Below the pieces are notes generated by a model that made no database searches, was not told where the DNA came from, and saw only the letters and a program-made list of their open reading frames with translations. A program made the position numbers and the translations under genes. Source: Oscillospiraceae bacterium (lineage in GTDB: Bacteria; Bacillota; Clostridia; Oscillospirales; Ruminococcaceae). Taken from it: DNA of 64,000 nt. The stretch is from assembly GCA_009776305.1 (NCBI GenBank), contig WRLY01000003.1, positions 1 to 64,000 on the forward strand, in the 5' to 3' direction. Numbering within the stretch: the first letter of the stretch is position 1; every line of letters starts with the position of its first letter. Below are positions 1 to 64,000 of the stretch, piece by piece.

Positions 1-61
1 CAACTGCAATCAAGCGGTATATAATTAGAAGTAATACAAGACAAAAGGATAGGTACTCCCA

Positions 62-1147
62 ATGAAACGCTTATTATCTTTATTCCTCGCGACGGCGTTC
101 ATTCTCGGCGGGTGCGCGGGGGACGTTGTATTGCAAAATCCTGTTGAAAGTCTGGGGAAACAAACGAGTGAGGAAATTCAAGAAGCGCCTACCGATGAAA
201 TTTCAATAGAAATATATGAAGAATTCTATGACGGGGCTTTGAAAACAATACATTATGGAAAGCTGTTTGGTGTTATTGACGCTGACGGAAATATAATTTT
301 AGATTGTATTTATGATGATATTCGTGTTATATCACCGAGTAGAATTACAGCTTCTCAAAACAATGGCGGTAATTCATCTGAAAATAGAATATCTTGGATT
401 TATGACGATAAGGGTAATGTTATTTCCGATGGTGAATGGCGTATGATTGCATTTTCTCATGCGGGTGATAATGTATATTCATCTTTCGGGATTGGCGAGC
501 ATTATATCCCCGACGGAGATGTCGGAGCGTTTTTAATTGACCATGACGGTAACAAGGTTTTATCTACACGTTTTGATTATATACATGATACGTTAAGTAA
601 TTTCTCTGAATATCTTATCGTCAGTAAAGATGAAAAAGAATATGTAATTAATATTGAAGGAAATCTTTTAGATGAGTCGGTTGATAATTTTTTAGCCTCG
701 TATAAAGACAGAAAACAAATAATTAAGGAAACATCTGATAATTTATTATTAAACGGCTTCAGCCGAGTTAAAATCATATCGGAAAACCGTTTAATCGCAC
801 ATAAAATTACTGAATACGACAGCGATGAGGACGCTTGGATGTATGCCGAAGCATGGATATTTGATGCCGAGGGCAATGTAATTTCAAGCGGCGAGTGGCG
901 GGATATTAGATTTGGAACCAATGACGGCGGCATACGTGACACTATCGGCATTGGCATAATCTATATTCCCGATAGAGAAGACGGTTACGGAGAATTTTTA
1001 ATAAATCAAGACGGCGAAAAAGTTACTTCCACCCGCTATGACTATATAACTATGGCAGGTCTTTATAATATATTTGTAGTTACACTTGACGGCGAAAGAT
1101 TTGCGGTTGACGGCAACGGTAATCGTGTTGATATAGAATTTGATTAA
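62..1147 (+). CDS. WG-repeat lipoprotein
   Basis: Predicted secreted lipoprotein of 361 residues. It starts with a basic N-terminus and hydrophobic stretch ending in the lipobox LGGCAG, so Cys18 would be lipidated after LspA processing. The mature part carries WG-type repeats (for example FGVIDADGNIILDCIYDD) and is visibly duplicated: the block SDGEWRMI / GEHYIPDG / FLIDHDGNKVLSTRFDYI recurs as SSGEWRDI / GIIYIPDR / FLINQDGEKVTSTRYDYI about 180 residues later. WG repeats are found in many bacterial surface proteins of unknown function. An AAAGGATAGG ribosome site lies upstream and a TATAAT hexamer at 20-25 may be its -10 box. It converges with the decayed M23 gene. The exact role is unknown. 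Confidence 0.8.
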   Translation: MKRLLSLFLATAFILGGCAGDVVLQNPVESLGKQTSEEIQEAPTDEISIEIYEEFYDGALKTIHYGKLFGVIDADGNIILDCIYDDIRVISPSRITASQNNGGNSSENRISWIYDDKGNVISDGEWRMIAFSHAGDNVYSSFGIGEHYIPDGDVGAFLIDHDGNKVLSTRFDYIHDTLSNFSEYLIVSKDEKEYVINIEGNLLDESVDNFLASYKDRKQIIKETSDNLLLNGFSRVKIISENRLIAHKITEYDSDEDAWMYAEAWIFDAEGNVISSGEWRDIRFGTNDGGIRDTIGIGIIYIPDREDGYGEFLINQDGEKVTSTRYDYITMAGLYNIFVVTLDGERFAVDGNGNRVDIEFD

Positions 1148-1158
1148 TTCAATTACTA

Positions 1159-1795
1159 TTAGTCGTTTTCATGCAATTCACAATTACACCATGGTTCGGT
1201 ATCGCCTGTAAAATTTACATAAGGGAAAAATCTTTGAGGGTTTATGGAGTTGTAAATTCTATCAAAATTTGTGCCGTCATTTATCATTGCAAGATGAAGG
1301 TGATGTCCGCCTCCTTCTCCTATCGAAAGTCCGCTGTTTCCGACATGACCAATTAGCGTACCCGGGGAAACTTTTGAAACATTTACAGTAAATCTTTCAT
1401 GAGGATTATCCCTCATGTGCGCAAATAAAATACGGATATTATTTCCTGTAATTGGGTCTATGTTTTCAGTTTCAATAACTACCATGTTTCCGTAATCATA
1501 AGGAGTTGACGAAATATATACAACTGTACCGAAAGTAGGACTTTTTATTTCTTTATCTCTTATAGGAACAGGAATTCCGAGCGAATCCTTATTATCTGCT
1601 AAATCTATTGCGCTGTGTAACGGCTCCCGCTTTATGCGACGTTACCTGCCCTTGTTGATTAACAGATGCAATTGAAGGGGTTCTGCTACTCCAAAAAACG
1701 CCTTTATTTGAAGCGTTGTCCGGTGTTATTGTCGCGTTTAATTTAATCGAATCTCCGATATTTAAAATTGTAAATTCCGGCATTTCTATATACAT
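1159..1795 (-). pseudogene. Ig-like (Big_2) + M23 metallopeptidase gene, frameshifted/deleted
   Basis: The 5' part (1592-1795) begins after a good AAGGAGG site and encodes an Ig-like Big_2 domain: GDSIKLNATITPDNASNKGV, then SIASVNQQGQVTSHKAGAVT, after which the frame runs into a stop. The 3' part (1159 to about 1620) is in another frame and encodes an M23 peptidase core with the zinc and catalytic signature intact: LHSAIDLAD (HxxxD) and GGHHLHLAM (HxH). The M23 frame has a stop just upstream of the join and no plausible start until the ATG at 1485, which is already inside the domain. The residues that normally lie between a Big_2 domain and the M23 His are also missing. I infer an internal deletion with frameshift that inactivated a secreted or phage-like cell-wall hydrolase. 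Confidence 0.65.
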
Positions 1796-1807
1796 TATGT
1801 TTCCTCC

Positions 1808-2130
1808 TTATTCTTTTGTAATTCTAATTCCGATTACAGGGACAAATCCTTGCAATAATAAGTTAGTACTTGATATTTCCAAGTACTCAAATTTTCCCTG
1901 AAGACGCAGTTATTTTCCATTTGCGTATTAATTTCAACATCGGCTGTATACTCGCGTAAAGACAGATTTGGTGGGGACACCTCTAAAGTTTCAAATACTT
2001 CTTTGATAATATGATTGTTTTCCGTTTGCGTATTAATTGTAACGTCGGCTCTATACTCGCATAAAGACAGATTTGGCGAGGATATTTCTATAGTCTCAAT
2101 TCCTTGCTCGATGGTTATTGTCCTGTTCAT
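1808..2130 (-). pseudogene. Tandem-repeat protein of unknown function, frameshifted near its end
   Basis: The start is ATG at 2130 behind an AAAGGGTG site. The product consists of 35-residue repeats: ETIEISSPNLSL...INTQTENN and ETLEVSPPNLSL...INTQMENN. A third unit begins but the frame is lost at a TTTT run (1892-1895 on the plus strand). In the alternative frame the third unit continues as FEYLEISSTNLLL, followed by a short tail ending in a stop at 1808-1810, which overlaps the ribosome site of the Ig/M23 gene. One missing base in the homopolymer explains this, so it is either a real frameshift or a sequencing error. I do not recognise the family. It would be co-transcribed with the M23 gene. 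Confidence 0.5.
1888..2097 (-). repeat. Two 105-nt tandem coding repeats
   Basis: Units at about 2097-1993 and 1992-1888 encode aligned 35-residue blocks that share PNLSLxEYxADVxINTQxENN. A third, partial unit follows down to about 1850 in a shifted frame. The units differ at many third positions and also in residues, so the duplication is not recent. Confidence 0.75.
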
Positions 2131-2229
2131 TTGAATCACCCTTTGCTTAATACTAACTATGAATGTATTATATCACAGCAAGGCAGTGCATTGCTATGCA
2201 ATCTTTTTGTTAAGTTCCTAAAAAACAGT

Positions 2230-2261
2230 AAAAAAATGGAAACGGTTAAATAACCGTTTCC
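2230..2261 (-). terminator. Rho-independent terminator of the sensor-hydrogenase operon
   Basis: Perfect 10-bp stem GGAAACGGTT / AACCGTTTCC with a 4-nt loop (2238-2261), followed in the minus-strand direction by A and a run of seven T. It lies about 80 bp beyond the PHP gene stop. Another hairpin with CGCGTTT arms (2315-2342) abuts that stop. Confidence 0.75.
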
Positions 2262-2342
2262 CGCAGAAGAAGAAATTATTAATTATGTTGACGCTGTTTC
2301 CGTGTATCATCAAACGCGTTTCTGAAAGCTATTTAAAACGCG

Positions 2343-3140
2343 CTAATAAAAACCCGCAGAAAGCACCTCTAACACTCCCCTTGCGTTCCTTTCAGCCACA
2401 TTAAGCGTATTCCCCGGCAAAGACATACTCTCTAAAATATGTGCATCGCTATTGTGTATTATTTTGCAGTTTTTAAGGTATTCGTGCTGTTCTTTTAAGT
2501 TTTCAACCGCCTGTTTCGAGCGGATTTCAACACAATCAAAGCCGCAGTCGTCCGGAACAAAACCCAACTGCGATATAAGGCTGAACGCCGCACGCTCTAT
2601 ATGGGCAGGTATAATTATGCCGCCCCGCGAGCCTACTTCTCCCGCTAATGAATATAAACTGATTGAAACAGCGTTTATAAGGCAGTTTTCAACCTCGCCT
2701 GTTATTTCGTCTGTTTCATTCATTATAAACTGATTGCCGAAAACCGCTGTGTCGTTTTTCATGGGGAGTAAAAGCGGATAAACAAACTTGTCAAAGTCCA
2801 TCGCGGCGTAAAGTTCGGAAAATAGACAAAGCACATGAATTTCTTCCTCTGTTGTAAGCTCCATTCCCGCAATAGGAAGTATGCCACTCTCAGCCGCCGC
2901 TTTAAAAAAAGCGGGGCAGTTTTTGCAGGTATTATGGTCGGTCAGCGCGATAACGTCCAACCCCAAAACAGCGCCGAGCCCCGCTATGTTTGCCGGCGTG
3001 GATTCATCACTACCGCAGGGCGAAAGGCAGGAATGAACATGCAAATCATAGTTCAATGCCGTGCCGACACAATCTGTTCCCTCGCCGCGAAACGACGAAA
3101 GAACAGAGGGATTTTCTTGGCTTGGGGTTAAATTATCCAT
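2343..3140 (-). CDS. PHP-domain phosphoesterase
   Basis: A 265-residue protein of the polymerase and histidinol phosphatase (PHP) superfamily. Metal-binding motifs are visible: DLHVHSCLSPCG near residue 32, ALTDHNTCKN near 66, the GIIIPAHIER region, and HNSDAH near the C-terminus. Enzymes of this class hydrolyse phosphomonoesters or 3',5'-nucleotide phosphates with two or three metals. The first 30 residues are not part of the PHP core and no strong ribosome site precedes the ATG, so the true start could be internal. It is the last gene of the DRTGG / ATPase / hydrogenase operon. I infer that it acts as a phosphatase in that signalling module, as in related clostridial clusters; the substrate is unknown. 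Confidence 0.8.
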   Translation of the reverse strand: MDNLTPSQENPSVLSSFRGEGTDCVGTALNYDLHVHSCLSPCGSDESTPANIAGLGAVLGLDVIALTDHNTCKNCPAFFKAAAESGILPIAGMELTTEEEIHVLCLFSELYAAMDFDKFVYPLLLPMKNDTAVFGNQFIMNETDEITGEVENCLINAVSISLYSLAGEVGSRGGIIIPAHIERAAFSLISQLGFVPDDCGFDCVEIRSKQAVENLKEQHEYLKNCKIIHNSDAHILESMSLPGNTLNVAERNARGVLEVLSAGFY

Positions 3141-3161
3141 AAAATTTCAACCATTTTTAAA

Positions 3162-3488
3162 TTAAAGTCCGTTATTTATTAACAATCCCGCTTCAAAGGC
3201 GGGTTTGTCAGTTTTCAGAATATTTACGCCCTGTTGTTTTGCTTTTTCAAGAGCGGCGCTGTCAATCGGCGCGTTTTCCGCAAGAACAATTACCGAAATA
3301 TCCGCCAAAACAGCCACAGCCACAGAGTTCATGTTACCCATTACGGTAATCCACGCGCTGTCGGCAGAAGCCCGCCCCATAACCCAACTTAAAAGGTCGC
3401 AACAGTAAACGCTTGATATTTCCCTGTCGGGTTCTCCCTCATGTACAGATTCAAAACCTAAATTAGCAATTAAATCTTTTACTTTCAT
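3162..3488 (-). CDS. DRTGG-domain protein (second copy)
   Basis: A 108-residue single-domain protein resembling the stand-alone DRTGG proteins of clostridial hydrogenase clusters: N-terminal MKVKDLIANLGFE, a central VYCCDLLSWVMGRA stretch and a C-terminal alpha/beta part ending in LLINNGL. DRTGG domains are thought to bind ligands next to phosphotransacetylase, CBS or kinase domains, but no activity is established. It lies between the hydrogenase-like protein and the PHP protein, and a diverged paralogue sits at 5399-5752 in the same operon. The duplication flanking the ATPase and the hydrogenase suggests one conserved module. Confidence 0.7.
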   Translation of the reverse strand: MKVKDLIANLGFESVHEGEPDREISSVYCCDLLSWVMGRASADSAWITVMGNMNSVAVAVLADISVIVLAENAPIDSAALEKAKQQGVNILKTDKPAFEAGLLINNGL

Positions 3489-3509
3489 GTTTTTTTAACC
3501 CCTGTCATA

Positions 3510-4952
3510 TTATCTTTGAGAGTTTGAGAGTTTTGACTCTGTTTCGAGAGCCTCGACCCGCTTATGTATACAGCCCTTTTCGTCCGCCAAGCCTTTAGCC
3601 ACGTCTTCGGCGTTAGCCGCGCAGGTCGGCGCGCCGCAACAGCCACAGTCAAGACCGGGTAATTTTTCAATCAACTCGTCTACCCTTTTCATCATGCTAA
3701 TGGACTCTTCCAAGGTTTGACCGAGGCGATAAACCGGCTGAAACTCGATTTTCTTATTATTATAAGCGTAAGGCGGTACCGAAGCATTTATATGAGTGCC
3801 TGAAACAGGGAGGTATTTGCGTATTATATTAAGCTTAACCTTAGCAATATAAGGGTTCTCAACCACCAAAACGCCGCCTACGCAACCACCTTTACAGGCA
3901 TTTAATTCAATAAATTCAAGATTAGTGAATTTTGAATCTTCCAAGTCTTCAAGAGACTTGATTACGCTCTCGATTCCGTCCACAGCAAGGTAATTATCGG
4001 TAAGCAAACCGCTTGCCTCTCCGCCGTGTCCGCCCCAGCTTACGCCTATTCTTCCCGCTTTGTCTATTTCACGAGAAAACTCGCTTCCCCTGTCAAAGGA
4101 GGTCATATCACCACCTGACGCGGCAATTTCTTTCATGAAAGGCAACAGGCGCGGATAAATATCGCTGACCGCCAAAACCTTGTCAATCTGAGATTCTTTA
4201 ATTCCAAGCGGGGAGTAAGCCTCAGCCACCTTCGCAGGGCAGGGCGATATGAAAAACACTCCGATTTTCTCTCTCGGAAGTCCGGTTCTTATCAGAGCGC
4301 GCCTTACAGCCGCATTAGCCGCCATTTCAACAGGGGCGATTACAGGTGAAATATTGTCTAACAGGTTGGGGAATTTAACGCTAATCAGCCTCACAACACA
4401 AGGGCAAGCCGAAGAGATAATCGGCAGACTGCCGGGGATAAAACCGCCTTGCGGCAAATTATCCCGAGCCCCCGAGGCTAAATCTTTAATGAGCTTTCTC
4501 GTAATCTCCGACACCAATTCAGCAGCAGCCGCAACCTCATAAACATCGTCAAAACCAAGCGAAAGCAAAGCGTTCAAAACCAAGGATTTCTCCTCAAGGT
4601 TGTTGAATTGCGCGTAAAGCGACGGCGGAGGCAACGCGATTTTATACTCATATTCCGATAAAGTGTCAAAAGAATCAAAAGTCGCCTTTTTTGCATGATG
4701 GGGGCAAGCTCTTATACACTCGCCGCAGTCGGTACAATATTCTTTAGTGATTTGCGATTTCCCGTCACGTACACGAATAGCTTGGGTCGGACAGCGTTTC
4801 AGGCAGTTAATACAGCCCTTACACAAATCCGAGTCAAGCCTAACCGAATGAAAAAAGCGGTCATATTCCGGTTTTCGGCTCTGAAAAAAAGGTGGGGCTG
4901 TTGATAAGGGGTTCGAGGCTCTCGGCATTGTTTTATTATCCAAAATATTCAT
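3510..4952 (-). CDS. [FeFe]-hydrogenase-like protein, putative sensory type
   Basis: A 480-residue iron-sulfur protein. It has two N-terminal [4Fe-4S] ferredoxin motifs (Cys44/47/50/54 and Cys73/76/79/83), an H-cluster domain, and a C-terminal FeS domain with LPGLDCGCCGAPTCAANA and Cys461. All four H-cluster cysteine ligands are present: SACPC (Cys183), SPCPAK (Cys238), NACKGGC (Cys353, Cys357). The residue before Cys183, a proton-relay Cys in catalytic enzymes, is Ala182, and the usual Met residues of motifs 2 and 3 are Ser and Asn. This pattern matches hydrogenases proposed to be sensory rather than bulk H2 producers. Neighbours (DRTGG, RsbW-like ATPase, PHP) support signalling. No maturases (HydEFG) are in the window. 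Confidence 0.85.
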   Translation of the reverse strand: MNILDNKTMPRASNPLSTAPPFFQSRKPEYDRFFHSVRLDSDLCKGCINCLKRCPTQAIRVRDGKSQITKEYCTDCGECIRACPHHAKKATFDSFDTLSEYEYKIALPPPSLYAQFNNLEEKSLVLNALLSLGFDDVYEVAAAAELVSEITRKLIKDLASGARDNLPQGGFIPGSLPIISSACPCVVRLISVKFPNLLDNISPVIAPVEMAANAAVRRALIRTGLPREKIGVFFISPCPAKVAEAYSPLGIKESQIDKVLAVSDIYPRLLPFMKEIAASGGDMTSFDRGSEFSREIDKAGRIGVSWGGHGGEASGLLTDNYLAVDGIESVIKSLEDLEDSKFTNLEFIELNACKGGCVGGVLVVENPYIAKVKLNIIRKYLPVSGTHINASVPPYAYNNKKIEFQPVYRLGQTLEESISMMKRVDELIEKLPGLDCGCCGAPTCAANAEDVAKGLADEKGCIHKRVEALETESKLSNSQR

Positions 4953-4971
4953 CTACTTCCATAGAAATTTT

Positions 4972-5397
4972 TTATTTTTCTAAATATACCTTCATTTCCA
5001 CCACGGTGCCTTTCCCTACCTCGGAGTTAATCTTGAATTCGTCGGTATATTTTATCATGTTGGGAATTCCCATTCCCGCACCGAATCCAAGTGAGCGAAT
5101 ATCTTCCTTTGCCGTGGTGTATCCCTCGCGCATGGCAAGTTCAACGTCGGGTATGCCTCCTCCGGTATCGCGAAGCACAAGTGAAACGGCGTCAGAGTCT
5201 ACAAAAACATCTATCGTTCCGCCGCTGGCATGAATCACCATGTTGATTTCGCCCTCATAGACGGCGATTGCCACATTGCGTACCACACCCGGGGGAATAC
5301 CCATTTGTTTCAGTTTATTTTTTATTGCGGAGCTGGCTTCCCCCGCACGGGTAAAGTCGTTACCGGGTACTTCATAACGCATTTCAAGAGCGCTCAT
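4972..5397 (-). CDS. RsbW-like anti-sigma/ATP-binding protein (HATPase)
   Basis: A protein of about 141 residues with the GHKL ATPase fold of serine kinases and anti-sigma factors: N-box AVYEGEINMVIHA, G1 box LRDTGGGIPDVELAM, and G2 box SLGFGAGMGIPNMI. I place the start at the ATG at 5397, which follows GGAGG by about 9 nt and lies 1 nt after the stop of the upstream DRTGG gene; a longer reading would overlap that gene. There is no His-phosphorylation domain, so it would act on a protein partner or sense nucleotide. Its place between a DRTGG protein and the hydrogenase suggests it transmits the signal of the iron-sulfur sensor. Confidence 0.8.
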   Translation of the reverse strand: MSALEMRYEVPGNDFTRAGEASSAIKNKLKQMGIPPGVVRNVAIAVYEGEINMVIHASGGTIDVFVDSDAVSLVLRDTGGGIPDVELAMREGYTTAKEDIRSLGFGAGMGIPNMIKYTDEFKINSEVGKGTVVEMKVYLEK

Positions 5398-5398
5398 A

Positions 5399-5752
5399 TT
5401 ATTTCGTACCTCCGTGTAATCCGCTTTCATAAAGCTTTCCGCAAGCCTCAAACATACGATGGGAAGTTGAGAGAATTACTATGTTCTTTTCAGCAGAAAG
5501 TTTAATTACATCATCGCAGGGTTTCTTTCCCCTTACAAATACTATGCAAATGATGTCCATCATTTCCGCCGTTCTAACCACCTGCGGATTTAAAAGCCCT
5601 GTAAGCAGTACCGCCTGGTCTTTCACAAAAGCTAAAACATCGCTCATCATATCAGAACCGCATGCAGTATGTACCTCACTGTTAAGTCTATCCTCACAGC
5701 ACTGAACCTCACAATCAAGAAGCTTCGCAATATCGCCGATAGTCATAGTCAT
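5399..5752 (-). CDS. DRTGG-domain protein (first gene of the sensor operon)
   Basis: A 117-residue DRTGG-like protein: MTIGDIAKLLDCEV at the N-terminus (as in HprK-associated and CBS/DRTGG proteins), a middle CGSDMMSDVLAFVKD segment and a C-terminal IVILSTSHRMFEACGKLYE. It opens the operon behind a TTGCTT-N17-TATAAT promoter and an AAGGAAGG ribosome site; the ATG at 5746 is an alternative start with better spacing. It is a diverged paralogue of the DRTGG protein at 3162-3488. Function is not established; I infer ligand binding. Confidence 0.75.
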   Translation of the reverse strand: MTMTIGDIAKLLDCEVQCCEDRLNSEVHTACGSDMMSDVLAFVKDQAVLLTGLLNPQVVRTAEMMDIICIVFVRGKKPCDDVIKLSAEKNIVILSTSHRMFEACGKLYESGLHGGTK

Positions 5753-5780
5753 TTTCCTTCCTTTTTAAAAATTTAATATA

Positions 5781-5809
5781 ATTATATCACATTTTTTTTA
5801 TTAAAGCAA
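5781..5809 (-). promoter_or_regulatory. Sigma-A promoter of the sensor-hydrogenase operon
   Basis: On the minus strand TTGCTT (5804-5809), a 17-nt spacer and TATAAT (5781-5786), about 30 bp upstream of the DRTGG start. Confidence 0.7.
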
Positions 5810-5843
5810 TAAGCAAAAATGCGGAAATTTTATTGGGCGGACT

Positions 5844-7112
5844 TTAAAGCCCGCCTTTAATTTTTTCCCAATACTCCCTTGCCGCCTGCTCCATTTTATT
5901 CTCCCCGAATTCATAATAAACCCTATCTTTGATTTCATCGGGCAAGTACTGCTGTTTTACATAATGGTTAGGGTAGTCGTGGGGATAGAGATAATTCTGC
6001 CCTTTATTTTTTATATCATCGCCATCAAAGTGCTTATTTTGCAACTGCCGCGGAAAATCCCCCGTCAAGCCTTTTTCAACATCGGCAAGGGCGCGGTCAA
6101 TGGCTAATTTAGCGGAATTGGATTTTGGCGAGGTGCAAAGCAGTATTGCGGCTTCGGCAAGTGGGAGCTTGGCTTCGGGCAATCCTAATTGCAAAGCCGA
6201 ATCCACGCAGGCTTTTACAATTACTATAGCGTTTGGAAAAGCCAAGCCTACGTCTTCGGCGGCAATAGCCAAAAGCCTCCTGCAAGCCGACGGCAAATCC
6301 CCCGCCGCAAGCAACCGTGCAAGATAGTGCAAAGCGGCGTTCTCGTCCGAGCCGCGAATTGATTTATGAAATGCCGAAAGTATATCATAATGGGCGTCGC
6401 CGTCGCGGTCGTATTTTACGGCGCTCTTTTGAGCGGCTTCAGCGGCGGTTTGGGTTAAGACTTTATTATCCCCCGCGGTCAGGACGCAAATTTCAACAGC
6501 GTTAAGCGCTTTTCTGACGTCTCCCCCGCAACCGAACGCAATTGTTCTGAAAATTTCGCCCCGATTCTCAAAATCCAATTTAACCCCGATTTCTTCTGAA
6601 ACTATTTTAAATCCCCGTTCAATTGCGGGGATTATTTCCTCGGGGGAAATCGGCTTAAACTCAAAAACAGTGCTTCGGGAAAGAATCGCCCCGTAAACAT
6701 AAAAATAAGGGTTTTCGGTAGTCGAGGCAATCAGCGTTATATCGCCGTTTTCTATGAATTCGAGCAGACTTTGCTGTTGCTTTTTATTAAAATACTGGAT
6801 TTCGTCAAGATAAAGCAGAATCCCAGTGCTCCCCATAAGGGTATTGGTTTCTGAGATGATTTGCTTTATATCCGCCGTACTTGCCTGCGTACCGTTTAGC
6901 TTGCGTAAGGTCATATCGGCGCGATTGGCGATAATATTAGCAAGCGTGGTCTTCCCTGTTCCCGACGGTCCGTAAAATATTAAATTGGGCAGGCGGCGTT
7001 TTTCATCAACATTTTCGATTATTTTACGAAGAATTTTATTCTCGCCCATTAAATGTTTTTGTCCGACGAATTCTTCAAGATTTTGAGGGCGTATTCTCTC
7101 GGCTAAGGGCAT
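5844..7112 (-). CDS. rarA: RarA/MgsA replication-associated recombination ATPase
   Basis: A clamp-loader-like AAA+ ATPase of about 422 residues that acts at stalled replication forks. Walker A GPSGTGKTTLAN, Walker B LLYLDEIQYF, the sensor-1 region STTENPYF, and the conserved opening PLAERIRPQNLEEFVGQKHL are all present, as is the C-terminal tetramerisation domain with NPHDYPNHY-like YLYPHDYPNHYVKQQYLP. I choose the ATG at 7112, six nt after GAGGTG; the GTG nine nt upstream lies inside that site. It follows the PRPP synthetase gene with a 10-bp hairpin between them. Confidence 0.95.
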   Translation of the reverse strand: MPLAERIRPQNLEEFVGQKHLMGENKILRKIIENVDEKRRLPNLIFYGPSGTGKTTLANIIANRADMTLRKLNGTQASTADIKQIISETNTLMGSTGILLYLDEIQYFNKKQQQSLLEFIENGDITLIASTTENPYFYVYGAILSRSTVFEFKPISPEEIIPAIERGFKIVSEEIGVKLDFENRGEIFRTIAFGCGGDVRKALNAVEICVLTAGDNKVLTQTAAEAAQKSAVKYDRDGDAHYDILSAFHKSIRGSDENAALHYLARLLAAGDLPSACRRLLAIAAEDVGLAFPNAIVIVKACVDSALQLGLPEAKLPLAEAAILLCTSPKSNSAKLAIDRALADVEKGLTGDFPRQLQNKHFDGDDIKNKGQNYLYPHDYPNHYVKQQYLPDEIKDRVYYEFGENKMEQAAREYWEKIKGGL

Positions 7113-7130
7113 GGGGTACACCTCACTATC

Positions 7131-7155
7131 AACCCCCGCCGCTTTGGCGGGGGTT
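7131..7155. other. GC-rich hairpin between prs-like gene and rarA
   Basis: Perfect 10-bp inverted repeat AACCCCCGCC / GGCGGGGGTT with a 5-nt loop, lying just after the PRPP synthetase stop and before the rarA ribosome site. It has no T run, so it may only attenuate or protect the transcript end. Confidence 0.5.
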
Positions 7156-7159
7156 CTAC

Positions 7160-8350
7160 TTAATGCAGTTTCACTAATTCCTCTGTTTTTACAATAAAAT
7201 CATCGTTCTTATTAAACCGTTTCATTAAAGACTTTATTTTCAAATGTGGGTCGATTACCCTGCCGGTTGAAATGTCATGGTTCAGAGCAGCTATAAGATA
7301 GGCTATGTATTTGGATATATCCACGTCACAATACCACTCGCTGTTTAAAAGCGCGGGAGAACGATAGGTAAGGTTAGTCCCAAAGACAAAATCTATAATG
7401 CCTTCCTTATAGGCTTTTTCAAACTTTTCCAAGCCGTTGGTGAAAATCGGATATGTAGCATATACCAAAATACGCGACGCATGCCTCTTTTTAAGCTCAT
7501 AAGCAACTTCGAGCATGGACTCGCCCGATGAAATAATATCATCTGAAATAAATATATCCTTATTCTTAACCGAGTCTCCTAAATACTCGTGCGCTGTTAT
7601 AGGATTACGTCCGTTGATAATCATTGAATAATCCCTGCGTTTATAGAACATACCGAGGTCAACCCCCAACACTGAGGCGTAATACATATTCCTGTTCAGC
7701 GCGCCCTCGTCGGGGCTTACCATCATAAAGTGCTTTTTATCAATTTTAAGATTCTTAACCCGCCGAAACAGCGCTTTTAATACCTGATAGGAGGGTATAA
7801 TGTTGTCAAAACCCATAAGCGGAACGGCGTTACACACCCTCGAATCGTGAGCGTCAAAAGTAATTATGTTTTTTACACCCATAGATTCAAGCTCCTGCAG
7901 GGCAATGGCGCAGTCCAATGATTCCCGATAGTTTCTCCTGTGCTGTCTACCGCCGTAAAGAATGGGCATAATGACGTTTATTCGGTGCGCTTTACCTCCC
8001 GCCGCTTGAATTATACGTTTTAAATCCTGAAAATGGTCGTCGGGCGACATGTGGTTGGTCTCGCCGAAAAGGGTGTAGGTACAGGAATAATTCCCCACGT
8101 CAACGACTATAAAAACATCATCGCCGCGGATTGATTTTCTTAAAATACCTTTAGCATCACCAGAGGAAAAACGTGGACACTCATTTCTGATTAAAAAGGT
8201 ATCGCCTTTAAACCCTGTGTCGCCCCACCATTTTAGCAGATGGTCGTTGATTTTATTGCCGAGCTCGGAGGCTCCCTCAAGGGCAATAAGTGAAACAGGC
8301 GCTACCTGCCTTTTTTTCTTAAAGACTAATTCATTTTGTTTTGCAGACAT
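7160..8350 (-). CDS. Ribose-phosphate pyrophosphokinase, divergent long form
   Basis: PRPP synthetase family protein of about 396 residues, versus about 315 for classical Prs. Recognisable parts: IMPILYGGRQHRRNY (the catalytic RQDRK region, here RQHRR), TFDAHDSRV, MVSPDEGALNR, and the PRPP loop IFISDDIISSGESMLEV, where the classical form is DDmidTaGT. It would make PRPP from ribose 5-phosphate and ATP for nucleotide synthesis; substitutions in two active-site motifs leave room for another pyrophosphokinase or phosphoribosyl role. The ATG at 8350 follows GGAGG by 6 nt. Upstream of it lies glyA. Confidence 0.8.
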   Translation of the reverse strand: MSAKQNELVFKKKRQVAPVSLIALEGASELGNKINDHLLKWWGDTGFKGDTFLIRNECPRFSSGDAKGILRKSIRGDDVFIVVDVGNYSCTYTLFGETNHMSPDDHFQDLKRIIQAAGGKAHRINVIMPILYGGRQHRRNYRESLDCAIALQELESMGVKNIITFDAHDSRVCNAVPLMGFDNIIPSYQVLKALFRRVKNLKIDKKHFMMVSPDEGALNRNMYYASVLGVDLGMFYKRRDYSMIINGRNPITAHEYLGDSVKNKDIFISDDIISSGESMLEVAYELKKRHASRILVYATYPIFTNGLEKFEKAYKEGIIDFVFGTNLTYRSPALLNSEWYCDVDISKYIAYLIAALNHDISTGRVIDPHLKIKSLMKRFNKNDDFIVKTEELVKLH

Positions 8351-8399
8351 TCTCATCCTCCGTATAATCTATAAGGAGCGGTGCAACATAGCCCCCCTG

Positions 8400-9656
8400 C
8401 TATTCGTATAACGGATATTTTCCACAGATTGCGTTTACTTTTTCTTTGATTTTTTCTTTATTGGCGTCAAAATCTTTCGCCGCCAATAAAACACACTCAG
8501 CAATTACTTCCATGTCATCTTCTTTTAAACCCCTTGTTGTAACAGCAGGCGTGCCGATTCTGATACCGCTTGTGACGAATGGGCTCTGCGGGTCGTTAGG
8601 TACGGCGTTTTTATTGACTGTAATATAAACCTCGTCTAACTTATTTTGAAGCTCTTTGCCCGTTACGCCGAACGATTGTAAATCAACTAACATAAGATGG
8701 TTATCAGTACCGCCCGAAACAAGTTTAAAACCGTACTTCATGAGTCCCGACGCCAATGCCGAAGCGTTTTTCCTGACCTGTCTGCCGTATTCTTTAAACT
8801 CCGGTTTAAGAGCTTCAGCGAAACAGACGGCTTTAGACGCAATTACGTGCATAAGCGGTCCGCCCTGTGTTCCGGGGAAGATGGCTTTGTCGATTTTTTT
8901 AGCAATTTCTTCATTATTTGTAAGTATAAGACCGCCACGCGGTCCTCTCAGGGTCTTATGGGTGGTGGTGGAGGTTACATCGGCGTAAGGAATCGGCGAA
9001 ATATGCTCTCCCGCCGCGACAAGTCCCGCGATATGCGCCATATCAACAAAGAAACATGCCCCAACACTTTTCGCGATTTCGGAAATGCGCTTAAAATCGA
9101 TTTCTCTCGGGTAGGCGCTTGCCCCCGCGACGAGCATTTTCGGCTTATGAACCTTTGCCAACTCTTCTATTTTTTCATAATTAAGACGCTCGGTTTCATC
9201 ATCTAAGCCATAGGGTATAAAGTTGAAATATTTTCCCGATATGTTCACAGGCGAACCGTGGGTTAAGTGTCCACCGTGGGCTAAATCCATGCCTAAAACA
9301 GTATCGCCGTACTCTAAAAGCGCAAAGTAAACCGCCATGTTCGCCTGCGCCCCCGAATGTGCCTGAACATTAGCGAATTTTGCCCCGAAAAGCTCCTTGG
9401 CACGCTCGATTGCAATACTCTCCGCAACGTCCACGCACTCACAGCCGCCGTAATAGCGCTTGCCGGGATAACCTTCGGCGTATTTGTTAGTTAAAATACT
9501 CCCCATCGCCGCCATAACGGCGGGAGAAACAATGTTTTCGCTTGCTATAAGCTCGATATTTCTCTGCTGACGTAAAAGCTCCTCTCGCATGGCGTTTCCG
9601 ATTTCAGGGTCGCTTTTTGAAATAAATCCGATTGAGTCAATGTAGTCATTATACAT
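8400..9656 (-). CDS. glyA: Serine hydroxymethyltransferase
   Basis: A 418-residue PLP enzyme that interconverts serine and glycine with tetrahydrofolate, the main source of one-carbon units. Hallmarks: [20 protein letters not shown] at the N-terminus, [11 protein letters not shown], and the Schiff-base lysine in [15 protein letters not shown]. Full length for the family. An AGGAGAG ribosome site precedes the ATG, and a TTGAAA-N17-TATAAT promoter lies at 9699-9727. Confidence 0.97.
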
Positions 9657-9698
9657 GGCGTTTTGCTCTCCTTGTCTTTATTTATTCTAATATTATAC

Positions 9699-9727
9699 AT
9701 TATAGCATTAAATGGATAAAATTTCAA
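9699..9727 (-). promoter_or_regulatory. Sigma-A promoter of glyA
   Basis: Minus strand TTGAAA (9722-9727), 17-nt spacer, TATAAT (9699-9704). The -35 box overlaps the stop of the upstream membrane-protein gene. Confidence 0.7.
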
Positions 9728-10074
9728 CTATTTTTTGATTTTTCCCGCAATTGACTATAATATCCGTAAAGCTCCTGTACGCCGTTCTCCAACTTGTAAT
9801 AATGAATTAAATACGCCGCCGTCAAAGTCAAAAACAGCGTAAAAAGCAATATTACCGGAATCGCCGTCTCTCCGGACACAAATAAGGCGCAAATAGTAAT
9901 TACAGTCAAAAGACTCATAGTCATGGTTACAATCAGGTGAACGATTCGTTCATGCTGAAAAAATTTTATTTTAACAAGCAGTTTTTCCGCTTCACCGCCC
10001 CAATCGGTTTCGAGCGGGTTTTCAGCTAACAGCAAATCAAGTTCGGTTTTGCAGGCTCTGATTTTTTTGTTCAT
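9724..10074 (-). CDS. Small two-helix membrane protein, unknown function
   Basis: A 116-residue protein with a charged N-terminal half, two hydrophobic segments (IVHLIVTMTMSLLTVITICAL and VILLFTLFLTLTAAYLI, about residues 43-62 and 70-88) and a short basic C-terminal tail. A GGGG-containing ribosome site lies upstream. I do not recognise a family. It may be transcribed with glyA, although glyA has its own promoter. Confidence 0.6.
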   Translation of the reverse strand: MNKKIRACKTELDLLLAENPLETDWGGEAEKLLVKIKFFQHERIVHLIVTMTMSLLTVITICALFVSGETAIPVILLFTLFLTLTAAYLIHYYKLENGVQELYGYYSQLREKSKNS

Positions 10075-10213
10075 AAATATTCCCCATGCCTTTCCTCACA
10101 AACGTGATATGAAAGTACATCTTCCCAATTACCGAGGATTTACTTTAAAACTTTTCGCCATAATTATAATTTCGGGGCGACATTAAATTAACATCACCCC
10201 GTAAATTATTTTT

Positions 10214-10876
10214 TTATTTTGCCGAAAAACCTTCCCAGTCTTTCAAAAACCGCTCAATTCCCGAAGTGGTCAGCGGGTGATTCAGCATTTGCATAATAAC
10301 GCCGAAAGGTACGGTTGCAATATCGCAACCCATAGCCGCTGTTTTTGTAACATGGATTGGATTTCTGATAGAAGCGGCGATGATTTCGGTATCAATGCCT
10401 TGCGCATCAAAAACTTCAACGATTTCATCAATCAGATTCAACCCGTCGGTGCCAATATCGTCAAGTCTTCCGAGGAACGGGCTTACATAGGTCGCGCCGG
10501 CGTTTGCCGCCAAAATAGCCTGAGCCGCCGAGAAAATAAGAGTGACGTTGGTGTCGATTCCTTTATTGTACAGTTGGTTACACGCCTTTAAGCCCTCTTC
10601 GCAGAACGGCAGTTTAATTACGATATTGTCACGTAAATCTTCGGGCATTTTGGCGATAAACTCGTCGGCTTCCTTTACCATTTTGTCAGCTTCAAGCGAG
10701 ATGACCTCAGCCGAAATAGGACCGTCAACAATTCCTGCGATTTCCTTAATAACTTCAACAAAGTCTCTGCCCTCTTTGGCAATCAGCGAAGGGTTGGTGG
10801 TTACTCCGCAAATAACGCCCATATCGGCGGCGCGTTTAATTTCATTTACATTTGCGGTATCAATGAATAATTTCAT
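10214..10876 (-). CDS. tal: Transaldolase (TalC/FSA-type small form)
   Basis: A 220-residue decameric-type transaldolase. It starts [16 protein letters not shown], carries [13 protein letters not shown], the Schiff-base lysine region [11 protein letters not shown] and [11 protein letters not shown]. It transfers a dihydroxyacetone unit between sugar phosphates in the non-oxidative pentose phosphate pathway; the fructose-6-phosphate aldolase subgroup is close, so activity should be confirmed. The GAGGAG ribosome site is strong. It sits downstream of xylA-xylB on the same strand, consistent with pentose catabolism, but a strong terminator separates it from xylB. Confidence 0.93.
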
Positions 10877-10921
10877 GTGAATTTCTCCTCTTTAATTAAT
10901 TTTTATTAATATTTAAAAAAA

Positions 10922-10974
10922 GATTTGCCGCCGCCTTTGGCGGCGAGCGTTTGAGGACGGAAGTCCTCAAACGC
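10922..10974 (-). terminator. Double-hairpin terminator after the xyl genes
   Basis: In the minus direction: a perfect 12-bp stem GCGTTTGAGGAC / GTCCTCAAACGC (10947-10974) with a GGAA-type loop, then a second GC-rich stem CGCCGCC / GGCGGCG (10929-10945), then GCAAATC and a run of T. It ends the xylA-xylB transcript before the transaldolase gene. Confidence 0.8.
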
Positions 10975-11137
10975 AATTGCTGTATCGTGCTTTAAGCTTT
11001 TCTGCATGAACCGTGTCCGCTGTATTTTTGTGCACCTGCCGCGCCGCGATACCAAACGCCGGTGTGCTTGTGGAGACCGGTTTCGTTACAGTTATCCTGT
11101 ACACATTCATAATAAGAATCGAAATAATTTTCTTCAT
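10967..11137 (-). CDS. Possible small protein downstream of xylB
   Basis: A 56-codon reading frame starting MKKIISILIMNVYRITVTKP, preceded by GAGGAGG about 11 nt upstream, 32 nt after the xylB stop. The body is polar with PVSTSTPAFGIAARQ and no clear membrane segment. Its stop codon falls inside the terminator hairpin, which is unusual but tolerable. I recognise no family, and it may be spurious. Confidence 0.35.
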   Translation of the reverse strand: MKKIISILIMNVYRITVTKPVSTSTPAFGIAARQVHKNTADTVHAEKLKARYSNCV

Positions 11138-11169
11138 ATTTCCTAAAACCTCCTCACACATAAGTTTTG

Positions 11170-12693
11170 CTATAACTCTGCCAACTCTGCGAAAACGCCT
11201 TTCATCGCGGGATAAAGTTTCCTGTACATTCCGTATGCCCGCTCATACTTGTCAATATTTTCGGGAATCGGCGCTTGTTCGCGGTTGATTTTGATAATTG
11301 CCTTGCAAGCCTCTGCCACAGACGAGTAAATACCTGTCCCCACAGCCGCCAAAATTGCCACGCCAAGCGCGGGACCCTCGGTGTTCAACGTGGTTTTAAC
11401 ATTGCAGGCGTACAGGTCGGCAAGCATCTGCCGCCAAAGGGGTGAGGTTCCGCCGCCGCCGCAAGCCATCATGTCGTTGACGTTTATACCCATTTCACGC
11501 ATAACTTCCACGCAATCGCGTAATGAATAGGAAACGCCCTCCATAGCCGCACGGATTAAGTGCTGTTTTTTGTGTATGGTTGACAACCCTATGAACGTTC
11601 CGCGAGCATTGGGGTCAAGGTGAGGGGTGCGCTCGCCGTTTAGATAGGGCATATAGAATAAACGATTTGCACCAATGGGAACAGTCTCCGCCGCCTTATC
11701 GGTTAAGTAATAAGGGTCTACGTTCATATTGAGGGCTGTTTCCATTTCAGACCAGCAGAAATTGTCGCGAAACCATTTAAGCGATAAGCCCGCGCTTTGG
11801 GTAACCCCCATAACATGCCACGCGCCCGGAACAGCGCAACAGAAAGTATGAACCCTGCCACCCTTGTCAATTGAAATCTTATCGGTATGGGTGAAAACCA
11901 CGCCGCTTGAACCGATTGTGGTGAACGCCTTACCGTCTTCCACTACGCCGGTACCTACAGCGCCCGCGGCATTATCGCCTGCACCGCCCACAACGGGAGT
12001 TCCGGCTTTGAGTCCGGTTAAAGATGCTACCTTAGCGGTTATTTCGCCTGTAATTTCAGGAGATTCATAAACCTTGCCGAGTAGTGCTTTGTCAATTCCG
12101 AGTTTTTGTAACACCTCGTCAGACCAGTCGCGCTTCGGAATGTCTAAAAGCTGCATACCCGAAGCATCGCTTACTTCAGTAGCATACTCGCCCGTCAGCA
12201 TAAAGCGAACGTAATCCTTAGGCAAAAGAATATGGCGGCATTTTTCATAATTTTCAGGCTCGTTATTTTTAACCCAAAGTATTTTTGCCGCCGTAAAGCC
12301 GGTGATTGCAGGATTGGCGGTAATTTCGATTAACTTATCATGACCGACTTTTTGATTAAGCTCGTCTACTTCGTTTGCCGTGCGTTGGTCACACCAAATT
12401 ATGCTCTTGCGAATAACCCTATTGTCGGCATCAAGCATAACCAAGCCGTGCATCTGCCCCGACAGCCCTATTCCTTTTATGTCGGCGGAATCAATTCCGC
12501 TTTCATCAAGTACGTCCTTAACGCTGTTTACAACGGCATTCCACCAGTCCTCGGCGTTCTGCTCGGCATAGCCGTTTTGCGGAGTGTAGAGCGGGTATTC
12601 GTGGGTGGAACTCGCCACTGCCTTTCCGTCCTCGCTGAACAGTACGGTTTTTGTTCCCGAAGTCCCTATGTCAATTCCGAGAATGTAAGCCAT
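11170..12693 (-). CDS. xylB: Xylulokinase
   Basis: A 507-residue FGGY-family kinase that phosphorylates D-xylulose to xylulose 5-phosphate. It has the ATPase-fold phosphate motif LGIDIGTSGTKTVLF at the N-terminus, the LSGQMHGLV substrate motif typical of xylulokinases, and ACGGGGTSPLWRQML near the C-terminus. The ribosome site GAAAGG precedes the ATG. It follows xylA on the same strand with about 110 bp between them, the usual xylAB arrangement. Confidence 0.95.
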   Translation of the reverse strand: MAYILGIDIGTSGTKTVLFSEDGKAVASSTHEYPLYTPQNGYAEQNAEDWWNAVVNSVKDVLDESGIDSADIKGIGLSGQMHGLVMLDADNRVIRKSIIWCDQRTANEVDELNQKVGHDKLIEITANPAITGFTAAKILWVKNNEPENYEKCRHILLPKDYVRFMLTGEYATEVSDASGMQLLDIPKRDWSDEVLQKLGIDKALLGKVYESPEITGEITAKVASLTGLKAGTPVVGGAGDNAAGAVGTGVVEDGKAFTTIGSSGVVFTHTDKISIDKGGRVHTFCCAVPGAWHVMGVTQSAGLSLKWFRDNFCWSEMETALNMNVDPYYLTDKAAETVPIGANRLFYMPYLNGERTPHLDPNARGTFIGLSTIHKKQHLIRAAMEGVSYSLRDCVEVMREMGINVNDMMACGGGGTSPLWRQMLADLYACNVKTTLNTEGPALGVAILAAVGTGIYSSVAEACKAIIKINREQAPIPENIDKYERAYGMYRKLYPAMKGVFAELAEL

Positions 12694-12802
12694 AATTGTT
12701 TTCCTTTCGTTGATATATTTCTTTGCGCCCTTTCACTGACCGAAATATTTACACGCGGACAGCCGAAAGCTGTCCGCCGTAAATTGTAAAACTTTATATA
12801 GA

Positions 12803-14125
12803 TTAGCCGCCAAACATAATATCGTTAAGAATATCCTCAAGCATTTCCTGCCTGGAGCTTGGAATAGTGCCGAGAACTTCGCCCTTTTCAAGCGCGTACT
12901 TCTCAATCGCGGCAAGGTCAGCCTTACCGTTAATTATATCAGCACCTATGCCGCTCTGCCAGCTTGAGTAACGCTTGGTCACAAAGTCATCGATTCTTCC
13001 GTCTGCAATGATTCTGTCGGCTATGCGTAAACCTAACGCAAAAGCATCCATGCCCGCTATGTAGGAGTAGAAGATGTCTTCCGGCTCGAAAGAGGCGCGG
13101 CGGGTTTTAGAGTCAAAGTTTAAGCCGCCGTTGGTGAAACCGCCCGCTTTAAGTACTTCGTACATGCAAAGCGCGGTGTCGTAAACGTTAGTCGGGAACT
13201 GGTCGGTATCCCAGCCTAAGAGCATATCACCTTGGTTGGCGTCAATCGTTCCGAACATACCGTTGTCGCGGGCTACGCGAATCTCGTGCTGGAAGGTGTG
13301 CATAGCTAATGTAGCGTGATTTGCCTCGATATTGAGTTTAAAGTCTTTGTCAAGACCGTATTTACGCAGGAAACCAATTACGGTAGCGCTATCCACGTCG
13401 TATTGGTGCTTGGTGGGCTCTTTCGGCTTGGGTTCAACATAAAAGTCGCCTTTAAATCCAATTGAACGCCCGTAGTTGACGGCAAGACGCATAAGACGCG
13501 CCAGGTTGTCAAGCTCCAAGCCCATGTTGGTATTAAGCAGAGTTTCATAACCCTCGCGACCACCCCAGAAAACATAGCCGTTTCCGCCGAGCTTTACCGT
13601 GACGTCGAGCGCTTTTTTAATCTGCGCCGCCGCAAAAGCGAACACATCGGCGTAGGGGGAGGTCCCCGCTCCGCTCATGTAACGCGGATGAGAGAAGTTG
13701 TTAGCAGTTCCCCACAAACATTTTTTGCCGGTTTTTGCCTGCATTTGAGCGATTATGTCAACCGCCTTGTCAAGCTTTTCATTAGATTCAGCAAGGGTTG
13801 GATAATCAGGCGAAACATCTCTGTCATGGAAACAGAAGTAGTCAATACTCAGCTTATCCATTAGCTCAAAAGCCGCGTAGACTTTGTTCGCCGAGCGTTC
13901 CTCTTCGTTTGAGGCTCTCCATGTCTTGTCCGTAGTACCTCTGCCGAACATGTCGGCGCCTTCGCCGCACATGGTATGCCACCATGACAGCGCAAATTTT
14001 AGCTGGTCTTTCATTGTTTTTCCCGCGATTACTTCCTCCGGATTGTAAAATTTAAAGGATAGCGGGTTTTTCGAGGCTTTCCCCTCGTACTTGATTTTCG
14101 GTATAGAGCTAAAAAACTCACTCAT
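12803..14125 (-). CDS. xylA: Xylose isomerase
   Basis: A 440-residue TIM-barrel isomerase that converts D-xylose to D-xylulose. Family signatures: [11 protein letters not shown] with the catalytic His, [33 protein letters not shown] with metal ligands, and [17 protein letters not shown]. The length matches the class II isomerases of anaerobes. A GGAGGG ribosome site and a TTGACA-N17-TACAAT promoter lie upstream, in a divergent region shared with pfkA. No XylR repressor gene is in the window. Confidence 0.97.
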
Positions 14126-14157
14126 GCTTAGACCCTCCGTTTTTGATTAGTATTAAT

Positions 14158-14186
14158 ATTGTATAATATTTTTAAAGAAATGTCAA
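14158..14186 (-). promoter_or_regulatory. Sigma-A promoter of xylA
   Basis: Minus strand TTGACA (14181-14186), 17-nt spacer, TACAAT (14158-14163). It is arranged back-to-back with the pfkA promoter at 14205-14234. Confidence 0.75.
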
Positions 14187-14204
14187 GACTTGCCAACAGT
14201 TTTC

Positions 14205-14234
14205 TTGACATTTTCATGTTGAAAGTTGTATAAT
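14205..14234 (+). promoter_or_regulatory. Sigma-A promoter of pfkA
   Basis: Consensus TTGACA (14205-14210) and TATAAT (14229-14234) with an 18-nt spacer, 44 bp upstream of the pfkA start. Confidence 0.8.
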
Positions 14235-14278
14235 AGAACCAAAGGCGGGATTAAAGTGGAAAGGAACGGTAAAAAAAT

Positions 14279-15376
14279 ATGTCTTCAACAGCAAAAAAAA
14301 GAATCGGAATCCTCACGAGCGGAGGCGACTGCCCAGGACTTAACGCAACGATAAGAGGGGTGGTTAAGGCTTGTTATCAGCTTTTGGGAGAGGAAAATGT
14401 CGAAATCATAGGTATAGCCGACGGATATTACGGCTTAATCCGCAATCACTGCAAATTAATGGAGCCATCGGATTTTTACGGTATTTTAACCCTCGGGGGA
14501 ACTATTTTGGGAACAAGGAGAACCCCTTATAAAAAAATGAGTATCGTAGAAGGCGATAATGTTGATAAAGTAAAGCAGATGAAAGAAACCTACATGAAAT
14601 GGAATTTAGACTGCCTTTTGACCTTAGGCGGAAACGGAACTCATAAAACCGCAAACTTACTTTCAGAAGAGGGCTTAAACGTAATCGGCTTGCCAAAAAC
14701 CATTGACAACGATATATGGGGGACTTCCGTAACTTTCGGTTTTCATACCGCTGTTGCTATAGGAACAGAGGCGATTGACAGAATCCACACCACCGCCCAT
14801 TCTCACAGCCGAATCATGGTGGTGGAAATTATGGGAAATAAAGCGGGTTGGCTGTCGCTTTATACGGGAATCGCGGGCGGTGCGGACATTATACTTATTC
14901 CAGAAATTCCTTTCAGCATGGATTTGGTAATAAAAGCGGTGCAAAGCCGCGCCGATTCGGGCAAGTGTTTTTCAATTGTAGCGGTTGCGGAGGGCGCTAT
15001 GGACGCCGAAGAAGCCGCCATGAAAAAGAAAGACCGCCTGCAAAAGCGGGTTGAAGCGGGCGAAACCACCGTTTCGGCGCGAGTGGCAAATAAAATTCAG
15101 GAAGCTACCGGTTATGAATCCCGCGTGGTAGTACCCGGGCATGTTCTCAGAGGCGGAACTCCGTCGGCTTACGACAGAGTACTTGCCACAAAGTTCGGAG
15201 CGCGGGCGGCAAAGCTGATTTCACAGGAAAAATACGGCTACACCGTGGCGTTATCGGGCGACTGGATTACCGAAAACAAGCTCTCGGACGTGGCAATGAA
15301 AACCAAGTTCGTAGCCCCCGACAGTCCGGAAGTCATAACGGCGAGGAGTATAGGGGTTTCGTTCGGGGATAGATAA
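14279..15376 (+). CDS. pfkA: 6-phosphofructokinase (G104/K124-type)
   Basis: A 365-residue phosphofructokinase A family enzyme: SGGDCPGLNATIRG at the N-terminus, LTLGGNGTHKT (residues 115-124), catalytic GLPKTIDNDIWGT, and VEIMGNKAGWLSLY. At the two positions that separate ATP from pyrophosphate enzymes (E. coli 104 and 124) it has Gly120 and Lys140, a mixed set. Gly at the first position generally indicates ATP use, while Lys at the second is typical of PPi enzymes. It phosphorylates fructose 6-phosphate in glycolysis. The gene is monocistronic with its own promoter and a terminator shared with the convergent pduL gene. Confidence 0.93.
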   Translation: MSSTAKKRIGILTSGGDCPGLNATIRGVVKACYQLLGEENVEIIGIADGYYGLIRNHCKLMEPSDFYGILTLGGTILGTRRTPYKKMSIVEGDNVDKVKQMKETYMKWNLDCLLTLGGNGTHKTANLLSEEGLNVIGLPKTIDNDIWGTSVTFGFHTAVAIGTEAIDRIHTTAHSHSRIMVVEIMGNKAGWLSLYTGIAGGADIILIPEIPFSMDLVIKAVQSRADSGKCFSIVAVAEGAMDAEEAAMKKKDRLQKRVEAGETTVSARVANKIQEATGYESRVVVPGHVLRGGTPSAYDRVLATKFGARAAKLISQEKYGYTVALSGDWITENKLSDVAMKTKFVAPDSPEVITARSIGVSFGDR

Positions 15377-15378
15377 AA

Positions 15379-15420
15379 AATAAAGGCGGCTAAAAGCCGC
15401 CTTTATTTTTTAATTTTTTA
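15379..15420. terminator. Bidirectional terminator between pfkA and pduL-like gene
   Basis: Perfect 12-bp stem AATAAAGGCGGC / GCCGCCTTTATT (15379-15390 and 15396-15407) with a 5-nt loop, flanked by T-rich DNA on both strands. Confidence 0.85.
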
Positions 15421-15985
15421 TTAACTCGCACATCATTCCCGGTGCGGATGAAACCGTGTTTGCCTCGTCGGTGTCTATATGTATTGCTTCAGCAAAAGTA
15501 TCGCGTACACGGCATACCACATCGCCCAAGAGCGCACTCCTGCCCGTACCCTCAACTTTTACGTTTATGATTTCTCCGTTAGTGAAACCGTGTTCATCTG
15601 CAAAAGCCGGCGTCATGTGAACATGCCTTTTTGCCACAATAACCCCCTCGGCTATGTCAAGCTCGCCCGCAGGTCCTACAAGCTTACAGCCGGGCGTTCC
15701 GGCTACGTCGCCCGATTCCCTAACTACGGGAGTAATGCCGAGAGAGCGGGCGTCGGTTGCCGAAACTTCCACCTGAACCGCGCTTCTGTTAGGACCGAGA
15801 ATCATTACGTTCGGAATTTCCCTTTTTGGACCAACCACCTTTACCCTTTCCTCAGTTGAAAATTCGGTAGGCTGAGAAAGTCGCTTTTTCTCGGTCAGCG
15901 TAGCGCCGGCTCCGAAAAGAACCTCCAACGCCTCTTGAGTGAGATGTACATGTCTTGCCGATGTTTCGATAATTACTTTTGCCAT
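15410..15985 (-). CDS. pduL: Phosphate propanoyl/acetyltransferase, PduL family
   Basis: A 191-residue PduL-type phosphotransacylase, which exchanges CoA and phosphate on acyl groups. It contains two copies of the PduL domain with zinc-binding His motifs: SARHVHLTQEALEVLFG at the N-terminus and AKRHVHMTPAFADEHGF in the middle, plus MILGPNRSAVQVEVSATDAR. It lacks an N-terminal encapsulation helix and no microcompartment shell genes are nearby, so it is probably a cytosolic enzyme for acetate formation. No acetate kinase gene lies in the window. Confidence 0.9.
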   Translation of the reverse strand: MAKVIIETSARHVHLTQEALEVLFGAGATLTEKKRLSQPTEFSTEERVKVVGPKREIPNVMILGPNRSAVQVEVSATDARSLGITPVVRESGDVAGTPGCKLVGPAGELDIAEGVIVAKRHVHMTPAFADEHGFTNGEIINVKVEGTGRSALLGDVVCRVRDTFAEAIHIDTDEANTVSSAPGMMCELIKN

Positions 15986-16036
15986 ACTTTTTTCCTCCCA
16001 TAATTTTAATAAAAATATTTTAATTTAAAAATACAA

Positions 16037-16141
16037 CTAAAAAATATTAAGCGAGTCAAGAATAATCCCCAAAACAAAGATTATAGCGATAATAAGTGCG
16101 CCGATTCTTAATATAAGCGTGAATTTCTGCCGCCGGAACAT
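16037..16141 (-). CDS. 34-residue single-span membrane peptide
   Basis: An ATG at 16141 behind GGAGG (7-nt spacing) opens a 34-codon frame: basic start MFRRQKFTLILR, a hydrophobic helix GALIIAIIFVLGIIL and the tail DSLNIF. It starts 44 nt after the permease stop on the same strand, so it would be the last gene of the ABC operon. The strong ribosome site and the clean basic-hydrophobic layout favour a real small protein. I recognise no family. Confidence 0.55.
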   Translation of the reverse strand: MFRRQKFTLILRIGALIIAIIFVLGIILDSLNIF

Positions 16142-16185
16142 ACAGCCACCTCCGGTTAATATAATAGAATTTTTACCAAACAGCG

Positions 16186-17598
16186 CTATTCGTATGCGAT
16201 TGCCGAAAGTGCACTTATTCTGGTTCCTCTATACGCCGGAATAATCCCCGCCAACACTCCTACAACCGTAGCGAACATTAAGCCGCCGAACACAAGCCAT
16301 ATAGGGATTTGGGAGATTACAACGCCGTCCTCAAACGACATGCCTCCGCCGCCGCCACCACTCATCATACCCATCATTTGTTCAAAAAGGAAGGTGTTAA
16401 ATAAAGCCGAAATGCCAAAGCTCAACCCTATCCCGAGTACTCCTCCGATAAAACCTATTGCCGCCGCTTCGCCAAGGAAAAGCGCCATAATTTTTGAGAG
16501 GTCACAACCTAAAACCTTCATAACTCCTATTTCGCGGGTGCGTTCAATCACCGCTGTTATCATGGTGTTTGTAATGTTCAAAGCCGCTATAAACACCGAT
16601 ACCCCCGCCAAAGCTGCAAGTAGCATTTGAATCAATTGTACCTGGTCTTTCATTCTTTCGCGAGCTTCACCTTCGGAATAGGTGTGAAAACCCATTGCTT
16701 TTATTTGGTCTTCAACGTCCTTAACATAGTTCATATCATCTACACGCACACGAACATCGCTATAAGTTCCGTCGAACTCCTCTCGTTGCATATCGGGATT
16801 AAGCTCGTTAAACGCCTTTATATATGTATTAAGAAAATCAATATCAACAAAAACGCTGTCTGAAATCCGCCAGTCGCGTTCCGGGTCGCCTATTACACCA
16901 ACTACGTTTAATTGCCTGTCATACTCCATGTTGGGGGCAGTTTCGGAACCGATTACAGAAAAATCCTGTTGCCACCAACCGTCATCCTGGGAAAAGGTAA
17001 GAGGAATAATATGCAACTCCGTAGTCATGGGGTCCATTGCTTTGCTTACAACATTATATTCCTCATCTAATTCAGGCCATACATATTCTTCATACTCGTA
17101 ATCATAGACATAGCTTCCGACATTAAACCCGACGAGTACAGTTCCCGAAGGGTCGCCATCTTCTTTCCAACGACCTTCGGAAAGCTTATACCCAAAATTC
17201 TCTAATTCGTCCATATAAACCCCGACAAAATCTCCCCAACTTATCGAGTATTCATGACTGTATATAGCGATTTCATAACCAACGCTGAGTGAGCGTAAAA
17301 AAGGCGATACAGCTTTGACATGGGCTATTTCCTTAAAACTCGCGATTGCATCGTCGTCAAGCACAGGCGCCTCTTCCCCGTCGGGTCTCGGTCTGCCATC
17401 GGGATTCACCTGAATAAGCGTCAAATCTGCCCATTCGCTTACCATTTTATCCATTGCGTCATCCATACCGACACCGAGAGAAACCATTACAATAATAGCG
17501 CAGGTACCTATTATTACACCCAAAACAGTCAGAAATGTACGCGTTTTTCTTTTAAAGAGGTTACGGATACACATTCTGAAAACATCTATTGCTTTCAT
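16186..17598 (-). CDS. MacB/FtsX-type ABC transporter permease
   Basis: A 470-residue permease with the MacB architecture: an N-terminal helix after RNLFKRKTRTFLTVLGVIIG, a large extracytoplasmic domain (about 45-315), then three C-terminal helices around LLAALAGVSVFIAALNITN, AAAIGFIGGVLGIGLSFG and WLVFGGLMFATVVGVLAGII. The loop between helices holds a Met/Gly-rich stretch (MMGMMSGGGGGGM). MacB-type pumps do mechanical work across the membrane rather than carry solutes through a channel. The start overlaps the stop of the multi-Ig gene (ATGA), so the two are translationally coupled. Confidence 0.9.
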   Translation of the reverse strand: MKAIDVFRMCIRNLFKRKTRTFLTVLGVIIGTCAIIVMVSLGVGMDDAMDKMVSEWADLTLIQVNPDGRPRPDGEEAPVLDDDAIASFKEIAHVKAVSPFLRSLSVGYEIAIYSHEYSISWGDFVGVYMDELENFGYKLSEGRWKEDGDPSGTVLVGFNVGSYVYDYEYEEYVWPELDEEYNVVSKAMDPMTTELHIIPLTFSQDDGWWQQDFSVIGSETAPNMEYDRQLNVVGVIGDPERDWRISDSVFVDIDFLNTYIKAFNELNPDMQREEFDGTYSDVRVRVDDMNYVKDVEDQIKAMGFHTYSEGEARERMKDQVQLIQMLLAALAGVSVFIAALNITNTMITAVIERTREIGVMKVLGCDLSKIMALFLGEAAAIGFIGGVLGIGLSFGISALFNTFLFEQMMGMMSGGGGGGMSFEDGVVISQIPIWLVFGGLMFATVVGVLAGIIPAYRGTRISALSAIAYE

Positions 17599-20036
17599 TG
17601 CTCAACCTCGTTATCGGGACTTTCGGTGCTATTGTCCACAGCAGGCTTATAACCGACCGGTTCAGCCGGAATATCACTCGCTGTAGCCTCTCCCGCCATA
17701 AGCTTAATGAAATGCTCCATCTCATCGCTTTCTCTTTTATGGGCGCGTTTCTTCAAAAATATCACCAAAACGACAATTCCCGCCGTACCTACGCCGCCGC
17801 CAATAAGCGCCCATACCCACCACGGAATTCCGCCGCCCTCTCCTGAGACTTCTTCGCCTTCGCCTCTCTCGCCTTCGGGAGAATCGCCGTTTTCAGGGGA
17901 TGGTTCGGGAACCCACGGCTCGTTAATAACCGCGCTGAATGAGCTTGAAAAACTAAACTGCATCATATCATCGTTTTCATAAGTTATAACTATTGACAAA
18001 TCAGCCGCTCCCGGCTCGCTGAATATGACATTGCGGAATCTCTGACGCTCTTTCTTTGAGCTCGGCTCAATTACGCCGATAAAACTCTCGGCAAGCATAT
18101 TCCCGTCGCCATCCCGCAATACGGCGTTTACGTTAGACAGCTTTTCAGAACCGTTATTAAGCACCGAAAATTCTATAGTAGCCGGAGAACCTGCTTCAAT
18201 CCCCCATTCGTAACCCGATATGTCAGTCACGCTCGCACGGTAATCCATCACCATTTGAGAAAAACTCCTTTGCGACATGCCCGTGCTTTGGTCGCCATTT
18301 TCAAACTCGACGTACATCGTGAGAGAAACTTCCCGCGCAACGTCAAATTTTAACCTTATTTCTTCCGTAACCGATTCGGAAGTAGGAATATTGCCTATAA
18401 ATTCGCGGACTACCTCGTTCCCCTCCGAATCCACTATGTATAATTCTACGTTATGCGCGTTGCCTTTCCCCGAGTTTACAAGAGTAACCGGCACTTTTGT
18501 GGATACTCCCGCATAAATTACCGCAGGCGCGTCAATTTTTTGGATTCTTATATTAGAGGGGTTGCTGTTTTCCTCATCGGCTTTTTCAGTTACAACGTTT
18601 ACGGCAAAAGATTTTCTGATATTATTAGCCTCTCCGTCGGCGTTACGGTAATTCAATCTTAAAGTGTAGGAATAAACACCTTCCGTAGCCGCAGTGAAAA
18701 ATGTCAGGCTTTCCTCTTTGGTTGAGTTTGCCTCCATTTCGCTTATATAAACGCTGTTTAGTTCCCTGCCCTTTTCATCGTACAGGAAAACCTCAGCGCC
18801 TTTTATTTTATTGGCGGAGGGGTTGGTGAGCCAAAATTTCACCTCTGTAGTGGTTCTGATTAACTCCTCAAAGGGCGGTACTATGCTTTGAATTCTGAGC
18901 GTACCGCTGTCGTCAACCACCGTTTCAAAAACAGGGGTAAATCTGCGCTCGGTTGTAAGTCTTCTGCCCATGGCGTTTTCATAGGTTACTCTGATTAAAT
19001 AATTTCCGCCGCTTGTCGGGAAGACGTACTTTATAGTACCGTCCTTACTGTCTTGAGCTTCTATCGTACCGACAAAGGCGCTTCTTACCTGTCTGTCGTC
19101 CCGCACTAAAAATGCCTGAACATTTTTGAATTCGGTCGTACCTCTGTTGACAAGGGTAAAATTTATTTCGCTTTCAACGCCGATTTCAACTTCGGCGGGC
19201 GGACTGATTTGGCTGATTTCAAGCCGCGCACGCTCACCTACCGTTACGCTGAATTTTCTTTCAACGCTCGCCGAATTTCCCGCTGTGTTTTGGTAACTCA
19301 CGACAATTCGGCAGTTTGCCGTTTCGGGAGTTTTGAAAATATAGGTAAATTCAACATTAGTAGCGTCATTAGCGGCTATATTACCCACAAAATGAGTGTG
19401 AACCGCGTTGTTGCCGTTATATAATGTGACCTGAGCGTTTTTATATTCCGTCCCCCCGTTGTTTATGAGGTTAAAACTTATTTCAGCCGGACTTTCTGCG
19501 GCTATGCGCGACGGGGCGGAAAAGTTATTTATGGTCAGTGGAACGCTTTGCGTTGCGCTGTTGTCAATGACATAAACCGCGGCGTAGAAGCTTCTTGTAT
19601 CATGGGCAATATCAGCGGCGACGGTAGAAGGACCAGTTACAGGGTCATACTTATTTGAATAGGCATAATCCACACTGTACTGTATGTAATACGTCCCTGC
19701 CGGCGTATCACTCGGAACACTGAATCTGTAGGAATAATCAACGTTAAGAGCGGCTTTGCTGACCGTTCTGGCTCCGCTCATAAGCACAAACGGACTGTGG
19801 TCGCCCATTTTTAAAGTAATGTCAGTTATGGGTTTTTGTTCATGACCGTAGTTTGAGTTGCTGAATAAGTTTATGTTTATATCAAATGTTGAGCCGGCTC
19901 TTGCCGTTGTAGAAATTTCATTTGCTTCAACATTAATTTTCATTGCGTTGATTTCATCCGACGTCAACGCCGAAACCTGCAATATCATAATGGCAAACGC
20001 CATTACAAACGCCGTTGCTTTTAAAAGTGCTTTCAT
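17595..20036 (-). CDS. Membrane-anchored multi-Ig (CARDB-like) ABC accessory protein
   Basis: An 813-residue surface protein with signal peptide (1-24), an N-terminal beta domain, then five similar domains of roughly 110 residues. Each opens like LEISQISPPAEVEIGVES or IRIQKIDAPAVIYAGVST and contains a (L/F)xNxGxxxxxN(V/A) core, typical of CARDB/NEW3 Ig-like domains. An acidic Pro/Glu/Gly linker precedes one transmembrane helix (VWALIGGGVGTAGIVVLVIF) and a basic cytoplasmic tail. It lies between the ATPase and the permease genes with 4-nt ATGA overlaps on both sides, so it should be a stoichiometric partner of the transporter, perhaps acting like the adaptor in Gram-negative MacAB. Confidence 0.8.
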   Translation of the reverse strand: MKALLKATAFVMAFAIMILQVSALTSDEINAMKINVEANEISTTARAGSTFDININLFSNSNYGHEQKPITDITLKMGDHSPFVLMSGARTVSKAALNVDYSYRFSVPSDTPAGTYYIQYSVDYAYSNKYDPVTGPSTVAADIAHDTRSFYAAVYVIDNSATQSVPLTINNFSAPSRIAAESPAEISFNLINNGGTEYKNAQVTLYNGNNAVHTHFVGNIAANDATNVEFTYIFKTPETANCRIVVSYQNTAGNSASVERKFSVTVGERARLEISQISPPAEVEIGVESEINFTLVNRGTTEFKNVQAFLVRDDRQVRSAFVGTIEAQDSKDGTIKYVFPTSGGNYLIRVTYENAMGRRLTTERRFTPVFETVVDDSGTLRIQSIVPPFEELIRTTTEVKFWLTNPSANKIKGAEVFLYDEKGRELNSVYISEMEANSTKEESLTFFTAATEGVYSYTLRLNYRNADGEANNIRKSFAVNVVTEKADEENSNPSNIRIQKIDAPAVIYAGVSTKVPVTLVNSGKGNAHNVELYIVDSEGNEVVREFIGNIPTSESVTEEIRLKFDVAREVSLTMYVEFENGDQSTGMSQRSFSQMVMDYRASVTDISGYEWGIEAGSPATIEFSVLNNGSEKLSNVNAVLRDGDGNMLAESFIGVIEPSSKKERQRFRNVIFSEPGAADLSIVITYENDDMMQFSFSSSFSAVINEPWVPEPSPENGDSPEGERGEGEEVSGEGGGIPWWVWALIGGGVGTAGIVVLVIFLKKRAHKRESDEMEHFIKLMAGEATASDIPAEPVGYKPAVDNSTESPDNEVEQ

Positions 20037-20767
20037 TTTGTTATCCTCTCTTTACTTTTTTCCACACATGTTATTTTTATATTTTTATGCTCGTCAGAAA
20101 CCACCATTCCGTCTCTAAGTGTAATTATTCTGTCGGCATAAGTCGCGATTTCCCTGTCGTGGGTTACAAGAATCAGGGAGTGGTTATGCTTTTTGCTTAA
20201 ACGCACCATGAGCTCCATGACTTCTTTTGTGGTGCGGGTATCAAGGTTTCCCGTCGGCTCGTCCGCAAAGACTATTTTCGGAGCTGAGACAAAAGCCCTG
20301 GCAATTCCCACGCGTTGCTGCTGTCCTCCCGACATTTGCGAAGCTTTGTGCCGCATACGCCTGCCAAGCCCCACCATAATAAGCATAATCTGCGCCAGCC
20401 GCTTTCGGTGTCTTTTTTTCACACCCCTGAACGTTAAAGGCATAGCCACATTTTCAAGCGCGGTAAGCCCGGGAATCAGGTTATAAGACTGAAACACGAA
20501 CCCTATGTTCTTTTGCCGCCATCTGGTTATTTTTTTCTCGTTTAATTTTCCTATATCAATGCCGTCTATGATGATTTCACCCGCCGTAGGCTTTTCAAGC
20601 CCCGCAAGCATATTAAGCAGGGTTGATTTTCCCGAACCTGATGTTCCGAGTATGCAACAAATTTCACCTTTTGCAACGTCAAAATTTACACCGTTCAGGG
20701 CAACGACCTTTTCCTGACCGATTTTATATACCTTTACAAGGTTTTTGACGCTTATCGTATTCTCCAT
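20033..20767 (-). CDS. LolD/MacB-type ABC transporter ATPase
   Basis: A 244-residue ATPase: Walker A LGTSGSGKSTLLNMLAG, Q-loop FVFQSYNLIPGLTALENV, signature MSGGQQQRVGIARAF, Walker B KIVFADEPTGNLD and the switch His in LILVTHDREIATYADR. It belongs to the lipoprotein/macrolide exporter class. It is the first gene of the operon, behind TTGTAT-N17-TATAAT, and its stop overlaps the start of the multi-Ig protein. Confidence 0.95.
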   Translation of the reverse strand: MENTISVKNLVKVYKIGQEKVVALNGVNFDVAKGEICCILGTSGSGKSTLLNMLAGLEKPTAGEIIIDGIDIGKLNEKKITRWRQKNIGFVFQSYNLIPGLTALENVAMPLTFRGVKKRHRKRLAQIMLIMVGLGRRMRHKASQMSGGQQQRVGIARAFVSAPKIVFADEPTGNLDTRTTKEVMELMVRLSKKHNHSLILVTHDREIATYADRIITLRDGMVVSDEHKNIKITCVEKSKERITK

Positions 20768-20796
20768 GCGTTTCCCCCATTTACAAACTATTTTAC

Positions 20797-20825
20797 ATTA
20801 TAACACTCCTGACTTTAAAATACAA
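20797..20825 (-). promoter_or_regulatory. Sigma-A promoter of the ABC operon
   Basis: Minus strand TTGTAT (20820-20825), 17-nt spacer, TATAAT (20797-20802), 30 bp from the ATPase start. Confidence 0.65.
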
Positions 20826-20957
20826 GGGTTTTCTTTCTTTTTCAGATAAAATTCACTTTCTGCTGTTCTTCTATGTGCTAAAAGGATTAAAATTTAATGA
20901 AAAACAGCCCAAAATTTGACATAAAAGTAAAACTTTTGTTTTTTTATTATTTCTTAA

Positions 20958-20985
20958 TTGACAAACTGACTTTTTGTGATATAAT
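20958..20985 (+). promoter_or_regulatory. Sigma-A promoter of the HU gene
   Basis: TTGACA (20958-20963), 16-nt spacer with a TG-containing extended -10 (TGTGA), TATAAT (20980-20985). The leader to the HU start is about 90 nt. Confidence 0.75.
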
Positions 20986-21076
20986 ATGACATGTAAGGCA
21001 ACACTGCATAATTTTAAATATAACGTTAAAGTTTTAAGCGGTGTAGGCATTAACGCTATCTGGAGGAAGTATTATA

Positions 21077-21358
21077 ATGACCAAAATTGAATTAGTGGCT
21101 GCAATTTCCGAAAAAACCGGCTTTAGTAAGAAAGATTCAGAGTCCGCGCTTGTAGCGGTACTCGACAGCATCACAGACGCACTTGTCGATGGTGAAAAGG
21201 TTTCTTTGGTAGGTTTCGGTACATTTGAGGTTCGCACCCGTGCAGCGAGAGAGGGGATTAATCCTCAGTCGCAAAAGAAAATTAAAATCCCCGCTAAAAA
21301 CGTACCCGCTTTCAAAGCAGGCAAGCTTTTGAAAGAAACTGTAGCCGCCGCGAAATAA
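21077..21358 (+). CDS. hup: HU family DNA-binding protein
   Basis: A 93-residue nucleoid protein. The HU/IHF signature is clear: MTKIELVAAISEKTGFSKKD, VSLVGFGTFEVRTRAAREG and the DNA-binding arm NPQSQKKIKIPAKNVPAFKA, ending GKLLKETVAAAK. It bends and compacts DNA as a dimer. Strong GGAGG ribosome site, own promoter, own terminator, so it is monocistronic. Confidence 0.97.
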   Translation: MTKIELVAAISEKTGFSKKDSESALVAVLDSITDALVDGEKVSLVGFGTFEVRTRAAREGINPQSQKKIKIPAKNVPAFKAGKLLKETVAAAK

Positions 21359-21380
21359 ACGGCTGTTAGGGGAAATATTA

Positions 21381-21409
21381 AAGCTTCCGATGTATCGGAA
21401 GCTTTTTTT
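21381..21409 (+). terminator. Rho-independent terminator of the HU gene
   Basis: Perfect 10-bp stem AAGCTTCCGA / TCGGAAGCTT with loop TGTA, followed by five further T. Confidence 0.9.
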
Positions 21410-21439
21410 CGCGGCCGAACCGCCAACTCAAATAAGGCA

Positions 21440-22117
21440 CTATCGGTTTGCCGATACTCTCCATAGCATTTTGTGCGGCGCGGTTTCGGCGCTGTCTTTA
21501 ATATGACTTGAATCATTTATAAAAACAGGCTTAAAGTCGCCGTTTATGAAATCGGCGCGGCTGATTGAGGTATTATCGCACCAAAACGGATGGGCTGTAA
21601 TTTCTTCCTCAGAAAAGCCGTGAATAAATGAAAGCAGATTATAAATAGCGCAACCGTGGGAAACAAGCCCAATGGTTTTACCCTCATTTTGGCTTATAAT
21701 CCGCAAAACGGCGTTTTTCATACGATTATATACCCCGCGCATGGATTCGCCGTTCGGAGCCTCAAAATGCCCTATATCCTTAAGCCAAACGGAATATGTA
21801 TCGGGGAACAAAGACGGCAATTCCAGCCACTTCTCCCCTTCCATATCGCCGCCGTTTATCTCCATTAAATCCGGCTCAAGCTTTAAAGGCGCGTTATGAA
21901 CGGAATTAACGGCAACTGCGGTCTTTTCGGCTCTTAAAAGCGGCGAGGTATAAATTATGTCAAAAGGAATATCTTTGCAACGCTCTTTCAGCTTTTCGAG
22001 TTGAAGAGCGCCTTTTTCGGTTATATCCCCGTCGGTGCGCCCCTGAAAAACTTCCTCAATATTCCCCTTAGCTTCACAGTGGCGTATTATATATAGTATA
22101 GTTGTTTTTGTCACCAC
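21440..22117 (-). CDS. Histidine phosphatase (phosphoglycerate mutase-like)
   Basis: A 225-residue phosphatase of the cofactor-dependent phosphoglycerate mutase superfamily: catalytic LYIIRHCEAKGN, FQGRTDGDITEKG, the second acid residue around MEINGGDMEGE, and GLVSHGCAIYNLL with the second catalytic His. Substrate not predictable (alpha-ribazole phosphatase and broad-specificity sugar-phosphate phosphatases look alike). It starts at GTG 22117, overlapping the end of pyrD, behind a GGAAGGTG site; it is the last gene of the pyrimidine operon. Confidence 0.85.
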   Translation of the reverse strand: MVTKTTILYIIRHCEAKGNIEEVFQGRTDGDITEKGALQLEKLKERCKDIPFDIIYTSPLLRAEKTAVAVNSVHNAPLKLEPDLMEINGGDMEGEKWLELPSLFPDTYSVWLKDIGHFEAPNGESMRGVYNRMKNAVLRIISQNEGKTIGLVSHGCAIYNLLSFIHGFSEEEITAHPFWCDNTSISRADFINGDFKPVFINDSSHIKDSAETAPHKMLWRVSANR

Positions 22118-23055
22118 GGTTGCACCTTCCCCGTTATGTCGGCTATACGCTTTATGCCGTTTACATCCATGTAATGTTCCAAACCGCCTATGATTTTGAG
22201 CGGCGCTAAAGGGTCTGAAATGATTGCCGTACCGATTTGCACTGCTTTTGCGCCGGCAAGCATCATTTCAACAGCGTCCTCTGCCGAATTGACGCCGCCC
22301 ATTCCGACAACATCAATGTTTACAGCCCTTGCCACCTGCCAGACCATTCTGACAGCCACGGGGAAAACCGCAGGACCCGAAAGTCCGCCCACATTGTTCC
22401 TTAAAACAGGACGCTTGGTTTTTATATCAATTCTCATACCGAGCAATGTATTGATTAGCGAAATAGCGTCCGCGCCCTCGCTTTCGGCGGCTTTAGCAAC
22501 TTCGGTAATATCGGTTACGTTAGGGGTTAGTTTGACCATAAGCGGTTTCTTTGTGGCGTTTCTGACGGCTTTTGTAACAATCACTGCCCCCTCGCTCGAA
22601 ATACCCCACGCCGCCCCGCCTTTTTTCACATTTGGGCAAGATATGTTCAATTCAAGCATATCAACATCTGTTTCATCTAAACGCCGAGCGATTTCAGCGT
22701 AATCCTCCGGAGTTTCGCCCGCTATATTGGCGATTATGACGCTTTGCGGAAAACCGCCTTTTCTAAGACGCGGCAGATGAGTATTTATGAAAAAATCAAT
22801 TCCAGGATTCTGCAATCCAACGGCGTTAAGCATACCGGCGGGGGTTTCGGCTACTCTCGGAGGAATATTGCCGTCTTTTTTATTAAGCGTCAAACCTTTA
22901 CAGGAAATGCCGCCCAATATATTTAAAGGGTAAAGGTCGGTATAATATTCTCCGAAACCGTAAACGCCCGAAGCCGCTATTACGGGATTCGGGAATTTTA
23001 CGCCGGCTACGGTTACTGTTAAATCTCTTTTTTGTGAATTCACAGTACCATTCAT
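22111..23055 (-). CDS. pyrD: Dihydroorotate dehydrogenase B, catalytic subunit
   Basis: A 314-residue FMN enzyme that oxidises dihydroorotate to orotate. Markers of class 1B: FPNPVIAASGVYGFGEYY, the catalytic cysteine in ELNISCPNVKKGG, VKLTPNVTDITEVAKA, and GMGGVNSAEDAVEMMLAGA for FMN phosphate. It pairs with PyrK, whose stop overlaps this start (ATGA), and passes electrons to NAD+ through it. Confidence 0.96.
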   Translation of the reverse strand: MNGTVNSQKRDLTVTVAGVKFPNPVIAASGVYGFGEYYTDLYPLNILGGISCKGLTLNKKDGNIPPRVAETPAGMLNAVGLQNPGIDFFINTHLPRLRKGGFPQSVIIANIAGETPEDYAEIARRLDETDVDMLELNISCPNVKKGGAAWGISSEGAVIVTKAVRNATKKPLMVKLTPNVTDITEVAKAAESEGADAISLINTLLGMRIDIKTKRPVLRNNVGGLSGPAVFPVAVRMVWQVARAVNIDVVGMGGVNSAEDAVEMMLAGAKAVQIGTAIISDPLAPLKIIGGLEHYMDVNGIKRIADITGKVQPW

Positions 23056-23900
23056 AGTACAAGCTCCTCCCCTTTAAATACAGGACCGTCGCGGCAGACC
23101 ATAAGCATTGATTCTTTATCCTGCTTTCTTATAGCACAGGCGCAAACGGCACATGCCCCCACTCCGCAACCCATGCGCTGTTCCATCGACACCTCGCATT
23201 TTACGCCGGCTTGCTGACAGGTTTTTACAATTGCCGCAAGCATTTTCAACGGTCCGCAGGCGTAAACCATTTCAACATCGTTTTTAGCAAGCTCGGTTTC
23301 AAGGGGCGGAATAACCGTCCCGCGAATCCCAACACTTCCGTCGTCGGTACAGGTGATTACATGAACGTGGTTTTGTTTGAAGTCGTTGGCAAGGATTACT
23401 TTATCGTAGCTTTTAAAACCTAAAATCGCCGTTGCCCTCTCCCGCATAACTTTAGCCGCGCCGAGAAGCGGCGGTATACCTATGCCACCACCCACCACGA
23501 TAATGCGTCTGTCGGGGGCGATTATCGGGGCGGACTTTCCGACTGGGGTGAACTTTCCGTCTGGGGCGGACTTTCCGTCTGGGGCGGACTTTCCGTAGGG
23601 CAACGTAAAGCCGTTGCCCAAAGGCGCAATCATATCAATACTATCCCCAACGTTAAGAACAGAAAGCCTTGCCGTGCCGTTCCCGCGAATTTCAAAAACG
23701 ATTCTGACAGAGCCGTTTTTGTAGTCAATATCGCAGATTGACAAAGGTCGGCGCAGAGTGAAGCCCTCCACCTTTATGTGAACAAACTGTCCCGGCTTTG
23801 CTTCCTCCGCGACTTCAGGGCAAAGAATAACATAAGAATATATTCCCGCCGAAATGGCGGTTTTTTCTATAATGTGATATGAGCCGCATCTGTAAGGCAT
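23052..23900 (-). CDS. pyrK: Dihydroorotate dehydrogenase B, electron-transfer subunit (PyrK)
   Basis: A 282-residue iron-sulfur flavoprotein: FAD-binding TLRRPLSICDIDY, NAD-binding IIVVGGGIGIPPLLGAA, and the C-terminal [2Fe-2S] motif MEQRMGCGVGACAVCAC. It carries electrons from PyrD to NAD+. Between the FAD and NAD domains there is an unusual low-complexity insert, (D/V)GKSAP repeated about four times, produced by 18-bp tandem repeats at 23527-23598. Insert length is a multiple of three and the flanking domains are intact, so the enzyme should be functional. Confidence 0.95.
   Translation of the reverse strand: MPYRCGSYHIIEKTAISAGIYSYVILCPEVAEEAKPGQFVHIKVEGFTLRRPLSICDIDYKNGSVRIVFEIRGNGTARLSVLNVGDSIDMIAPLGNGFTLPYGKSAPDGKSAPDGKFTPVGKSAPIIAPDRRIIVVGGGIGIPPLLGAAKVMRERATAILGFKSYDKVILANDFKQNHVHVITCTDDGSVGIRGTVIPPLETELAKNDVEMVYACGPLKMLAAIVKTCQQAGVKCEVSMEQRMGCGVGACAVCACAIRKQDKESMLMVCRDGPVFKGEELVL
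23527..23598 (-). repeat. 18-bp tandem repeat inside pyrK
   Basis: Plus-strand unit GGGGCGGACTTTCCGTCT at 23527-23544, 23545-23562, 23563-23580 and a partial copy from 23581; units 3 and 4 are identical and units 1 and 2 differ by one and two bases. It encodes a six-residue GKSAPD-like period between two PyrK domains. Confidence 0.9.
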
Positions 23901-23925
23901 TTTGTGTTCCTTTCGGCGTTTTTAT

Positions 23926-24005
23926 GCAATGGCGAACCTTATATTCGCCCGCAGTAATTTAATTTTTGCGGATTCTCAGACAGACACAAGGTCTGCCTCT
24001 ACATC
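23926..24005. repeat. Inverted pair of short hairpins (REP/BIME-like element)
   Basis: Left hairpin GGCGAA (23931-23936) / TTCGCC (23944-23949) around CCTTATA. Right hairpin AGACAGAC (23978-23985) / GTCTGCCT (23991-23998) around ACAAG. Read outward-in, the two halves resemble each other (GGCGAACCTTATATTCGCC on plus; GGCAGACCTTGTGTCTGTC on minus), so they form an inverted pair of related palindromes, as in repetitive extragenic palindromes. It fills most of the gap between pyrK and the upstream membrane-protein gene. Confidence 0.55.
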
Positions 24006-24030
24006 AGGCGTTAATATTATTAGCAAAAAT

Positions 24031-24381
24031 TTACTGTAAAATACGTTTCTTTTCAGATTTGAAAAGAAGCGATATTAAAAACAAAAAAATCAAAATGCAC
24101 GACGTTAATAAAGATATGCCGTATGCCTGCTTGAACATTTGAATACTCCAGCCCTCGTATCCCAATATAAGCGGCGCCAAAACACCGTGAAGCCTTATAC
24201 CGTCATTTCTTATAACATCTAAACTGCCAGCGTAATTAATCCCCAAGTCAACCGTAACCATTATACTGAAAAGCAATAACGGCAACAAGCTAACCCAAAA
24301 CGAAAACCGTTCTCTGTTTGTTTTATAAAACAGAGAAACAAAAACCAACCATACGACGGCTGTTATTAATATAAATAACAT
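24031..24381 (-). CDS. Small polytopic membrane protein, unknown function
   Basis: A protein of about 116 residues with hydrophobic stretches at LFILITAVVWLVFVSLFY, FWVSLLPLLLFSIMVTVDLG and SLLTSCILIFLFLISLLF, ending in a Lys/Arg-rich tail. I place the start at the ATG at 24381, which has AGAAGGTG 5 nt upstream; the longer reading overlaps the GFA gene. It lies inside the pyrimidine operon between carB and pyrK and shows no link to pyrimidine synthesis. Family not recognised. Confidence 0.6.
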   Translation of the reverse strand: MLFILITAVVWLVFVSLFYKTNRERFSFWVSLLPLLLFSIMVTVDLGINYAGSLDVIRNDGIRLHGVLAPLILGYEGWSIQMFKQAYGISLLTSCILIFLFLISLLFKSEKKRILQ

Positions 24382-24409
24382 ATTTACACCTTCTGAAAAA
24401 TTACAAAAC

Positions 24410-24817
24410 TCAAATTTCCTCAAATTTACGGTTGAGTTTCTTTCTTTCTCCCGCAAAAGAATAGTAGTCGGGCTTCATGTCATAAAACAGCTCCGCATCG
24501 AATGAGGCATTTTGAATTATGTCGTCAAATAATTCAGCGTTCATACAATAATGGTTATTCGCCGCATTATGCCAAAACAAATTACTACCGCAAACCGAGC
24601 AAAAGCCGCGTTCGACTTCTTCGTCATGGTAGATTGTGATTTTGTCCTTACCGTGGGTAAATTCCACATTTTCTTTAGGTCCGGGGTCAACAGAGAGTAC
24701 TGCTCCGGCGTTCATACGGCGGCAGGTGTCGCAGTGGCAGGTATAAACAAAGTTGCCGTATTCCTTGATTATAATTTCAACCTCACCGCAAACACAATGA
24801 CCTTTAATATTTACCAT
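24410..24817 (-). CDS. GFA-family zinc protein (formaldehyde-activating/CENP-V-like)
   Basis: A 135-residue protein with the cysteine pattern of the GFA fold: GHCVCGEVEI near residue 6, YTCHCDTCRRMNAGA near 30, and GFCSVCGSNLFWH near 92. The family holds glutathione-dependent formaldehyde-activating enzymes and many uncharacterised zinc proteins, and I would not assign a substrate here. It sits directly downstream of carB with its own GGAG ribosome site, an unexpected passenger in the pyr operon. Confidence 0.85.
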   Translation of the reverse strand: MVNIKGHCVCGEVEIIIKEYGNFVYTCHCDTCRRMNAGAVLSVDPGPKENVEFTHGKDKITIYHDEEVERGFCSVCGSNLFWHNAANNHYCMNAELFDDIIQNASFDAELFYDMKPDYYSFAGERKKLNRKFEEI

Positions 24818-24861
24818 TATTTATTTCTCCTGTACTGTAATAAGCTTTCTTTAGAAACTTC

Positions 24862-27800
24862 CTATATTTTTGTTATATCAACCATTTCCAAATCATCAAC
24901 CGTCATACCCGATTCAAGACAGTCGGCCAAGGCGTTTGCTGTATCAATTGAGGTCAGGCATACAACGCCGCGCTCAACCGATTTACGGCGAAGTTTCACA
25001 CTGTCAAGGGCGGGGTCTCTACCGGCTTCCGAAGTGGACACAACGTAGTCTATTTTACCGCTTTCAAGCAAAGAAATAACATTCGGCTCTTTGCCGTCTT
25101 TAATCCTATAGGTGAAATTAGCCGGCAACATATTTTTATTCAAAAGTGACGCCGTACCGCTGGTAGCGTAAATTTCAAACCCCATAGCGTCAAACCTGTC
25201 GGCAAGCTCTATAACCTCAGGTTTGTCGGAATTTCGCACCGAGAATAAGATTCCCCTATGTGCGGACTCATTTGAAACGGCTCTCTTCATCTTCATGTTC
25301 GACGCCATAAGACCTTTAAAAAGCGCTTCTTTAAAGGTCTTGGCAATTCCGAGGGTTTCGCCCGTGGACTTCATATCCGGTCCGAGCTGAGTATCCACGT
25401 CATGCAGTTTCTCAAAGCTGAATACAGGTACTTTCACAGCGATATAATCGGTTTCGGGGAATAGTCCGGTAGGAAGCCCCTGCTGTTTCAGGCTATGTCC
25501 GAGCATAGCTTTGGTGGCGATGTCAACCATTTGCACCCCTGTCACCTTGCTTATGTAAGGCACTGTTCTTGACGAGCGCGGGTTCACCTCAATGACATAG
25601 ACCTGATGATTATGAATAACGTACTGTATATTCACAAGTCCGACAATTTTTAATTCCTTTGCAAGACGCTCGGTGTAAGCTATGATGACTTTTTTAATTC
25701 TGTCGTTAATCGTTTGGGTGGGATAGACCGAAATACTGTCGCCTGAATGTACGCCGGCGCGTTCGATGTGCTCCATTATACCCGGAATCAGAAAATCCTT
25801 GCCGTCGCATATAGCGTCAACCTCAACCTCTGTTCCCATTAAATACTTGTCTATAAGCACAGGGTTTTCAAGCTTTGAGGAAGTGATTATTTCCATATAT
25901 TCTTCCACATCGCTGTCGCCGTGGGCAATTATCATATTTTGCCCGCCAAGTACATAAGACGGTCGCAAAAGCACGGGATAACCTAATTTCTTAGCGGCTT
26001 CAACGGCTTCTGCCGCAGTAAAAACAGTATAACCCTCCGGGCGCGGAATTTGGCATTTCTCCAAAAGCGCGTCAAAACGTTCCCTGTCCTCCGCCGCATC
26101 TATGCTGTCGGCTGAAGTGCCTAATATATTCGCCCCGACTTTTTTAAGGTGTTTGGTTAATTTTATAGCCGTCTGTCCACCGAACTGTACCACAACCCCC
26201 CACGGTTTTTCGGTAGCAAGCAAATTATCTACGTCCTCGCCTGTCAGAGGGTCGAAATAAAGACGGTCGCCGGTATCAAAGTCGGTTGAAACAGTTTCAG
26301 GGTTATTATTGCATATAATTGCCTCATAGCCCATTTCTTTAAGCGCCCACACGCAATGCACCGAACAGTAGTCGAACTCAATTCCCTGCCCTATTCTTAT
26401 GGGACCCGAGCCGAAGACAATTATTTTCTTTTTATTTTTATCGCTGTATTTTTCAATAAATTCCGCCGCTTCGTTTTCATCGCCGTATACACCGTAAAAA
26501 TACGGCGTTCCCGACGCGAATTCTCCCGCGCAGGTATCGACGGTTTTGTATACGAACTGCTTTTGGGTTATATTACGGGCGGCTAATTTCTGCCCTGAAA
26601 TTTTTTCAATCGTGCCGTCAAGGTAACCGAATTTTTTAGCCGTCAAATACTTTTCTTGGGTTAATTCCCCATCGGCAAGGCTTTTTTCGATATTGCAAAG
26701 ATTTCTGAGTTTCTCTATAAACCATTTATCTATAAAGGTTATACTGTGAATTTCCTCAGCGCTGATTCCGCGCTTAATTGCCTCAAACACGCAAAACGCA
26801 CGGTCACAGTCGATGTCTTTCAATTTTTCAAGTACTTCGGCGTCTGAAAGCTTTTCAAAAGTCGGCTTTGTCATGGTATCTATACCAAGCTCGATAGAAC
26901 GGACGGCTTTCATCATGGCTTCCTCAAAATTCATGCCTATGGACATAACCTCTCCCGTAGCCTTCATTTGAGTACCCAATGTCTTTTTGGCATGCACGAA
27001 TTTATCAAAAGCAAACCTCGGGAATTTTACCACCACGTAGTCAACAGCAGGTTCAAAGCAGGCGTAGGTTTTGCCTGTGACCTGATTTACGATTTCGTCA
27101 AGAGAGTAGCCGATAGCAATTTTGGTGGCTACTTTAGCAATGGGGTATCCCGTGGCTTTTGAAGCTAACGCCGACGAACGGCTGACCCGCGGATTTACCT
27201 CAATAACGGCGTACTCAAAGCTGTCGGGCTTGAGTGCCAACTGTACATTGCAACCGCCCTCAATTTGGAGCGCGCCGACTATGTTTAAAGAAGCCGTGCG
27301 GAGCATCTGGAATTCCTTGTCCGCAAGCGTCATGGTAGGTACAACCACTATGCTGTCTCCGGTATGAACCCCTACGGGGTCCATATTTTCCATACCGCAT
27401 AAAGTAATGGCGTTACCCTTACCGTCGCGTATAACCTCAAATTCAATTTCTTTCCAGCCTGAAATGCCTTTTTCGATTAAAACCTGCGTAATGGGAGAAA
27501 GGCGCAGACCGTTACCTGCAGTTTCGCGCAATTCTGTTTCATTCGATACAATTCCGCCGCCCGTGCCGCCTAAGGTGAACGCCGGGCGCACAACTACGGG
27601 ATAACCTATAGCCTCAGCGAACTCCACCGCGTTTTCTACCGTCTCTACAACCTTTGAGGGTATACAGGGCTCGCCTATTTCTTTCATGGTATCTTTAAAG
27701 ATTTGCCTGTCCTCGGCTTTATCAATAGTTGAAACGTTAGCTCCGAGAAGCTTAACATTGTTTTCTTCAAGAAAACCTTCTTTGGCGAGTTGCATTGATA

Positions 27801-28092
27801 AAGTAAGTCCGGTCTGCCCGCCGAGTGTTGAAAGCACGCTGTCGGGCTTTTCGATTTTTATTATTTTTTTAACTACTTCAAGGGTCAGCGGTTCTATGTA
27901 AATTTTATCCGCCATATTTTTATCGGTCATTATGGTCGCGGGATTGGAATTGATTAGTACGACTTCCAAGCCTTCTTCTTTTAATGCGCGGCAAGCCTGC
28001 GTCCCCGCGTAGTCGAATTCCGCGGCTTGTCCTATAACTATAGGACCCGAACCTATAACAAGAATTTTCTTAATATCTTTTCTTAACGGCAT
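24862..28092 (-). CDS. carB: Carbamoyl-phosphate synthase large subunit
   Basis: A 1076-residue enzyme, full length for CarB. Two homologous ATP-grasp synthetase halves are visible (VIGSGPIVIGQAAEFDYAG at the N-terminus, VFGSGPIRIGQGIEFDYCS near 560), each with EVNPRxSRSS/T motifs, and a C-terminal MGS-like allosteric domain. It makes carbamoyl phosphate from bicarbonate, two ATP and ammonia delivered from the small subunit. Because the partner CarA has lost its glutaminase triad, this CarB presumably works on free ammonia. Located between carA and a GFA-family gene. Confidence 0.97.
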   Translation of the reverse strand: MPLRKDIKKILVIGSGPIVIGQAAEFDYAGTQACRALKEEGLEVVLINSNPATIMTDKNMADKIYIEPLTLEVVKKIIKIEKPDSVLSTLGGQTGLTLSMQLAKEGFLEENNVKLLGANVSTIDKAEDRQIFKDTMKEIGEPCIPSKVVETVENAVEFAEAIGYPVVVRPAFTLGGTGGGIVSNETELRETAGNGLRLSPITQVLIEKGISGWKEIEFEVIRDGKGNAITLCGMENMDPVGVHTGDSIVVVPTMTLADKEFQMLRTASLNIVGALQIEGGCNVQLALKPDSFEYAVIEVNPRVSRSSALASKATGYPIAKVATKIAIGYSLDEIVNQVTGKTYACFEPAVDYVVVKFPRFAFDKFVHAKKTLGTQMKATGEVMSIGMNFEEAMMKAVRSIELGIDTMTKPTFEKLSDAEVLEKLKDIDCDRAFCVFEAIKRGISAEEIHSITFIDKWFIEKLRNLCNIEKSLADGELTQEKYLTAKKFGYLDGTIEKISGQKLAARNITQKQFVYKTVDTCAGEFASGTPYFYGVYGDENEAAEFIEKYSDKNKKKIIVFGSGPIRIGQGIEFDYCSVHCVWALKEMGYEAIICNNNPETVSTDFDTGDRLYFDPLTGEDVDNLLATEKPWGVVVQFGGQTAIKLTKHLKKVGANILGTSADSIDAAEDRERFDALLEKCQIPRPEGYTVFTAAEAVEAAKKLGYPVLLRPSYVLGGQNMIIAHGDSDVEEYMEIITSSKLENPVLIDKYLMGTEVEVDAICDGKDFLIPGIMEHIERAGVHSGDSISVYPTQTINDRIKKVIIAYTERLAKELKIVGLVNIQYVIHNHQVYVIEVNPRSSRTVPYISKVTGVQMVDIATKAMLGHSLKQQGLPTGLFPETDYIAVKVPVFSFEKLHDVDTQLGPDMKSTGETLGIAKTFKEALFKGLMASNMKMKRAVSNESAHRGILFSVRNSDKPEVIELADRFDAMGFEIYATSGTASLLNKNMLPANFTYRIKDGKEPNVISLLESGKIDYVVSTSEAGRDPALDSVKLRRKSVERGVVCLTSIDTANALADCLESGMTVDDLEMVDITKI

Positions 28093-28141
28093 ACGAACTT
28101 CCTTTCTTTTTTCGGCATTTTTATAAACATGCCCCTTTTTC

Positions 28142-29221
28142 CTAATCCATTATTTTTATAAGCTTAATAAACTTTTCCGCCAAATGCGAGGTGTCGTTCT
28201 TACTTCCGAGCGTCTGCGGTTCAAACTGTAAAGTCAATACGGGTGCGCCACCGTAGCTTATTCCCTCGCAGGTTCGGTCATTGGCGTTAACGTGGGTTAT
28301 TTTCGCGGTTTCGGGCGGGGTTTCAACTACATAGCCATGACTTTGCAGGGTTAAAAAGGTTCTGTCAAGCTCAAGGTCAACCACAGGCTGATTTGCCCCT
28401 CTGTGCCCGCTTTTGAGTTTAGCGGTTTTGCCACCAAGGGCGAGCGCAGTAACAAGATGCCCAAGCCCAATTCCGAGGAGCGGGATTTTGGCTTCAAACA
28501 ATTTTTTAACCGTGTCAAGTAATTCAGGATTTTTCAGGAAATCTGCAGGGTCGCCCGGTCCATCAGACAGAACAACGCCGTTATATTTTTTTCCGATAAT
28601 GTCTTCCGCCTTTGTATTGTAGGGCAAAACAGTAACGTCGCAGTTATATTTATGCAGTAACTCAATGGTTGAAAGTCTTACACCGTAATCAATCAAAGCT
28701 ATGTTGTACTTACCGCCTAAAAGAGATTCACAGTGAACCGGCTCTTTAACACTGACTTTCGGCAAAGGATTCCCGACGCTGAAAGCCTTAATGTCCTCTA
28801 TAAAGGCGCTGTCGGGTTCATGGTCGGTAATTCCGGCGTTCATAGAACCTTTATCCCTTAATATTCTCGTAAGGCTTCTGGTATCTATGCTGCAGATTCC
28901 GACGATTCCGCGCTTTTTTAAAAATCCGTCAATCGTACCGTTTGAGCGGAAATTAGACGGCTGTTCGCAATACTCGCGGACTATGTAACCGGAGGCGCAA
29001 TGCTCGGAGTTATTGTCCTCGTCGTTGACGCCGTAGTTTCCTATTGACGGAAAGGTTTGAACAACTAATTGCCCGAAATAGTTAGGATTAGTAAGCGTTT
29101 CCTGATACCCTGTCATTACGGTCGTGAAGACCGCCTCGCCGATTGCCTTACCGGACGCGCCAAAGGCGTTCCCCTCAAAAACAGTTCCGTCGGCTAAGAT
29201 TAACCATGCTTTTTTGTTCAT
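28142..29221 (-). CDS. carA: Carbamoyl-phosphate synthase small subunit lacking the glutaminase triad
   Basis: A 359-residue CarA with normal length and domain order: N-terminal interaction domain (MTGYQETLTNPNYFGQLVV, GIVGICSIDTRSLTRILRD) and a C-terminal class I amidotransferase domain (VVLSDGPGDP). The catalytic residues are replaced. The nucleophile Cys of GICLGH is Gly252 (GIGLGH, codon GGG at 28466-28468), the His is Glu334 and the Glu is Gln336 (LQFEPQ, where the norm is QxHPE). The alignment around these sites needs no gaps. It should still support CarB structurally but not hydrolyse glutamine. The gene is otherwise intact and sits between pyrF and carB. Confidence 0.93.
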   Translation of the reverse strand: MNKKAWLILADGTVFEGNAFGASGKAIGEAVFTTVMTGYQETLTNPNYFGQLVVQTFPSIGNYGVNDEDNNSEHCASGYIVREYCEQPSNFRSNGTIDGFLKKRGIVGICSIDTRSLTRILRDKGSMNAGITDHEPDSAFIEDIKAFSVGNPLPKVSVKEPVHCESLLGGKYNIALIDYGVRLSTIELLHKYNCDVTVLPYNTKAEDIIGKKYNGVVLSDGPGDPADFLKNPELLDTVKKLFEAKIPLLGIGLGHLVTALALGGKTAKLKSGHRGANQPVVDLELDRTFLTLQSHGYVVETPPETAKITHVNANDRTCEGISYGGAPVLTLQFEPQTLGSKNDTSHLAEKFIKLIKIMD

Positions 29222-29249
29222 AAAATCTCCTTCTTTTTTTAATTTTTTA

Positions 29250-30203
29250 TTATGGTAATTTTATTATCCCTATATGCTCCATAAGAGCTTCTTTCATTTT
29301 CAAAGCTTCTCTCCGCGCCGCTTCGGCAAAATCCTTTTGGTTACATTTTTCTTTTTGGTAGGCGCACATAATTGCCCTTGAACTGTTCACAATTCCGCCC
29401 AAGCCGTTTTTATCAAAAGCAGATTTTAAGTCTTCGGCTCTGCCTCCCTGCGCTCCGTAGCCGGGTATTAAAAAGAAAGTGTACGGCAGCATTTCACGAA
29501 GCTCCTTAATTTGCTCGGGGTATGTCGCGCCGACCACCGCGCCCACACCGGAATAGCCGTAACGTTTTTTACCCGCCGCGCCCCATTTCTCGCACATGCG
29601 CCCCATGATTTCATAGATGGTGTCGCCGTCGGCGAATCCTGTCACTTTACCCACAACTTTATCCTGTAATTCGCCTGAGGAAGGGTTCGAGGTTTTCACA
29701 AGTACGAAAATACCCTTGTCATATTTTTTACAGGCGTCGGTAAACGGCATAATGCCGTCCGAACCGAGATAGCCGTTGACCGTCAGAGCGTCAACGGGGA
29801 AAGGACTGTACAGTTCTTCGCCGATTTTGATTTTTCCGAGATACGCCGCCGCGTAACCCTCGGCGGTAGAGCCTATATCGTTGCGCTTGCCGTCAGCTAT
29901 AACGTAAAGCCCGCGCTCTTTGGCATATACAATTGTTTTATGGAACGCCTTTACCCCCTCTACGCCGAGCATTTCATAAAAAGCAAGCTGGGGCTTTACG
30001 GCGGGGACAATATCATAAATCGCGTCAATTATACCTTTATTGAATTTCAAAATGGCTTTTGCCGCCCCTTTCGGGTTCATGCCATATTTGACAAAGGCTT
30101 TTTTCTTAATGAATTCGGGGACGTATTCTAACTTAGGGTCAAGCCCCACAACAGTTGGATTTTGAGTTTTAACTATTTTTTCGATTAAAAGGTCAAGGGA
30201 CAT
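29250..30203 (-). CDS. pyrF: Orotidine 5'-phosphate decarboxylase (type 2)
   Basis: A protein of about 317 residues: PTVVGLDPKLEYVP at the N-terminus and the catalytic Asp/Lys motif VIADGKRNDIGSTAEGY, the longer subfamily common in Clostridia. It decarboxylates OMP to UMP. Two starts are possible: the ATG at 30215, directly abutting GGAGAGG, and the ATG at 30203, whose product (MSLDLLIEKI) matches the usual family start; I prefer the latter. The first ATG is part of a 66-bp repeat that also precedes miaA. Confidence 0.93.
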   Translation of the reverse strand: MSLDLLIEKIVKTQNPTVVGLDPKLEYVPEFIKKKAFVKYGMNPKGAAKAILKFNKGIIDAIYDIVPAVKPQLAFYEMLGVEGVKAFHKTIVYAKERGLYVIADGKRNDIGSTAEGYAAAYLGKIKIGEELYSPFPVDALTVNGYLGSDGIMPFTDACKKYDKGIFVLVKTSNPSSGELQDKVVGKVTGFADGDTIYEIMGRMCEKWGAAGKKRYGYSGVGAVVGATYPEQIKELREMLPYTFFLIPGYGAQGGRAEDLKSAFDKNGLGGIVNSSRAIMCAYQKEKCNQKDFAEAARREALKMKEALMEHIGIIKLP

Positions 30204-30206
30204 ATC

Positions 30207-30272
30207 AAATACCATCCTCTCCAGGCACCAACGAGTGGTGAAATATTTTTCCTCTTATACTTGAGCTTTTTT
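30207..30272 (-). repeat. 66-bp intergenic repeat, copy A (upstream of pyrF)
   Basis: 62 of 66 bases are identical to copy B at 46105-46170, in the same orientation. On the minus strand it runs from AAAAAAGCTCAAGTAT just downstream of the pyrC stop, through a small hairpin with CACCA / TGGTG arms, to GGAGAGGATGGTATTT, so it ends on the first ATG of the following gene. Confidence 0.85.
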
Positions 30273-30290
30273 CAAACTAATTATCCCCGC

Positions 30291-31580
30291 TTAATCCTCA
30301 TAAACAACTTCTCCACCCACAATCGTATACTTAACCCTGCCTTTTAACTTCATGCCTTTAAAGCAGGAATTTTTGGATTTAGACTTAAATTTATCAGGCT
30401 CTACCGTCCATTCCTCGTTGGGATTGAACAGGGTTATATCGGCGGGTTGCCCGGGAGCAATGCTTATTTCCCGTAGACTAAGGATTTTACGCGGATTTAC
30501 GCACATAAGCCTTACTATGTCGGGAAGACTTATTTTTTCTGTATGATACAGGAAAGTCAAGGTAGCGGCGAGCGAGGTTTCAAGCCCGATTACGCCGTTC
30601 GGGGCGGCGCGGAAGTCGGCTTTTTCTTGCAGGCTGTGGGGAGCATGGTCGGTGGCTATGCAGTCTATGGTTTTATCCATTATGCCCCCGATAACAGCGT
30701 CAACGTCTTCCTGAGTACGCAGGGGCGGATTCATTCGGTAATCGGCGTCTAAGGTCAAAAGCATGTCCTCGGTAAGCGCGAAATAATGCGGTGCGGTTTC
30801 GCAGGTTACTTGTACTCCTGCCGCTTTTGCCGCACGGACTTTTTCAACCGATTCTTTGGTTGAAACATGGGCGACATGCACCTTTTCGCACAAATCCCGC
30901 GCAAGGTCTATTTCGCGGGAGGTTATAATATTTTCGCTCGCACGGTGAATTCCGCGAACGCCGAGCATAATGCTGACCTTGCCCGCATTCATAAATCCGC
31001 CGCAGGCTATATCCAAATCCTCGCAGTGGGAAATCACCGTCATTCCCGCCATACTTGCCTTAATCATCGCCTCGCCCATTGTCGCTGAATTTCTTACGGG
31101 TCTGCCGTCATCGGTTACGGCTATTGCCGGCGAGCCACCGGAGGGGAAATTTTCGGCTTTACTTAAAAGCTCAAAATCACACAATTCTTTGCCCTCCTGC
31201 CCTTTTGTAATAGCACAGGACGGGTAGATTTTAACTTTAGCTGATTTGGCTTTTTCGGCAATATATTTTAAAGTTTCCGCATTATCAATAACAGGCTCGG
31301 TATTCGGCATACAAAGAAATCCTGTAATCCCGCCCGCCGCTGCCGCTTCAGCACAGGTCAGCAGGTCTTCTTTATGGGTCTGTCCCGGGTCGCGGGCGTG
31401 AACGTGCATATCAAAAATTCCGGGTATAGCGATTAATCCGGTACAATCCATTACGGTTTCACAGTTTTTTTCAATTTTATCGGAAACGGCAGTAATTTTG
31501 CCGTTATCAATTAATATATCTTTCTCGCCGTCAATTCCCGATATATAATCTGCAACATGCGCGTTCTTCAATAAAATCAT
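30291..31580 (-). CDS. pyrC: Dihydroorotase
   Basis: A protein of about 429 residues, class I amidohydrolase: metal-binding GIFDMHVHARDPGQTHKED, ISHCEDL, VHVAHVSTKESVE and the catalytic ATDHAPHS. It converts carbamoyl aspartate to dihydroorotate. I choose the ATG at 31580, 9 nt after AAAGG; the ATG six nt upstream is too close. The promoter lies at 31625-31653 and the leader is too short for a PyrR-type attenuator, so no pyrimidine control element is visible. First gene of the pyr operon. Confidence 0.95.
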   Translation of the reverse strand: MILLKNAHVADYISGIDGEKDILIDNGKITAVSDKIEKNCETVMDCTGLIAIPGIFDMHVHARDPGQTHKEDLLTCAEAAAAGGITGFLCMPNTEPVIDNAETLKYIAEKAKSAKVKIYPSCAITKGQEGKELCDFELLSKAENFPSGGSPAIAVTDDGRPVRNSATMGEAMIKASMAGMTVISHCEDLDIACGGFMNAGKVSIMLGVRGIHRASENIITSREIDLARDLCEKVHVAHVSTKESVEKVRAAKAAGVQVTCETAPHYFALTEDMLLTLDADYRMNPPLRTQEDVDAVIGGIMDKTIDCIATDHAPHSLQEKADFRAAPNGVIGLETSLAATLTFLYHTEKISLPDIVRLMCVNPRKILSLREISIAPGQPADITLFNPNEEWTVEPDKFKSKSKNSCFKGMKLKGRVKYTIVGGEVVYED

Positions 31581-31624
31581 TTTCATATTCCTTTAAACTA
31601 AGAGCGTTTTACCATATTCATTTA

Positions 31625-31653
31625 ATTATACTATATTTTAGAAATTTTTGCAA
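31625..31653 (-). promoter_or_regulatory. Sigma-A promoter of the pyrimidine operon
   Basis: Minus strand TTGCAA (31648-31653), 17-nt spacer, TATAAT (31625-31630), about 45 bp upstream of pyrC. Confidence 0.7.
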
Positions 31654-31671
31654 GAAAAAATTTACAAATTA

Positions 31672-31902
31672 TCAGCTTGTTTTTTCCGAAATTAAAATCC
31701 TGCTACTTTCATCAGAGCGTATGGCAATCACCGCGCCGCGTATGAGATAAGCAACGGGGTCGCCGAGCGGGCTTTTTTGCAGACATTCTATGTAAGTACC
31801 CTCAATCAGTCCTAAGTCCTGCAAGCGCCGCCGCGCCCCGCCGCGCACATCAAGCCTCTGCACAGTGGCAAAATCTCCGGTTTTCATTTGGTTCATGGTC
31901 AT
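31672..31902 (-). CDS. feoA: Ferrous iron transport protein A
   Basis: A 76-residue SH3-like protein: MKTGDFATVQRLDVRGGARR, LQDLGLIEGTYIECLQKSPLGDPVAYLIRG broken here at its core LGLIEGT and GDPVAY. FeoA assists the FeoB GTPase in Fe(II) import at the membrane. The ATG at 31902 follows GGAGG by 7 nt. It is alone here; the only feoB in the window begins at 63754, 32 kb away on the other strand. Confidence 0.85.
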   Translation of the reverse strand: MTMNQMKTGDFATVQRLDVRGGARRRLQDLGLIEGTYIECLQKSPLGDPVAYLIRGAVIAIRSDESSRILISEKTS

Positions 31903-32056
31903 GGGCAAGCCTCCTTTCTTTCTCATTTAACATTATATGCAGACAAAAGAAAAGGGGGAATCGCCGCCCGTTTATGGTGTTTTTGTGCAAAATTCACACA
32001 CACATATATATATATATTGTCTAAATCGCATATAGCTACTGCCTGCCGGTTTTTGG

Positions 32057-32062
32057 TATAAT
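32057..32062 (+). promoter_or_regulatory. Possible -10 box of the surface-protein gene
   Basis: TATAAT preceded by TTGG, about 46 bp upstream of the start; no convincing -35 hexamer. A (TA)n tract lies at about 32002-32017. Confidence 0.4.
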
Positions 32063-32107
32063 AAAAGTTAGCATAAACATTCAGAAAAAAAGTAAGGAGA
32101 AAAAATC

Positions 32108-33841
32108 ATGAACCGACAACAAAAACACAATACCCGTAAAATCCTACCCGCCCTGCTCGTCGCGGGCGCAATCGTCACGAGCGCAATTCCCGTATACGCG
32201 GATACCGAAATAACCGGTCAGTACTTACAGGTGAACGGTGCATACGGCTCTCCCGGCAGCAGCATCATATTTCACAATGGAATAGAGGAAATAACAGATG
32301 AATATGTAGTAAACCCAACAACTTATCAATATGAACGGACAACAGGGTCATTTCCGTCCGGCATGACAACCCAAATTTCGTGTAGCGAACACCATACTAA
32401 TACCAATGATGCGTCTGTCGCTATAGACGGTAATTTAATCCTTATAGGAGGAGTTGAGCAAAGCTCTTTGAAAGGAGAAACTGCTCAAGGCGGAAGTGGT
32501 GGTGGTAACGGGGGAAGCGCCGCCTTAACTGTGAGCGGCGACTTAACCGTTTCGGACGGTAGCCCTTTCAATATAATAGGCGGCAACGCCAGCTCGGGGT
32601 ATTCCATGTATAGCGGCGGTAACGCTACCTTAAATGTAACCGGAAAGCTAAACGTCAAGAGCCTTACGTCAACCGGAGGCGAAAACAACGAAGATAGCAG
32701 CGGTGATGTGGCGGCGGGCGGTATTGCGAGCGTAACCGCTGATACATATAATGTCGGATTAGGATACAGCTTAACTTTAGGCGGTGAAATAACTAATACA
32801 GCTTTTAATTTTGCAAATCTTGAATTTGACCTTACAAACGCGGAAAACGGAAATACCCTGCTTATGGTAACGGGCGGCACACCTTTTAACATGGGGGCAT
32901 TTAATGGCAACATCACTCTTATAAACCCCGCCCAGACTTTACAGGGTGGCGATGAAATCATATTGATTAGCGGCGGTGTAACGGGCGCTTTCGCTCCGAG
33001 CATAATAGAAACAGACGGTAAATATTTCGAGATTAAAGTAAGCGGAAACAACCTTTCTGCCACTGTTATCCCTGTGTATAACATAACATATAATCTTAAC
33101 AACGGCATAAATCATAAAGACAATCCGCTAACATACACCGCCGAAGACCTGCCGGTAACGCTGTTTAATCCTACAAGAGCAGGGTATACGTTCACAGGCT
33201 GGACGGGAAGTAATGGAACTACCCCGCAAACGGGCGTGATGATTCCCGTCGGGACTACAGGGGATTTAGAGTACACAGCAAACTGGACGTCCAATTCAAA
33301 TCCCTCCAACCCTTCAACCACAACACCGCCGCCCCCCCAAACCCAACCCCCTGAATCAACCACTCCGACTTCCGTTCCGCCGCCCGATAACGGCGAAAAC
33401 GATGATTACAACGAATTATGGGACGGAATATCAGATAAGACCTTTACCTTTAACGGTGAATATAAGGACTTACTGAAAGTTTTTATAGACAATACAACAC
33501 TTGGCGCTAAGGTTATAGAAGAAGGAGACGATGAAGACGGCGAAAGGTGGGATTTGGACGGTTTCGGTGATTATGACGGAACGCTCGGCAAGGCTTACGC
33601 GGGAAGTACAAAAGTAACCCTTTATAAAGAATTTCTTGCCACTTTAAGCACCGGAACATATGCGATAAGCGTGGAATTTAAAGACGGCACTATTGAGGGA
33701 ATGGAATTTGAAGTCGATAACGGCGAAGTCACCCTCCCGGATGATTCAGCCAACCCCGCAACGGGCGCGGCTATCAGCTTATTTGGGCTCATTTTGGCGG
33801 GTAGCGTGCTGACAATAGTAGGTAAGATGAGGAAAAAATAA
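32108..33841 (+). CDS. Cell-surface protein with InlB-type repeat and NPxTG sorting-like tail
   Basis: A 577-residue secreted protein: signal peptide (about 1-31, ending IPVYA), a long Gly/Ser/Asn-rich beta region, a Listeria-Bacteroides (InlB B) repeat around residues 325-395 (ITYNLNNGIN, RAGYTFTGWTG, EYTANWT), a Pro/Thr-rich linker, a second acidic domain (KTFTFNGEYKDLLKVFID, about 440-540), and a C-terminal NPATG (549-553) followed by a hydrophobic helix and KMRKK. The tail is organised like a sortase signal with NPxTG in place of LPxTG. It ends in a strong terminator. Adhesion or wall function is inferred. No sortase gene is in the window. Confidence 0.8.
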   Translation: MNRQQKHNTRKILPALLVAGAIVTSAIPVYADTEITGQYLQVNGAYGSPGSSIIFHNGIEEITDEYVVNPTTYQYERTTGSFPSGMTTQISCSEHHTNTNDASVAIDGNLILIGGVEQSSLKGETAQGGSGGGNGGSAALTVSGDLTVSDGSPFNIIGGNASSGYSMYSGGNATLNVTGKLNVKSLTSTGGENNEDSSGDVAAGGIASVTADTYNVGLGYSLTLGGEITNTAFNFANLEFDLTNAENGNTLLMVTGGTPFNMGAFNGNITLINPAQTLQGGDEIILISGGVTGAFAPSIIETDGKYFEIKVSGNNLSATVIPVYNITYNLNNGINHKDNPLTYTAEDLPVTLFNPTRAGYTFTGWTGSNGTTPQTGVMIPVGTTGDLEYTANWTSNSNPSNPSTTTPPPPQTQPPESTTPTSVPPPDNGENDDYNELWDGISDKTFTFNGEYKDLLKVFIDNTTLGAKVIEEGDDEDGERWDLDGFGDYDGTLGKAYAGSTKVTLYKEFLATLSTGTYAISVEFKDGTIEGMEFEVDNGEVTLPDDSANPATGAAISLFGLILAGSVLTIVGKMRKK

Positions 33842-33847
33842 ATATTT

Positions 33848-33880
33848 CGGGCGGGGAAAATAAATTCCCCGCCCGCTTTT
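33848..33880. terminator. Terminator after the surface-protein gene
   Basis: Perfect 11-bp stem CGGGCGGGGAA / TTCCCCGCCCG with loop AATAAA, then CTTTTC on the plus strand. It also lies just beyond the tktB stop on the minus strand, so it may serve both. Confidence 0.8.
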
Positions 33881-34830
33881 CATTTATTAACCGCAATTTT
33901 AACCTTTTCAATAATCCCCTTTGCCGTCAGCCCGAATTCTTCCAAAAGCGGTACGGCAGGACCCGAATGTCCGAATGTGTCGTTTACGCCGAGTTTTATA
34001 ACGGGAACGGGGCATTTTTCCGATACAACATCGGCAACAGCCGAGCCGAGCCCGCCAATTACGGAATGTTCCTCCGCTACTACGATTTTTCCGGTTTCGC
34101 GGGCGGCTTTAAGAACAAGCTCTGTATCAAGCGGCTTTATAGTGTGAATGTTAATCACACGGGCTTTAACACCCTGTTTTGCCAATTCTTCCGCCGCCTC
34201 AATTGCAGAGGAAACAAGCAAGCCGGTTGCAATAATTGTAACGTCGTCGTTTTCAGAGGCGCGCAAAGTTACCCCTTTACCGACCTCAAATTTATAACTC
34301 GCGGGGGCGTTGAAAACAGGCACGGGAAGTCTGCCGAATCTTAAATAAGTCGGTCCGTCATAATCCGCCATTGCCAAAACCGCCGCCTTAGCCTCGGTGT
34401 CGTCGGCGGGGTTGATTACTGTCATGCCGGGAATAGTCCTCATAAGCGCAATATCCTCACAGCACTGATGGGACGCGCCGTCTTCCCCTACTGAAATTCC
34501 CGCGTGGGTTGCGCCGATTTTCACGTTAAGCCTAGGATAGCCTATGCTGTTACGCACAATTTCAAACGCCCGTCCCGCCGCAAACATAGCAAAAGTACTG
34601 GCGAAAACAAGTTTTCCTGTTGAGGCAAGTCCGGCGGCTACCCCCATCATATTCGCCTCCTGAATTCCGCAGTTAAAATGTCTGTCGGGATGGGCTTTTT
34701 TAAAAGTTCCCGTTTTGGTAGCGCCTGCAACATCGGCGTCAAGCACAATCAAATCGCTTCTCTTTTTATAAAGCTCAACTAAAGCCTCGCCGTAGCTGTC
34801 ACGGGTTGCTTTTTTCACTAAATCAGCCAT
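33880..34830 (-). CDS. tktB: Transketolase, C-terminal subunit
   Basis: A 316-residue protein with the pyrimidine-binding and C-terminal transketolase domains: CGIQEANMMGVAAGLAS (catalytic Glu), GATHAGISVGEDGASHQ and TYLRFGRLPVPVF. I place the start at the ATG at 34830, behind AAAGGAGGG and overlapping the N-subunit stop. With the N-terminal subunit it forms one active transketolase that shuttles two-carbon units in the pentose phosphate pathway. Such split genes are common in anaerobic Firmicutes and archaea. Confidence 0.95.
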   Translation of the reverse strand: MADLVKKATRDSYGEALVELYKKRSDLIVLDADVAGATKTGTFKKAHPDRHFNCGIQEANMMGVAAGLASTGKLVFASTFAMFAAGRAFEIVRNSIGYPRLNVKIGATHAGISVGEDGASHQCCEDIALMRTIPGMTVINPADDTEAKAAVLAMADYDGPTYLRFGRLPVPVFNAPASYKFEVGKGVTLRASENDDVTIIATGLLVSSAIEAAEELAKQGVKARVINIHTIKPLDTELVLKAARETGKIVVAEEHSVIGGLGSAVADVVSEKCPVPVIKLGVNDTFGHSGPAVPLLEEFGLTAKGIIEKVKIAVNK

Positions 34831-35683
34831 TACCTGTTCCCTCCTTTTCAAGCTCGTCAATTCGCGCCTGCAATTCAGAAACAGCAATTTTATATTGCTC
34901 GTCGTTGGGCGCCGCTCCGTGCCATTCCGCTTTGTTTTCCATGAAAGACACATTTTTGCCTTTTACGGTTTTTTGAATAATCGCGACAGGTTTTCCGCTT
35001 ATTTTCTCTGCCTCATCAAACGCCGCCTCTATTTGCTCAAAATCATGACCGTCAATGCAAATTACATGCCAACCGAAAGCTTTGAATTTTTCATCAATAG
35101 GATAAGGCGACATAACCTCGGTAATAGGACCGTCAATTTGCAGATTGTTGTTGTCAACAACCGCCGTTAAATTGTCAAGACCGTAGTGCGCCGCAAACAT
35201 CGCGGCTTCCCAAACCTGACCCTCCTGAATTTCACCATCACCCAAAGCGGTATAAACCCGATAAGGCGCACCGTCAATCTTTCCCGCCAGCGCCATTCCG
35301 CAAGCACCGGAAATACCCTGTCCGAGTGAACCTGTGCTGTAATCAACGCCCGGAACCTTTCCCATAACGGGATGTCCCTGTAAGCGTGAGCCGATTTTAC
35401 GCAGGGTTTTGAGTTCATCTACAGGGAAAAAGCCTCTGTGCGCCAAAACCGAATACAAAACCGGTGCGTTATGCCCTTTTGAAAGCACAAAACGGTCTCT
35501 GTCAGGCTCATTAGTTTTGTCGGGGGAAACATTCATTCTCGCCATGTAGAGATAGGTTAGGGTGTCGGCAAATCCGAGAGAGCCGCCGGGGTGTCCCGAT
35601 TTGGCGTTATAAACGCCCTCAATTATGCCGAGCCGTACTTTCGCGGCGGTAATTTCAAGCCGCTTTTTTAGTTCTTTGTCCAT
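34823..35683 (-). CDS. tktA: Transketolase, N-terminal subunit
   Basis: A 286-residue protein with the TPP-binding domain: YNAKSGHPGGSLGFADTL, VLSKGHNAPVLYSVLA and the GDGEIQEGQVWEAAMFAAHY...VDNNNLQ cofactor motif, with the second part as VVDNNNLQIDG. It starts at the ATG at 35683 (GAAAGG site); a longer reading adds only hydrophobic, non-family residues. Coupled to tktB by overlap. Confidence 0.95.
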   Translation of the reverse strand: MDKELKKRLEITAAKVRLGIIEGVYNAKSGHPGGSLGFADTLTYLYMARMNVSPDKTNEPDRDRFVLSKGHNAPVLYSVLAHRGFFPVDELKTLRKIGSRLQGHPVMGKVPGVDYSTGSLGQGISGACGMALAGKIDGAPYRVYTALGDGEIQEGQVWEAAMFAAHYGLDNLTAVVDNNNLQIDGPITEVMSPYPIDEKFKAFGWHVICIDGHDFEQIEAAFDEAEKISGKPVAIIQKTVKGKNVSFMENKAEWHGAAPNDEQYKIAVSELQARIDELEKEGTGNG

Positions 35684-35787
35684 AAGATTTTTCCTTTCAA
35701 TGTTAAATATATTAATCCCTAATGAAAAAATTTGACCTAAAACCAAAAATGTTTATATTTACATCCCACATAATATCTCGTTTCCCG

Positions 35788-36606
35788 CTAAATTGTTTTT
35801 GCTTTTTTCAAATACTCCACAATCTCACTCATAGAACCGCTGTTATTATCGCAAACGATTAAATCCGCCTCTTTTTTAACAATCTCCTCCGCGTTTGCGA
35901 CCGCAATACCTAAATCTGCCATTTGAAGCATTTCAAGGTCGTTCATAAAATCGCCCGCCGCCACTATGTATTTATCTTTAATCCCGATAAGTTCAAGTAG
36001 CTTTTTAAAACCCGCTCCCTTGTTGACGCCTTTCGGAAGCATTTCATAGAACACAGGAGCGGAACGTACAAGATGCACATCGCTGAAATAGCTTTTATTT
36101 TGGTTGCAGAATTCAATAACCCCGTCAATTACCTCGGGTTCATCAACTGTAAGCGCCTTTATCCAATTATCGGTCGGAATCTTGTCTAAACCGCGCCTCA
36201 GCGGCTCTTTACAGCCGAACGCGATATGTTCCTCCTCAAGGGTGTTGGTTCTTACAACGTTTACCTCGTCATTACGCAAAATCTCAACTCCGAGCGTCGG
36301 GAATTTTTCCATAAGAAGTTTGACATAATCCTGCGCTACAGACGGCAATTCGCATTGCCATAAAAAACGTTCCTCCCTGAAATCATACACCGCCGCACCG
36401 TTGAAAATCACGGCAGGAACTTTTAGATTTAATTCCTCCGCGACCACCCGTGCAAGCGAAACTCCCCGCCCCGTCGCTATTGTGAAAATTCCGCCGCCGC
36501 CGATGAATTCACCGATTGCCACTTTGTCAATTTCAAGAATATTCTTGTCGTCGGTTAAAAGCGTGCCGTCAGCATCAGAAATGAGGAAAATTTTATCAAA
36601 ATTCAT
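35788..36606 (-). CDS. Cof-type HAD-IIB phosphatase
   Basis: A 272-residue sugar-phosphate phosphatase-like protein: motif I ISDADGTLLTDD (DxDGT), motif II TIATGRG, and motifs III/IV around GVNKGAGFKKLLEL and AAGDFMNDLEMLQMA. HAD-IIB (Cof) proteins dephosphorylate diverse phosphosugars or flavin/pyridoxal phosphates; no substrate can be assigned. It lies directly after rluD with only 1 nt between them. Confidence 0.9.
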   Translation of the reverse strand: MNFDKIFLISDADGTLLTDDKNILEIDKVAIGEFIGGGGIFTIATGRGVSLARVVAEELNLKVPAVIFNGAAVYDFREERFLWQCELPSVAQDYVKLLMEKFPTLGVEILRNDEVNVVRTNTLEEEHIAFGCKEPLRRGLDKIPTDNWIKALTVDEPEVIDGVIEFCNQNKSYFSDVHLVRSAPVFYEMLPKGVNKGAGFKKLLELIGIKDKYIVAAGDFMNDLEMLQMADLGIAVANAEEIVKKEADLIVCDNNSGSMSEIVEYLKKAKTI

Positions 36607-36607
36607 T

Positions 36608-37558
36608 CTACTCCCTCAATTGTTTTATTAATTTAACAAAGTATTCCGGCAACCCGCTCTTGAATTCCATATATTCTCCGTTTCGGGGGTGTATGAAACC
36701 GAGTTTCCCCGCATGCAAACACTGTCCGCCAAGCCATTTGGGTTTGCCGTTTCCGTAGACGTCATCACCGAGAACGGGGTGTCCTATATATGCCAAATGA
36801 ACCCGAATTTGATGTGTTCTTCCGGTTTCAAGGCAGATTTTCAAATGTGTTGCGCGCAATGCACCGCCCTCATAATTCTTAATCACTTCATAATGAGTAA
36901 CGGCGTTTCGGGGATTTATGCTTTGCAGACCGTCCGCCCCGCACACGCACATCTCCTTGCGCCTTACCTTATGTCTACCTATAGACGCGTCAATTTTACC
37001 GTTTTCCCGCACGATGCCGCTTACTACCGCCTGATACTCCCGCTTTACGGTGTGTGCTTTCAACTGCTCGGAAAGCCTTATATGGGTGAAATCATTCTTT
37101 GCAACCAACAATAACCCGCTTGTGTTTTTGTCAATTCTATGAACAATTCCGGGTCTGATTTCGCCATTTATACCTGACAGGGAATCACCACAATGGTGCA
37201 TAAGAAAATTTACTAATGTGCCCGAATAATTCCCGTGGGCGGGGTGAACCACCATTCCGCGGCTTTTGTTTACGACCAATAAATCGCCGTCCTCATAAAT
37301 CACTTCAACACTGAGCGAACTGTCAGAAGGGATTTCTTCGGGCAAAATGTCGGTTTTAGTAGGTTCGGGAATCATAAGGATTATTTTATCACCTGTTTTA
37401 AGCTTAAAATTTTTTGCCGCCAATTTCCCGTTGACCCTGCAATTCCCTGCTTCTATTAAGTTCGCCGCCGAAGTTCGGGTAAGATTTTCTATGTTTTCGG
37501 AAAGGAACTTATCAAGTCTTTGATTATTTTCATGTCCTGTAAGCGTGATTTCATTCAT
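36608..37558 (-). CDS. rluD: RluD-type 23S rRNA pseudouridine synthase
   Basis: A 316-residue protein: N-terminal S4 RNA-binding domain (RLDKFLSENIENLTRTSAAN) and a RluA-family catalytic domain with the essential Asp in IVHRIDKNTSGLLLVAKN, then ETGRTHQIRVHLAYIGHPVLGD broken as TGRTHQIRVHLA and GHPVLGDDVYG. It would modify 23S rRNA uridines in helix 69. Its start overlaps the end of lspA, the frequent lspA-rluD pair of Firmicutes. Confidence 0.93.
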   Translation of the reverse strand: MNEITLTGHENNQRLDKFLSENIENLTRTSAANLIEAGNCRVNGKLAAKNFKLKTGDKIILMIPEPTKTDILPEEIPSDSSLSVEVIYEDGDLLVVNKSRGMVVHPAHGNYSGTLVNFLMHHCGDSLSGINGEIRPGIVHRIDKNTSGLLLVAKNDFTHIRLSEQLKAHTVKREYQAVVSGIVRENGKIDASIGRHKVRRKEMCVCGADGLQSINPRNAVTHYEVIKNYEGGALRATHLKICLETGRTHQIRVHLAYIGHPVLGDDVYGNGKPKWLGGQCLHAGKLGFIHPRNGEYMEFKSGLPEYFVKLIKQLRE

Positions 37559-38093
37559 GTTCGTTTAATCGATTGGTTTCGGAGGTTTTTGAATCAGCTT
37601 TTTTAAGTTTTATATTTGCAATTTCTTCCCTTAACATAACGAACAGGAACAGAAACGCCCCTGTTACCGCGCATATATCGGCAAAATTGAAAATAGCAAA
37701 ATTTATAAAACGAAAATCTATAAAATCCACCACGTAGCCGTAAAACACGCGGTCGATTAAATTCCCCGCACCGCCGGCAATAATCAAAGCAAGCGACCAA
37801 ATCACAACGCTATCCTTACCCTTACATATAAACAGGAAAATCAACGCACCTATTATAAGCAGGCAACTGGTAATGATAAGAAAAAGCCTTTGACCCTGCA
37901 AAATACTGAACGCCGCGCCGGTATTCTCAACATAGGTCAGGTTAAGAATCTCAGCACCGTTTATGTTTATAACACCGACAGAGCCAACGGGCTTTAAATA
38001 AACCACGGCAAGCCATTTGGTAAGGCGGTCAACTCCGATTAGCGTAGCGGCGAAAACCAAGGTGAACAGTTTCAGTGTTTTTATGTTTTTCAT
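37551..38093 (-). CDS. lspA: Lipoprotein signal peptidase (signal peptidase II)
   Basis: A 180-residue membrane aspartyl protease with four helices. Conserved: VDRLTKWLAV, YVENTGAAFSIL, and the catalytic Asp pair in GGAGNLIDRVFYG and FNFADICAV. It cleaves prolipoproteins such as the two lipoproteins in this window (62-1147 and 54719-55891). The ATG at 38093 overlaps the ileS stop (ATGA). Confidence 0.95.
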   Translation of the reverse strand: MKNIKTLKLFTLVFAATLIGVDRLTKWLAVVYLKPVGSVGVININGAEILNLTYVENTGAAFSILQGQRLFLIITSCLLIIGALIFLFICKGKDSVVIWSLALIIAGGAGNLIDRVFYGYVVDFIDFRFINFAIFNFADICAVTGAFLFLFVMLREEIANIKLKKADSKTSETNRLNEHE

Positions 38094-40876
38094 GATTTGA
38101 CCACTTGCGAACATCTTTCGCACAACTCGGTTGTTCTGTCAATTTCGGAATAAGCCCAGCAACGCGCACATTTTTCACCATCGGCTTTTTCGACCGCTAC
38201 ACTAAGAGTTTCACCGTCTTGTAGCGAAATATCCGCTTTCTCATACACGACCTGCGAAACTATACAAGCCGCCGACAATTCAGGCAGAATCGGGGTAAGG
38301 TCTTCATTATTTTTCAGAATGATTTTTGCTTCAAGCGATTTTCCTATAACCTTTTCGGCGCGTTTTTGCTCCAAAGCGGTGAGAACCATGTCGCGAACTG
38401 CACGGATTTTTTCCCACTTTGCTATAAATTCATCGCTCACTTCAACGCCTGTTTTTTTCGGCATATCATTGAAAACCACGCTTTCTTTCCTGTCGGAAAC
38501 AAGGCGGGGGAGTTGTGCCCAAATTTCCTCCGATGTGTAGCAAAGCACAGGCGCTAAAAGCCTTGTCAACCCGTGAAGTATAATAAACATAGCCGTCTGA
38601 GCGCTTCTTCTCTCAAAGCCGTCGGATTTTTCACAATAAAGGCGGTCTTTTATTATATCAAGGTAGAAGTTCGACATATCCACCACACAGAAATTATTAA
38701 TTGCATGATAGGCGTGGTAATAATCGAATTTCTCATAAGCGTTTAGAACCTTTTCAGTCAGCGCGTCAAAACTTACAAGCGCCCATTTGTCAAGCTCCAA
38801 TAGCTCTCCAATGTCAATCATGTCCTTTTCAGGCTTAAAACCGTTCCCGTTGCAAAGATTTCCGAGTATAAACCTTGCAGTGTTACGAATTTTACGATAG
38901 GTTTCAGAAACCTGTTTAAGCAATTCTTCCGAAACCTTCATGTCCGAGTGAAAGTCCAAAGAGGTAATCCAAAGCCTTAAAACGTCCGCGCCGTATTTGT
39001 CAATTACATATTCGGGCGGGATTACATTGCCCTTGGATTTATGCATTTCTTTACCCTCGCCGTCTAAAATCCAGCCGTTCACGGTTACGGTTTTATAGGG
39101 CGCGCGACCGTATACCGCCACGGAAGTAAGTAGCGAGGACTGAAACCACCCGCGAAACTGGTCGCTACCCTCAAGATAAAGGTCAGCAGGAACGGTTAAT
39201 TCCTCCCGTTGTTCACAGACTGACGCGTGAGAACAGCCCGAATCAAACCATACGTCAAAGATGTCTAATTCTTTCTCAAACTCATCGCAATTACAATCGC
39301 ATTTTACATCGGCAGGAATAAATTCCGAAACGGGTTTTTCATACCACGCATCGGAGCTTTCTTTTCTGAAAAGCTCAGAAATAGCTTTAATCGTACGGTC
39401 ATCGCAAAGCGCTTTGCCGCAGTCCTTGCAGTACAAAATTGGAATAGGCACACCCCAACGGCGCTGACGCGAAATGCACCAGTCGCTGCGGTCACGAACC
39501 ATATTTAAAATTCTCTCTTCTCCCCAGGCGGGAATCCACTTGGTTTCCTTTATCGCCCTAATAGTTTCATCTCTAAACTTACTGACCGCGCAAAACCACT
39601 GGTCGGTAGCACGGTATATAATCGGCTCACGGCAACGCCAGCAGTGCGGATAGGAGTGAGAAAACCTGTTTTCACCGAGTAATAAATTCTTCTCCCTCAA
39701 ATCGGCTTCAATAATTTTATTAGCCTCGCTTGTGGTTTTTCCCGAAATATTCATTCCCGCCTCGTCGGTCATTCTGCCGTTTTCGTCAACGGGAACGATG
39801 ATTTCAAATATACCCTTATATGAGTTACAGACCTCATAGTCCTCCACGCCAAAACCGGGCGCGGTGTGAACACAGCCTGTTCCGCTGTCAAGCGTTACAT
39901 GTCCGCCTACAATCACAGGACTTTTACGCGGCAGAAACGGGTGAGCGGTTTCTATAAGCTCTAAATCCCTGCCCTTATATTCGCCCGCAAGCGAATATTT
40001 CTTTATACCGCAAGCCTCAGCAACCTGCTCTGCAAGCTCCTTGGCGACTAATATATAATCCCCGAATGACGGATTTTCTTCATCTTCTACTTTGATAAAA
40101 GTATAACCATAATCCGGACCGAGAGAAATAGCTAGGTTTCCCGGAAGCGTCCAGGTAGTTGTCGTCCAAATCAGAACATACGCCTTGCTCTTGTCAATAT
40201 CTTTAAGCTTACCTTTATCGTCGGTTATAGGGAATTTGACATAAATTGACAAACATTCGTCGTCCTGATATTCAATCTCGGCTTCGGCAAGGGCGGTTTT
40301 ACAGTCGGCGCACCAATGCACCGGCTTTAAACCTTTATAAATATAGCCTTTTTGATACATCTCACCGAAAATTTCAATCTGACGCGCCTCATAATCGGGA
40401 GCTATGGTCAGATACGGGTTGTCATAATCGCCCCAAGCCCCAAGCCGTTTCATCTGCGCCTTTTGCCTGTCAAGGCAAGAAACAGCATATTCGCGGCAGT
40501 ACTTGCGAAGTTCCGGCGCTTCGACCTTACGGTTATCAATTCCGAGTTCTTTCAGCGCACGTAATTCTATAGGCAACCCGTGACAATCCCACCCTGGAAT
40601 ATAAGGCGTAGAGTAGCCGGTCATAGCCTTGAATTTTACGATAATGTCCTTAACAGTCTTGTTCAGCGCGTGACCCATGTGAATATCGCCGTTAGCGTAG
40701 GGCGGTCCGTCGTGCAGAATATACTTTGGCTTGTCCGAGTTCTTTTCTATAAGCTTATAATAAAGCCTTTCCGATTCCCATTTTTTAAGCGTTTCGGGTT
40801 CGCGCTCAGGTAAATTCGCCCGCATGGGAAAATCGGTCTGCGGCAGATTTAACGTATTGTTATAGTCTTTTGCCAT
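38090..40876 (-). CDS. ileS: Isoleucyl-tRNA synthetase
   Basis: A 928-residue class I synthetase: HIGH signature PPYANGDIHMGHALNK, the isoleucine site GWDCHGLPIE, an editing (CP1) domain with TTTTWTLPGNLAISLG, the KMSKS element in the variant form EMHKSKGNVIPP, and a C-terminal zinc finger CARCWAYSEID...CERCSQVV. It charges tRNA-Ile. I start at the ATG at 40876 (AAAGGGGAC site). A hairpin precedes it but no T-box antiterminator is present. Confidence 0.96.
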   Translation of the reverse strand: MAKDYNNTLNLPQTDFPMRANLPEREPETLKKWESERLYYKLIEKNSDKPKYILHDGPPYANGDIHMGHALNKTVKDIIVKFKAMTGYSTPYIPGWDCHGLPIELRALKELGIDNRKVEAPELRKYCREYAVSCLDRQKAQMKRLGAWGDYDNPYLTIAPDYEARQIEIFGEMYQKGYIYKGLKPVHWCADCKTALAEAEIEYQDDECLSIYVKFPITDDKGKLKDIDKSKAYVLIWTTTTWTLPGNLAISLGPDYGYTFIKVEDEENPSFGDYILVAKELAEQVAEACGIKKYSLAGEYKGRDLELIETAHPFLPRKSPVIVGGHVTLDSGTGCVHTAPGFGVEDYEVCNSYKGIFEIIVPVDENGRMTDEAGMNISGKTTSEANKIIEADLREKNLLLGENRFSHSYPHCWRCREPIIYRATDQWFCAVSKFRDETIRAIKETKWIPAWGEERILNMVRDRSDWCISRQRRWGVPIPILYCKDCGKALCDDRTIKAISELFRKESSDAWYEKPVSEFIPADVKCDCNCDEFEKELDIFDVWFDSGCSHASVCEQREELTVPADLYLEGSDQFRGWFQSSLLTSVAVYGRAPYKTVTVNGWILDGEGKEMHKSKGNVIPPEYVIDKYGADVLRLWITSLDFHSDMKVSEELLKQVSETYRKIRNTARFILGNLCNGNGFKPEKDMIDIGELLELDKWALVSFDALTEKVLNAYEKFDYYHAYHAINNFCVVDMSNFYLDIIKDRLYCEKSDGFERRSAQTAMFIILHGLTRLLAPVLCYTSEEIWAQLPRLVSDRKESVVFNDMPKKTGVEVSDEFIAKWEKIRAVRDMVLTALEQKRAEKVIGKSLEAKIILKNNEDLTPILPELSAACIVSQVVYEKADISLQDGETLSVAVEKADGEKCARCWAYSEIDRTTELCERCSQVVKS

Positions 40877-40969
40877 TTTTTTGTCCCCTTTAAATTTGCT
40901 ATGGCAGGCGGGGAATTGCTTATGTTCCACCCCCGCCATACTTACATAAAATTCATAGCGTTTTTCTTT

Positions 40970-41185
40970 TTACCTCATTGCGAAACCCGTTTTGCTTCCG
41001 CAAATGTCGCAAAAGCGTGAGTCGTCGGGGTAAATGAATTGAGTTTTGTTGTATTCGCAGTTAGGATTTGTGCAGGTGTTCCGAAGCGTTACATCTTGAT
41101 GTTCAGGCAACGCAGCGCCGCATTTCTGGCAGAATTTCGATTCGTCTCTGTAGGATTGAGCGTGGCAGTTTGAGCAAGTTTTCAT
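40970..41185 (-). CDS. Double zinc-ribbon small protein
   Basis: A 71-residue protein with two treble-clef or ribbon motifs: CSNCHAQSYRDESKFCQKCG and CTNPNCEYNKTQF...FCDICGSK. Eight cysteines could bind two zinc ions. The function is unknown; such proteins often act as adaptors in membrane or envelope complexes. It lies between divIVA and ileS, preceded by an AAGGTGAT site. Confidence 0.75.
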   Translation of the reverse strand: MKTCSNCHAQSYRDESKFCQKCGAALPEHQDVTLRNTCTNPNCEYNKTQFIYPDDSRFCDICGSKTGFAMR

Positions 41186-41210
41186 GATTAGTAATCACCT
41201 TTCTTTTTAT

Positions 41211-41251
41211 TTTAACGCGGAGGGTTATATAACTAACTTCTCCGCGTTAAA
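41211..41251. other. 12-bp inverted repeat between divIVA and the zinc-ribbon gene
   Basis: Perfect arms TTTAACGCGGAG (41211-41222) and CTCCGCGTTAAA (41240-41251). There is no T run on either side, so it may be a terminator of weak type or an RNA-processing hairpin at the divIVA 3' end. Confidence 0.55.
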
Positions 41252-41260
41252 CACACTTTA

Positions 41261-42193
41261 TCAGCCTTTTGCGTGGTTGCCGAATTCCAAAGCTTCGCGG
41301 TCTTCGGATTTTTTATCCTTTTTGAAAAAAGGCGCGTCTTTTTCTTCCGAATCGTTTACGGAATCATCAGCGGAATCCGTAATATCTTGGCTATGTTCAA
41401 ACGAAGACTTCTTTTCGCTAACCATTTTCGACTTCGCGGCGAACTCCTCGAAAAGCGAATCTGAGTCACCGTTGTCCTTTTCGGCATCAACGTTTGCAAA
41501 AGAGGGTTTGTCCGAAGATTTCTTTTTGTTATCCTGCCCGTTCTGTTCGGGCTTTGAGGCGGCTTTTTTCAAAGTAACGTTTCTTTCTTTCTGATACTCT
41601 GTAACGGTTCTTGAAACAAACTCGTTTTCACAAGCCTCAGGCAAGGTTTCAATAATACCCGTAACCCTCGTAAAATCCTCTAAAAGTTTCTGCCTGAAAC
41701 GGGTTACTTCATTTTTTGTTTTTAAAAGGATTTCCTTATTTAATTCAAGCTTATTTTTAAACTCAATTTCCATAGTAGCCTGTTTTTCGGCTGCTTCTTC
41801 CTGAATTCTCTTAGCATCGTCGCCCGCTTTTCTTATGGTTTCGTCGGCTTGCTCACCCAATTTTTTGCTGTTTTCTCTCGCTTCAGCAAGTATTTCTTCC
41901 GACTTGCTACGAGTTTCCTCAAGGATTTTCTTGGATTTTTCCTTTGCCTGAGCGATTGCCGCGTGACCTTGCTTTTGCGCACCAAGCAACGCTTCTTTCA
42001 AAGCCTCTTCATCGTCGCGGTATTCACGAACTTTATCCGCAAGCACCTCAAGCTTCTTTTCAAAGTCGCGGTTATCCTTTTGAAGCTTTGAAAATTCGTC
42101 GGCTATATCTTTTAAAAAATCATCAACATCATCGGGCTTATACCCGTTAAAGCCTCTGTCGAACTTTTTTGACGAAATGTCCTTTGCATTCAT
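41261..42193 (-). CDS. divIVA: DivIVA-family cell-division/pole protein
   Basis: A 310-residue protein. The N-terminus has the membrane-curvature binding domain: MNAKDISSKKFDRGFNGYKP and DVDDFLKDIADEF. The rest is long coiled coil rich in Lys/Glu/Gln, then a charged, disordered tail (DNKKKSSDKPSFANVDAE). It localises to poles or division sites and recruits partners. It lies next to sepF and yggS, the standard division cluster. The 310-residue length is longer than the B. subtilis type (about 160), owing to the tail. Confidence 0.9.
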   Translation of the reverse strand: MNAKDISSKKFDRGFNGYKPDDVDDFLKDIADEFSKLQKDNRDFEKKLEVLADKVREYRDDEEALKEALLGAQKQGHAAIAQAKEKSKKILEETRSKSEEILAEARENSKKLGEQADETIRKAGDDAKRIQEEAAEKQATMEIEFKNKLELNKEILLKTKNEVTRFRQKLLEDFTRVTGIIETLPEACENEFVSRTVTEYQKERNVTLKKAASKPEQNGQDNKKKSSDKPSFANVDAEKDNGDSDSLFEEFAAKSKMVSEKKSSFEHSQDITDSADDSVNDSEEKDAPFFKKDKKSEDREALEFGNHAKG

Positions 42194-42264
42194 TTTTTTC
42201 TTTCCTTTCAGTTTGCAATAGGCGGTTTGCGAAGTTCTTTCACGTTTAACGTTTGTGTGAATTT

Positions 42265-42711
42265 TCAGAATAAATCAGATGAACTCTCTAATTCTTCGAT
42301 GGTGTCGCCTGAAATATCAACATTAAACGGTACTATCATATATGTATAGTTGGATATTCTTTTTAGGTCGCCGTCCGCCGCATAAGCCACGCCGCCCAAA
42401 AAGTCGATTAGACGATTGGCGACATCCTTATTGGTGTTTTCAAGGTTCAGCACGATTGTCTTCTTGTTCTTGAAATGGTCTGCAATTTCCGCCGCTTCAC
42501 TGTATTTCTGCGGTTTGAATACAATAACCTGCAAATGAGTTGTAGCCGCGATTGAAAGCACCTTGCTACTACCGGATTTCGCGCCGCTGAAACCGAAATC
42601 TTCATTGTAACGGGAATTTGACATTGTCGGAGTGTCATCGACAAAACCAACATCTTCTTCTCCCTCGTAGCTCGCTCCCGTAACCTTTCTTAAAACATCG
42701 CCGATACCCAT
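42265..42711 (-). CDS. sepF: Cell division protein SepF
   Basis: A 148-residue FtsZ-binding protein: an N-terminal amphipathic MGIGDVLRKVTGA-like helix, a linker, and the conserved core VIVFKPQKYSEAAEIADHFK, KTIVLNLENT, RLIDFLGGVAYAADGDLKRI and YMIVPFNVDISGD. It tethers FtsZ to the membrane and bundles it. Standard length for the family. Confidence 0.95.
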   Translation of the reverse strand: MGIGDVLRKVTGASYEGEEDVGFVDDTPTMSNSRYNEDFGFSGAKSGSSKVLSIAATTHLQVIVFKPQKYSEAAEIADHFKNKKTIVLNLENTNKDVANRLIDFLGGVAYAADGDLKRISNYTYMIVPFNVDISGDTIEELESSSDLF

Positions 42712-42757
42712 AATTTTGTTTTCCTTTCAGTTTTTCATTTTTTACTCATTTTGCTGA

Positions 42758-42820
42758 AGAGTCTGCTCAAATTTTCGCCGCAAACGGCGTTTTAGAAAAA
42801 ATGGAATTTGAACAGGCTCT
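42758..42820. repeat. 63-bp nested palindrome between yggS and sepF (MITE/REP-like)
   Basis: Outer arms AGAGTCTGCTCAAATT (42758-42773) and AATTTGAACAGGCTCT (42805-42820) match at 14 of 16 positions. A second hairpin CGCCG-CAAA-CGGCG (42776-42789) lies inside. It occupies the whole gap between the yggS stop and the sepF ribosome site. Confidence 0.6.
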
Positions 42821-42831
42821 GAGAGAATAAT

Positions 42832-43518
42832 TTATCTGCTTCCAAACAGGGCGCTTCCTATTCTTATCATATTAGCGCCGTGTTTTATAGCCGTAACATA
42901 ATCCTGCGACATTCCCATCGAAAGAATATCAAAATTATCCGAATCCCTGACCTTTTCTTTCGCGTCACAGAAAAGCCTTTGCATAGCCGCGTAGACGCCT
43001 TCCTTAGCGTCTATGGGGGGAATAGTCATTAATCCACGCGTTCTTATGTTTTTTAGCTCTTCCGCTTCGGCAAGCAGTTCAAAAAGCCGAACCGCGTCAA
43101 TACCGCTTTTGCTATCCTCGTCCCCGATATTTACTTCAAGCAACAAATCCATTACGAGGTTATTTTGAGCCGCGCGCTTATCAATTTCCGATAGCAGTTT
43201 GGAAGAATCCACCGATTGAATAACGCTTACTTTATCAATTATATACTTAACTTTATTATTTTGCAAGACCCCAATGAAATGAATTTCACAATTTTTAGTA
43301 TAAAACGAGTATTTTTGAAGAAATTCCTGCGCTCTGCTTTCCCCGATTAAATCTATTCCGAGAGATATTGCGTAATTCACCTTTTCATAAGGCACGGTTT
43401 TAGTTACCGCCATAATGCGAACTTGACCTGTTGAACCGGACTTTGCCTTTTCAACATTCTCAGTTATTCTTTTATAGTTTTCGGAAATGTATCCGAATGT
43501 TTGTAAAGTTTCACTCAT
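42832..43518 (-). CDS. yggS: YggS-family PLP homeostasis protein
   Basis: A 228-residue alanine-racemase-fold PLP protein: VRIMAVTKTVPYEKVNYAI with the PLP lysine, LIGESRAQEFLQKY, IHFIGVLQNNKVKYI, and the C-terminal GMSQDYVTAIKHGANMIRIG. It controls pyridoxal phosphate and amino-acid homeostasis and has no racemase partner domain. Known as ylmE in B. subtilis, where it is next to sepF, as here. Its start overlaps the stop of the HlyD-like gene. Confidence 0.93.
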   Translation of the reverse strand: MSETLQTFGYISENYKRITENVEKAKSGSTGQVRIMAVTKTVPYEKVNYAISLGIDLIGESRAQEFLQKYSFYTKNCEIHFIGVLQNNKVKYIIDKVSVIQSVDSSKLLSEIDKRAAQNNLVMDLLLEVNIGDEDSKSGIDAVRLFELLAEAEELKNIRTRGLMTIPPIDAKEGVYAAMQRLFCDAKEKVRDSDNFDILSMGMSQDYVTAIKHGANMIRIGSALFGSR

Positions 43519-44765
43519 TGAACTATTTTCCCCTCGTATAAATCCCTGCCCTTTACCACGATATTGTCATAAAGGGAGATAAACCCGGGGATTTCCGTCG
43601 TGTCTTCTACAAGCAAGTAATCCTTTTCAACCCTTATATCCTTGATTCTTCTGAAAACAAGCTCCGGTCCGTTGCGGACAAAAACACCGCGTTCGCCCTG
43701 TTCATTGAAATGCACCGCCGAGGTAGGTATACGTATACCTTTGTAGCTGTCAAGCAGTAGGCTAAACTGGGAAACCCGCCTTGAAGCAAACTCTGCCGTG
43801 AGGGTATCGCACTCAAAGATTATAATACTGCTACCATCGTCCAGTCGCTTTACACTCACAACCGTGGCTTGCACGATTTGAGAGCCTCCGCCCATTCTGA
43901 AATCAACAACACGCCCAACATAAAGCGAACGGGTTCTGTCGGTGTCTAAAACGCCCACGAAACGCCACTTATAATCGTCAATCATCTTTCCGATTACGCC
44001 GTAGCCGGTTTCAAGCATTGGTTCCCTTATGATTCTCTCAATGTCTTCTTTATTAAGATAGGGCAGTGTATCGTAGTTTAACTCGGTTTCATACCCGTCA
44101 ACCACACTGACGAAATATCCCGCTTCTTCTATGGTCACGTTTTGCGGCTGTGAACTCATTCGCGCACTTAAAGAGGTAATTTCGTTTTCAAGACTGTTTA
44201 TTAAACCTCTGTAATCGGTTTCATCATTACGGAGTATACGCTTTTTGCATTGCAGAGAAAGATAATCGTTTTTAAGCTTTGCAACCGAACTGTAGTCCCC
44301 TGAATTCACCTGCTGAAGCAATTGAATGTGACGGTTGGTAATTTGGTTAATATAAGATTCGAGCTGTGAATTGTCGGTGTTCGCGAGCGCCTCGGCACTT
44401 TCGAGAATCCTGACCCTTTCCGAAAGCTCGTCTATTCTTCTTTGGAGCAATATGTCTTCCCTGCTTTTATAGCTTTGGGCTACAACAGAATTCCTCCCGA
44501 GCTTTGAGCCGTCAGGATGAATATAGGAAATAACATCCGCCCCCGTATACCTTACAAGCATTTCGTTACGCACAAGAACACCCTTGAAAGTTATAGCGTC
44601 CGAAGTGGTGTAAATCATGGCAACTTCAGTTTGCAACGGGTTATACCAATAAATGTAAACCTGGCTTACCACAGTTATTATAAAGAACAGACTCAAAAGA
44701 ATCCATATAATTCTCAGCGTAATAGTGGTTTTTTTTACCGGATGCTTTTGATTGGCATCGCTCAT
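43515..44765 (-). CDS. HlyD-like membrane fusion protein
   Basis: A 416-residue protein with one N-terminal transmembrane helix ([20 protein letters not shown], about 20-40), a short lipoyl-like beta region, a coiled-coil hairpin ([32 protein letters not shown], about 110-210) and C-terminal beta-barrel segments. This is the periplasmic-adaptor or membrane-fusion fold in a Gram-positive setting. No transporter partner is next to it; the neighbours are hfq and yggS, with ATGA overlaps on both sides, an arrangement seen in Clostridia. It may link envelope assembly to division; that is inference. Confidence 0.75.
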
Positions 44766-45016
44766 TGCTGTGTTTCGCTTTCTTCCTTGTCAAAAACGTC
44801 AAAAACCGAAATAGACTTGAGCGGCGTAATGGTCGAAATGGCATGCTTATAAATCATATTCTGCTTTCCGTCGGTGTCGAGAATAACGATATAGCTGTCA
44901 AACCCTCTCACCGTACCCTTAAACTGAAAACCGTTGGTAATGTAAATGGTTACGGGTATGCGTTCTTTTCTCGCTTGATTTAAAAAAACGTCCTGTAAGT
45001 TAATATCCTTTGGCAT
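44762..45016 (-). CDS. hfq: RNA chaperone Hfq
   Basis: An 84-residue Sm-like protein. Sm1: [36 protein letters not shown]; Sm2: the diagnostic [11 protein letters not shown] short acidic tail follows (DKEESETQQ). It forms hexamers that bind sRNAs and mRNAs. It lies downstream of miaA, the standard mutSL-miaA-hfq order, and its stop overlaps the HlyD-like gene start. Confidence 0.95.
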
Positions 45017-45072
45017 TTCTTTTTTCCTTTCTTTTAGAGCTTTGTACCATATTATTTTAAGTATATCATAAA

Positions 45073-46113
45073 TTAAATTAAATTTCCATATTTTTTTAAC
45101 AAAATTTCAGCTTTTTTAAAAATTTTCTCAAAAAACTCGTTTTCTCCCGCTTCTTCCGTGTTTTCAACCTTTAAAAAATGAATCCTTTTGTCTTTTTTAA
45201 ACCATGTAAGCTGTCTTTTGGCGTAATTTTTAGTACTTTGCTTTAAATTCGCGATACATTCAGACAAATCCGCCTCTTCGTTAAAATAAGGGAAAAGTTC
45301 TTTATAACCGATTGCCTGGGCTGAAGTGGCGTGCGATTTTTCGACATTGGACGGCAGACTATCCGCATGGCGGGGTTCGCCCCTGTGGGCGGCGAAGAAA
45401 CTTTCAGCTTCCGCTAAAAGCCCTGAATTCAGCATTTCGTTTACCCTTTTGTCAATTCGTTCATATAATTTCTCTCTCGGAAAATCTATAGCGAGCATTA
45501 GAGGCTCGTATGGTGAGGGTTCAAGACGGCTTAATTCTTTTAGCTCGCTCATTGTTTTACCCGTGACGTGAAAGACCTCTAACGCCCTGATTACTCTTTT
45601 TACGTTGTTTTCATGCAGGGCTTCGGCGGTTACGGGGTCGATTTCGCGTAGCTTTTCAAGCAGATAAGCCGCGCCTTTTTCATTTGCAAGACTTTGCATT
45701 TCTTTGCGGAAGGTCATGTCTGCCTTAATTTCTGGAAATTCTATGTTATCAATCAGCGAATTTATATATAAACCCGTGCCACCTGCAATTATCGGAAGTT
45801 TCCCGCTTGCGGCGACCTCGGCGATTTTCTCACGCGCCAAGTCCACATAATCCGCAACAGAAAAAGGCTCATGCGGCTCTAAAAAATCAATCAGGTGATG
45901 TTTTACGCCGCGAAGCTCCTCAACGGTCGGTTTTGCCGTGGCTATATCCATGCCCTTGTAAACCTGCATAGAGTCCGCGCCTATGATTTCGCCGTTAAAG
46001 CTTTCGGCAAGTCTTACCGCAAGGGCGGTTTTTCCCGACGCCGTTGCACCGCAGACGACGACTGTGAATATTTTTTCTGTGCCAATTTCCCCTTTATTCA
46101 ATTTAAATACCAT
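45073..46113 (-). CDS. miaA: tRNA dimethylallyltransferase
   Basis: A protein of about 346 residues: P-loop [50 protein letters not shown], and the zinc-like [15 protein letters not shown] end. It adds the isoprenyl group to A37 of tRNAs reading UNN codons. The only ATG near the family start (46113) directly abuts GGAGAGG and belongs to the 66-bp repeat shared with pyrF; a TTG 12 nt downstream is an alternative. The N-terminus therefore carries about 15 extra residues of repeat and leader origin. Confidence 0.93.
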
Positions 46114-46170
46114 CCTCTCCAAGCACCAACGCTTGGTGAAATATTTTTCCTCTAATACTTGAGCTTTTTT
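46105..46170 (-). repeat. 66-bp intergenic repeat, copy B (upstream of miaA)
   Basis: 62/66 identical to copy A at 30207-30272 and placed the same way: it starts about 5 nt after the upstream stop (mutL here, pyrC there, about 18 nt) and ends on the ATG of the next gene. The hairpin is longer in this copy (CACCAA-GCG-TTGGTG on the minus strand). Confidence 0.85.
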
Positions 46171-46175
46171 TCTAA

Positions 46176-48026
46176 TTAAACCCTCCCGAAATTCTTCTCG
46201 ATTTCCCGCCTGCTGATTGAAGTCACAATCGGTCTGCCGTGAGGACAGAAACGTATGCTTTTGTCGTTTATGACAGTATTTGCCAATTCTTCCAAATCAG
46301 ATAGAGGGCTTTTGTCATTGGCTTTGATTGCGGATTTACATGCAATAGAGTGCAAAATCTCATTAAAAATGCTTTCTGTGCCTATTTGGGAGCTGTCGCT
46401 TTGGGCAAAGATTTCGGCGGTTTCCGAAAGTATGGCTTCAATGTCGCCTCCTATTAAAACCTGGGGCAGGGCGATGATTTCAATTGTATAATTATCTGTT
46501 GGAATTATTTCTATCCCCGCGTCAAGGAGAACTTCCCTCCCCTGCCTTAAAGCGTCGTAACAAGGCATATCGGTATTCATGAAAATACTTTCGGCTAAAA
46601 GCTGTGAGGAAACCGTCAGCTCCTTTTTCAAAGCCTCAAAACGTATGCGTTCATGGGCGGCGTGTTTGTCAATTAAAACAAGCGCGTCATTTTCGCCGTT
46701 ATTCTCGGGTACTTCACAAACTATATAGGTTTTCCAGAGTTCTCCGATTACGCGAAGGCGGGGAATGGAAGATTCCGGAGGGTTTTCGGGAATTTTTACA
46801 GATGCCTGGCGCAGGGGCGGTTCGGAAGTTCTTATATACGCGGTTTCGGGCGCTGGTTGGGGAATTTGCGGATTTTCATGTATTTCAAAATCGTGAACTT
46901 TCGGCTTTGATACGATAAATTCCTCAACACTTGCGTTTAATTCCTGCTGTGACGCGGTGCTTTCATTAAGCTCTTTAAACAGCGGTGCGCGATATTCGGC
47001 TCTTATCGGCTGATTTATCTCTATTTCCTTTACATTCTCGGCATTTAAAAGCGCGTTTTTCACCGCGAAATATACAGTATTGAAAACCGCGTTATCATCG
47101 GCGAAACGTACTTCAGTTTTGGCGGGGTGTACATTTACGTCAACTTCTCCGGGAGACATTTCTATAGTCAAGGCGCAGGCGGGATATTTTCCGACTGGCG
47201 CGCTGTTTTTATATGCTTCCTCCATTGCCGCCATGATTTGCAGGGATTTTATCGGGCGTGAATTTAGGAAAAAATACTGCATGGTGCGATTTCCCCTGCA
47301 AAAAAGCGGTGAAGAAACAAATCCCCCAACCTTGACCGCGCCCTGTGAAAAATCCACAGGCACAAGGCTTGCGGCAAATTGCTTTCCAAAAGCGGAATAC
47401 ACAGCCGAATATAATAAACCGTCCCCCGCCGTAATTCTCACGGGCTTATTATCCCGCAAAAACCGAAAAGCAATGTGAGGGTGCGCCAAAATCAGCTTAT
47501 CCACCACGCCCTGCACCGCGTTTGCCTCCGAAACGTCTTTTTTCAGAAATTTCAAGCGGGCGGGAGTGTTATAGAAAAGCTCGCGTATGATAATAGTAGT
47601 ACCGTCGGGGCAACCGGTTTCGATATGCTCGATTTCTTGCCCGCCGTGGATTTTATAAAGGGTTCCTGTTTTATCTTCGGGGCGTTTTGTTAATATTTCC
47701 ACCTTTGCCACAGCCGCAATTGAAGCAAGCGCTTCCCCGCGAAAGCCCATTGTGGTTATATTTTCCAAATCTTCTTTTTTAAAAGTTTTACTTGTAGCGT
47801 GACGTAAAAAGGCTTTTGCCACCTCGTCAAAGGCAATCCCGCAACCGTCGTCGGTCACTCGCATGAAACTTATGCCGCCGCCCATGATTTCAACCGTAAT
47901 CGACCCCGCGCCCGCGTCAACGCAGTTTTCAACTAATTCCTTTATGACGCTTGCAGGGCGGTCAACCACTTCGCCTGCGGCGATTAGCTCGGCGACGTGT
48001 TTTTCGAGTATGTTTATTTGGGGCAT
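46176..48026 (-). CDS. mutL: DNA mismatch repair protein MutL (endonuclease type)
   Basis: A 616-residue GHKL ATPase: VAELIAAGEVVDRPASVIKE, VTDDGCGIAFDEVAKAFLRH, TMGFRGEALASIAAVA, then a linker and a C-terminal domain holding the endonuclease motifs LVLIDKHAAHERIRFEALKK, ACKSAIKAND and FCPHGRPIV. These motifs are typical of MutL nicking enzymes in bacteria lacking MutH. Works with MutS encoded just upstream, separated by the vanZ-like gene. Confidence 0.95.
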   Translation of the reverse strand: MPQINILEKHVAELIAAGEVVDRPASVIKELVENCVDAGAGSITVEIMGGGISFMRVTDDGCGIAFDEVAKAFLRHATSKTFKKEDLENITTMGFRGEALASIAAVAKVEILTKRPEDKTGTLYKIHGGQEIEHIETGCPDGTTIIIRELFYNTPARLKFLKKDVSEANAVQGVVDKLILAHPHIAFRFLRDNKPVRITAGDGLLYSAVYSAFGKQFAASLVPVDFSQGAVKVGGFVSSPLFCRGNRTMQYFFLNSRPIKSLQIMAAMEEAYKNSAPVGKYPACALTIEMSPGEVDVNVHPAKTEVRFADDNAVFNTVYFAVKNALLNAENVKEIEINQPIRAEYRAPLFKELNESTASQQELNASVEEFIVSKPKVHDFEIHENPQIPQPAPETAYIRTSEPPLRQASVKIPENPPESSIPRLRVIGELWKTYIVCEVPENNGENDALVLIDKHAAHERIRFEALKKELTVSSQLLAESIFMNTDMPCYDALRQGREVLLDAGIEIIPTDNYTIEIIALPQVLIGGDIEAILSETAEIFAQSDSSQIGTESIFNEILHSIACKSAIKANDKSPLSDLEELANTVINDKSIRFCPHGRPIVTSISRREIEKNFGRV

Positions 48027-48043
48027 GAAGTTTCACCTCTCTT

Positions 48044-48655
48044 TTAAATGGGCATTAGCGGCTTTATAAAAAACGAAGCAATAAACACAGTTGCAATATA
48101 AACGTAAATTTCCGATTTTCTGTTTAAAGAACTGTTACAGAAAAAATTACCCAACTTTGGTATTATCAATCTTGCTGTAATAAATATTAAATATCCGATA
48201 ATCGTACCTATTGTATTCATAATTAAATCGTCGATGTCGGTAACTCTATGACAAAATAATTGCGTTATTTCTATAAAAAGCGAAAAGAACAATCCGAGAA
48301 AAAATGCCCTGAATATATTTTGAAACCTTTTCCATAACAAGGGTGAAAAAAAGCCAAACGGAACAAACAACAAAATATTAAGCAATAACTGTTCGTTATT
48401 TTCTATTATAAATGGCGTAATACTAATCTGCAACATAGTCAAGCTAAAGCTACTGACATCGGGTATTTCGGTAGCTGTAAAAATAAAAGAGATAATATAA
48501 CAGAATATATAGGCGGCTATTATATGAGGAATGAACGAACTGCGTCCACTTTTCTTTATTATTACCGCATGGTAGAAAATGATAAAAGGTAAAGCAACTA
48601 TAAATCCAATAGCCGCATCTGCAAGCGTTTCTGCTAAAACTTCCAATAAGTACAT
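48044..48655 (-). CDS. VanZ-like membrane protein
   Basis: A 203-residue polytopic protein with four to five helices and the VanZ signature FFSLFIEITQLFCHRVTDID and DLIMNTIGTIIGYLIF. VanZ confers low-level teicoplanin resistance in enterococci; most homologues have unknown roles in the envelope. The ATG at 48655 follows AGGGAG in the last codons of mutS. An unexpected gene between mutS and mutL. Confidence 0.85.
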   Translation of the reverse strand: MYLLEVLAETLADAAIGFIVALPFIIFYHAVIIKKSGRSSFIPHIIAAYIFCYIISFIFTATEIPDVSSFSLTMLQISITPFIIENNEQLLLNILLFVPFGFFSPLLWKRFQNIFRAFFLGLFFSLFIEITQLFCHRVTDIDDLIMNTIGTIIGYLIFITARLIIPKLGNFFCNSSLNRKSEIYVYIATVFIASFFIKPLMPI

Positions 48656-48656
48656 C

Positions 48657-51302
48657 CTACAACTCCCTTTTAAACTCCGCCAAAACCTGCAACGCCTCAA
48701 TCGGCGTCAGCGAATTAATGTCAAGCGCTTTTATTTTGCCGATTACGCTTTCTTTGGCTAATGAGGTAAAGTCGATTTGCCCCTCTTCGTCACGCTCGCG
48801 CAGTTCTGTTTCAAGCTCGATTTTAGAATTTTTCTCCATGACTTTCAGCGATTCTTTGGCGCTGTTTATGACCTTTTCGGGTACGCCGGCGAGCTTTGCT
48901 ACTTCAATACCGTAGCTGTCGTCTACCCCGCCCTCTACGATTTTGTGGAGGAAATGAAGCTCGTCCCCCCGCTTTGAGGCGGCGGCAGAAAAATTTCTAA
49001 TCCCTGTATTCTTGCGTTCAAGGGAAATAAGCTCGTGATAATGGGTGGCGAAAAGGGTTTTGCAGCCGATTTTTGTATTGATGTACTCGGCTACAGCTTT
49101 AGCGATTGAGATACCGTCAAAGGTGGATGTTCCGCGCCCGATTTCATCAAGAATAACAAGGCTTTTTTTAGTGGCGCTTCTGAGGATTTCAGCCACCTCT
49201 GTCATTTCCACCATAAATGTGGACTGCCCTGCGGCAAGGTCGTCGCTTGCACCTACGCGGGTGAAAACCTTGTCAACTACGCCGATTCGCGCCGACTTTG
49301 CCGGGACAAAACTGCCTATTTGCGCCATAATCGTAATCAGCGCAACCTGCCGCATAAAGGTGGATTTTCCCGCCATGTTGGGACCGGTTATCATTATCAG
49401 GCGGTTTTTGTCAGTATCAAGATAAACGTCGTTAGGGGTAAAAATTCCGCCCTTTAAAACCTTTTCGATTACGGGATGTCTGCCGTCTTTGATTTCAATC
49501 AGGTTTTCGGTGGTGATTTCAGGGCGGACATAATTATTCTCCATCGCGCAGGAGGCAAACCCGCCCAAAACATCGGCAATAGAGAGCGCTTCGGCAGTTT
49601 TTTGCACAATTTCAAGCCTTTGTTTTATAAATGAAATGATTTCAGCGAAAATCTCGGCTTCAAGCGCGATTATTTTATCATTAGCACCCAGGATTTCACT
49701 TTCAATATTTTTAAGCTCTTCTGTTATATATCGCTCGCCGTTTGTAAGGGTCTGTTTTCTTACATAATGAATGGGGGCAGAATTTATATTGCTTTTTGAA
49801 ATTTCAATATAATAACCGAAAACCCGATTGTAACCTACTTTCAGGTTTTTGATTCCCGTGGCTTTCTTCTCCCGCTCTTCAAGCTCGGCGAGAATTGCCT
49901 TGTTGTTTTTGGTAATAAGGCGCAGTCGGTCAAGCTCGGCGTTACAGCCGTCGTTTATGTAACCACCGTCTTTAGTTACGGCGGGCGGCTCGGACTTTAC
50001 AGTTTTTTGCACTAATTCAGCCACGTCTGAAAGGTCGGAAATCCTCTCATTTAGTTTTTTTATCAACGGGGCGTTAAAAGTCTCTAAAATATGTTTTAAT
50101 TCGGGTATTTTCCCGCAGGTAGAGCCAAAAGCCGAAACGTCCCTCGGATTGGCGGCTTTATATACAATGCGAGTCATTAGCCTTTCCATATCATAAACGC
50201 CGTCAAGCGCCGCTCGAAAATCGCCCAAACCCACAACGTTTTTTAAAAGCTCGTCAACCGCCTCAAGGCGACGCAAAATCCGTGCGTGGTCGGTCAAAGG
50301 ACGCTCTATAAATTGTTTCAGCCGCCGTCGCCCCATTGAAGTGCGGGTTTTATCAAGCACCCACATAAGAGAGCCGCGTTTTTCGTTCCCGCGCATCGTT
50401 ACGGTAAGTTCAAGGTTTTTCCGCGCCGTAAACCCCAAATCAAGAAAATCACCACCTTCTTTAGAATCGTGCATTTCAAGCTTAGTAAACCTCGGCGTAT
50501 CATTTAAGTGGGTTTTCTTTATATAATTCAGTAAGGCGGCAATTGCACCCGCTGCCAATGGAGAATCGGTTATTATTTCCGGGGGAATAAAATTATGGCT
50601 TTTCAGAATTTCGGGATTAAATTCATCATCGGCAAGTGTTTCCCCCACACAGCGTGGAATTTTTGTTTTTATAAAATTTCCGGTTTTCACAAGGGACATA
50701 AACCCCATGTTAAAAATAACCTCAACCGGCATGAACCGCGATATTTCGGTAATTAATTCGTCTTCAAAGTTATTAAGATTCTTCCCGCTCTTTTCAAAGG
50801 CGTTAAGCTCCCCCGTTGATAAATCGGCAAAAACCACCCCGCAGACGAGGCTTGTCCCGCAGACGACGTTCGTCCCGCAGACGACGTTCGTCCCGCGGGA
50901 TTTTTCTTGCATATAAAAGCAGGCTATAAAATTATTCGCTCCCGCGTCAAGCATGTTATCCTCAATCAGCGTACCCGCCGTGACGATTCGGGTAATCTCA
51001 CGCCTGACAAGTCCTTTGCCGCCATTTTCGGAAGCGTCTCCTATTTGCTCGCAAATTGCTACCTTGTGACCGCTTTCAACAAGTCTCTTTATATAATTTT
51101 CGGCGGCGTGATAAGGCACGCCGCACATAGGGGTTTCGGCACGGCTTGTAAGGGTCAGTTCAAGTTTCTTTGACACTTCAACTGCGTCCTCAAAAAACAT
51201 TTCATAAAAATCACCGAGACGGAAAAAAAGGACATAGTCCTTGTATTTCTCCTTAACGTCAAGGTATTGACGAAGCATTGGTGTTAGGTTTTCTTTGCTC
51301 AT
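48657..51302 (-). CDS. mutS: DNA mismatch repair protein MutS
   Basis: An 881-residue MutS1: mismatch-binding LFFRLGDFYEMFFEDA (Phe-x-Glu), TLTSRAETPMCGVPYHA, Walker A MITGPNMAGKSTFMRQVAL, and the ABC signature region STFMVEMTEVAEILRSAT, LDEIGRGTSTFDG. Near residues 140-157 the connector domain carries a sixfold-residue tandem insert (GTNVVC-GTNVVC-GTSLVC), encoded by 18-bp repeats. Otherwise full length and intact. Confidence 0.96.
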   Translation of the reverse strand: MSKENLTPMLRQYLDVKEKYKDYVLFFRLGDFYEMFFEDAVEVSKKLELTLTSRAETPMCGVPYHAAENYIKRLVESGHKVAICEQIGDASENGGKGLVRREITRIVTAGTLIEDNMLDAGANNFIACFYMQEKSRGTNVVCGTNVVCGTSLVCGVVFADLSTGELNAFEKSGKNLNNFEDELITEISRFMPVEVIFNMGFMSLVKTGNFIKTKIPRCVGETLADDEFNPEILKSHNFIPPEIITDSPLAAGAIAALLNYIKKTHLNDTPRFTKLEMHDSKEGGDFLDLGFTARKNLELTVTMRGNEKRGSLMWVLDKTRTSMGRRRLKQFIERPLTDHARILRRLEAVDELLKNVVGLGDFRAALDGVYDMERLMTRIVYKAANPRDVSAFGSTCGKIPELKHILETFNAPLIKKLNERISDLSDVAELVQKTVKSEPPAVTKDGGYINDGCNAELDRLRLITKNNKAILAELEEREKKATGIKNLKVGYNRVFGYYIEISKSNINSAPIHYVRKQTLTNGERYITEELKNIESEILGANDKIIALEAEIFAEIISFIKQRLEIVQKTAEALSIADVLGGFASCAMENNYVRPEITTENLIEIKDGRHPVIEKVLKGGIFTPNDVYLDTDKNRLIMITGPNMAGKSTFMRQVALITIMAQIGSFVPAKSARIGVVDKVFTRVGASDDLAAGQSTFMVEMTEVAEILRSATKKSLVILDEIGRGTSTFDGISIAKAVAEYINTKIGCKTLFATHYHELISLERKNTGIRNFSAAASKRGDELHFLHKIVEGGVDDSYGIEVAKLAGVPEKVINSAKESLKVMEKNSKIELETELRERDEEGQIDFTSLAKESVIGKIKALDINSLTPIEALQVLAEFKREL
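50838..50891 (-). repeat. 18-bp tandem repeat inside mutS
   Basis: Plus-strand unit CCCGCAGACGACGTTCGT at 50856-50873 and 50874-50891 (identical), with a third, slightly diverged copy at 50838-50855. In frame, adding six residues per unit. Confidence 0.9.
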
Positions 51303-51406
51303 TTAATTTTCCCTTTATAAAATAGGGCGGCAGAAAACCGCCCTCTGAATTTAAAGATTCATTTCAAACTCAATTTCGCGCATCAGCGGATTAGCGTTTG
51401 CCATCA

Positions 51407-51817
51407 TCAACCGCATCCCTTGCAACCCGAACAACCGCCACTCCCGCAATCCTTAGGCTGGCATGTATCGGGGTCGTCGCCCTCGCAACACATAGCGATA
51501 ATCTGATTGACCTGATTTACCAAAAGGTCAACTTCGCCCTTTGCGCGGCTGTACTCTTTCATATTTTCGTTGGACATAATTTCGGCATAGGTTTCCCGCA
51601 TTTTTGTATTGAGTCTGTCGATTTTCTCCTGATTCTTCTCCTCATCGGGCTTTGAAATCTCCATGCTCAAATTTTCCCGCTGTAAATTAAACTCACCGAT
51701 AAGGTTCTGCAAACCCTCGTCGGTATCGTTTTTTTCTTTGGCGGCGAAATATGCCTTAAATCTCGCGTCTCCCTGAATTGCTTTACCGAGTTCTCTTGCT
51801 TTCATAATTGCGTCCAT
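51407..51817 (-). CDS. ylbF: YlbF-family protein with cysteine-rich tail
   Basis: A 136-residue protein of the YlbF/YmcA family: MDAIMKARELGKAIQGDARF, AKEKNDTDEGLQNLIGEFN, MKEYSRAKGEVDLLVNQVNQ. In B. subtilis YlbF joins YmcA and YaaT in an iron-sulfur-carrying complex that tunes RNase Y. Here the C-terminus ends in a run with seven cysteines in about 27 residues (MCCEGDD, DTCQPKDC, GGCSGCKGCG), a likely metal or cluster site. Start at 51817 behind GAAAGGAAGG. Confidence 0.85.
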   Translation of the reverse strand: MDAIMKARELGKAIQGDARFKAYFAAKEKNDTDEGLQNLIGEFNLQRENLSMEISKPDEEKNQEKIDRLNTKMRETYAEIMSNENMKEYSRAKGEVDLLVNQVNQIIAMCCEGDDPDTCQPKDCGSGGCSGCKGCG

Positions 51818-51979
51818 AGTTATTACCTTCCTTTCTTTTAAAAGGCTCAAAAGGCTGATGAAACCGATTTTGCCTAACGTCTTGATATTTGATATAAATT
51901 GTACTGCCACACTGCAAATCAAAAAAGAATAAGCGTAGCAAATTGCTTTTAACTCGCCTGTACAATTAAATGTTTCAAA

Positions 51980-53416
51980 CTACTCCCCTGCAATAAATAC
52001 CCCGAAAGCCTTATATGCCGTATAAACGTCATTCTTAGCCGTAATTTCAAGCGGCGCGTGCATTGAAAGCACAGGCACGCCAACGTCAATAACGTCAATG
52101 TTTAGGTTAGCTAAAAACATAGCTACCGTCCCGCCGCCGCCGAGGTCAACCTTGCCGAGTTCGCCCGTCTGCCAGGCTATTTTGTTGTCGTCAAACAATT
52201 TCCTTACTTCTGCCGTAAATTCCGCGCTGGCGTCACTGGTTCCGGACTTGCCGCGCGAACCGGTAAACTTTGTCACAGCCACGCCGTAGTTTAAATAGGC
52301 TACGTTTAATTTTTCATTCACATCGGGGAATGTCGGGTCGAAACCTACGTTTACATCGGCTGAAAGGCATTTTGAATTACTCAAAAGCGTTCGAACAGGC
52401 AGGTTTTGCATATCTGCCAAATCGTTAAGGAAAAATTCCAAATAGGAGGATTTAAGCCCTGTATTTCCGTCGCTGCCCACTTCCTCCTTATCGGTTAAGA
52501 TAACAACCGCCGTCCTTTTCGGGGCTTTCTTTAAGTCTAAAAGGGCTTTCAGGGCGGTATAGGCGCAAACCCTGTCGTCCTGTCCGTAAGAACCTATAAG
52601 CGAACGGTCAAACCCTACATCGCACGCCTTAAACGCCGGCACTAATTCAAGCTCCGCGCTTAAAAAATCGGCTTCGTTCAGACCGTATTTTTCATTTAAA
52701 AGCTTCATAATATTAAGCTTTACAAGATTACTCCCGCCGGCGGGGTCGTTTCCATCGTCCTCTTTAAAAGGACGAGAGCCGATTAGAATATTCAACTCCT
52801 CCCCTTTTATTAGTTGATTTGCGGGTCGTTTATACTGTTCCTCGGCAAGATGCGGCAATAAATCCGTAACCGCGAAAACAGGGTCGGCGGCGTCTTCGCC
52901 TATATTGACTTTTACAACCGACAGGTCTGATTTCACGATTACGCCATGCAGAGCAAGCGGGACGGCAGTCCACTGATATTTCTTAATTCCGCCGTAATAA
53001 TGGGTTTTAAAATAGGCAAGCTCCGCCTCCTCATAAAGCGGACGCTGTTTTAAATCTAAGCGAGGCGAATCTATATGCGCCGCTAATAAATTTACGCCGT
53101 TTTTCAAATCATCTTTACCGATTACGGCGGCGATTACGCTTTTTTGGCGGTTAAGCTTGTAGACTTTATCGCCGACTTTATATTTTTTGCCGATTTCAAA
53201 CTCTGAAAAACCCGCCTTTATGCAAGCCTCAACCGCCTGCTCAACCGCCTCGCGCTCGGTTTTTGCCACATTGAGGAAACTTTTATACCCCTCGCAGAAT
53301 TTATCGGCTTTTTTCTGCTCTTCTTGTGTGAAGATTTTAGCGGTGTTTTTTCTTTGCAGAAAAAGTTTTTCCTGCAAATCTTTGGATTTGCTTTTTTTAT
53401 TATCTTGATTAGCCAT
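51980..53416 (-). CDS. M18 aminopeptidase
   Basis: A 478-residue cobalt or zinc aminopeptidase of the aspartyl/M18 family: LLAAHIDSPRLDLKQRP with the first metal His, HYYGGIKKYQWTAVPLALHG, the catalytic Glu and metal ligands in VILTDKEEVGSDGNTGLKSS, and SMHAPLEITAKNDVYTAYKA at the C-terminus. It trims N-terminal residues from peptides in the cytosol. The ATG at 53416 follows GAAAGG. It lies directly downstream of the transglycosylase gene. Confidence 0.93.
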   Translation of the reverse strand: MANQDNKKSKSKDLQEKLFLQRKNTAKIFTQEEQKKADKFCEGYKSFLNVAKTEREAVEQAVEACIKAGFSEFEIGKKYKVGDKVYKLNRQKSVIAAVIGKDDLKNGVNLLAAHIDSPRLDLKQRPLYEEAELAYFKTHYYGGIKKYQWTAVPLALHGVIVKSDLSVVKVNIGEDAADPVFAVTDLLPHLAEEQYKRPANQLIKGEELNILIGSRPFKEDDGNDPAGGSNLVKLNIMKLLNEKYGLNEADFLSAELELVPAFKACDVGFDRSLIGSYGQDDRVCAYTALKALLDLKKAPKRTAVVILTDKEEVGSDGNTGLKSSYLEFFLNDLADMQNLPVRTLLSNSKCLSADVNVGFDPTFPDVNEKLNVAYLNYGVAVTKFTGSRGKSGTSDASAEFTAEVRKLFDDNKIAWQTGELGKVDLGGGGTVAMFLANLNIDVIDVGVPVLSMHAPLEITAKNDVYTAYKAFGVFIAGE

Positions 53417-53439
53417 TGTTTTTTGTCCTTTCATTTAAA

Positions 53440-54042
53440 TTAATTATACAACATAATATAATTATCATACGCAGTTTTGACCTTATTAACATAATGCTTT
53501 GTTTGAGGGTCGGGAACTTCTTTAAGGGTTTTGCCATCAGAAGAAAATCTGCTATCGGCAAGCCAGCCGTTCACACGTTGGTCTCCTACGAAATATGCCG
53601 CTGTCGCGCATACCATGTCGCCGTTATACTGATTAAGATGATACCGGATTAAATAAGAACCGAACCGTATATTTTCACTCGGTATAAACATATCGTCAAA
53701 ATCAAGCCCGTCTTCGTAAAATCTGTATTTTTTGAGCCAGTTATAGGTTTCTTCCATAATCTGCATTAAGCCCCGCGCCCCCATATTAGATACAGCGTCG
53801 GATTTGAAACCGCTTTCGGTCTTTATTACGGCGTAAAGCAAAAATTTATCAATCTCGTATTCTCGTGCGTATTTCTCTACATATTCGGAGTACTCAATCG
53901 GGTGGGTATTGAGAAGATAGCGCCATTCAAGATAATCATATAACGTCTTCCCCAAGACCGCTATGATGGCGATAATAAGAAACGTTATGATAATCGCCGT
54001 CACGGAAAACTTCTTTTTTCTTTTTGTTTTTTTTAATGTCAT
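53440..54042 (-). CDS. Membrane-anchored lytic transglycosylase
   Basis: A 200-residue protein: basic start, one transmembrane helix (VTAIIITFLIIAIIAVLGKT), then an SLT goose-lysozyme-like domain with catalytic Glu in AVIKTESGFKSDAVSNMGA, RGLMQIMEETYNWL and VCATAAYFVGDQRV. It cleaves the glycan strands of peptidoglycan. It lies 11 nt downstream of coaE. Confidence 0.9.
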   Translation of the reverse strand: MTLKKTKRKKKFSVTAIIITFLIIAIIAVLGKTLYDYLEWRYLLNTHPIEYSEYVEKYAREYEIDKFLLYAVIKTESGFKSDAVSNMGARGLMQIMEETYNWLKKYRFYEDGLDFDDMFIPSENIRFGSYLIRYHLNQYNGDMVCATAAYFVGDQRVNGWLADSRFSSDGKTLKEVPDPQTKHYVNKVKTAYDNYIMLYN

Positions 54043-54053
54043 TAAATCTACCC

Positions 54054-54683
54054 TTAATAGCGGGCGTGAATACCCCGCCCTACCTTCAGCGTCTCAATTA
54101 TTTCAAAAATTCTCTTTAAAAAACTTTCTTCATCGCCGTCATTGCTTATAATAAAATCGGCTTTTTCCTTATAAAAATCCACGCTCGGTTGAGCGTTCAA
54201 TCTCATAACGGCGCTTTCCCTATGAATTCCGTCCCTTTTTATAATTCGCCTGACGCATATTTCCATATCGGAAACTACCGCTAAAATTTTACTGCATAAA
54301 TCATCCGCGCCACTTTGATAAAGCGTGGGGGCATCAAGCAAGAAATTGCGCCCACCGTTTTGGGCTTGATTTAAGATATAAAAATTTATATCGTAAATTA
54401 CATACGGAAAGACGATTTTCTCATAACGGGCTAATTTCTCCCTGTCGGAAAAAACTAATCCCGCCATTTTAATACGGTCGAATTCACCATTATCCGAATA
54501 GCCCTCGGGGAAGACGCATCTTACCGCATCGGCACAGGGCGGTTGTGAAATTACCCGCCTTGCTTGCTTATCGCAGTCGATTACACAAAAGCCGTTCTCT
54601 GCGAAAATCTTAGAGGCAGAGGTTTTACCCGAGCCGGACATGCCGGTGAGACCGATTATATTTAATTCGTTAAAATTTATCAT
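54054..54683 (-). CDS. coaE: Dephospho-CoA kinase
   Basis: A 209-residue P-loop kinase for the last step of CoA synthesis: LNIIGLTGMSGSGKTSASKI, CVIDCDKQARRVI, LLDAPTLYQSGADDLCSKIL. Homologous to CoaE over its full length; the LID region is IIKRDGI. I start at the ATG at 54683 with the AAAGGCG site. Confidence 0.9.
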   Translation of the reverse strand: MINFNELNIIGLTGMSGSGKTSASKIFAENGFCVIDCDKQARRVISQPPCADAVRCVFPEGYSDNGEFDRIKMAGLVFSDREKLARYEKIVFPYVIYDINFYILNQAQNGGRNFLLDAPTLYQSGADDLCSKILAVVSDMEICVRRIIKRDGIHRESAVMRLNAQPSVDFYKEKADFIISNDGDEESFLKRIFEIIETLKVGRGIHARY

Positions 54684-54718
54684 TGTTTCGCCTTTAAGAG
54701 CCTTATATGTTATAATAT

Positions 54719-55891
54719 TCAATAAAGCTGTTCTAATTCGCTTCCGTCAAAGCGTATGCGGCAATTAGTAGTTGAGGTGCTCCAAAAATAAACCCGATCG
54801 CCCTGCACCGTAATATTGAGCGCTCTGACGTCGCATAATTTTATATTTTCCGAACCGTCTGTATTCATTCTGTATAAATTCCAACCGTCGCTCCAATTAC
54901 TGTAAAATATAAAGTCTTCATGTACATTGAAATACGCTATATCGTTTTCGCTGAGTAAAACCGCCTGTGCGTTTATGTCCGTCGGAATTCTGTAAAGACC
55001 GTATATCGCGCCGCTTTGAGCAGAGTCAATTGACGAGGCGGCAATCGGCACTGCATCACTACGTCCGCCGACATAATAAATCCACCCGCCGTCTGTAACG
55101 ATACCGCCTACCGCACCGTCGATTATTTTAGTATTTTCCGTTCCGTCAGTACGAATTTTATAAGCGCCGTCCTGATAAATGCGCGAACCGTCTGAAATTC
55201 CGGCTGAATAATAAATCAGGTCGCTATAAACGCTTAAATAATAACAATAAACGGCGGCAATACAGGTTCTTTCGGTTCCGTCGGTACGAATTTTATAAAT
55301 GCCGTAATCTCCGGAAGCGTCATCTCGACCTTTATTTGCGGGAATGCAATAATAAATCCAATCTCCAACTAAGGTAACATAATCGCTTTGGTCGCTGTTA
55401 ATCTGTGTGCGCTCTGAACCGTCGGTACGGACTTTATAAATATATCCGTCCTCCGTCCAATTGCTGTAATAAACCCAGTCATTGGCTACATTTATGTAAA
55501 AACTCCAATCGTCGTTTAATTGCGTTTTCTCGGAGCCATCCTCGCGCATTTTAAATAAGCGGCGGTCAACTTCCAAATCTTTACTTTGATTAGTGAAATA
55601 AATCCAATCGCCGTCGTATGCCGTCGTACCGCTGTTTTGAATATTGCTTGCGCTGTTCCCGCGTTCAAATGTGGCGGAAATTTCAATCGTTTCGACTGCG
55701 TATTCTTCAATTTCAATTGCTTGGGTTTCGGCGGTTTCGTATTCTGTTATATCGGTTTGGGTAGCTACGACTATTATTTCGCCGTATTGCTCATAAAGGC
55801 GTGCCCCGCGGACTTCGTCAAGCTGTTCTGTATTTTTCGTGCAAGCGGTTATTAATAAGCAAAAAATCATGATAAATATAAGCTTTTTCAT
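54719..55891 (-). CDS. Beta-propeller lipoprotein (DUF5050-like)
   Basis: A 390-residue lipoprotein: start MKKLIFIMIFCLLITACTKN with Cys17 as lipobox cysteine, then a low-complexity Thr/Glu spacer, then about seven repeats of the type GDWIYFTNQS / LFKMREDGSEKTQLNDD / DWVYYSNWTE / YKVRTDGSERTQIN. Such repeats fold as a beta propeller in extracellular proteins of Clostridia; ligand unknown. The ATG at 55891 follows GGGAGG. Confidence 0.85.
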   Translation of the reverse strand: MKKLIFIMIFCLLITACTKNTEQLDEVRGARLYEQYGEIIVVATQTDITEYETAETQAIEIEEYAVETIEISATFERGNSASNIQNSGTTAYDGDWIYFTNQSKDLEVDRRLFKMREDGSEKTQLNDDWSFYINVANDWVYYSNWTEDGYIYKVRTDGSERTQINSDQSDYVTLVGDWIYYCIPANKGRDDASGDYGIYKIRTDGTERTCIAAVYCYYLSVYSDLIYYSAGISDGSRIYQDGAYKIRTDGTENTKIIDGAVGGIVTDGGWIYYVGGRSDAVPIAASSIDSAQSGAIYGLYRIPTDINAQAVLLSENDIAYFNVHEDFIFYSNWSDGWNLYRMNTDGSENIKLCDVRALNITVQGDRVYFWSTSTTNCRIRFDGSELEQLY

Positions 55892-55925
55892 CTTCCGCCT
55901 CCCGTAAAATATATTTTCTTTGAAA

Positions 55926-56909
55926 TCAACTAAGCCGCACCACATTAAACTCTGCCGCTCTCACCAACCTGTTGTACACCGCAAGTCCGATTCCCTCAGG
56001 TTTCGGCAACCTCACAAAAATCCGCTTTGCGCCAAACTCGTCAAGCTCACGCAGTTTTGCGAACAGTATTTTTGCCCCTTGGTCGGCATAGTCTGAAAAA
56101 GTCAGTTTGAAATCGCTTTCTTTTTTATTTGCGTCAACATATTTCGCGAATTCTTCCCCACTTTCAGCAATCACGGCAATCACTTCGGCTTTTGGGGAAT
56201 AATGCTTATACGCTGTTCCCGGACTTCTCGGCGGCGAACCGCCGCCCTTATTTTTTCCGAGAACCACTTCATCAATAATTATTTCGGCAAATTTACCTAA
56301 TTCCTCTGCCGTAACCGCACCGGGGCGCAAAATCCTGATTTTTTTATCATCTTCAAACGCAATCACCGTGCTTTCCACCCCGCAGGAGCAAGTCCCCCCG
56401 TCGATTATGAGCGGGATTTTACCGTTTAAGTCGGCGAAAACATGCCCTGCTTTGGTAGGACTGGGACTTCCCGAAACATTCGCCGACGGCGCGGCAAGCG
56501 GGACACCGCAATGTCTTATTATTTCCAATGCCGCAGGATTATTCGGAACCCGTACCGCCGCAGTGTCCAAACCGCAACTTATTTCTTCGGGTATAACGCT
56601 GCCGACTGTCCGACGAAATATCATGGTTAAGGGTCCAGCCCAAAATTTTTCCGCTAATTCCTCCGCAATCGCCGGTATTTCCAACCCTAAACCCTTTGCC
56701 ATTTCCAAATCCGTAACATGAACGATTAGCGGATTGTCGCGGGGTCTGCCTTTGGCGGCGAAGATTTTTTCAATTGCCGCAGAATTAAGGGCGTTTGCGG
56801 CAAGCCCGTAGACGGTCTCGGTTGGAATCGCAACAATTTCCCCCGACTGAAGCAATTCCACCGCTTTGGCTATTGAAGTTTCATCGGCTTTTTTTATTAT
56901 TGTATTCAT
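55926..56909 (-). CDS. tsaC: Threonylcarbamoyl-AMP synthase (Sua5/TsaC)
   Basis: A 327-residue protein: YrdC-domain SGEIVAIPTETVYGLAANAL, IFAAKGRPRDNPLIVHV, AAPSANVSGSPSPTKA, and the C-terminal Sua5 domain after about 200 residues (SPGTAYKHYSPKAEV). It makes threonylcarbamoyl-AMP for t6A37 in tRNA. Its first codons overlap the remnant of a PH-domain gene. Confidence 0.95.
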   Translation of the reverse strand: MNTIIKKADETSIAKAVELLQSGEIVAIPTETVYGLAANALNSAAIEKIFAAKGRPRDNPLIVHVTDLEMAKGLGLEIPAIAEELAEKFWAGPLTMIFRRTVGSVIPEEISCGLDTAAVRVPNNPAALEIIRHCGVPLAAPSANVSGSPSPTKAGHVFADLNGKIPLIIDGGTCSCGVESTVIAFEDDKKIRILRPGAVTAEELGKFAEIIIDEVVLGKNKGGGSPPRSPGTAYKHYSPKAEVIAVIAESGEEFAKYVDANKKESDFKLTFSDYADQGAKILFAKLRELDEFGAKRIFVRLPKPEGIGLAVYNRLVRAAEFNVVRLS

Positions 56910-57019
56910 TTATTTTTTCTTCCAATAATCTTAAAAATTCTTGCTTATTTTTCGGCGAAATATAAATGACGTATGAACAATACGTGAATGTACCAATCGA
57001 TTTTTGACTTGAATTTCAT
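56881..57019 (-). pseudogene. Remnant of a small bacterial PH-domain protein gene
   Basis: Five nt after the prfA stop, an ATG with a GGAGG site opens MKFKSKIDWYIHVLF, the usual start of small bacterial PH-domain (bPH_4-like) membrane proteins. The frame stops after 24 codons. In another frame, overlapping tsaC's first codons, YVIYISPKNKQEFLRLLEEK appears, which is the typical C-terminal end of the same family. The membrane and PH core between them is missing. I read this as one gene reduced by an internal deletion. The family identification rests on the two terminal motifs only. Confidence 0.55.
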
Positions 57020-57023
57020 TGCT

Positions 57024-58100
57024 TTACCCCTCCTGCACGTTTGCCAATTTCGCCGTCTGGTCAGCAATTCTAAGCGCGTCAAAAACCTCGTCGCAGTCCC
57101 CGTTCATAATGTTGATTAGCTTATAAAGAGTTAAGCCGATTCTGTGGTCTGTAACCCGCCCCTGAGGGTAATTATAGGTCCTGATGCGCTCCGAGCGGTC
57201 ACCCGTGCCGACCTGAATTTTACGCTGTTCGGCGATTTTACCCGTTTGCTCAGAGATTGCCGCATCATAAAGCTTACTGTACAGCATTTTCATTGCCTTA
57301 TCTTTATTTTTATGCTGACTGCGCTCCTCCTGGCACTCAACCACAATTCCCGACGGCTGATGGATTATACGGATTGCCGACTCGGTTTTATTCACATGCT
57401 GACCGCCCGCGCCGCCCGCGCGAAAAGTCTGGAAAACCAAATCGGCAGGATTGATTTCAACGTCAACCTCCTCTACCTCAGGCAGTACCGCCACGGTTAT
57501 AGTGGAGGTGTGAACCCTGCCCTGCGCCTCGGTTTCCGGCACACGCTGAACCCTGTGAACCCCGCTCTCATACTTCATTTTGGCGTAAACTCCTTCGCCC
57601 TGTACCGAAAAGCCTACTTCTTTAAAACCGCCGAGTTCGGTGGGGTTGGAGTTAATTATTTCAACTTTCCAGCCTTTTACCTGAGCGTACATTGTGTACA
57701 TTCTGTACAGTGAATTGGCAAAAAGCGCGGCTTCATCACCGCCCGCTCCGCCGCGTATTTCTATAATAACACTTCTGTCATCGTCCGGGTCGCACGGAAG
57801 CAACAGAATTTTAAGCTCTTCCTCAAAGCGGAAGATTTTTTCTTTGCTTTCGTCAAGCTGTAACTGTGCCATTTCTTTTAGCTCGGCGTCAAGTCCGCCC
57901 TCGCTTAACATAAGTTTGGCTTCCTCAAATTCGTCCCGTGCATTTTTTAATTCCATGTACTTATCCACAATCGGGGTCAGCGCCTTATGCTCCCGCATAA
58001 GGGTTTTATAAAGCTCCTGGTCATTTATGACCTCGGCGTCCGAAAGCTTTTGATTGATTTCCTCATAGCGTTTTCCCGCCATTTCAAGTTTATCTGTCAT
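57024..58100 (-). CDS. prfA: Peptide chain release factor 1
   Basis: A 358-residue release factor. The peptidyl-hydrolysis motif is FRAGGAGGQHVNKTESA, the codon-reading PxT tripeptide is in HRVQRVPETEAQGRVHTST, and the C-terminal KTYNYPQGRVTDHRIGL-like NYPQGRVTDHRIGLTLY is present. Recognises UAA and UAG. Strong GAAAGG ribosome site. The hemK/prmC methylase gene is not adjacent. Confidence 0.97.
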   Translation of the reverse strand: MTDKLEMAGKRYEEINQKLSDAEVINDQELYKTLMREHKALTPIVDKYMELKNARDEFEEAKLMLSEGGLDAELKEMAQLQLDESKEKIFRFEEELKILLLPCDPDDDRSVIIEIRGGAGGDEAALFANSLYRMYTMYAQVKGWKVEIINSNPTELGGFKEVGFSVQGEGVYAKMKYESGVHRVQRVPETEAQGRVHTSTITVAVLPEVEEVDVEINPADLVFQTFRAGGAGGQHVNKTESAIRIIHQPSGIVVECQEERSQHKNKDKAMKMLYSKLYDAAISEQTGKIAEQRKIQVGTGDRSERIRTYNYPQGRVTDHRIGLTLYKLINIMNGDCDEVFDALRIADQTAKLANVQEG

Positions 58101-58138
58101 GGTTGTAATCGTTGCCTTTCTTCACTTTAGGTTCTTAA

Positions 58139-59314
58139 TTATTTTGTCTGTCTCGAATTGGGGGTCTTCATTAACTTTCTTATAATCGCACCCAGAGGCT
58201 TATATATACCGCCCTCAAAGGTTTTCTTTACCTGTTTCAGTTCGTCCGATATTCTGATTCCCTGCGGGCAAAGCGGAATGCACTTTCTGCAATTGGTGCA
58301 AAGTGAAGCCCTATAAGCGCCCGCACACTGCACATAGTTAATAAAAGCCTTAAAACCGCCCTCAATTTCAATATCGTTATAAAGAGAAAAGCAAAGTGGT
58401 ATATCAACCCCGAAATTACAGGGCATACAATAACCGCAGCTTGTGCAGGAAACCCTTGTTTTCCCCATGATAAGCTCTCTCGCATCATCAAACATATCCG
58501 ACTGCAACAACGAAATTTCATAAGTTTCCTCGTCTGAGGCGGTTATAATATTTTCCTCCAAGACTTCAAGACTGCTCATTCCCGAAAGTACCGTAAGTAC
58601 CTCATAATGACTGAAAACCCATCTTAAAGCCCATTCGGCGGGGGAATATTCAGCTCCCCGCTCAGCAAATAATTTCAGCGCACCTTCAGGCAGTCCAACG
58701 GCAAGCTTACCACCGCGTAGCGGTTCCATTACAATTACGGGGATTCCCTTTTTCTCTGCGTAAAGTAACCCGCTTTTTCCCGCCTGATTATTTTCATCGA
58801 AATAATTATACTGAATCATGGTAAAATCCCAGTCGTAAGCGTCTAAGAGCGCCTTAAAACCGTCCGCGCCACCGTGATAGGAAAACCCGAGATTCTTAAT
58901 TTTGCCGCTTTTCTTTTTCTCCTCAATCCACTCTTTTATACCCAAGCCAACCAACCTGTACCAACTTTCAGGACCGCTCAACATGTGCATAAGATAATAG
59001 TCTATATAATCTGTGCGAAGACGCTCCAACGAGCCTTTAAAATATTTGTCGAAGTCGGAGGATTTCTTGACAAAAAAAGTCGGCAATTTAGTTGCTATAT
59101 TTATTCTGCTACGCAGGTCGTTTTTTTCTGTGATTTTACCGAGAGTAACCTCACTTCCGGGATAAATATACGCCGTGTCGAAATAATTCACGCCGTTTTC
59201 GACCGCCGTAACAACCATTTTTTCAGCGTCGGCAAAATCCTTGGGAAAACGCATACAGCCGAACCCAAGCAGTGAAACTTTTTCGCCGTTTTTAAAATTA
59301 AGCCTGTAATTCAT
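58139..59314 (-). CDS. Aldo/keto reductase with C-terminal ferredoxin domain
   Basis: A 391-residue protein. The first about 290 residues form the aldo-keto reductase barrel (VSLLGFGCMRFP, YFDTAYIYPGSE, INIATKLPTFFVK, DYIDYYLMHML). The C-terminal part has two [4Fe-4S] motifs, CTSCGYCMPC and CTNCRKCIPLCPQGI. Such fusions are common in anaerobes and may couple carbonyl reduction to ferredoxin. The substrate is unknown. The ATG at 59314 follows GGGGG and the promoter is at 59362-59390. Confidence 0.9.
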   Translation of the reverse strand: MNYRLNFKNGEKVSLLGFGCMRFPKDFADAEKMVVTAVENGVNYFDTAYIYPGSEVTLGKITEKNDLRSRINIATKLPTFFVKKSSDFDKYFKGSLERLRTDYIDYYLMHMLSGPESWYRLVGLGIKEWIEEKKKSGKIKNLGFSYHGGADGFKALLDAYDWDFTMIQYNYFDENNQAGKSGLLYAEKKGIPVIVMEPLRGGKLAVGLPEGALKLFAERGAEYSPAEWALRWVFSHYEVLTVLSGMSSLEVLEENIITASDEETYEISLLQSDMFDDARELIMGKTRVSCTSCGYCMPCNFGVDIPLCFSLYNDIEIEGGFKAFINYVQCAGAYRASLCTNCRKCIPLCPQGIRISDELKQVKKTFEGGIYKPLGAIIRKLMKTPNSRQTK

Positions 59315-59361
59315 AATGTCCCCCAAACTCTCTACCATAGTGCAAATTCCCAACAAATAAC

Positions 59362-59390
59362 AGTATAGCACATTTGGCATTTTTAGTCAA
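59362..59390 (-). promoter_or_regulatory. Sigma-A promoter of the aldo/keto reductase gene
   Basis: Minus strand TTGACT (59385-59390), 17-nt spacer, TATACT (59362-59367). Confidence 0.7.
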
Positions 59391-59470
59391 TATTTTTGAG
59401 TACCCGTGCCTGATATTAAGAAAATTTCCCCTTTTCATGCAATTAATTAACATTTTTTAAACATTTGTTC

Positions 59471-59499
59471 TTGAAATAATATAATAAATATGGTACAAT
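59471..59499 (+). promoter_or_regulatory. Sigma-A promoter of the HD-GYP/histidine kinase genes
   Basis: TTGAAA (59471-59476), 17-nt spacer, TACAAT (59494-59499). It is followed by a 90-nt leader without a recognisable riboswitch. Confidence 0.65.
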
Positions 59500-59588
59500 A
59501 TACTATGAAATAAGAATTTGCGAGATATTTCGCATTAATTTCAATAGTAACTGACCGGATAATTATTTATTTTTGTGAGGTGCAATAC

Positions 59589-60713
59589 ATGATATTTCCC
59601 CGAAAACCTATAATTTTCGCCGTAGACGATGACAAAATAATACGCGAACACGTTGAAACAATATTAGCAAAAGACTATATTGTAAAATCATTTGACTGCG
59701 CTAAAGCGGCTTTGAAAGAACTCAAAGCTAACCCTGCCGACCTTATTTTAGTTGACTTCAACATGCCGGAAATGACGGGGTTGCAAATGCTTGAGGCAGT
59801 TTTAGCCGACCGGGTATTAAAAGAAATCCCAGTAATATTTCTGACCGGCTCGGCTGAGGGCGATGACGAAGTACAGGCATTGCGAACAGGCGCGTTAGAT
59901 TACATAACCAAGCCAATACGCCCCGAGGTTTTACTTACAAGGCTCGGCAATCAGCTTGAGCTTCAAAATTACAGAAAAAACCTTGAAAAGTTAGTTCGGG
60001 AAAGAACACACGACCTAAACGAGGCGCTGACTCTTTTAAAATTAAGAGAAGACGTAACCCTAAACCTACTTGCCCGCGTCACCGAAATGCGCGATTCCGA
60101 AACCGGCTGTCATATTGAACGTACTACCGAATTCGTAAGAATCATAGTTGACGAGTTGCTTTTAAACCCTTCGGACGGTTATAACCTGACCAAAGACCAG
60201 GGTAATGATATAATCAAGTCCGCAAAGCTTCACGACCTTGGTAAAATCGCCATTCCCGACGGTATATTGCTGAAACCCGGAAAACTTGAGCCTTTCGAGT
60301 TTGAGATTATAAAAACCCATACCACAGAGGGTGAAAAACTGCTTTCAGGCGCAATGGATAATATGAAAATGCTTGAAACCAACAACATAACCCACAGCGA
60401 GGGCAGTCACATTGTCAACAGCGATAACTTTTTAAAAACTGCATGCGACATAACCTACAACCACCATGAAAAGTGGAACGGCAACGGCTATCCCCGTGGT
60501 CTTAAAGAGGCTGAAATTCCGCTTTCGGCGCGGATTGTAGCAATTGCCGACGTCTACGACGCCCTGACCTCAAAAAGACCGTACAAAGAGCCTTTCTCAC
60601 ATGAGGAATCTGCGAAAATCATCTCCGACGACAGCGGACAGCACTTTGACCCTCATTTAATTGAAATTTTTAAAAAGCATCATAAGGAATTTGAAAAAAT
60701 CTCAAAGTCATAA
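59589..60713 (+). CDS. Response regulator with HD-GYP phosphodiesterase domain
   Basis: A 374-residue protein: REC domain (acidic pair in FAVDDDKII, phosphorylatable Asp56 in LVDFNMPEM, Lys in YITKPI), a coiled-coil linker, and an HD-GYP domain with SAKLHDLGKIAIPDGILLKP (His215-Asp216), NHHEKWNGNGYP (GYP at 300-302) and VAIADVYDALTSKRPYKEP. The active-site motifs are intact, so it should degrade c-di-GMP. About 25 residues are inserted between the HD and GYP parts. The ATG at 59589 follows GAGGTG by 7 nt. Confidence 0.93.
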   Translation: MIFPRKPIIFAVDDDKIIREHVETILAKDYIVKSFDCAKAALKELKANPADLILVDFNMPEMTGLQMLEAVLADRVLKEIPVIFLTGSAEGDDEVQALRTGALDYITKPIRPEVLLTRLGNQLELQNYRKNLEKLVRERTHDLNEALTLLKLREDVTLNLLARVTEMRDSETGCHIERTTEFVRIIVDELLLNPSDGYNLTKDQGNDIIKSAKLHDLGKIAIPDGILLKPGKLEPFEFEIIKTHTTEGEKLLSGAMDNMKMLETNNITHSEGSHIVNSDNFLKTACDITYNHHEKWNGNGYPRGLKEAEIPLSARIVAIADVYDALTSKRPYKEPFSHEESAKIISDDSGQHFDPHLIEIFKKHHKEFEKISKS

Positions 60714-60798
60714 ATTTGCGGACTTTTGTATTCAAGCTTATAAAGAGCGAGGGTGTTGCTTTCGATGCAAAGAAATATAAGGCAGTAAGAAAAATTTT

Positions 60799-62709
60799 AT
60801 GAAACTTTCAATTTTCGTCAAGGTATTAATTGCGGCAGTTTTACCGCTTGTGCTGAGTTTATCGCTTTCAGCTGTCGCAATTAATAAAACAATTGAGCAG
60901 ACGGTAAGAGCCGAAGCTGAAAATACCGTCCTGTACAAAACATTATACGCTAAAGCTGTTGTCGAATTGCAGCTCATTGCATTGCAAGACGCAACAGACA
61001 GCGTTATTCCTGATGTTATAAATGAGAATTCAGGTTTAAATTTCAGTAGCCCTTTTGAAGAAGAAAGCGGCGTAAACCTACTGCTTATCGCTGAAGACGG
61101 CGAAATTTTTTACGCCGTCAATCCGGAATTTACAGGTAAAAATATAAGCTCGCTTGTGCTTGAAAATAACTCGATTCAACCTGTGGGAAGATTTTCGGAA
61201 TTCATGTATTACCACGGAACGGCTTTTATAGATGAATATAACTCGGTATTTTCAGGCGAAAAATCTTATTTTGGAATGACTCCCGTCTATTACAGTTTCC
61301 CCAATGAGCATTTTTACGTCTTTATTGATATTCCGTCGGCTCTGCTTTTAGCACCGTATACGGCTGTTACGCGCACTTTTGTTTACCTTGGCGCGGCGGG
61401 AATCATTTTGGCGGTGCTCGGTGCTGTTTTGGTTACTAAAATCTTAAACGACTCCTTAAAGCAAGCAAGAGCGTCAACCGAAGAAACGGCACGGCGGGAA
61501 CATGAAGTTTTGAGCGAAAATCTGAAAACAGCGCTTGAAAAAGAAAAGCTTAACGTTTCCCGCAACGCGGAAACGGCTTATATCAACAATGTGTCGCATA
61601 AAATACGAACCTCCATGAATTCGATTCTCGGCTTGACACAAGTTCTCCTGATTGAAGAACAGCGTTCCCCTCTTTCCGAAACACAAAAAAAATATATAAG
61701 TAATATAAAATTTTCAGCCGATTCACTGTTTTGCACTATAAACGACATTTTGGATTTGTCGGACTTAACGTCGGGCAAAATGACGCTTTCACCCCGCGAC
61801 TATAATTTCGTTCAGTTGATTGACGGCGTCAGCTCCCTTGCGCGGTTTATGACGGAAAGCAAGAAATTGGAATACAAATTCAGTATCGCGGGAGAACTTC
61901 CCACCTGTCTTTACGGAGACGATGCAAGGCTAAGGCGGGTTTTAATCAATATTATAGGCAACTCGGTCATGTTTACCGAAAAAGGCTTTATTTCATTTAA
62001 AGTGATTATAAACAGTGATAAAATTTCATTTGAAATACGCGACAGTGGAAAAGGTATAAAGCCTGAACGTATGCCCAATCTGTTTGACGAATTTAATCAA
62101 TCCGAAAAATCAGACGCCGAAACGCGTACCGCCAACACCGATAATATAACAGTGTTGGGACTTCCTATTTCAAAAAAGCTAATTGATTTAATGAAAGGCG
62201 ATATAAGCGTTGACAGTCAGCGCGGGATAGGTAGCGTTTTTATGGTGACAATACCCCAAATACCCGGCGACAAAAACAACTTGAAGGTAAAAGCTATTGA
62301 TTCCAATATGTATTTCAGCAAAGATACCCGTGCGCTGGTGGTTGACGATAACGAAATAAATCTCCAAATGACCGAAGGGCTTGTTTCAACGCTTTACGGG
62401 ATTAAGTGTGATATTGCCGTTTCCGGACGGGAGGCGCTTACCCTTGCTGAAAAAAATAAATACGATATTATTTTCATGGACCGCGCCATGCCCGAAATGG
62501 ACGGCGTAAAAACCATGAAGTTAATACGCGAACTCGGCGGGGTTTATGCCAATCTGCCTATTATCGCGCTGACCGCCGATGCTGATACGGGTACGCGTGA
62601 ATATTTAATAGAACAGGGAATGAATGATTTTCTTGCAAAACCTATCATGATTGACCAACTCGGCGACATACTTCAAAGGTGGATTCCAAAAGAAAAACGT
62701 CGTAGCTAA
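60799..62709 (+). CDS. Hybrid sensor histidine kinase
   Basis: A 636-residue membrane kinase: TM helix (about 5-28), an extracytoplasmic domain of about 150 residues with SGVNLLLIAEDGEIFYAVNP (Cache-like), a second TM (about 192-212), then HisKA with His267 in NNVSHKIRTSMNSILG, a catalytic ATPase domain (GNSVMFTEKGFISF, IRDSGKGIKPERMPNLFDEF), and a C-terminal receiver with VVDDNEINLQ and Asp561 in IIFMDRAMPEMDG. It follows the HD-GYP regulator by 85 bp and is probably its partner in a c-di-GMP circuit. Confidence 0.93.
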   Translation: MKLSIFVKVLIAAVLPLVLSLSLSAVAINKTIEQTVRAEAENTVLYKTLYAKAVVELQLIALQDATDSVIPDVINENSGLNFSSPFEEESGVNLLLIAEDGEIFYAVNPEFTGKNISSLVLENNSIQPVGRFSEFMYYHGTAFIDEYNSVFSGEKSYFGMTPVYYSFPNEHFYVFIDIPSALLLAPYTAVTRTFVYLGAAGIILAVLGAVLVTKILNDSLKQARASTEETARREHEVLSENLKTALEKEKLNVSRNAETAYINNVSHKIRTSMNSILGLTQVLLIEEQRSPLSETQKKYISNIKFSADSLFCTINDILDLSDLTSGKMTLSPRDYNFVQLIDGVSSLARFMTESKKLEYKFSIAGELPTCLYGDDARLRRVLINIIGNSVMFTEKGFISFKVIINSDKISFEIRDSGKGIKPERMPNLFDEFNQSEKSDAETRTANTDNITVLGLPISKKLIDLMKGDISVDSQRGIGSVFMVTIPQIPGDKNNLKVKAIDSNMYFSKDTRALVVDDNEINLQMTEGLVSTLYGIKCDIAVSGREALTLAEKNKYDIIFMDRAMPEMDGVKTMKLIRELGGVYANLPIIALTADADTGTREYLIEQGMNDFLAKPIMIDQLGDILQRWIPKEKRRS

Positions 62710-62756
62710 AGCTCTGCTGTTTAAGATTTGGTGATTACTGGATATTGGCAAAAAGT

Positions 62757-62786
62757 AAACCCCTGCGCTTAAAAGCGCAGGGGTTT
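62757..62786. terminator. Bidirectional terminator between the kinase and XRE genes
   Basis: Perfect 14-bp stem AAACCCCTGCGCTT (62757-62770) / AAGCGCAGGGGTTT (62773-62786) with a 2-nt central gap in the written sequence, so the loop must open the inner pairs. It is followed on the minus strand by TTTACTTTTTG and on the plus strand by a weaker T-rich stretch. The 200 bp between the two genes hold nothing else that I recognise. Confidence 0.75.
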
Positions 62787-62907
62787 ATCGGTAAAATTTC
62801 GGCAAAAACCGTTATTGCTAACGCCGGGAAGATTCCCTATGTGGAATAAGACACTATTCCGTGCAAAAATTATTACCAAAAAACAGAATTCATAAAAGCA
62901 GACAGTA

Positions 62908-63123
62908 TCATTTTTTAACTTCTCTTTTGTATTCGAGTATATCGCCCGGCTGACATTCAAGCACCTCGCAGATTTTGTCAAGGGTTGAAAAACGAATGGC
63001 GCTTATTTTTCCCGTTTTTATGTTTGAAAGGTTGACATTGGCAATCCCGACCTTTTCCGAAAGTTGGTTTAATGAAATTTTGCGGTCAGCCATCATTCTG
63101 TCAAGTCGTAAAATTATAGCCAT
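62908..63123 (-). CDS. XRE-family helix-turn-helix regulator
   Basis: A 71-residue Cro/C1-type regulator: MAIILRLDRMMADRKISLNQ, the helix-turn-helix LSEKVGIANVNLSNIKTGK and IRFSTLDKICEVLECQPGDI. It matches the small YozG-type regulators paired with DUF2975 proteins. Start at 63123 behind GGGGGGG, 10 nt after the stop of the membrane-protein gene with which it forms an operon. Probably regulates its own operon. Confidence 0.88.
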   Translation of the reverse strand: MAIILRLDRMMADRKISLNQLSEKVGIANVNLSNIKTGKISAIRFSTLDKICEVLECQPGDILEYKREVKK

Positions 63124-63133
63124 AATCCCCCCC

Positions 63134-63583
63134 CTACAGCGTTTCATCGGATTGCTGTTGCAGTTCCACGCCGTACTCGAATATTAAGGCAAGGCAGTAC
63201 AAAACAGCCGCAAATGCTACGTTAAAAGCGATTGCCAATATCGCTATAAACTTTAAGTTTTTAACCCGCTCCATTGAAAACGGCGTATTGTCACGGCTTA
63301 TTTGCCTGAATATTGAACCTGCCGCAAAGTACATCACCGACATATATCCGCAGACAAAAGCTGTTATTGACAATAAAAACCGAAACTGCCCCAAAGTTAT
63401 GCCGAGCGGTTGTTTTACTGTGCCGTCGGGGAAATTCAAGTTCAGATAAAATTCGGGCGGCGGGTTAATGATAAAAAAGACTATTACCCCAATTCCCGCG
63501 ATAAGTATTACGCCGCCGATATTCGCGAAGATGTGCAGTATTTTGCTTATGTTCCTGATTTTTTCTGTTTTTTTTGCGTTCAT
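63134..63583 (-). CDS. DUF2975-like membrane protein
   Basis: A 149-residue protein with four predicted helices (ILHIFANIGGVILIAGIGVI, RFLLSITAFVCGYMSVMYFA, FIAILAIAFNVAFAAVLYCL). DUF2975 proteins typically precede a small XRE regulator, as here. Function unknown. Start at 63583 behind GGAGG. Confidence 0.8.
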   Translation of the reverse strand: MNAKKTEKIRNISKILHIFANIGGVILIAGIGVIVFFIINPPPEFYLNLNFPDGTVKQPLGITLGQFRFLLSITAFVCGYMSVMYFAAGSIFRQISRDNTPFSMERVKNLKFIAILAIAFNVAFAAVLYCLALIFEYGVELQQQSDETL

Positions 63584-63614
63584 AATAAACCTCCAAAATT
63601 TTTCTTCTGAACTT

Positions 63615-63643
63615 ATTATAACATATAGTTTTATGTTTGTCAA
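63615..63643 (-). promoter_or_regulatory. Sigma-A promoter of the DUF2975/XRE pair
   Basis: Minus strand TTGACA (63638-63643), 17-nt spacer, TATAAT (63615-63620), about 30 bp upstream of the DUF2975 start. Confidence 0.75.
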
Positions 63644-63753
63644 CATTTTTTTAATGTTTATCATTAATTTTTATATTTATATCATTTTTTTGCATTTTTA
63701 GCTCGTTCTTCTCATACGCTTTTAAAAGGATTTATAAAGGAGGGCTTGTTGTC

Positions 63754-64000
63754 GTGAAGGACGAAATAATTCTTTCAGGAAACCCAAACGTAGGAAAATC
63801 GACGATTTTTAATTCCCTCACAGGACTAAAGCAACACACCGGCAACTGGTCAGGCAAAACTGTCGAGCTTGCATACGGCGTGCGTATACACAAAGATAAA
63901 GAATACAAAATCACCGACCTGCCTGGCACATATTCACTCATGGCACGTTCGCGTGAGGAAGAAATCGCCCGTGATTACATAGAGCAAAATAAAGACGCCT
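63754..64000 (+). CDS. feoB: Ferrous iron transporter FeoB, 5' end (runs off the window)
   Basis: A GTG start at 63754 follows AAAGGAGGG by 9 nt. The visible 82 residues are the N-terminal G domain: G1 [33 protein letters not shown] (FeoB-specific), and G3 [18 protein letters not shown]. The polytopic transport part lies beyond the window end. Fe(II) import; feoA sits elsewhere (31672-31902). Confidence 0.93.

Follow-up and report, generated by a model that had tools for sequence, protein, structure and literature searches.

The carbamoyl-phosphate synthetase (CPS) of the pyr operon in this Oscillospiraceae bacterium, and in many of its relatives, probably takes free NH3, with CarA retained as a structural subunit and glutamine use either left to a second CarA or given up. 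This reading, drawn from sequence comparison, starts from a carA gene with a lost glutaminase site in the stretch of 64,000 nucleotides analysed here (the window). In the mechanism we propose, CarB would carry the ATP-dependent chemistry and be fed with free NH3; CarA would no longer hydrolyse glutamine and would be kept for a structural and perhaps regulatory role, served mainly by its N-terminal CPSase_sm_chain domain, the part that CarB would still need. Glutamine use would pass to a second CarA, whose gene lies with glutamate-synthase, purine and ammonium-transporter genes, or would be abandoned; judged only by its genes, that second operon would be expressed at ammonium shortage.

The window CarA has both domains of a CPS small subunit (Pfam CPSase_sm_chain, residues 7–131, 4e-49; GATase, residues 176–353, 9.8e-35) and scored 351.6 bits against TIGR01368 (cut-off 307.35), a match through which the protein is still annotated as glutamine-hydrolysing. 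Numbers of the replaced CarA residues refer to E. coli CarA, chain 1c30_B, a mutant chain with Ser at position 269, and those of the replacing residues to the window protein. The alignment to this chain is gap-free at the triad sites and, together with the codon, confirmed what an earlier note on this DNA had described, namely that the catalytic Cys, His and Glu are replaced by Gly252, Glu334 and Gln336 (Table 1). Ser47, Gln273 and Asn311, which we take to be glutamine contacts, are replaced as well. Sequencing error was rejected as the cause, since six replacements in one pocket are beyond any such error and the same type of loss occurs in parallel in other assemblies. According to passages of PMC6245113, E. 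coli CarA cannot do without Cys269 and His353; with the nucleophile and the pocket absent, the window CarA is therefore not expected to hydrolyse glutamine.

The same note had called the gene otherwise intact and placed it inside a pyr operon, which agrees with the open frame, the two domains, and the intact CarB and pyr neighbours. The genes lie on one strand in the order pyrC, pyrF, carA, carB, two small unrelated ORFs, pyrK-like and pyrD; no Rfam family reached its gathering score as an RNA leader in the window or in locus L012. A two-domain CarA beside a full CarB is the layout of CPS II, and the two subunits are encoded by separate genes and not fused in one chain as in CPS I. The active site departs from this class: Gly, Glu and Gln stand where glutamine-dependent CPS II has its Cys-His-Glu triad, and the absence of the nucleophile Cys is a feature of CPS I.

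Table 1 Features of the window pyr operon and of the glutaminase site of its CarA.
Feature	Position	Strand	Basis
pyrD	22111..23055	-	NF005574 and TIGR01037 above cut-off
pyrK-like electron-transfer subunit	23052..23900	-	best NCBIfam matches: dihydroorotate dehydrogenase electron transfer subunits, all below cut-offs
carB, complete large subunit, 1076 aa, presumed NH3-using partner	24862..28092	-	ORF, Pfam, NCBIfam; gate position by alignment
carA, glutaminase site dead	28142..29221	-	359 aa, uninterrupted ORF
Gln336, replaces catalytic Glu355	28214..28216	-	alignment to 1c30_B
Glu334, replaces catalytic His353	28220..28222	-	alignment to 1c30_B
Ser294, replaces Asn311	28340..28342	-	alignment
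Leu256, replaces Gln273	28454..28456	-	alignment
Gly252, replaces catalytic Cys269	28466..28468	-	CCC on + strand, GGG on - strand; alignment to 1c30_B
Asn47, replaces Ser47 in N-terminal domain	29081..29083	-	alignment
pyrF, upstream neighbour, same direction	29250..30215	-	TIGR02127 above cut-off
pyrC	30291..31586	-	TIGR00857 above cut-off

Family searches of the window genome assembly (1.54 Mb, 71% complete) revealed two copies each of CarA and CarB. The second CarA is intact (motifs GICLGHQ, QNHGY and VQFHPEA). We take its neighbourhood to consist of glutamate-synthase pieces, purC, purB, purA, purF, carA, carB, guaA and pyrG, in a run that presumably also includes an ammonium transporter with a PII-like end; the family searches confirmed the CarA and CarB of this locus and the GATase domains of guaA and pyrG. 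Contrary to what had been assumed earlier, the window CarA thus does not belong to the sole CPS of the organism, and the organism can retain a glutamine-using CPS beside the pyr enzyme. A second intact glutaminase subunit had been named in the earlier note as evidence against its own reading; one is present, with its own CarB, and it does not overturn the ammonia claim for the pyr enzyme, although as a counterpoint it might serve the pyr CarB in trans. A general loss of amidotransferase activity was likewise rejected: PF00117 found seven class I amidotransferases in the assembly, and all five that are not CarA have the catalytic Cys, so that, with the second CarA intact, only the pyr CarA has suffered the loss, to the extent that this incomplete assembly shows. 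The genome also carries two CTP synthase genes (G000:C4, L005; G000:C1, L008), both with the catalytic Cys.

We then searched 148 genomes of the family (134 matched, at any strength) and 71 of the genus (70 matched), 3 of them shared and 216 in total. Family matches were taken as CarA only at E below 1e-60, and 69 places, down to E 3e-41, were examined in the genus search. With five loci that repeat a gene removed, and two short pieces in G014, the second piece in G036 and weak GATase matches left out, the set comprised 206 distinct loci in 187 genomes among the matches listed. CarAs without the nucleophile Cys are called dead below; contig-edge CarAs were not scored as dead, and those of G070 and G172 (Cys present, Glu355 absent) were scored as intact. 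Among the matches listed, 45 of the 216 genomes have a dead CarA. Fifteen of them also have an intact CarA, and 30 have no other CarA (single copy by PF00988; these are the dead-only genomes), with completeness of at least 90% in 19 of the 30.

Loss of the nucleophile is unevenly distributed between gene contexts. Among the matches listed, 134 CarAs in pyr context are uninterrupted by a contig end: the Cys is present in 97 and missing from 33 (one of these, in G161, with the GATase partly deleted), and 4 are without GATase. In all 33 listed CarAs whose only neighbouring markers are of nitrogen or purine type, the Cys is present. With contig-edge loci included, 37 of 138 pyr CarAs are Cys-less vs 0 of 33 in nitrogen or purine context (Fisher 2e-4, kinship ignored). 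Where a genome has both an intact and a dead copy, the intact one is that in nitrogen or purine context in 13/15. As a counterpoint, dead CarAs are not confined to the pyr context: eight dead copies have no assigned context, one of which adjoins an ORF read by eye as argF, and in G134 it is the pyr copy that is intact. The dead copies of G155 and G160 are nearer the second CarA type than the pyr type.

Two CarAs scored as intact, in G070 (L046) and G172 (L195), keep Cys and His and have Asn and Asp in place of Glu355, possibly early steps of loss; that of G172 also has Tyr for His312. A Clostridiales MAG locus (L177) has an intact CarA. Across the phylum, a nucleotide pattern that specifies Gly in place of the Cys, and would miss other replacements, matched 25 of 398 genomes (2 for the backward control); the 25 comprise four CarAs from three other families and 21 matches that are not CarA. 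Loss of the CarA site thus recurs outside the family but is concentrated within it.

Residues were compared in the 195 of 206 loci that are full-length (40 dead, 155 intact). An alignment of CarA homologues had been suggested earlier as a check for co-loss of the triad, and co-loss was found: His353 is kept in 6/40 dead vs 155/155 intact CarAs, and Glu355 in 17/40 vs 153/155, with many different residues at both positions in dead CarAs. The Cys itself is replaced by Gly (31), Asp (3), Arg (3), Ser (2) or Ala (1). Ser47 is kept in 12/40 dead vs 151/155 intact CarAs, which points to lost glutamine binding, since this residue lies in the other domain; against such a loss, Gln273 is kept in 31/40 and Asn311 in 38/40 dead CarAs. 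Dead CarAs have diverged more in the GATase than in the N-terminal part (Mann-Whitney 5e-14): identity to the intact pyr CarA consensus is 0.51 in dead vs 0.73 in intact CarAs for the GATase and 0.57 vs 0.68 for the N-terminal part, and dead CarAs keep 0.92 of conserved N-terminal columns and 0.77 of GATase columns.

The loss has occurred repeatedly and independently. A tree of 202 CarAs built without the site columns required at least 15 state changes and contained 15 all-dead clades, and a mixture-model tree of 198 rows at least 14 changes; four contig-edge fragments are excluded from both, and four N-terminal-domain-only CarAs also from the latter. The number of losses is approximate: some branches have weak support, and one clade of 18 dead rows from several genera may reflect either an ancient loss or long-branch attraction. 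In a genus tree of 60 rows, made by a careful search with the Ser47 column also removed, there were four dead clades, and forcing a single one cost 169 log-likelihood units and was rejected. Among the most closely related dead pairs, dN/dS was 0.01–0.16 wherever dS was unsaturated, which by sequence indicates purifying selection on these CarAs. A pseudogene would show a broken frame or dN/dS near 1; the window frame is open and its dead relatives have the low values above, the window carA itself being too distant for dN/dS to be measurable (best same-genus identity 59%).

Several genomes of the genus encode a CarA reduced to its N-terminal domain, hereafter mini-CarA, in G189 (147 aa), G158 (141 aa), G151 (170 aa) and G153 (164 aa), sizes being frame lengths not trimmed to the start. 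All four matched PF00988 and no GATase family, that of G151 with an additional chance-level match to Csm4_C. The genes for these minis and for the partly deleted CarA of G161 (282 aa) all lie between pyrF and carB. The gap from the mini stop to the carB start is about 10 bases in G158 and G153; it is wider in G189 (about 130) and G151 (about 200), where the intervening bases have no GATase similarity, although in G151 similarity to the second CarA extends about 20 residues beyond the mini stop. G158 and G189 have no CarA besides the mini. G185, G186, G141, G032 and likewise G006 lack carA in the slot between pyrF and carB, their intact CarA being encoded elsewhere, and in G105 (L171) and G061 (L173), both 97% complete, PF00988 found no CarA genome-wide; the pyr clusters of these two contain pyrC, carB, pyrK and pyrD.

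Of 250 conserved columns, the CarBs encoded next to dead CarAs retain 0.96. At positions given in what we take to be E. coli CarB numbering, Cys232 and Ala314 are present in 41/41 and Ala251 in 39/41, while Gln at the Q262 position is kept in 21/41 vs 128/137 beside intact CarAs and is absent from the CarBs of the CarA-less pyr operons of G105 and G061. The window CarB has Val at the gate position equivalent to Ala251, the sole Val among the 41. Blocking of the ammonia tunnel by a bulky residue at the Gly293 site, as in animal CPS1, is not the rule: at that site the residue in dead CarAs is Ala in 24, Ser in 10, Gly in 5, Leu in 1 and Asn in 1. One or two transcarbamylases were found with PF02729, which does not separate aspartate from ornithine transcarbamylase, in 40/40 genomes checked, including 26 of the 30 dead-only genomes; carbamoyl phosphate thus still has a use in them.

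Other CarB forms were also observed. A second CarB type (L157–L170, L172; e.g. G132:C1:1073753) scores above the CarB family cut-off, shares about 44% identity with the window CarB and has no CarA or pyr genes adjoining; G077, G084 and G106 have it and no CarA, and such a solo CarB is possibly another ammonia-using CPS. In L114 (G001) and L177 (3770–7846) CarB runs in frame into a C-terminus that we take to be DapF-like (diaminopimelate epimerase), an apparent CarB-DapF fusion, and other CarB frames of about 1350 aa suggest further ones.

The mechanism put forward earlier, with CarA structural only and NH3 taken by CarB, is strengthened by the repeated loss, the selection, the 30 dead-only genomes and the minis, and stands as a comparison-based proposal. 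Passages of PMC6245113 state that CarB forms carbamoyl phosphate from ammonia, and also that E. coli CPS requires very high, likely unphysiological NH3. The main difficulty for the ammonia reading is this poor use of NH3 by E. coli CPS combined with the finding that no CarB change improving NH3 use was identified in the CarBs beside dead CarAs. The pyr CarA could instead be a remnant, decaying after a second CarAB took over and leaving the pyr CPS to contribute little. The second intact pair of the window genome, the intact CarA in 15 of the 45 dead-CarA genomes and the faster evolution of the GATase domain would suit this account; we consider it very improbable given the 30 of 45 genomes without another CarA, the low dN/dS of dead pairs with their intact frames and conserved CarB, and the clean retention of the N-terminal domain in the minis. 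The dead GATase domain might also have gained a new role in sensing another amine or metabolite or in allosteric control, as its full length under constraint in most dead CarAs and the retention of His312 and Gly241 in 40/40 would allow, but replacements that differ among lineages and the complete absence of the domain from four genomes make this improbable.

More plausible than either, though still unlikely, is an exchange of subunits, in which the dead or missing pyr CarA would be only the default partner and an intact CarA from the nitrogen or purine locus would, at low ammonium, bind the pyr CarB in trans, rendering it dependent on glutamine. In eight genomes an intact CarA adjoins neither a carB nor a contig end, and the single ordinary CarB is in the pyr operon: G114, G154 and G082, with a dead pyr CarA alongside, and G141, G186, G185, G032 and G006, with no pyr carA. 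Their CarBs have Gln at the Q262 position in 8/8, vs 2/11 in genomes that combine a dead CarA with a complete second pair (Fisher 7e-4; a post hoc test that ignores kinship). G032 and G082 additionally carry the 44%-identical solo CarB paralogue. Against exchange, the intact CarA is near a contig end in G006 and G185, and the 30 dead-only genomes have no second CarA to which it could apply; in the window genome it is not needed, since the intact CarA has its own second CarB. Gln at the Q262 position in 16 of the 27 readable dead-only genomes fits well with neither exchange nor ammonia use. A broader, tentative possibility, less likely than not, is a nitrogen-source switch: the pyr CPS would run on NH3, with CarA dead, reduced to its N-terminal domain or absent, and the glutaminase CarA would have moved to the glutamate-synthase and amtB genes, with its own CarB or lent to the pyr CarB at low ammonium. 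Across this evidence we prefer ammonia feeding of the pyr CPS, and infer NH3 as its actual substrate.

E. coli CarB alone reportedly forms carbamoyl phosphate from NH3 in vivo (Rubino 1987). The window system resembles E. coli CarA-CarB (CPS II) in its two genes, its domains and its complete carB, and differs in lacking the catalytic triad and further pocket residues of CarA; for the E. coli enzyme, a review gives glutamine as the physiological donor. Engineered replacements of Cys269 in E. coli are matched here by natural CarAs with Gly at that position, in which the change is repeated and other pocket residues, or the entire domain, are lost with it. Like the window CarA, CPS1 of urea-cycle animals has a replaced nucleophile Cys (Ser294 in human) and an inactive glutaminase-like domain that is kept, and it uses NH3 (passages of PMC4655335). 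CPS1 differs in being one fused chain, mitochondrial and dependent on N-acetylglutamate, with a bulky residue blocking the old ammonia tunnel, and in sequence the window CarA is less similar to CPS1 than to E. coli CarA. NAD synthetases offer a parallel, since in that family the amide source, glutamine or ammonia, varies with the presence of a glutaminase domain (PMC3376133), in a different enzyme with another glutaminase fold. In open-licence full-text literature, the scope of our search as distinct from subscription papers, we found no report of a nucleophile-less or N-domain-only bacterial CarA or of a bacterial CPS without glutaminase; a natural ammonia-type bacterial CPS with such a CarA appears undescribed, its parts being known.

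CPS enzymes are classed by nitrogen source, with bacteria under the glutamine-using CPS II, according to sections of PMC6022934. The genomes described here look like natural, repeated exceptions to this rule, in which pyrimidine synthesis would depend on free ammonia, as would arginine synthesis where that pathway shares the carbamoyl phosphate. They may serve as replicate evolutionary experiments on the need for the glutaminase subunit, the route of NH3 to CarB and the indispensable part of CarA; if the nitrogen-source switch holds, the N-terminal domain would by itself be a functional, minimal small subunit of CPS.
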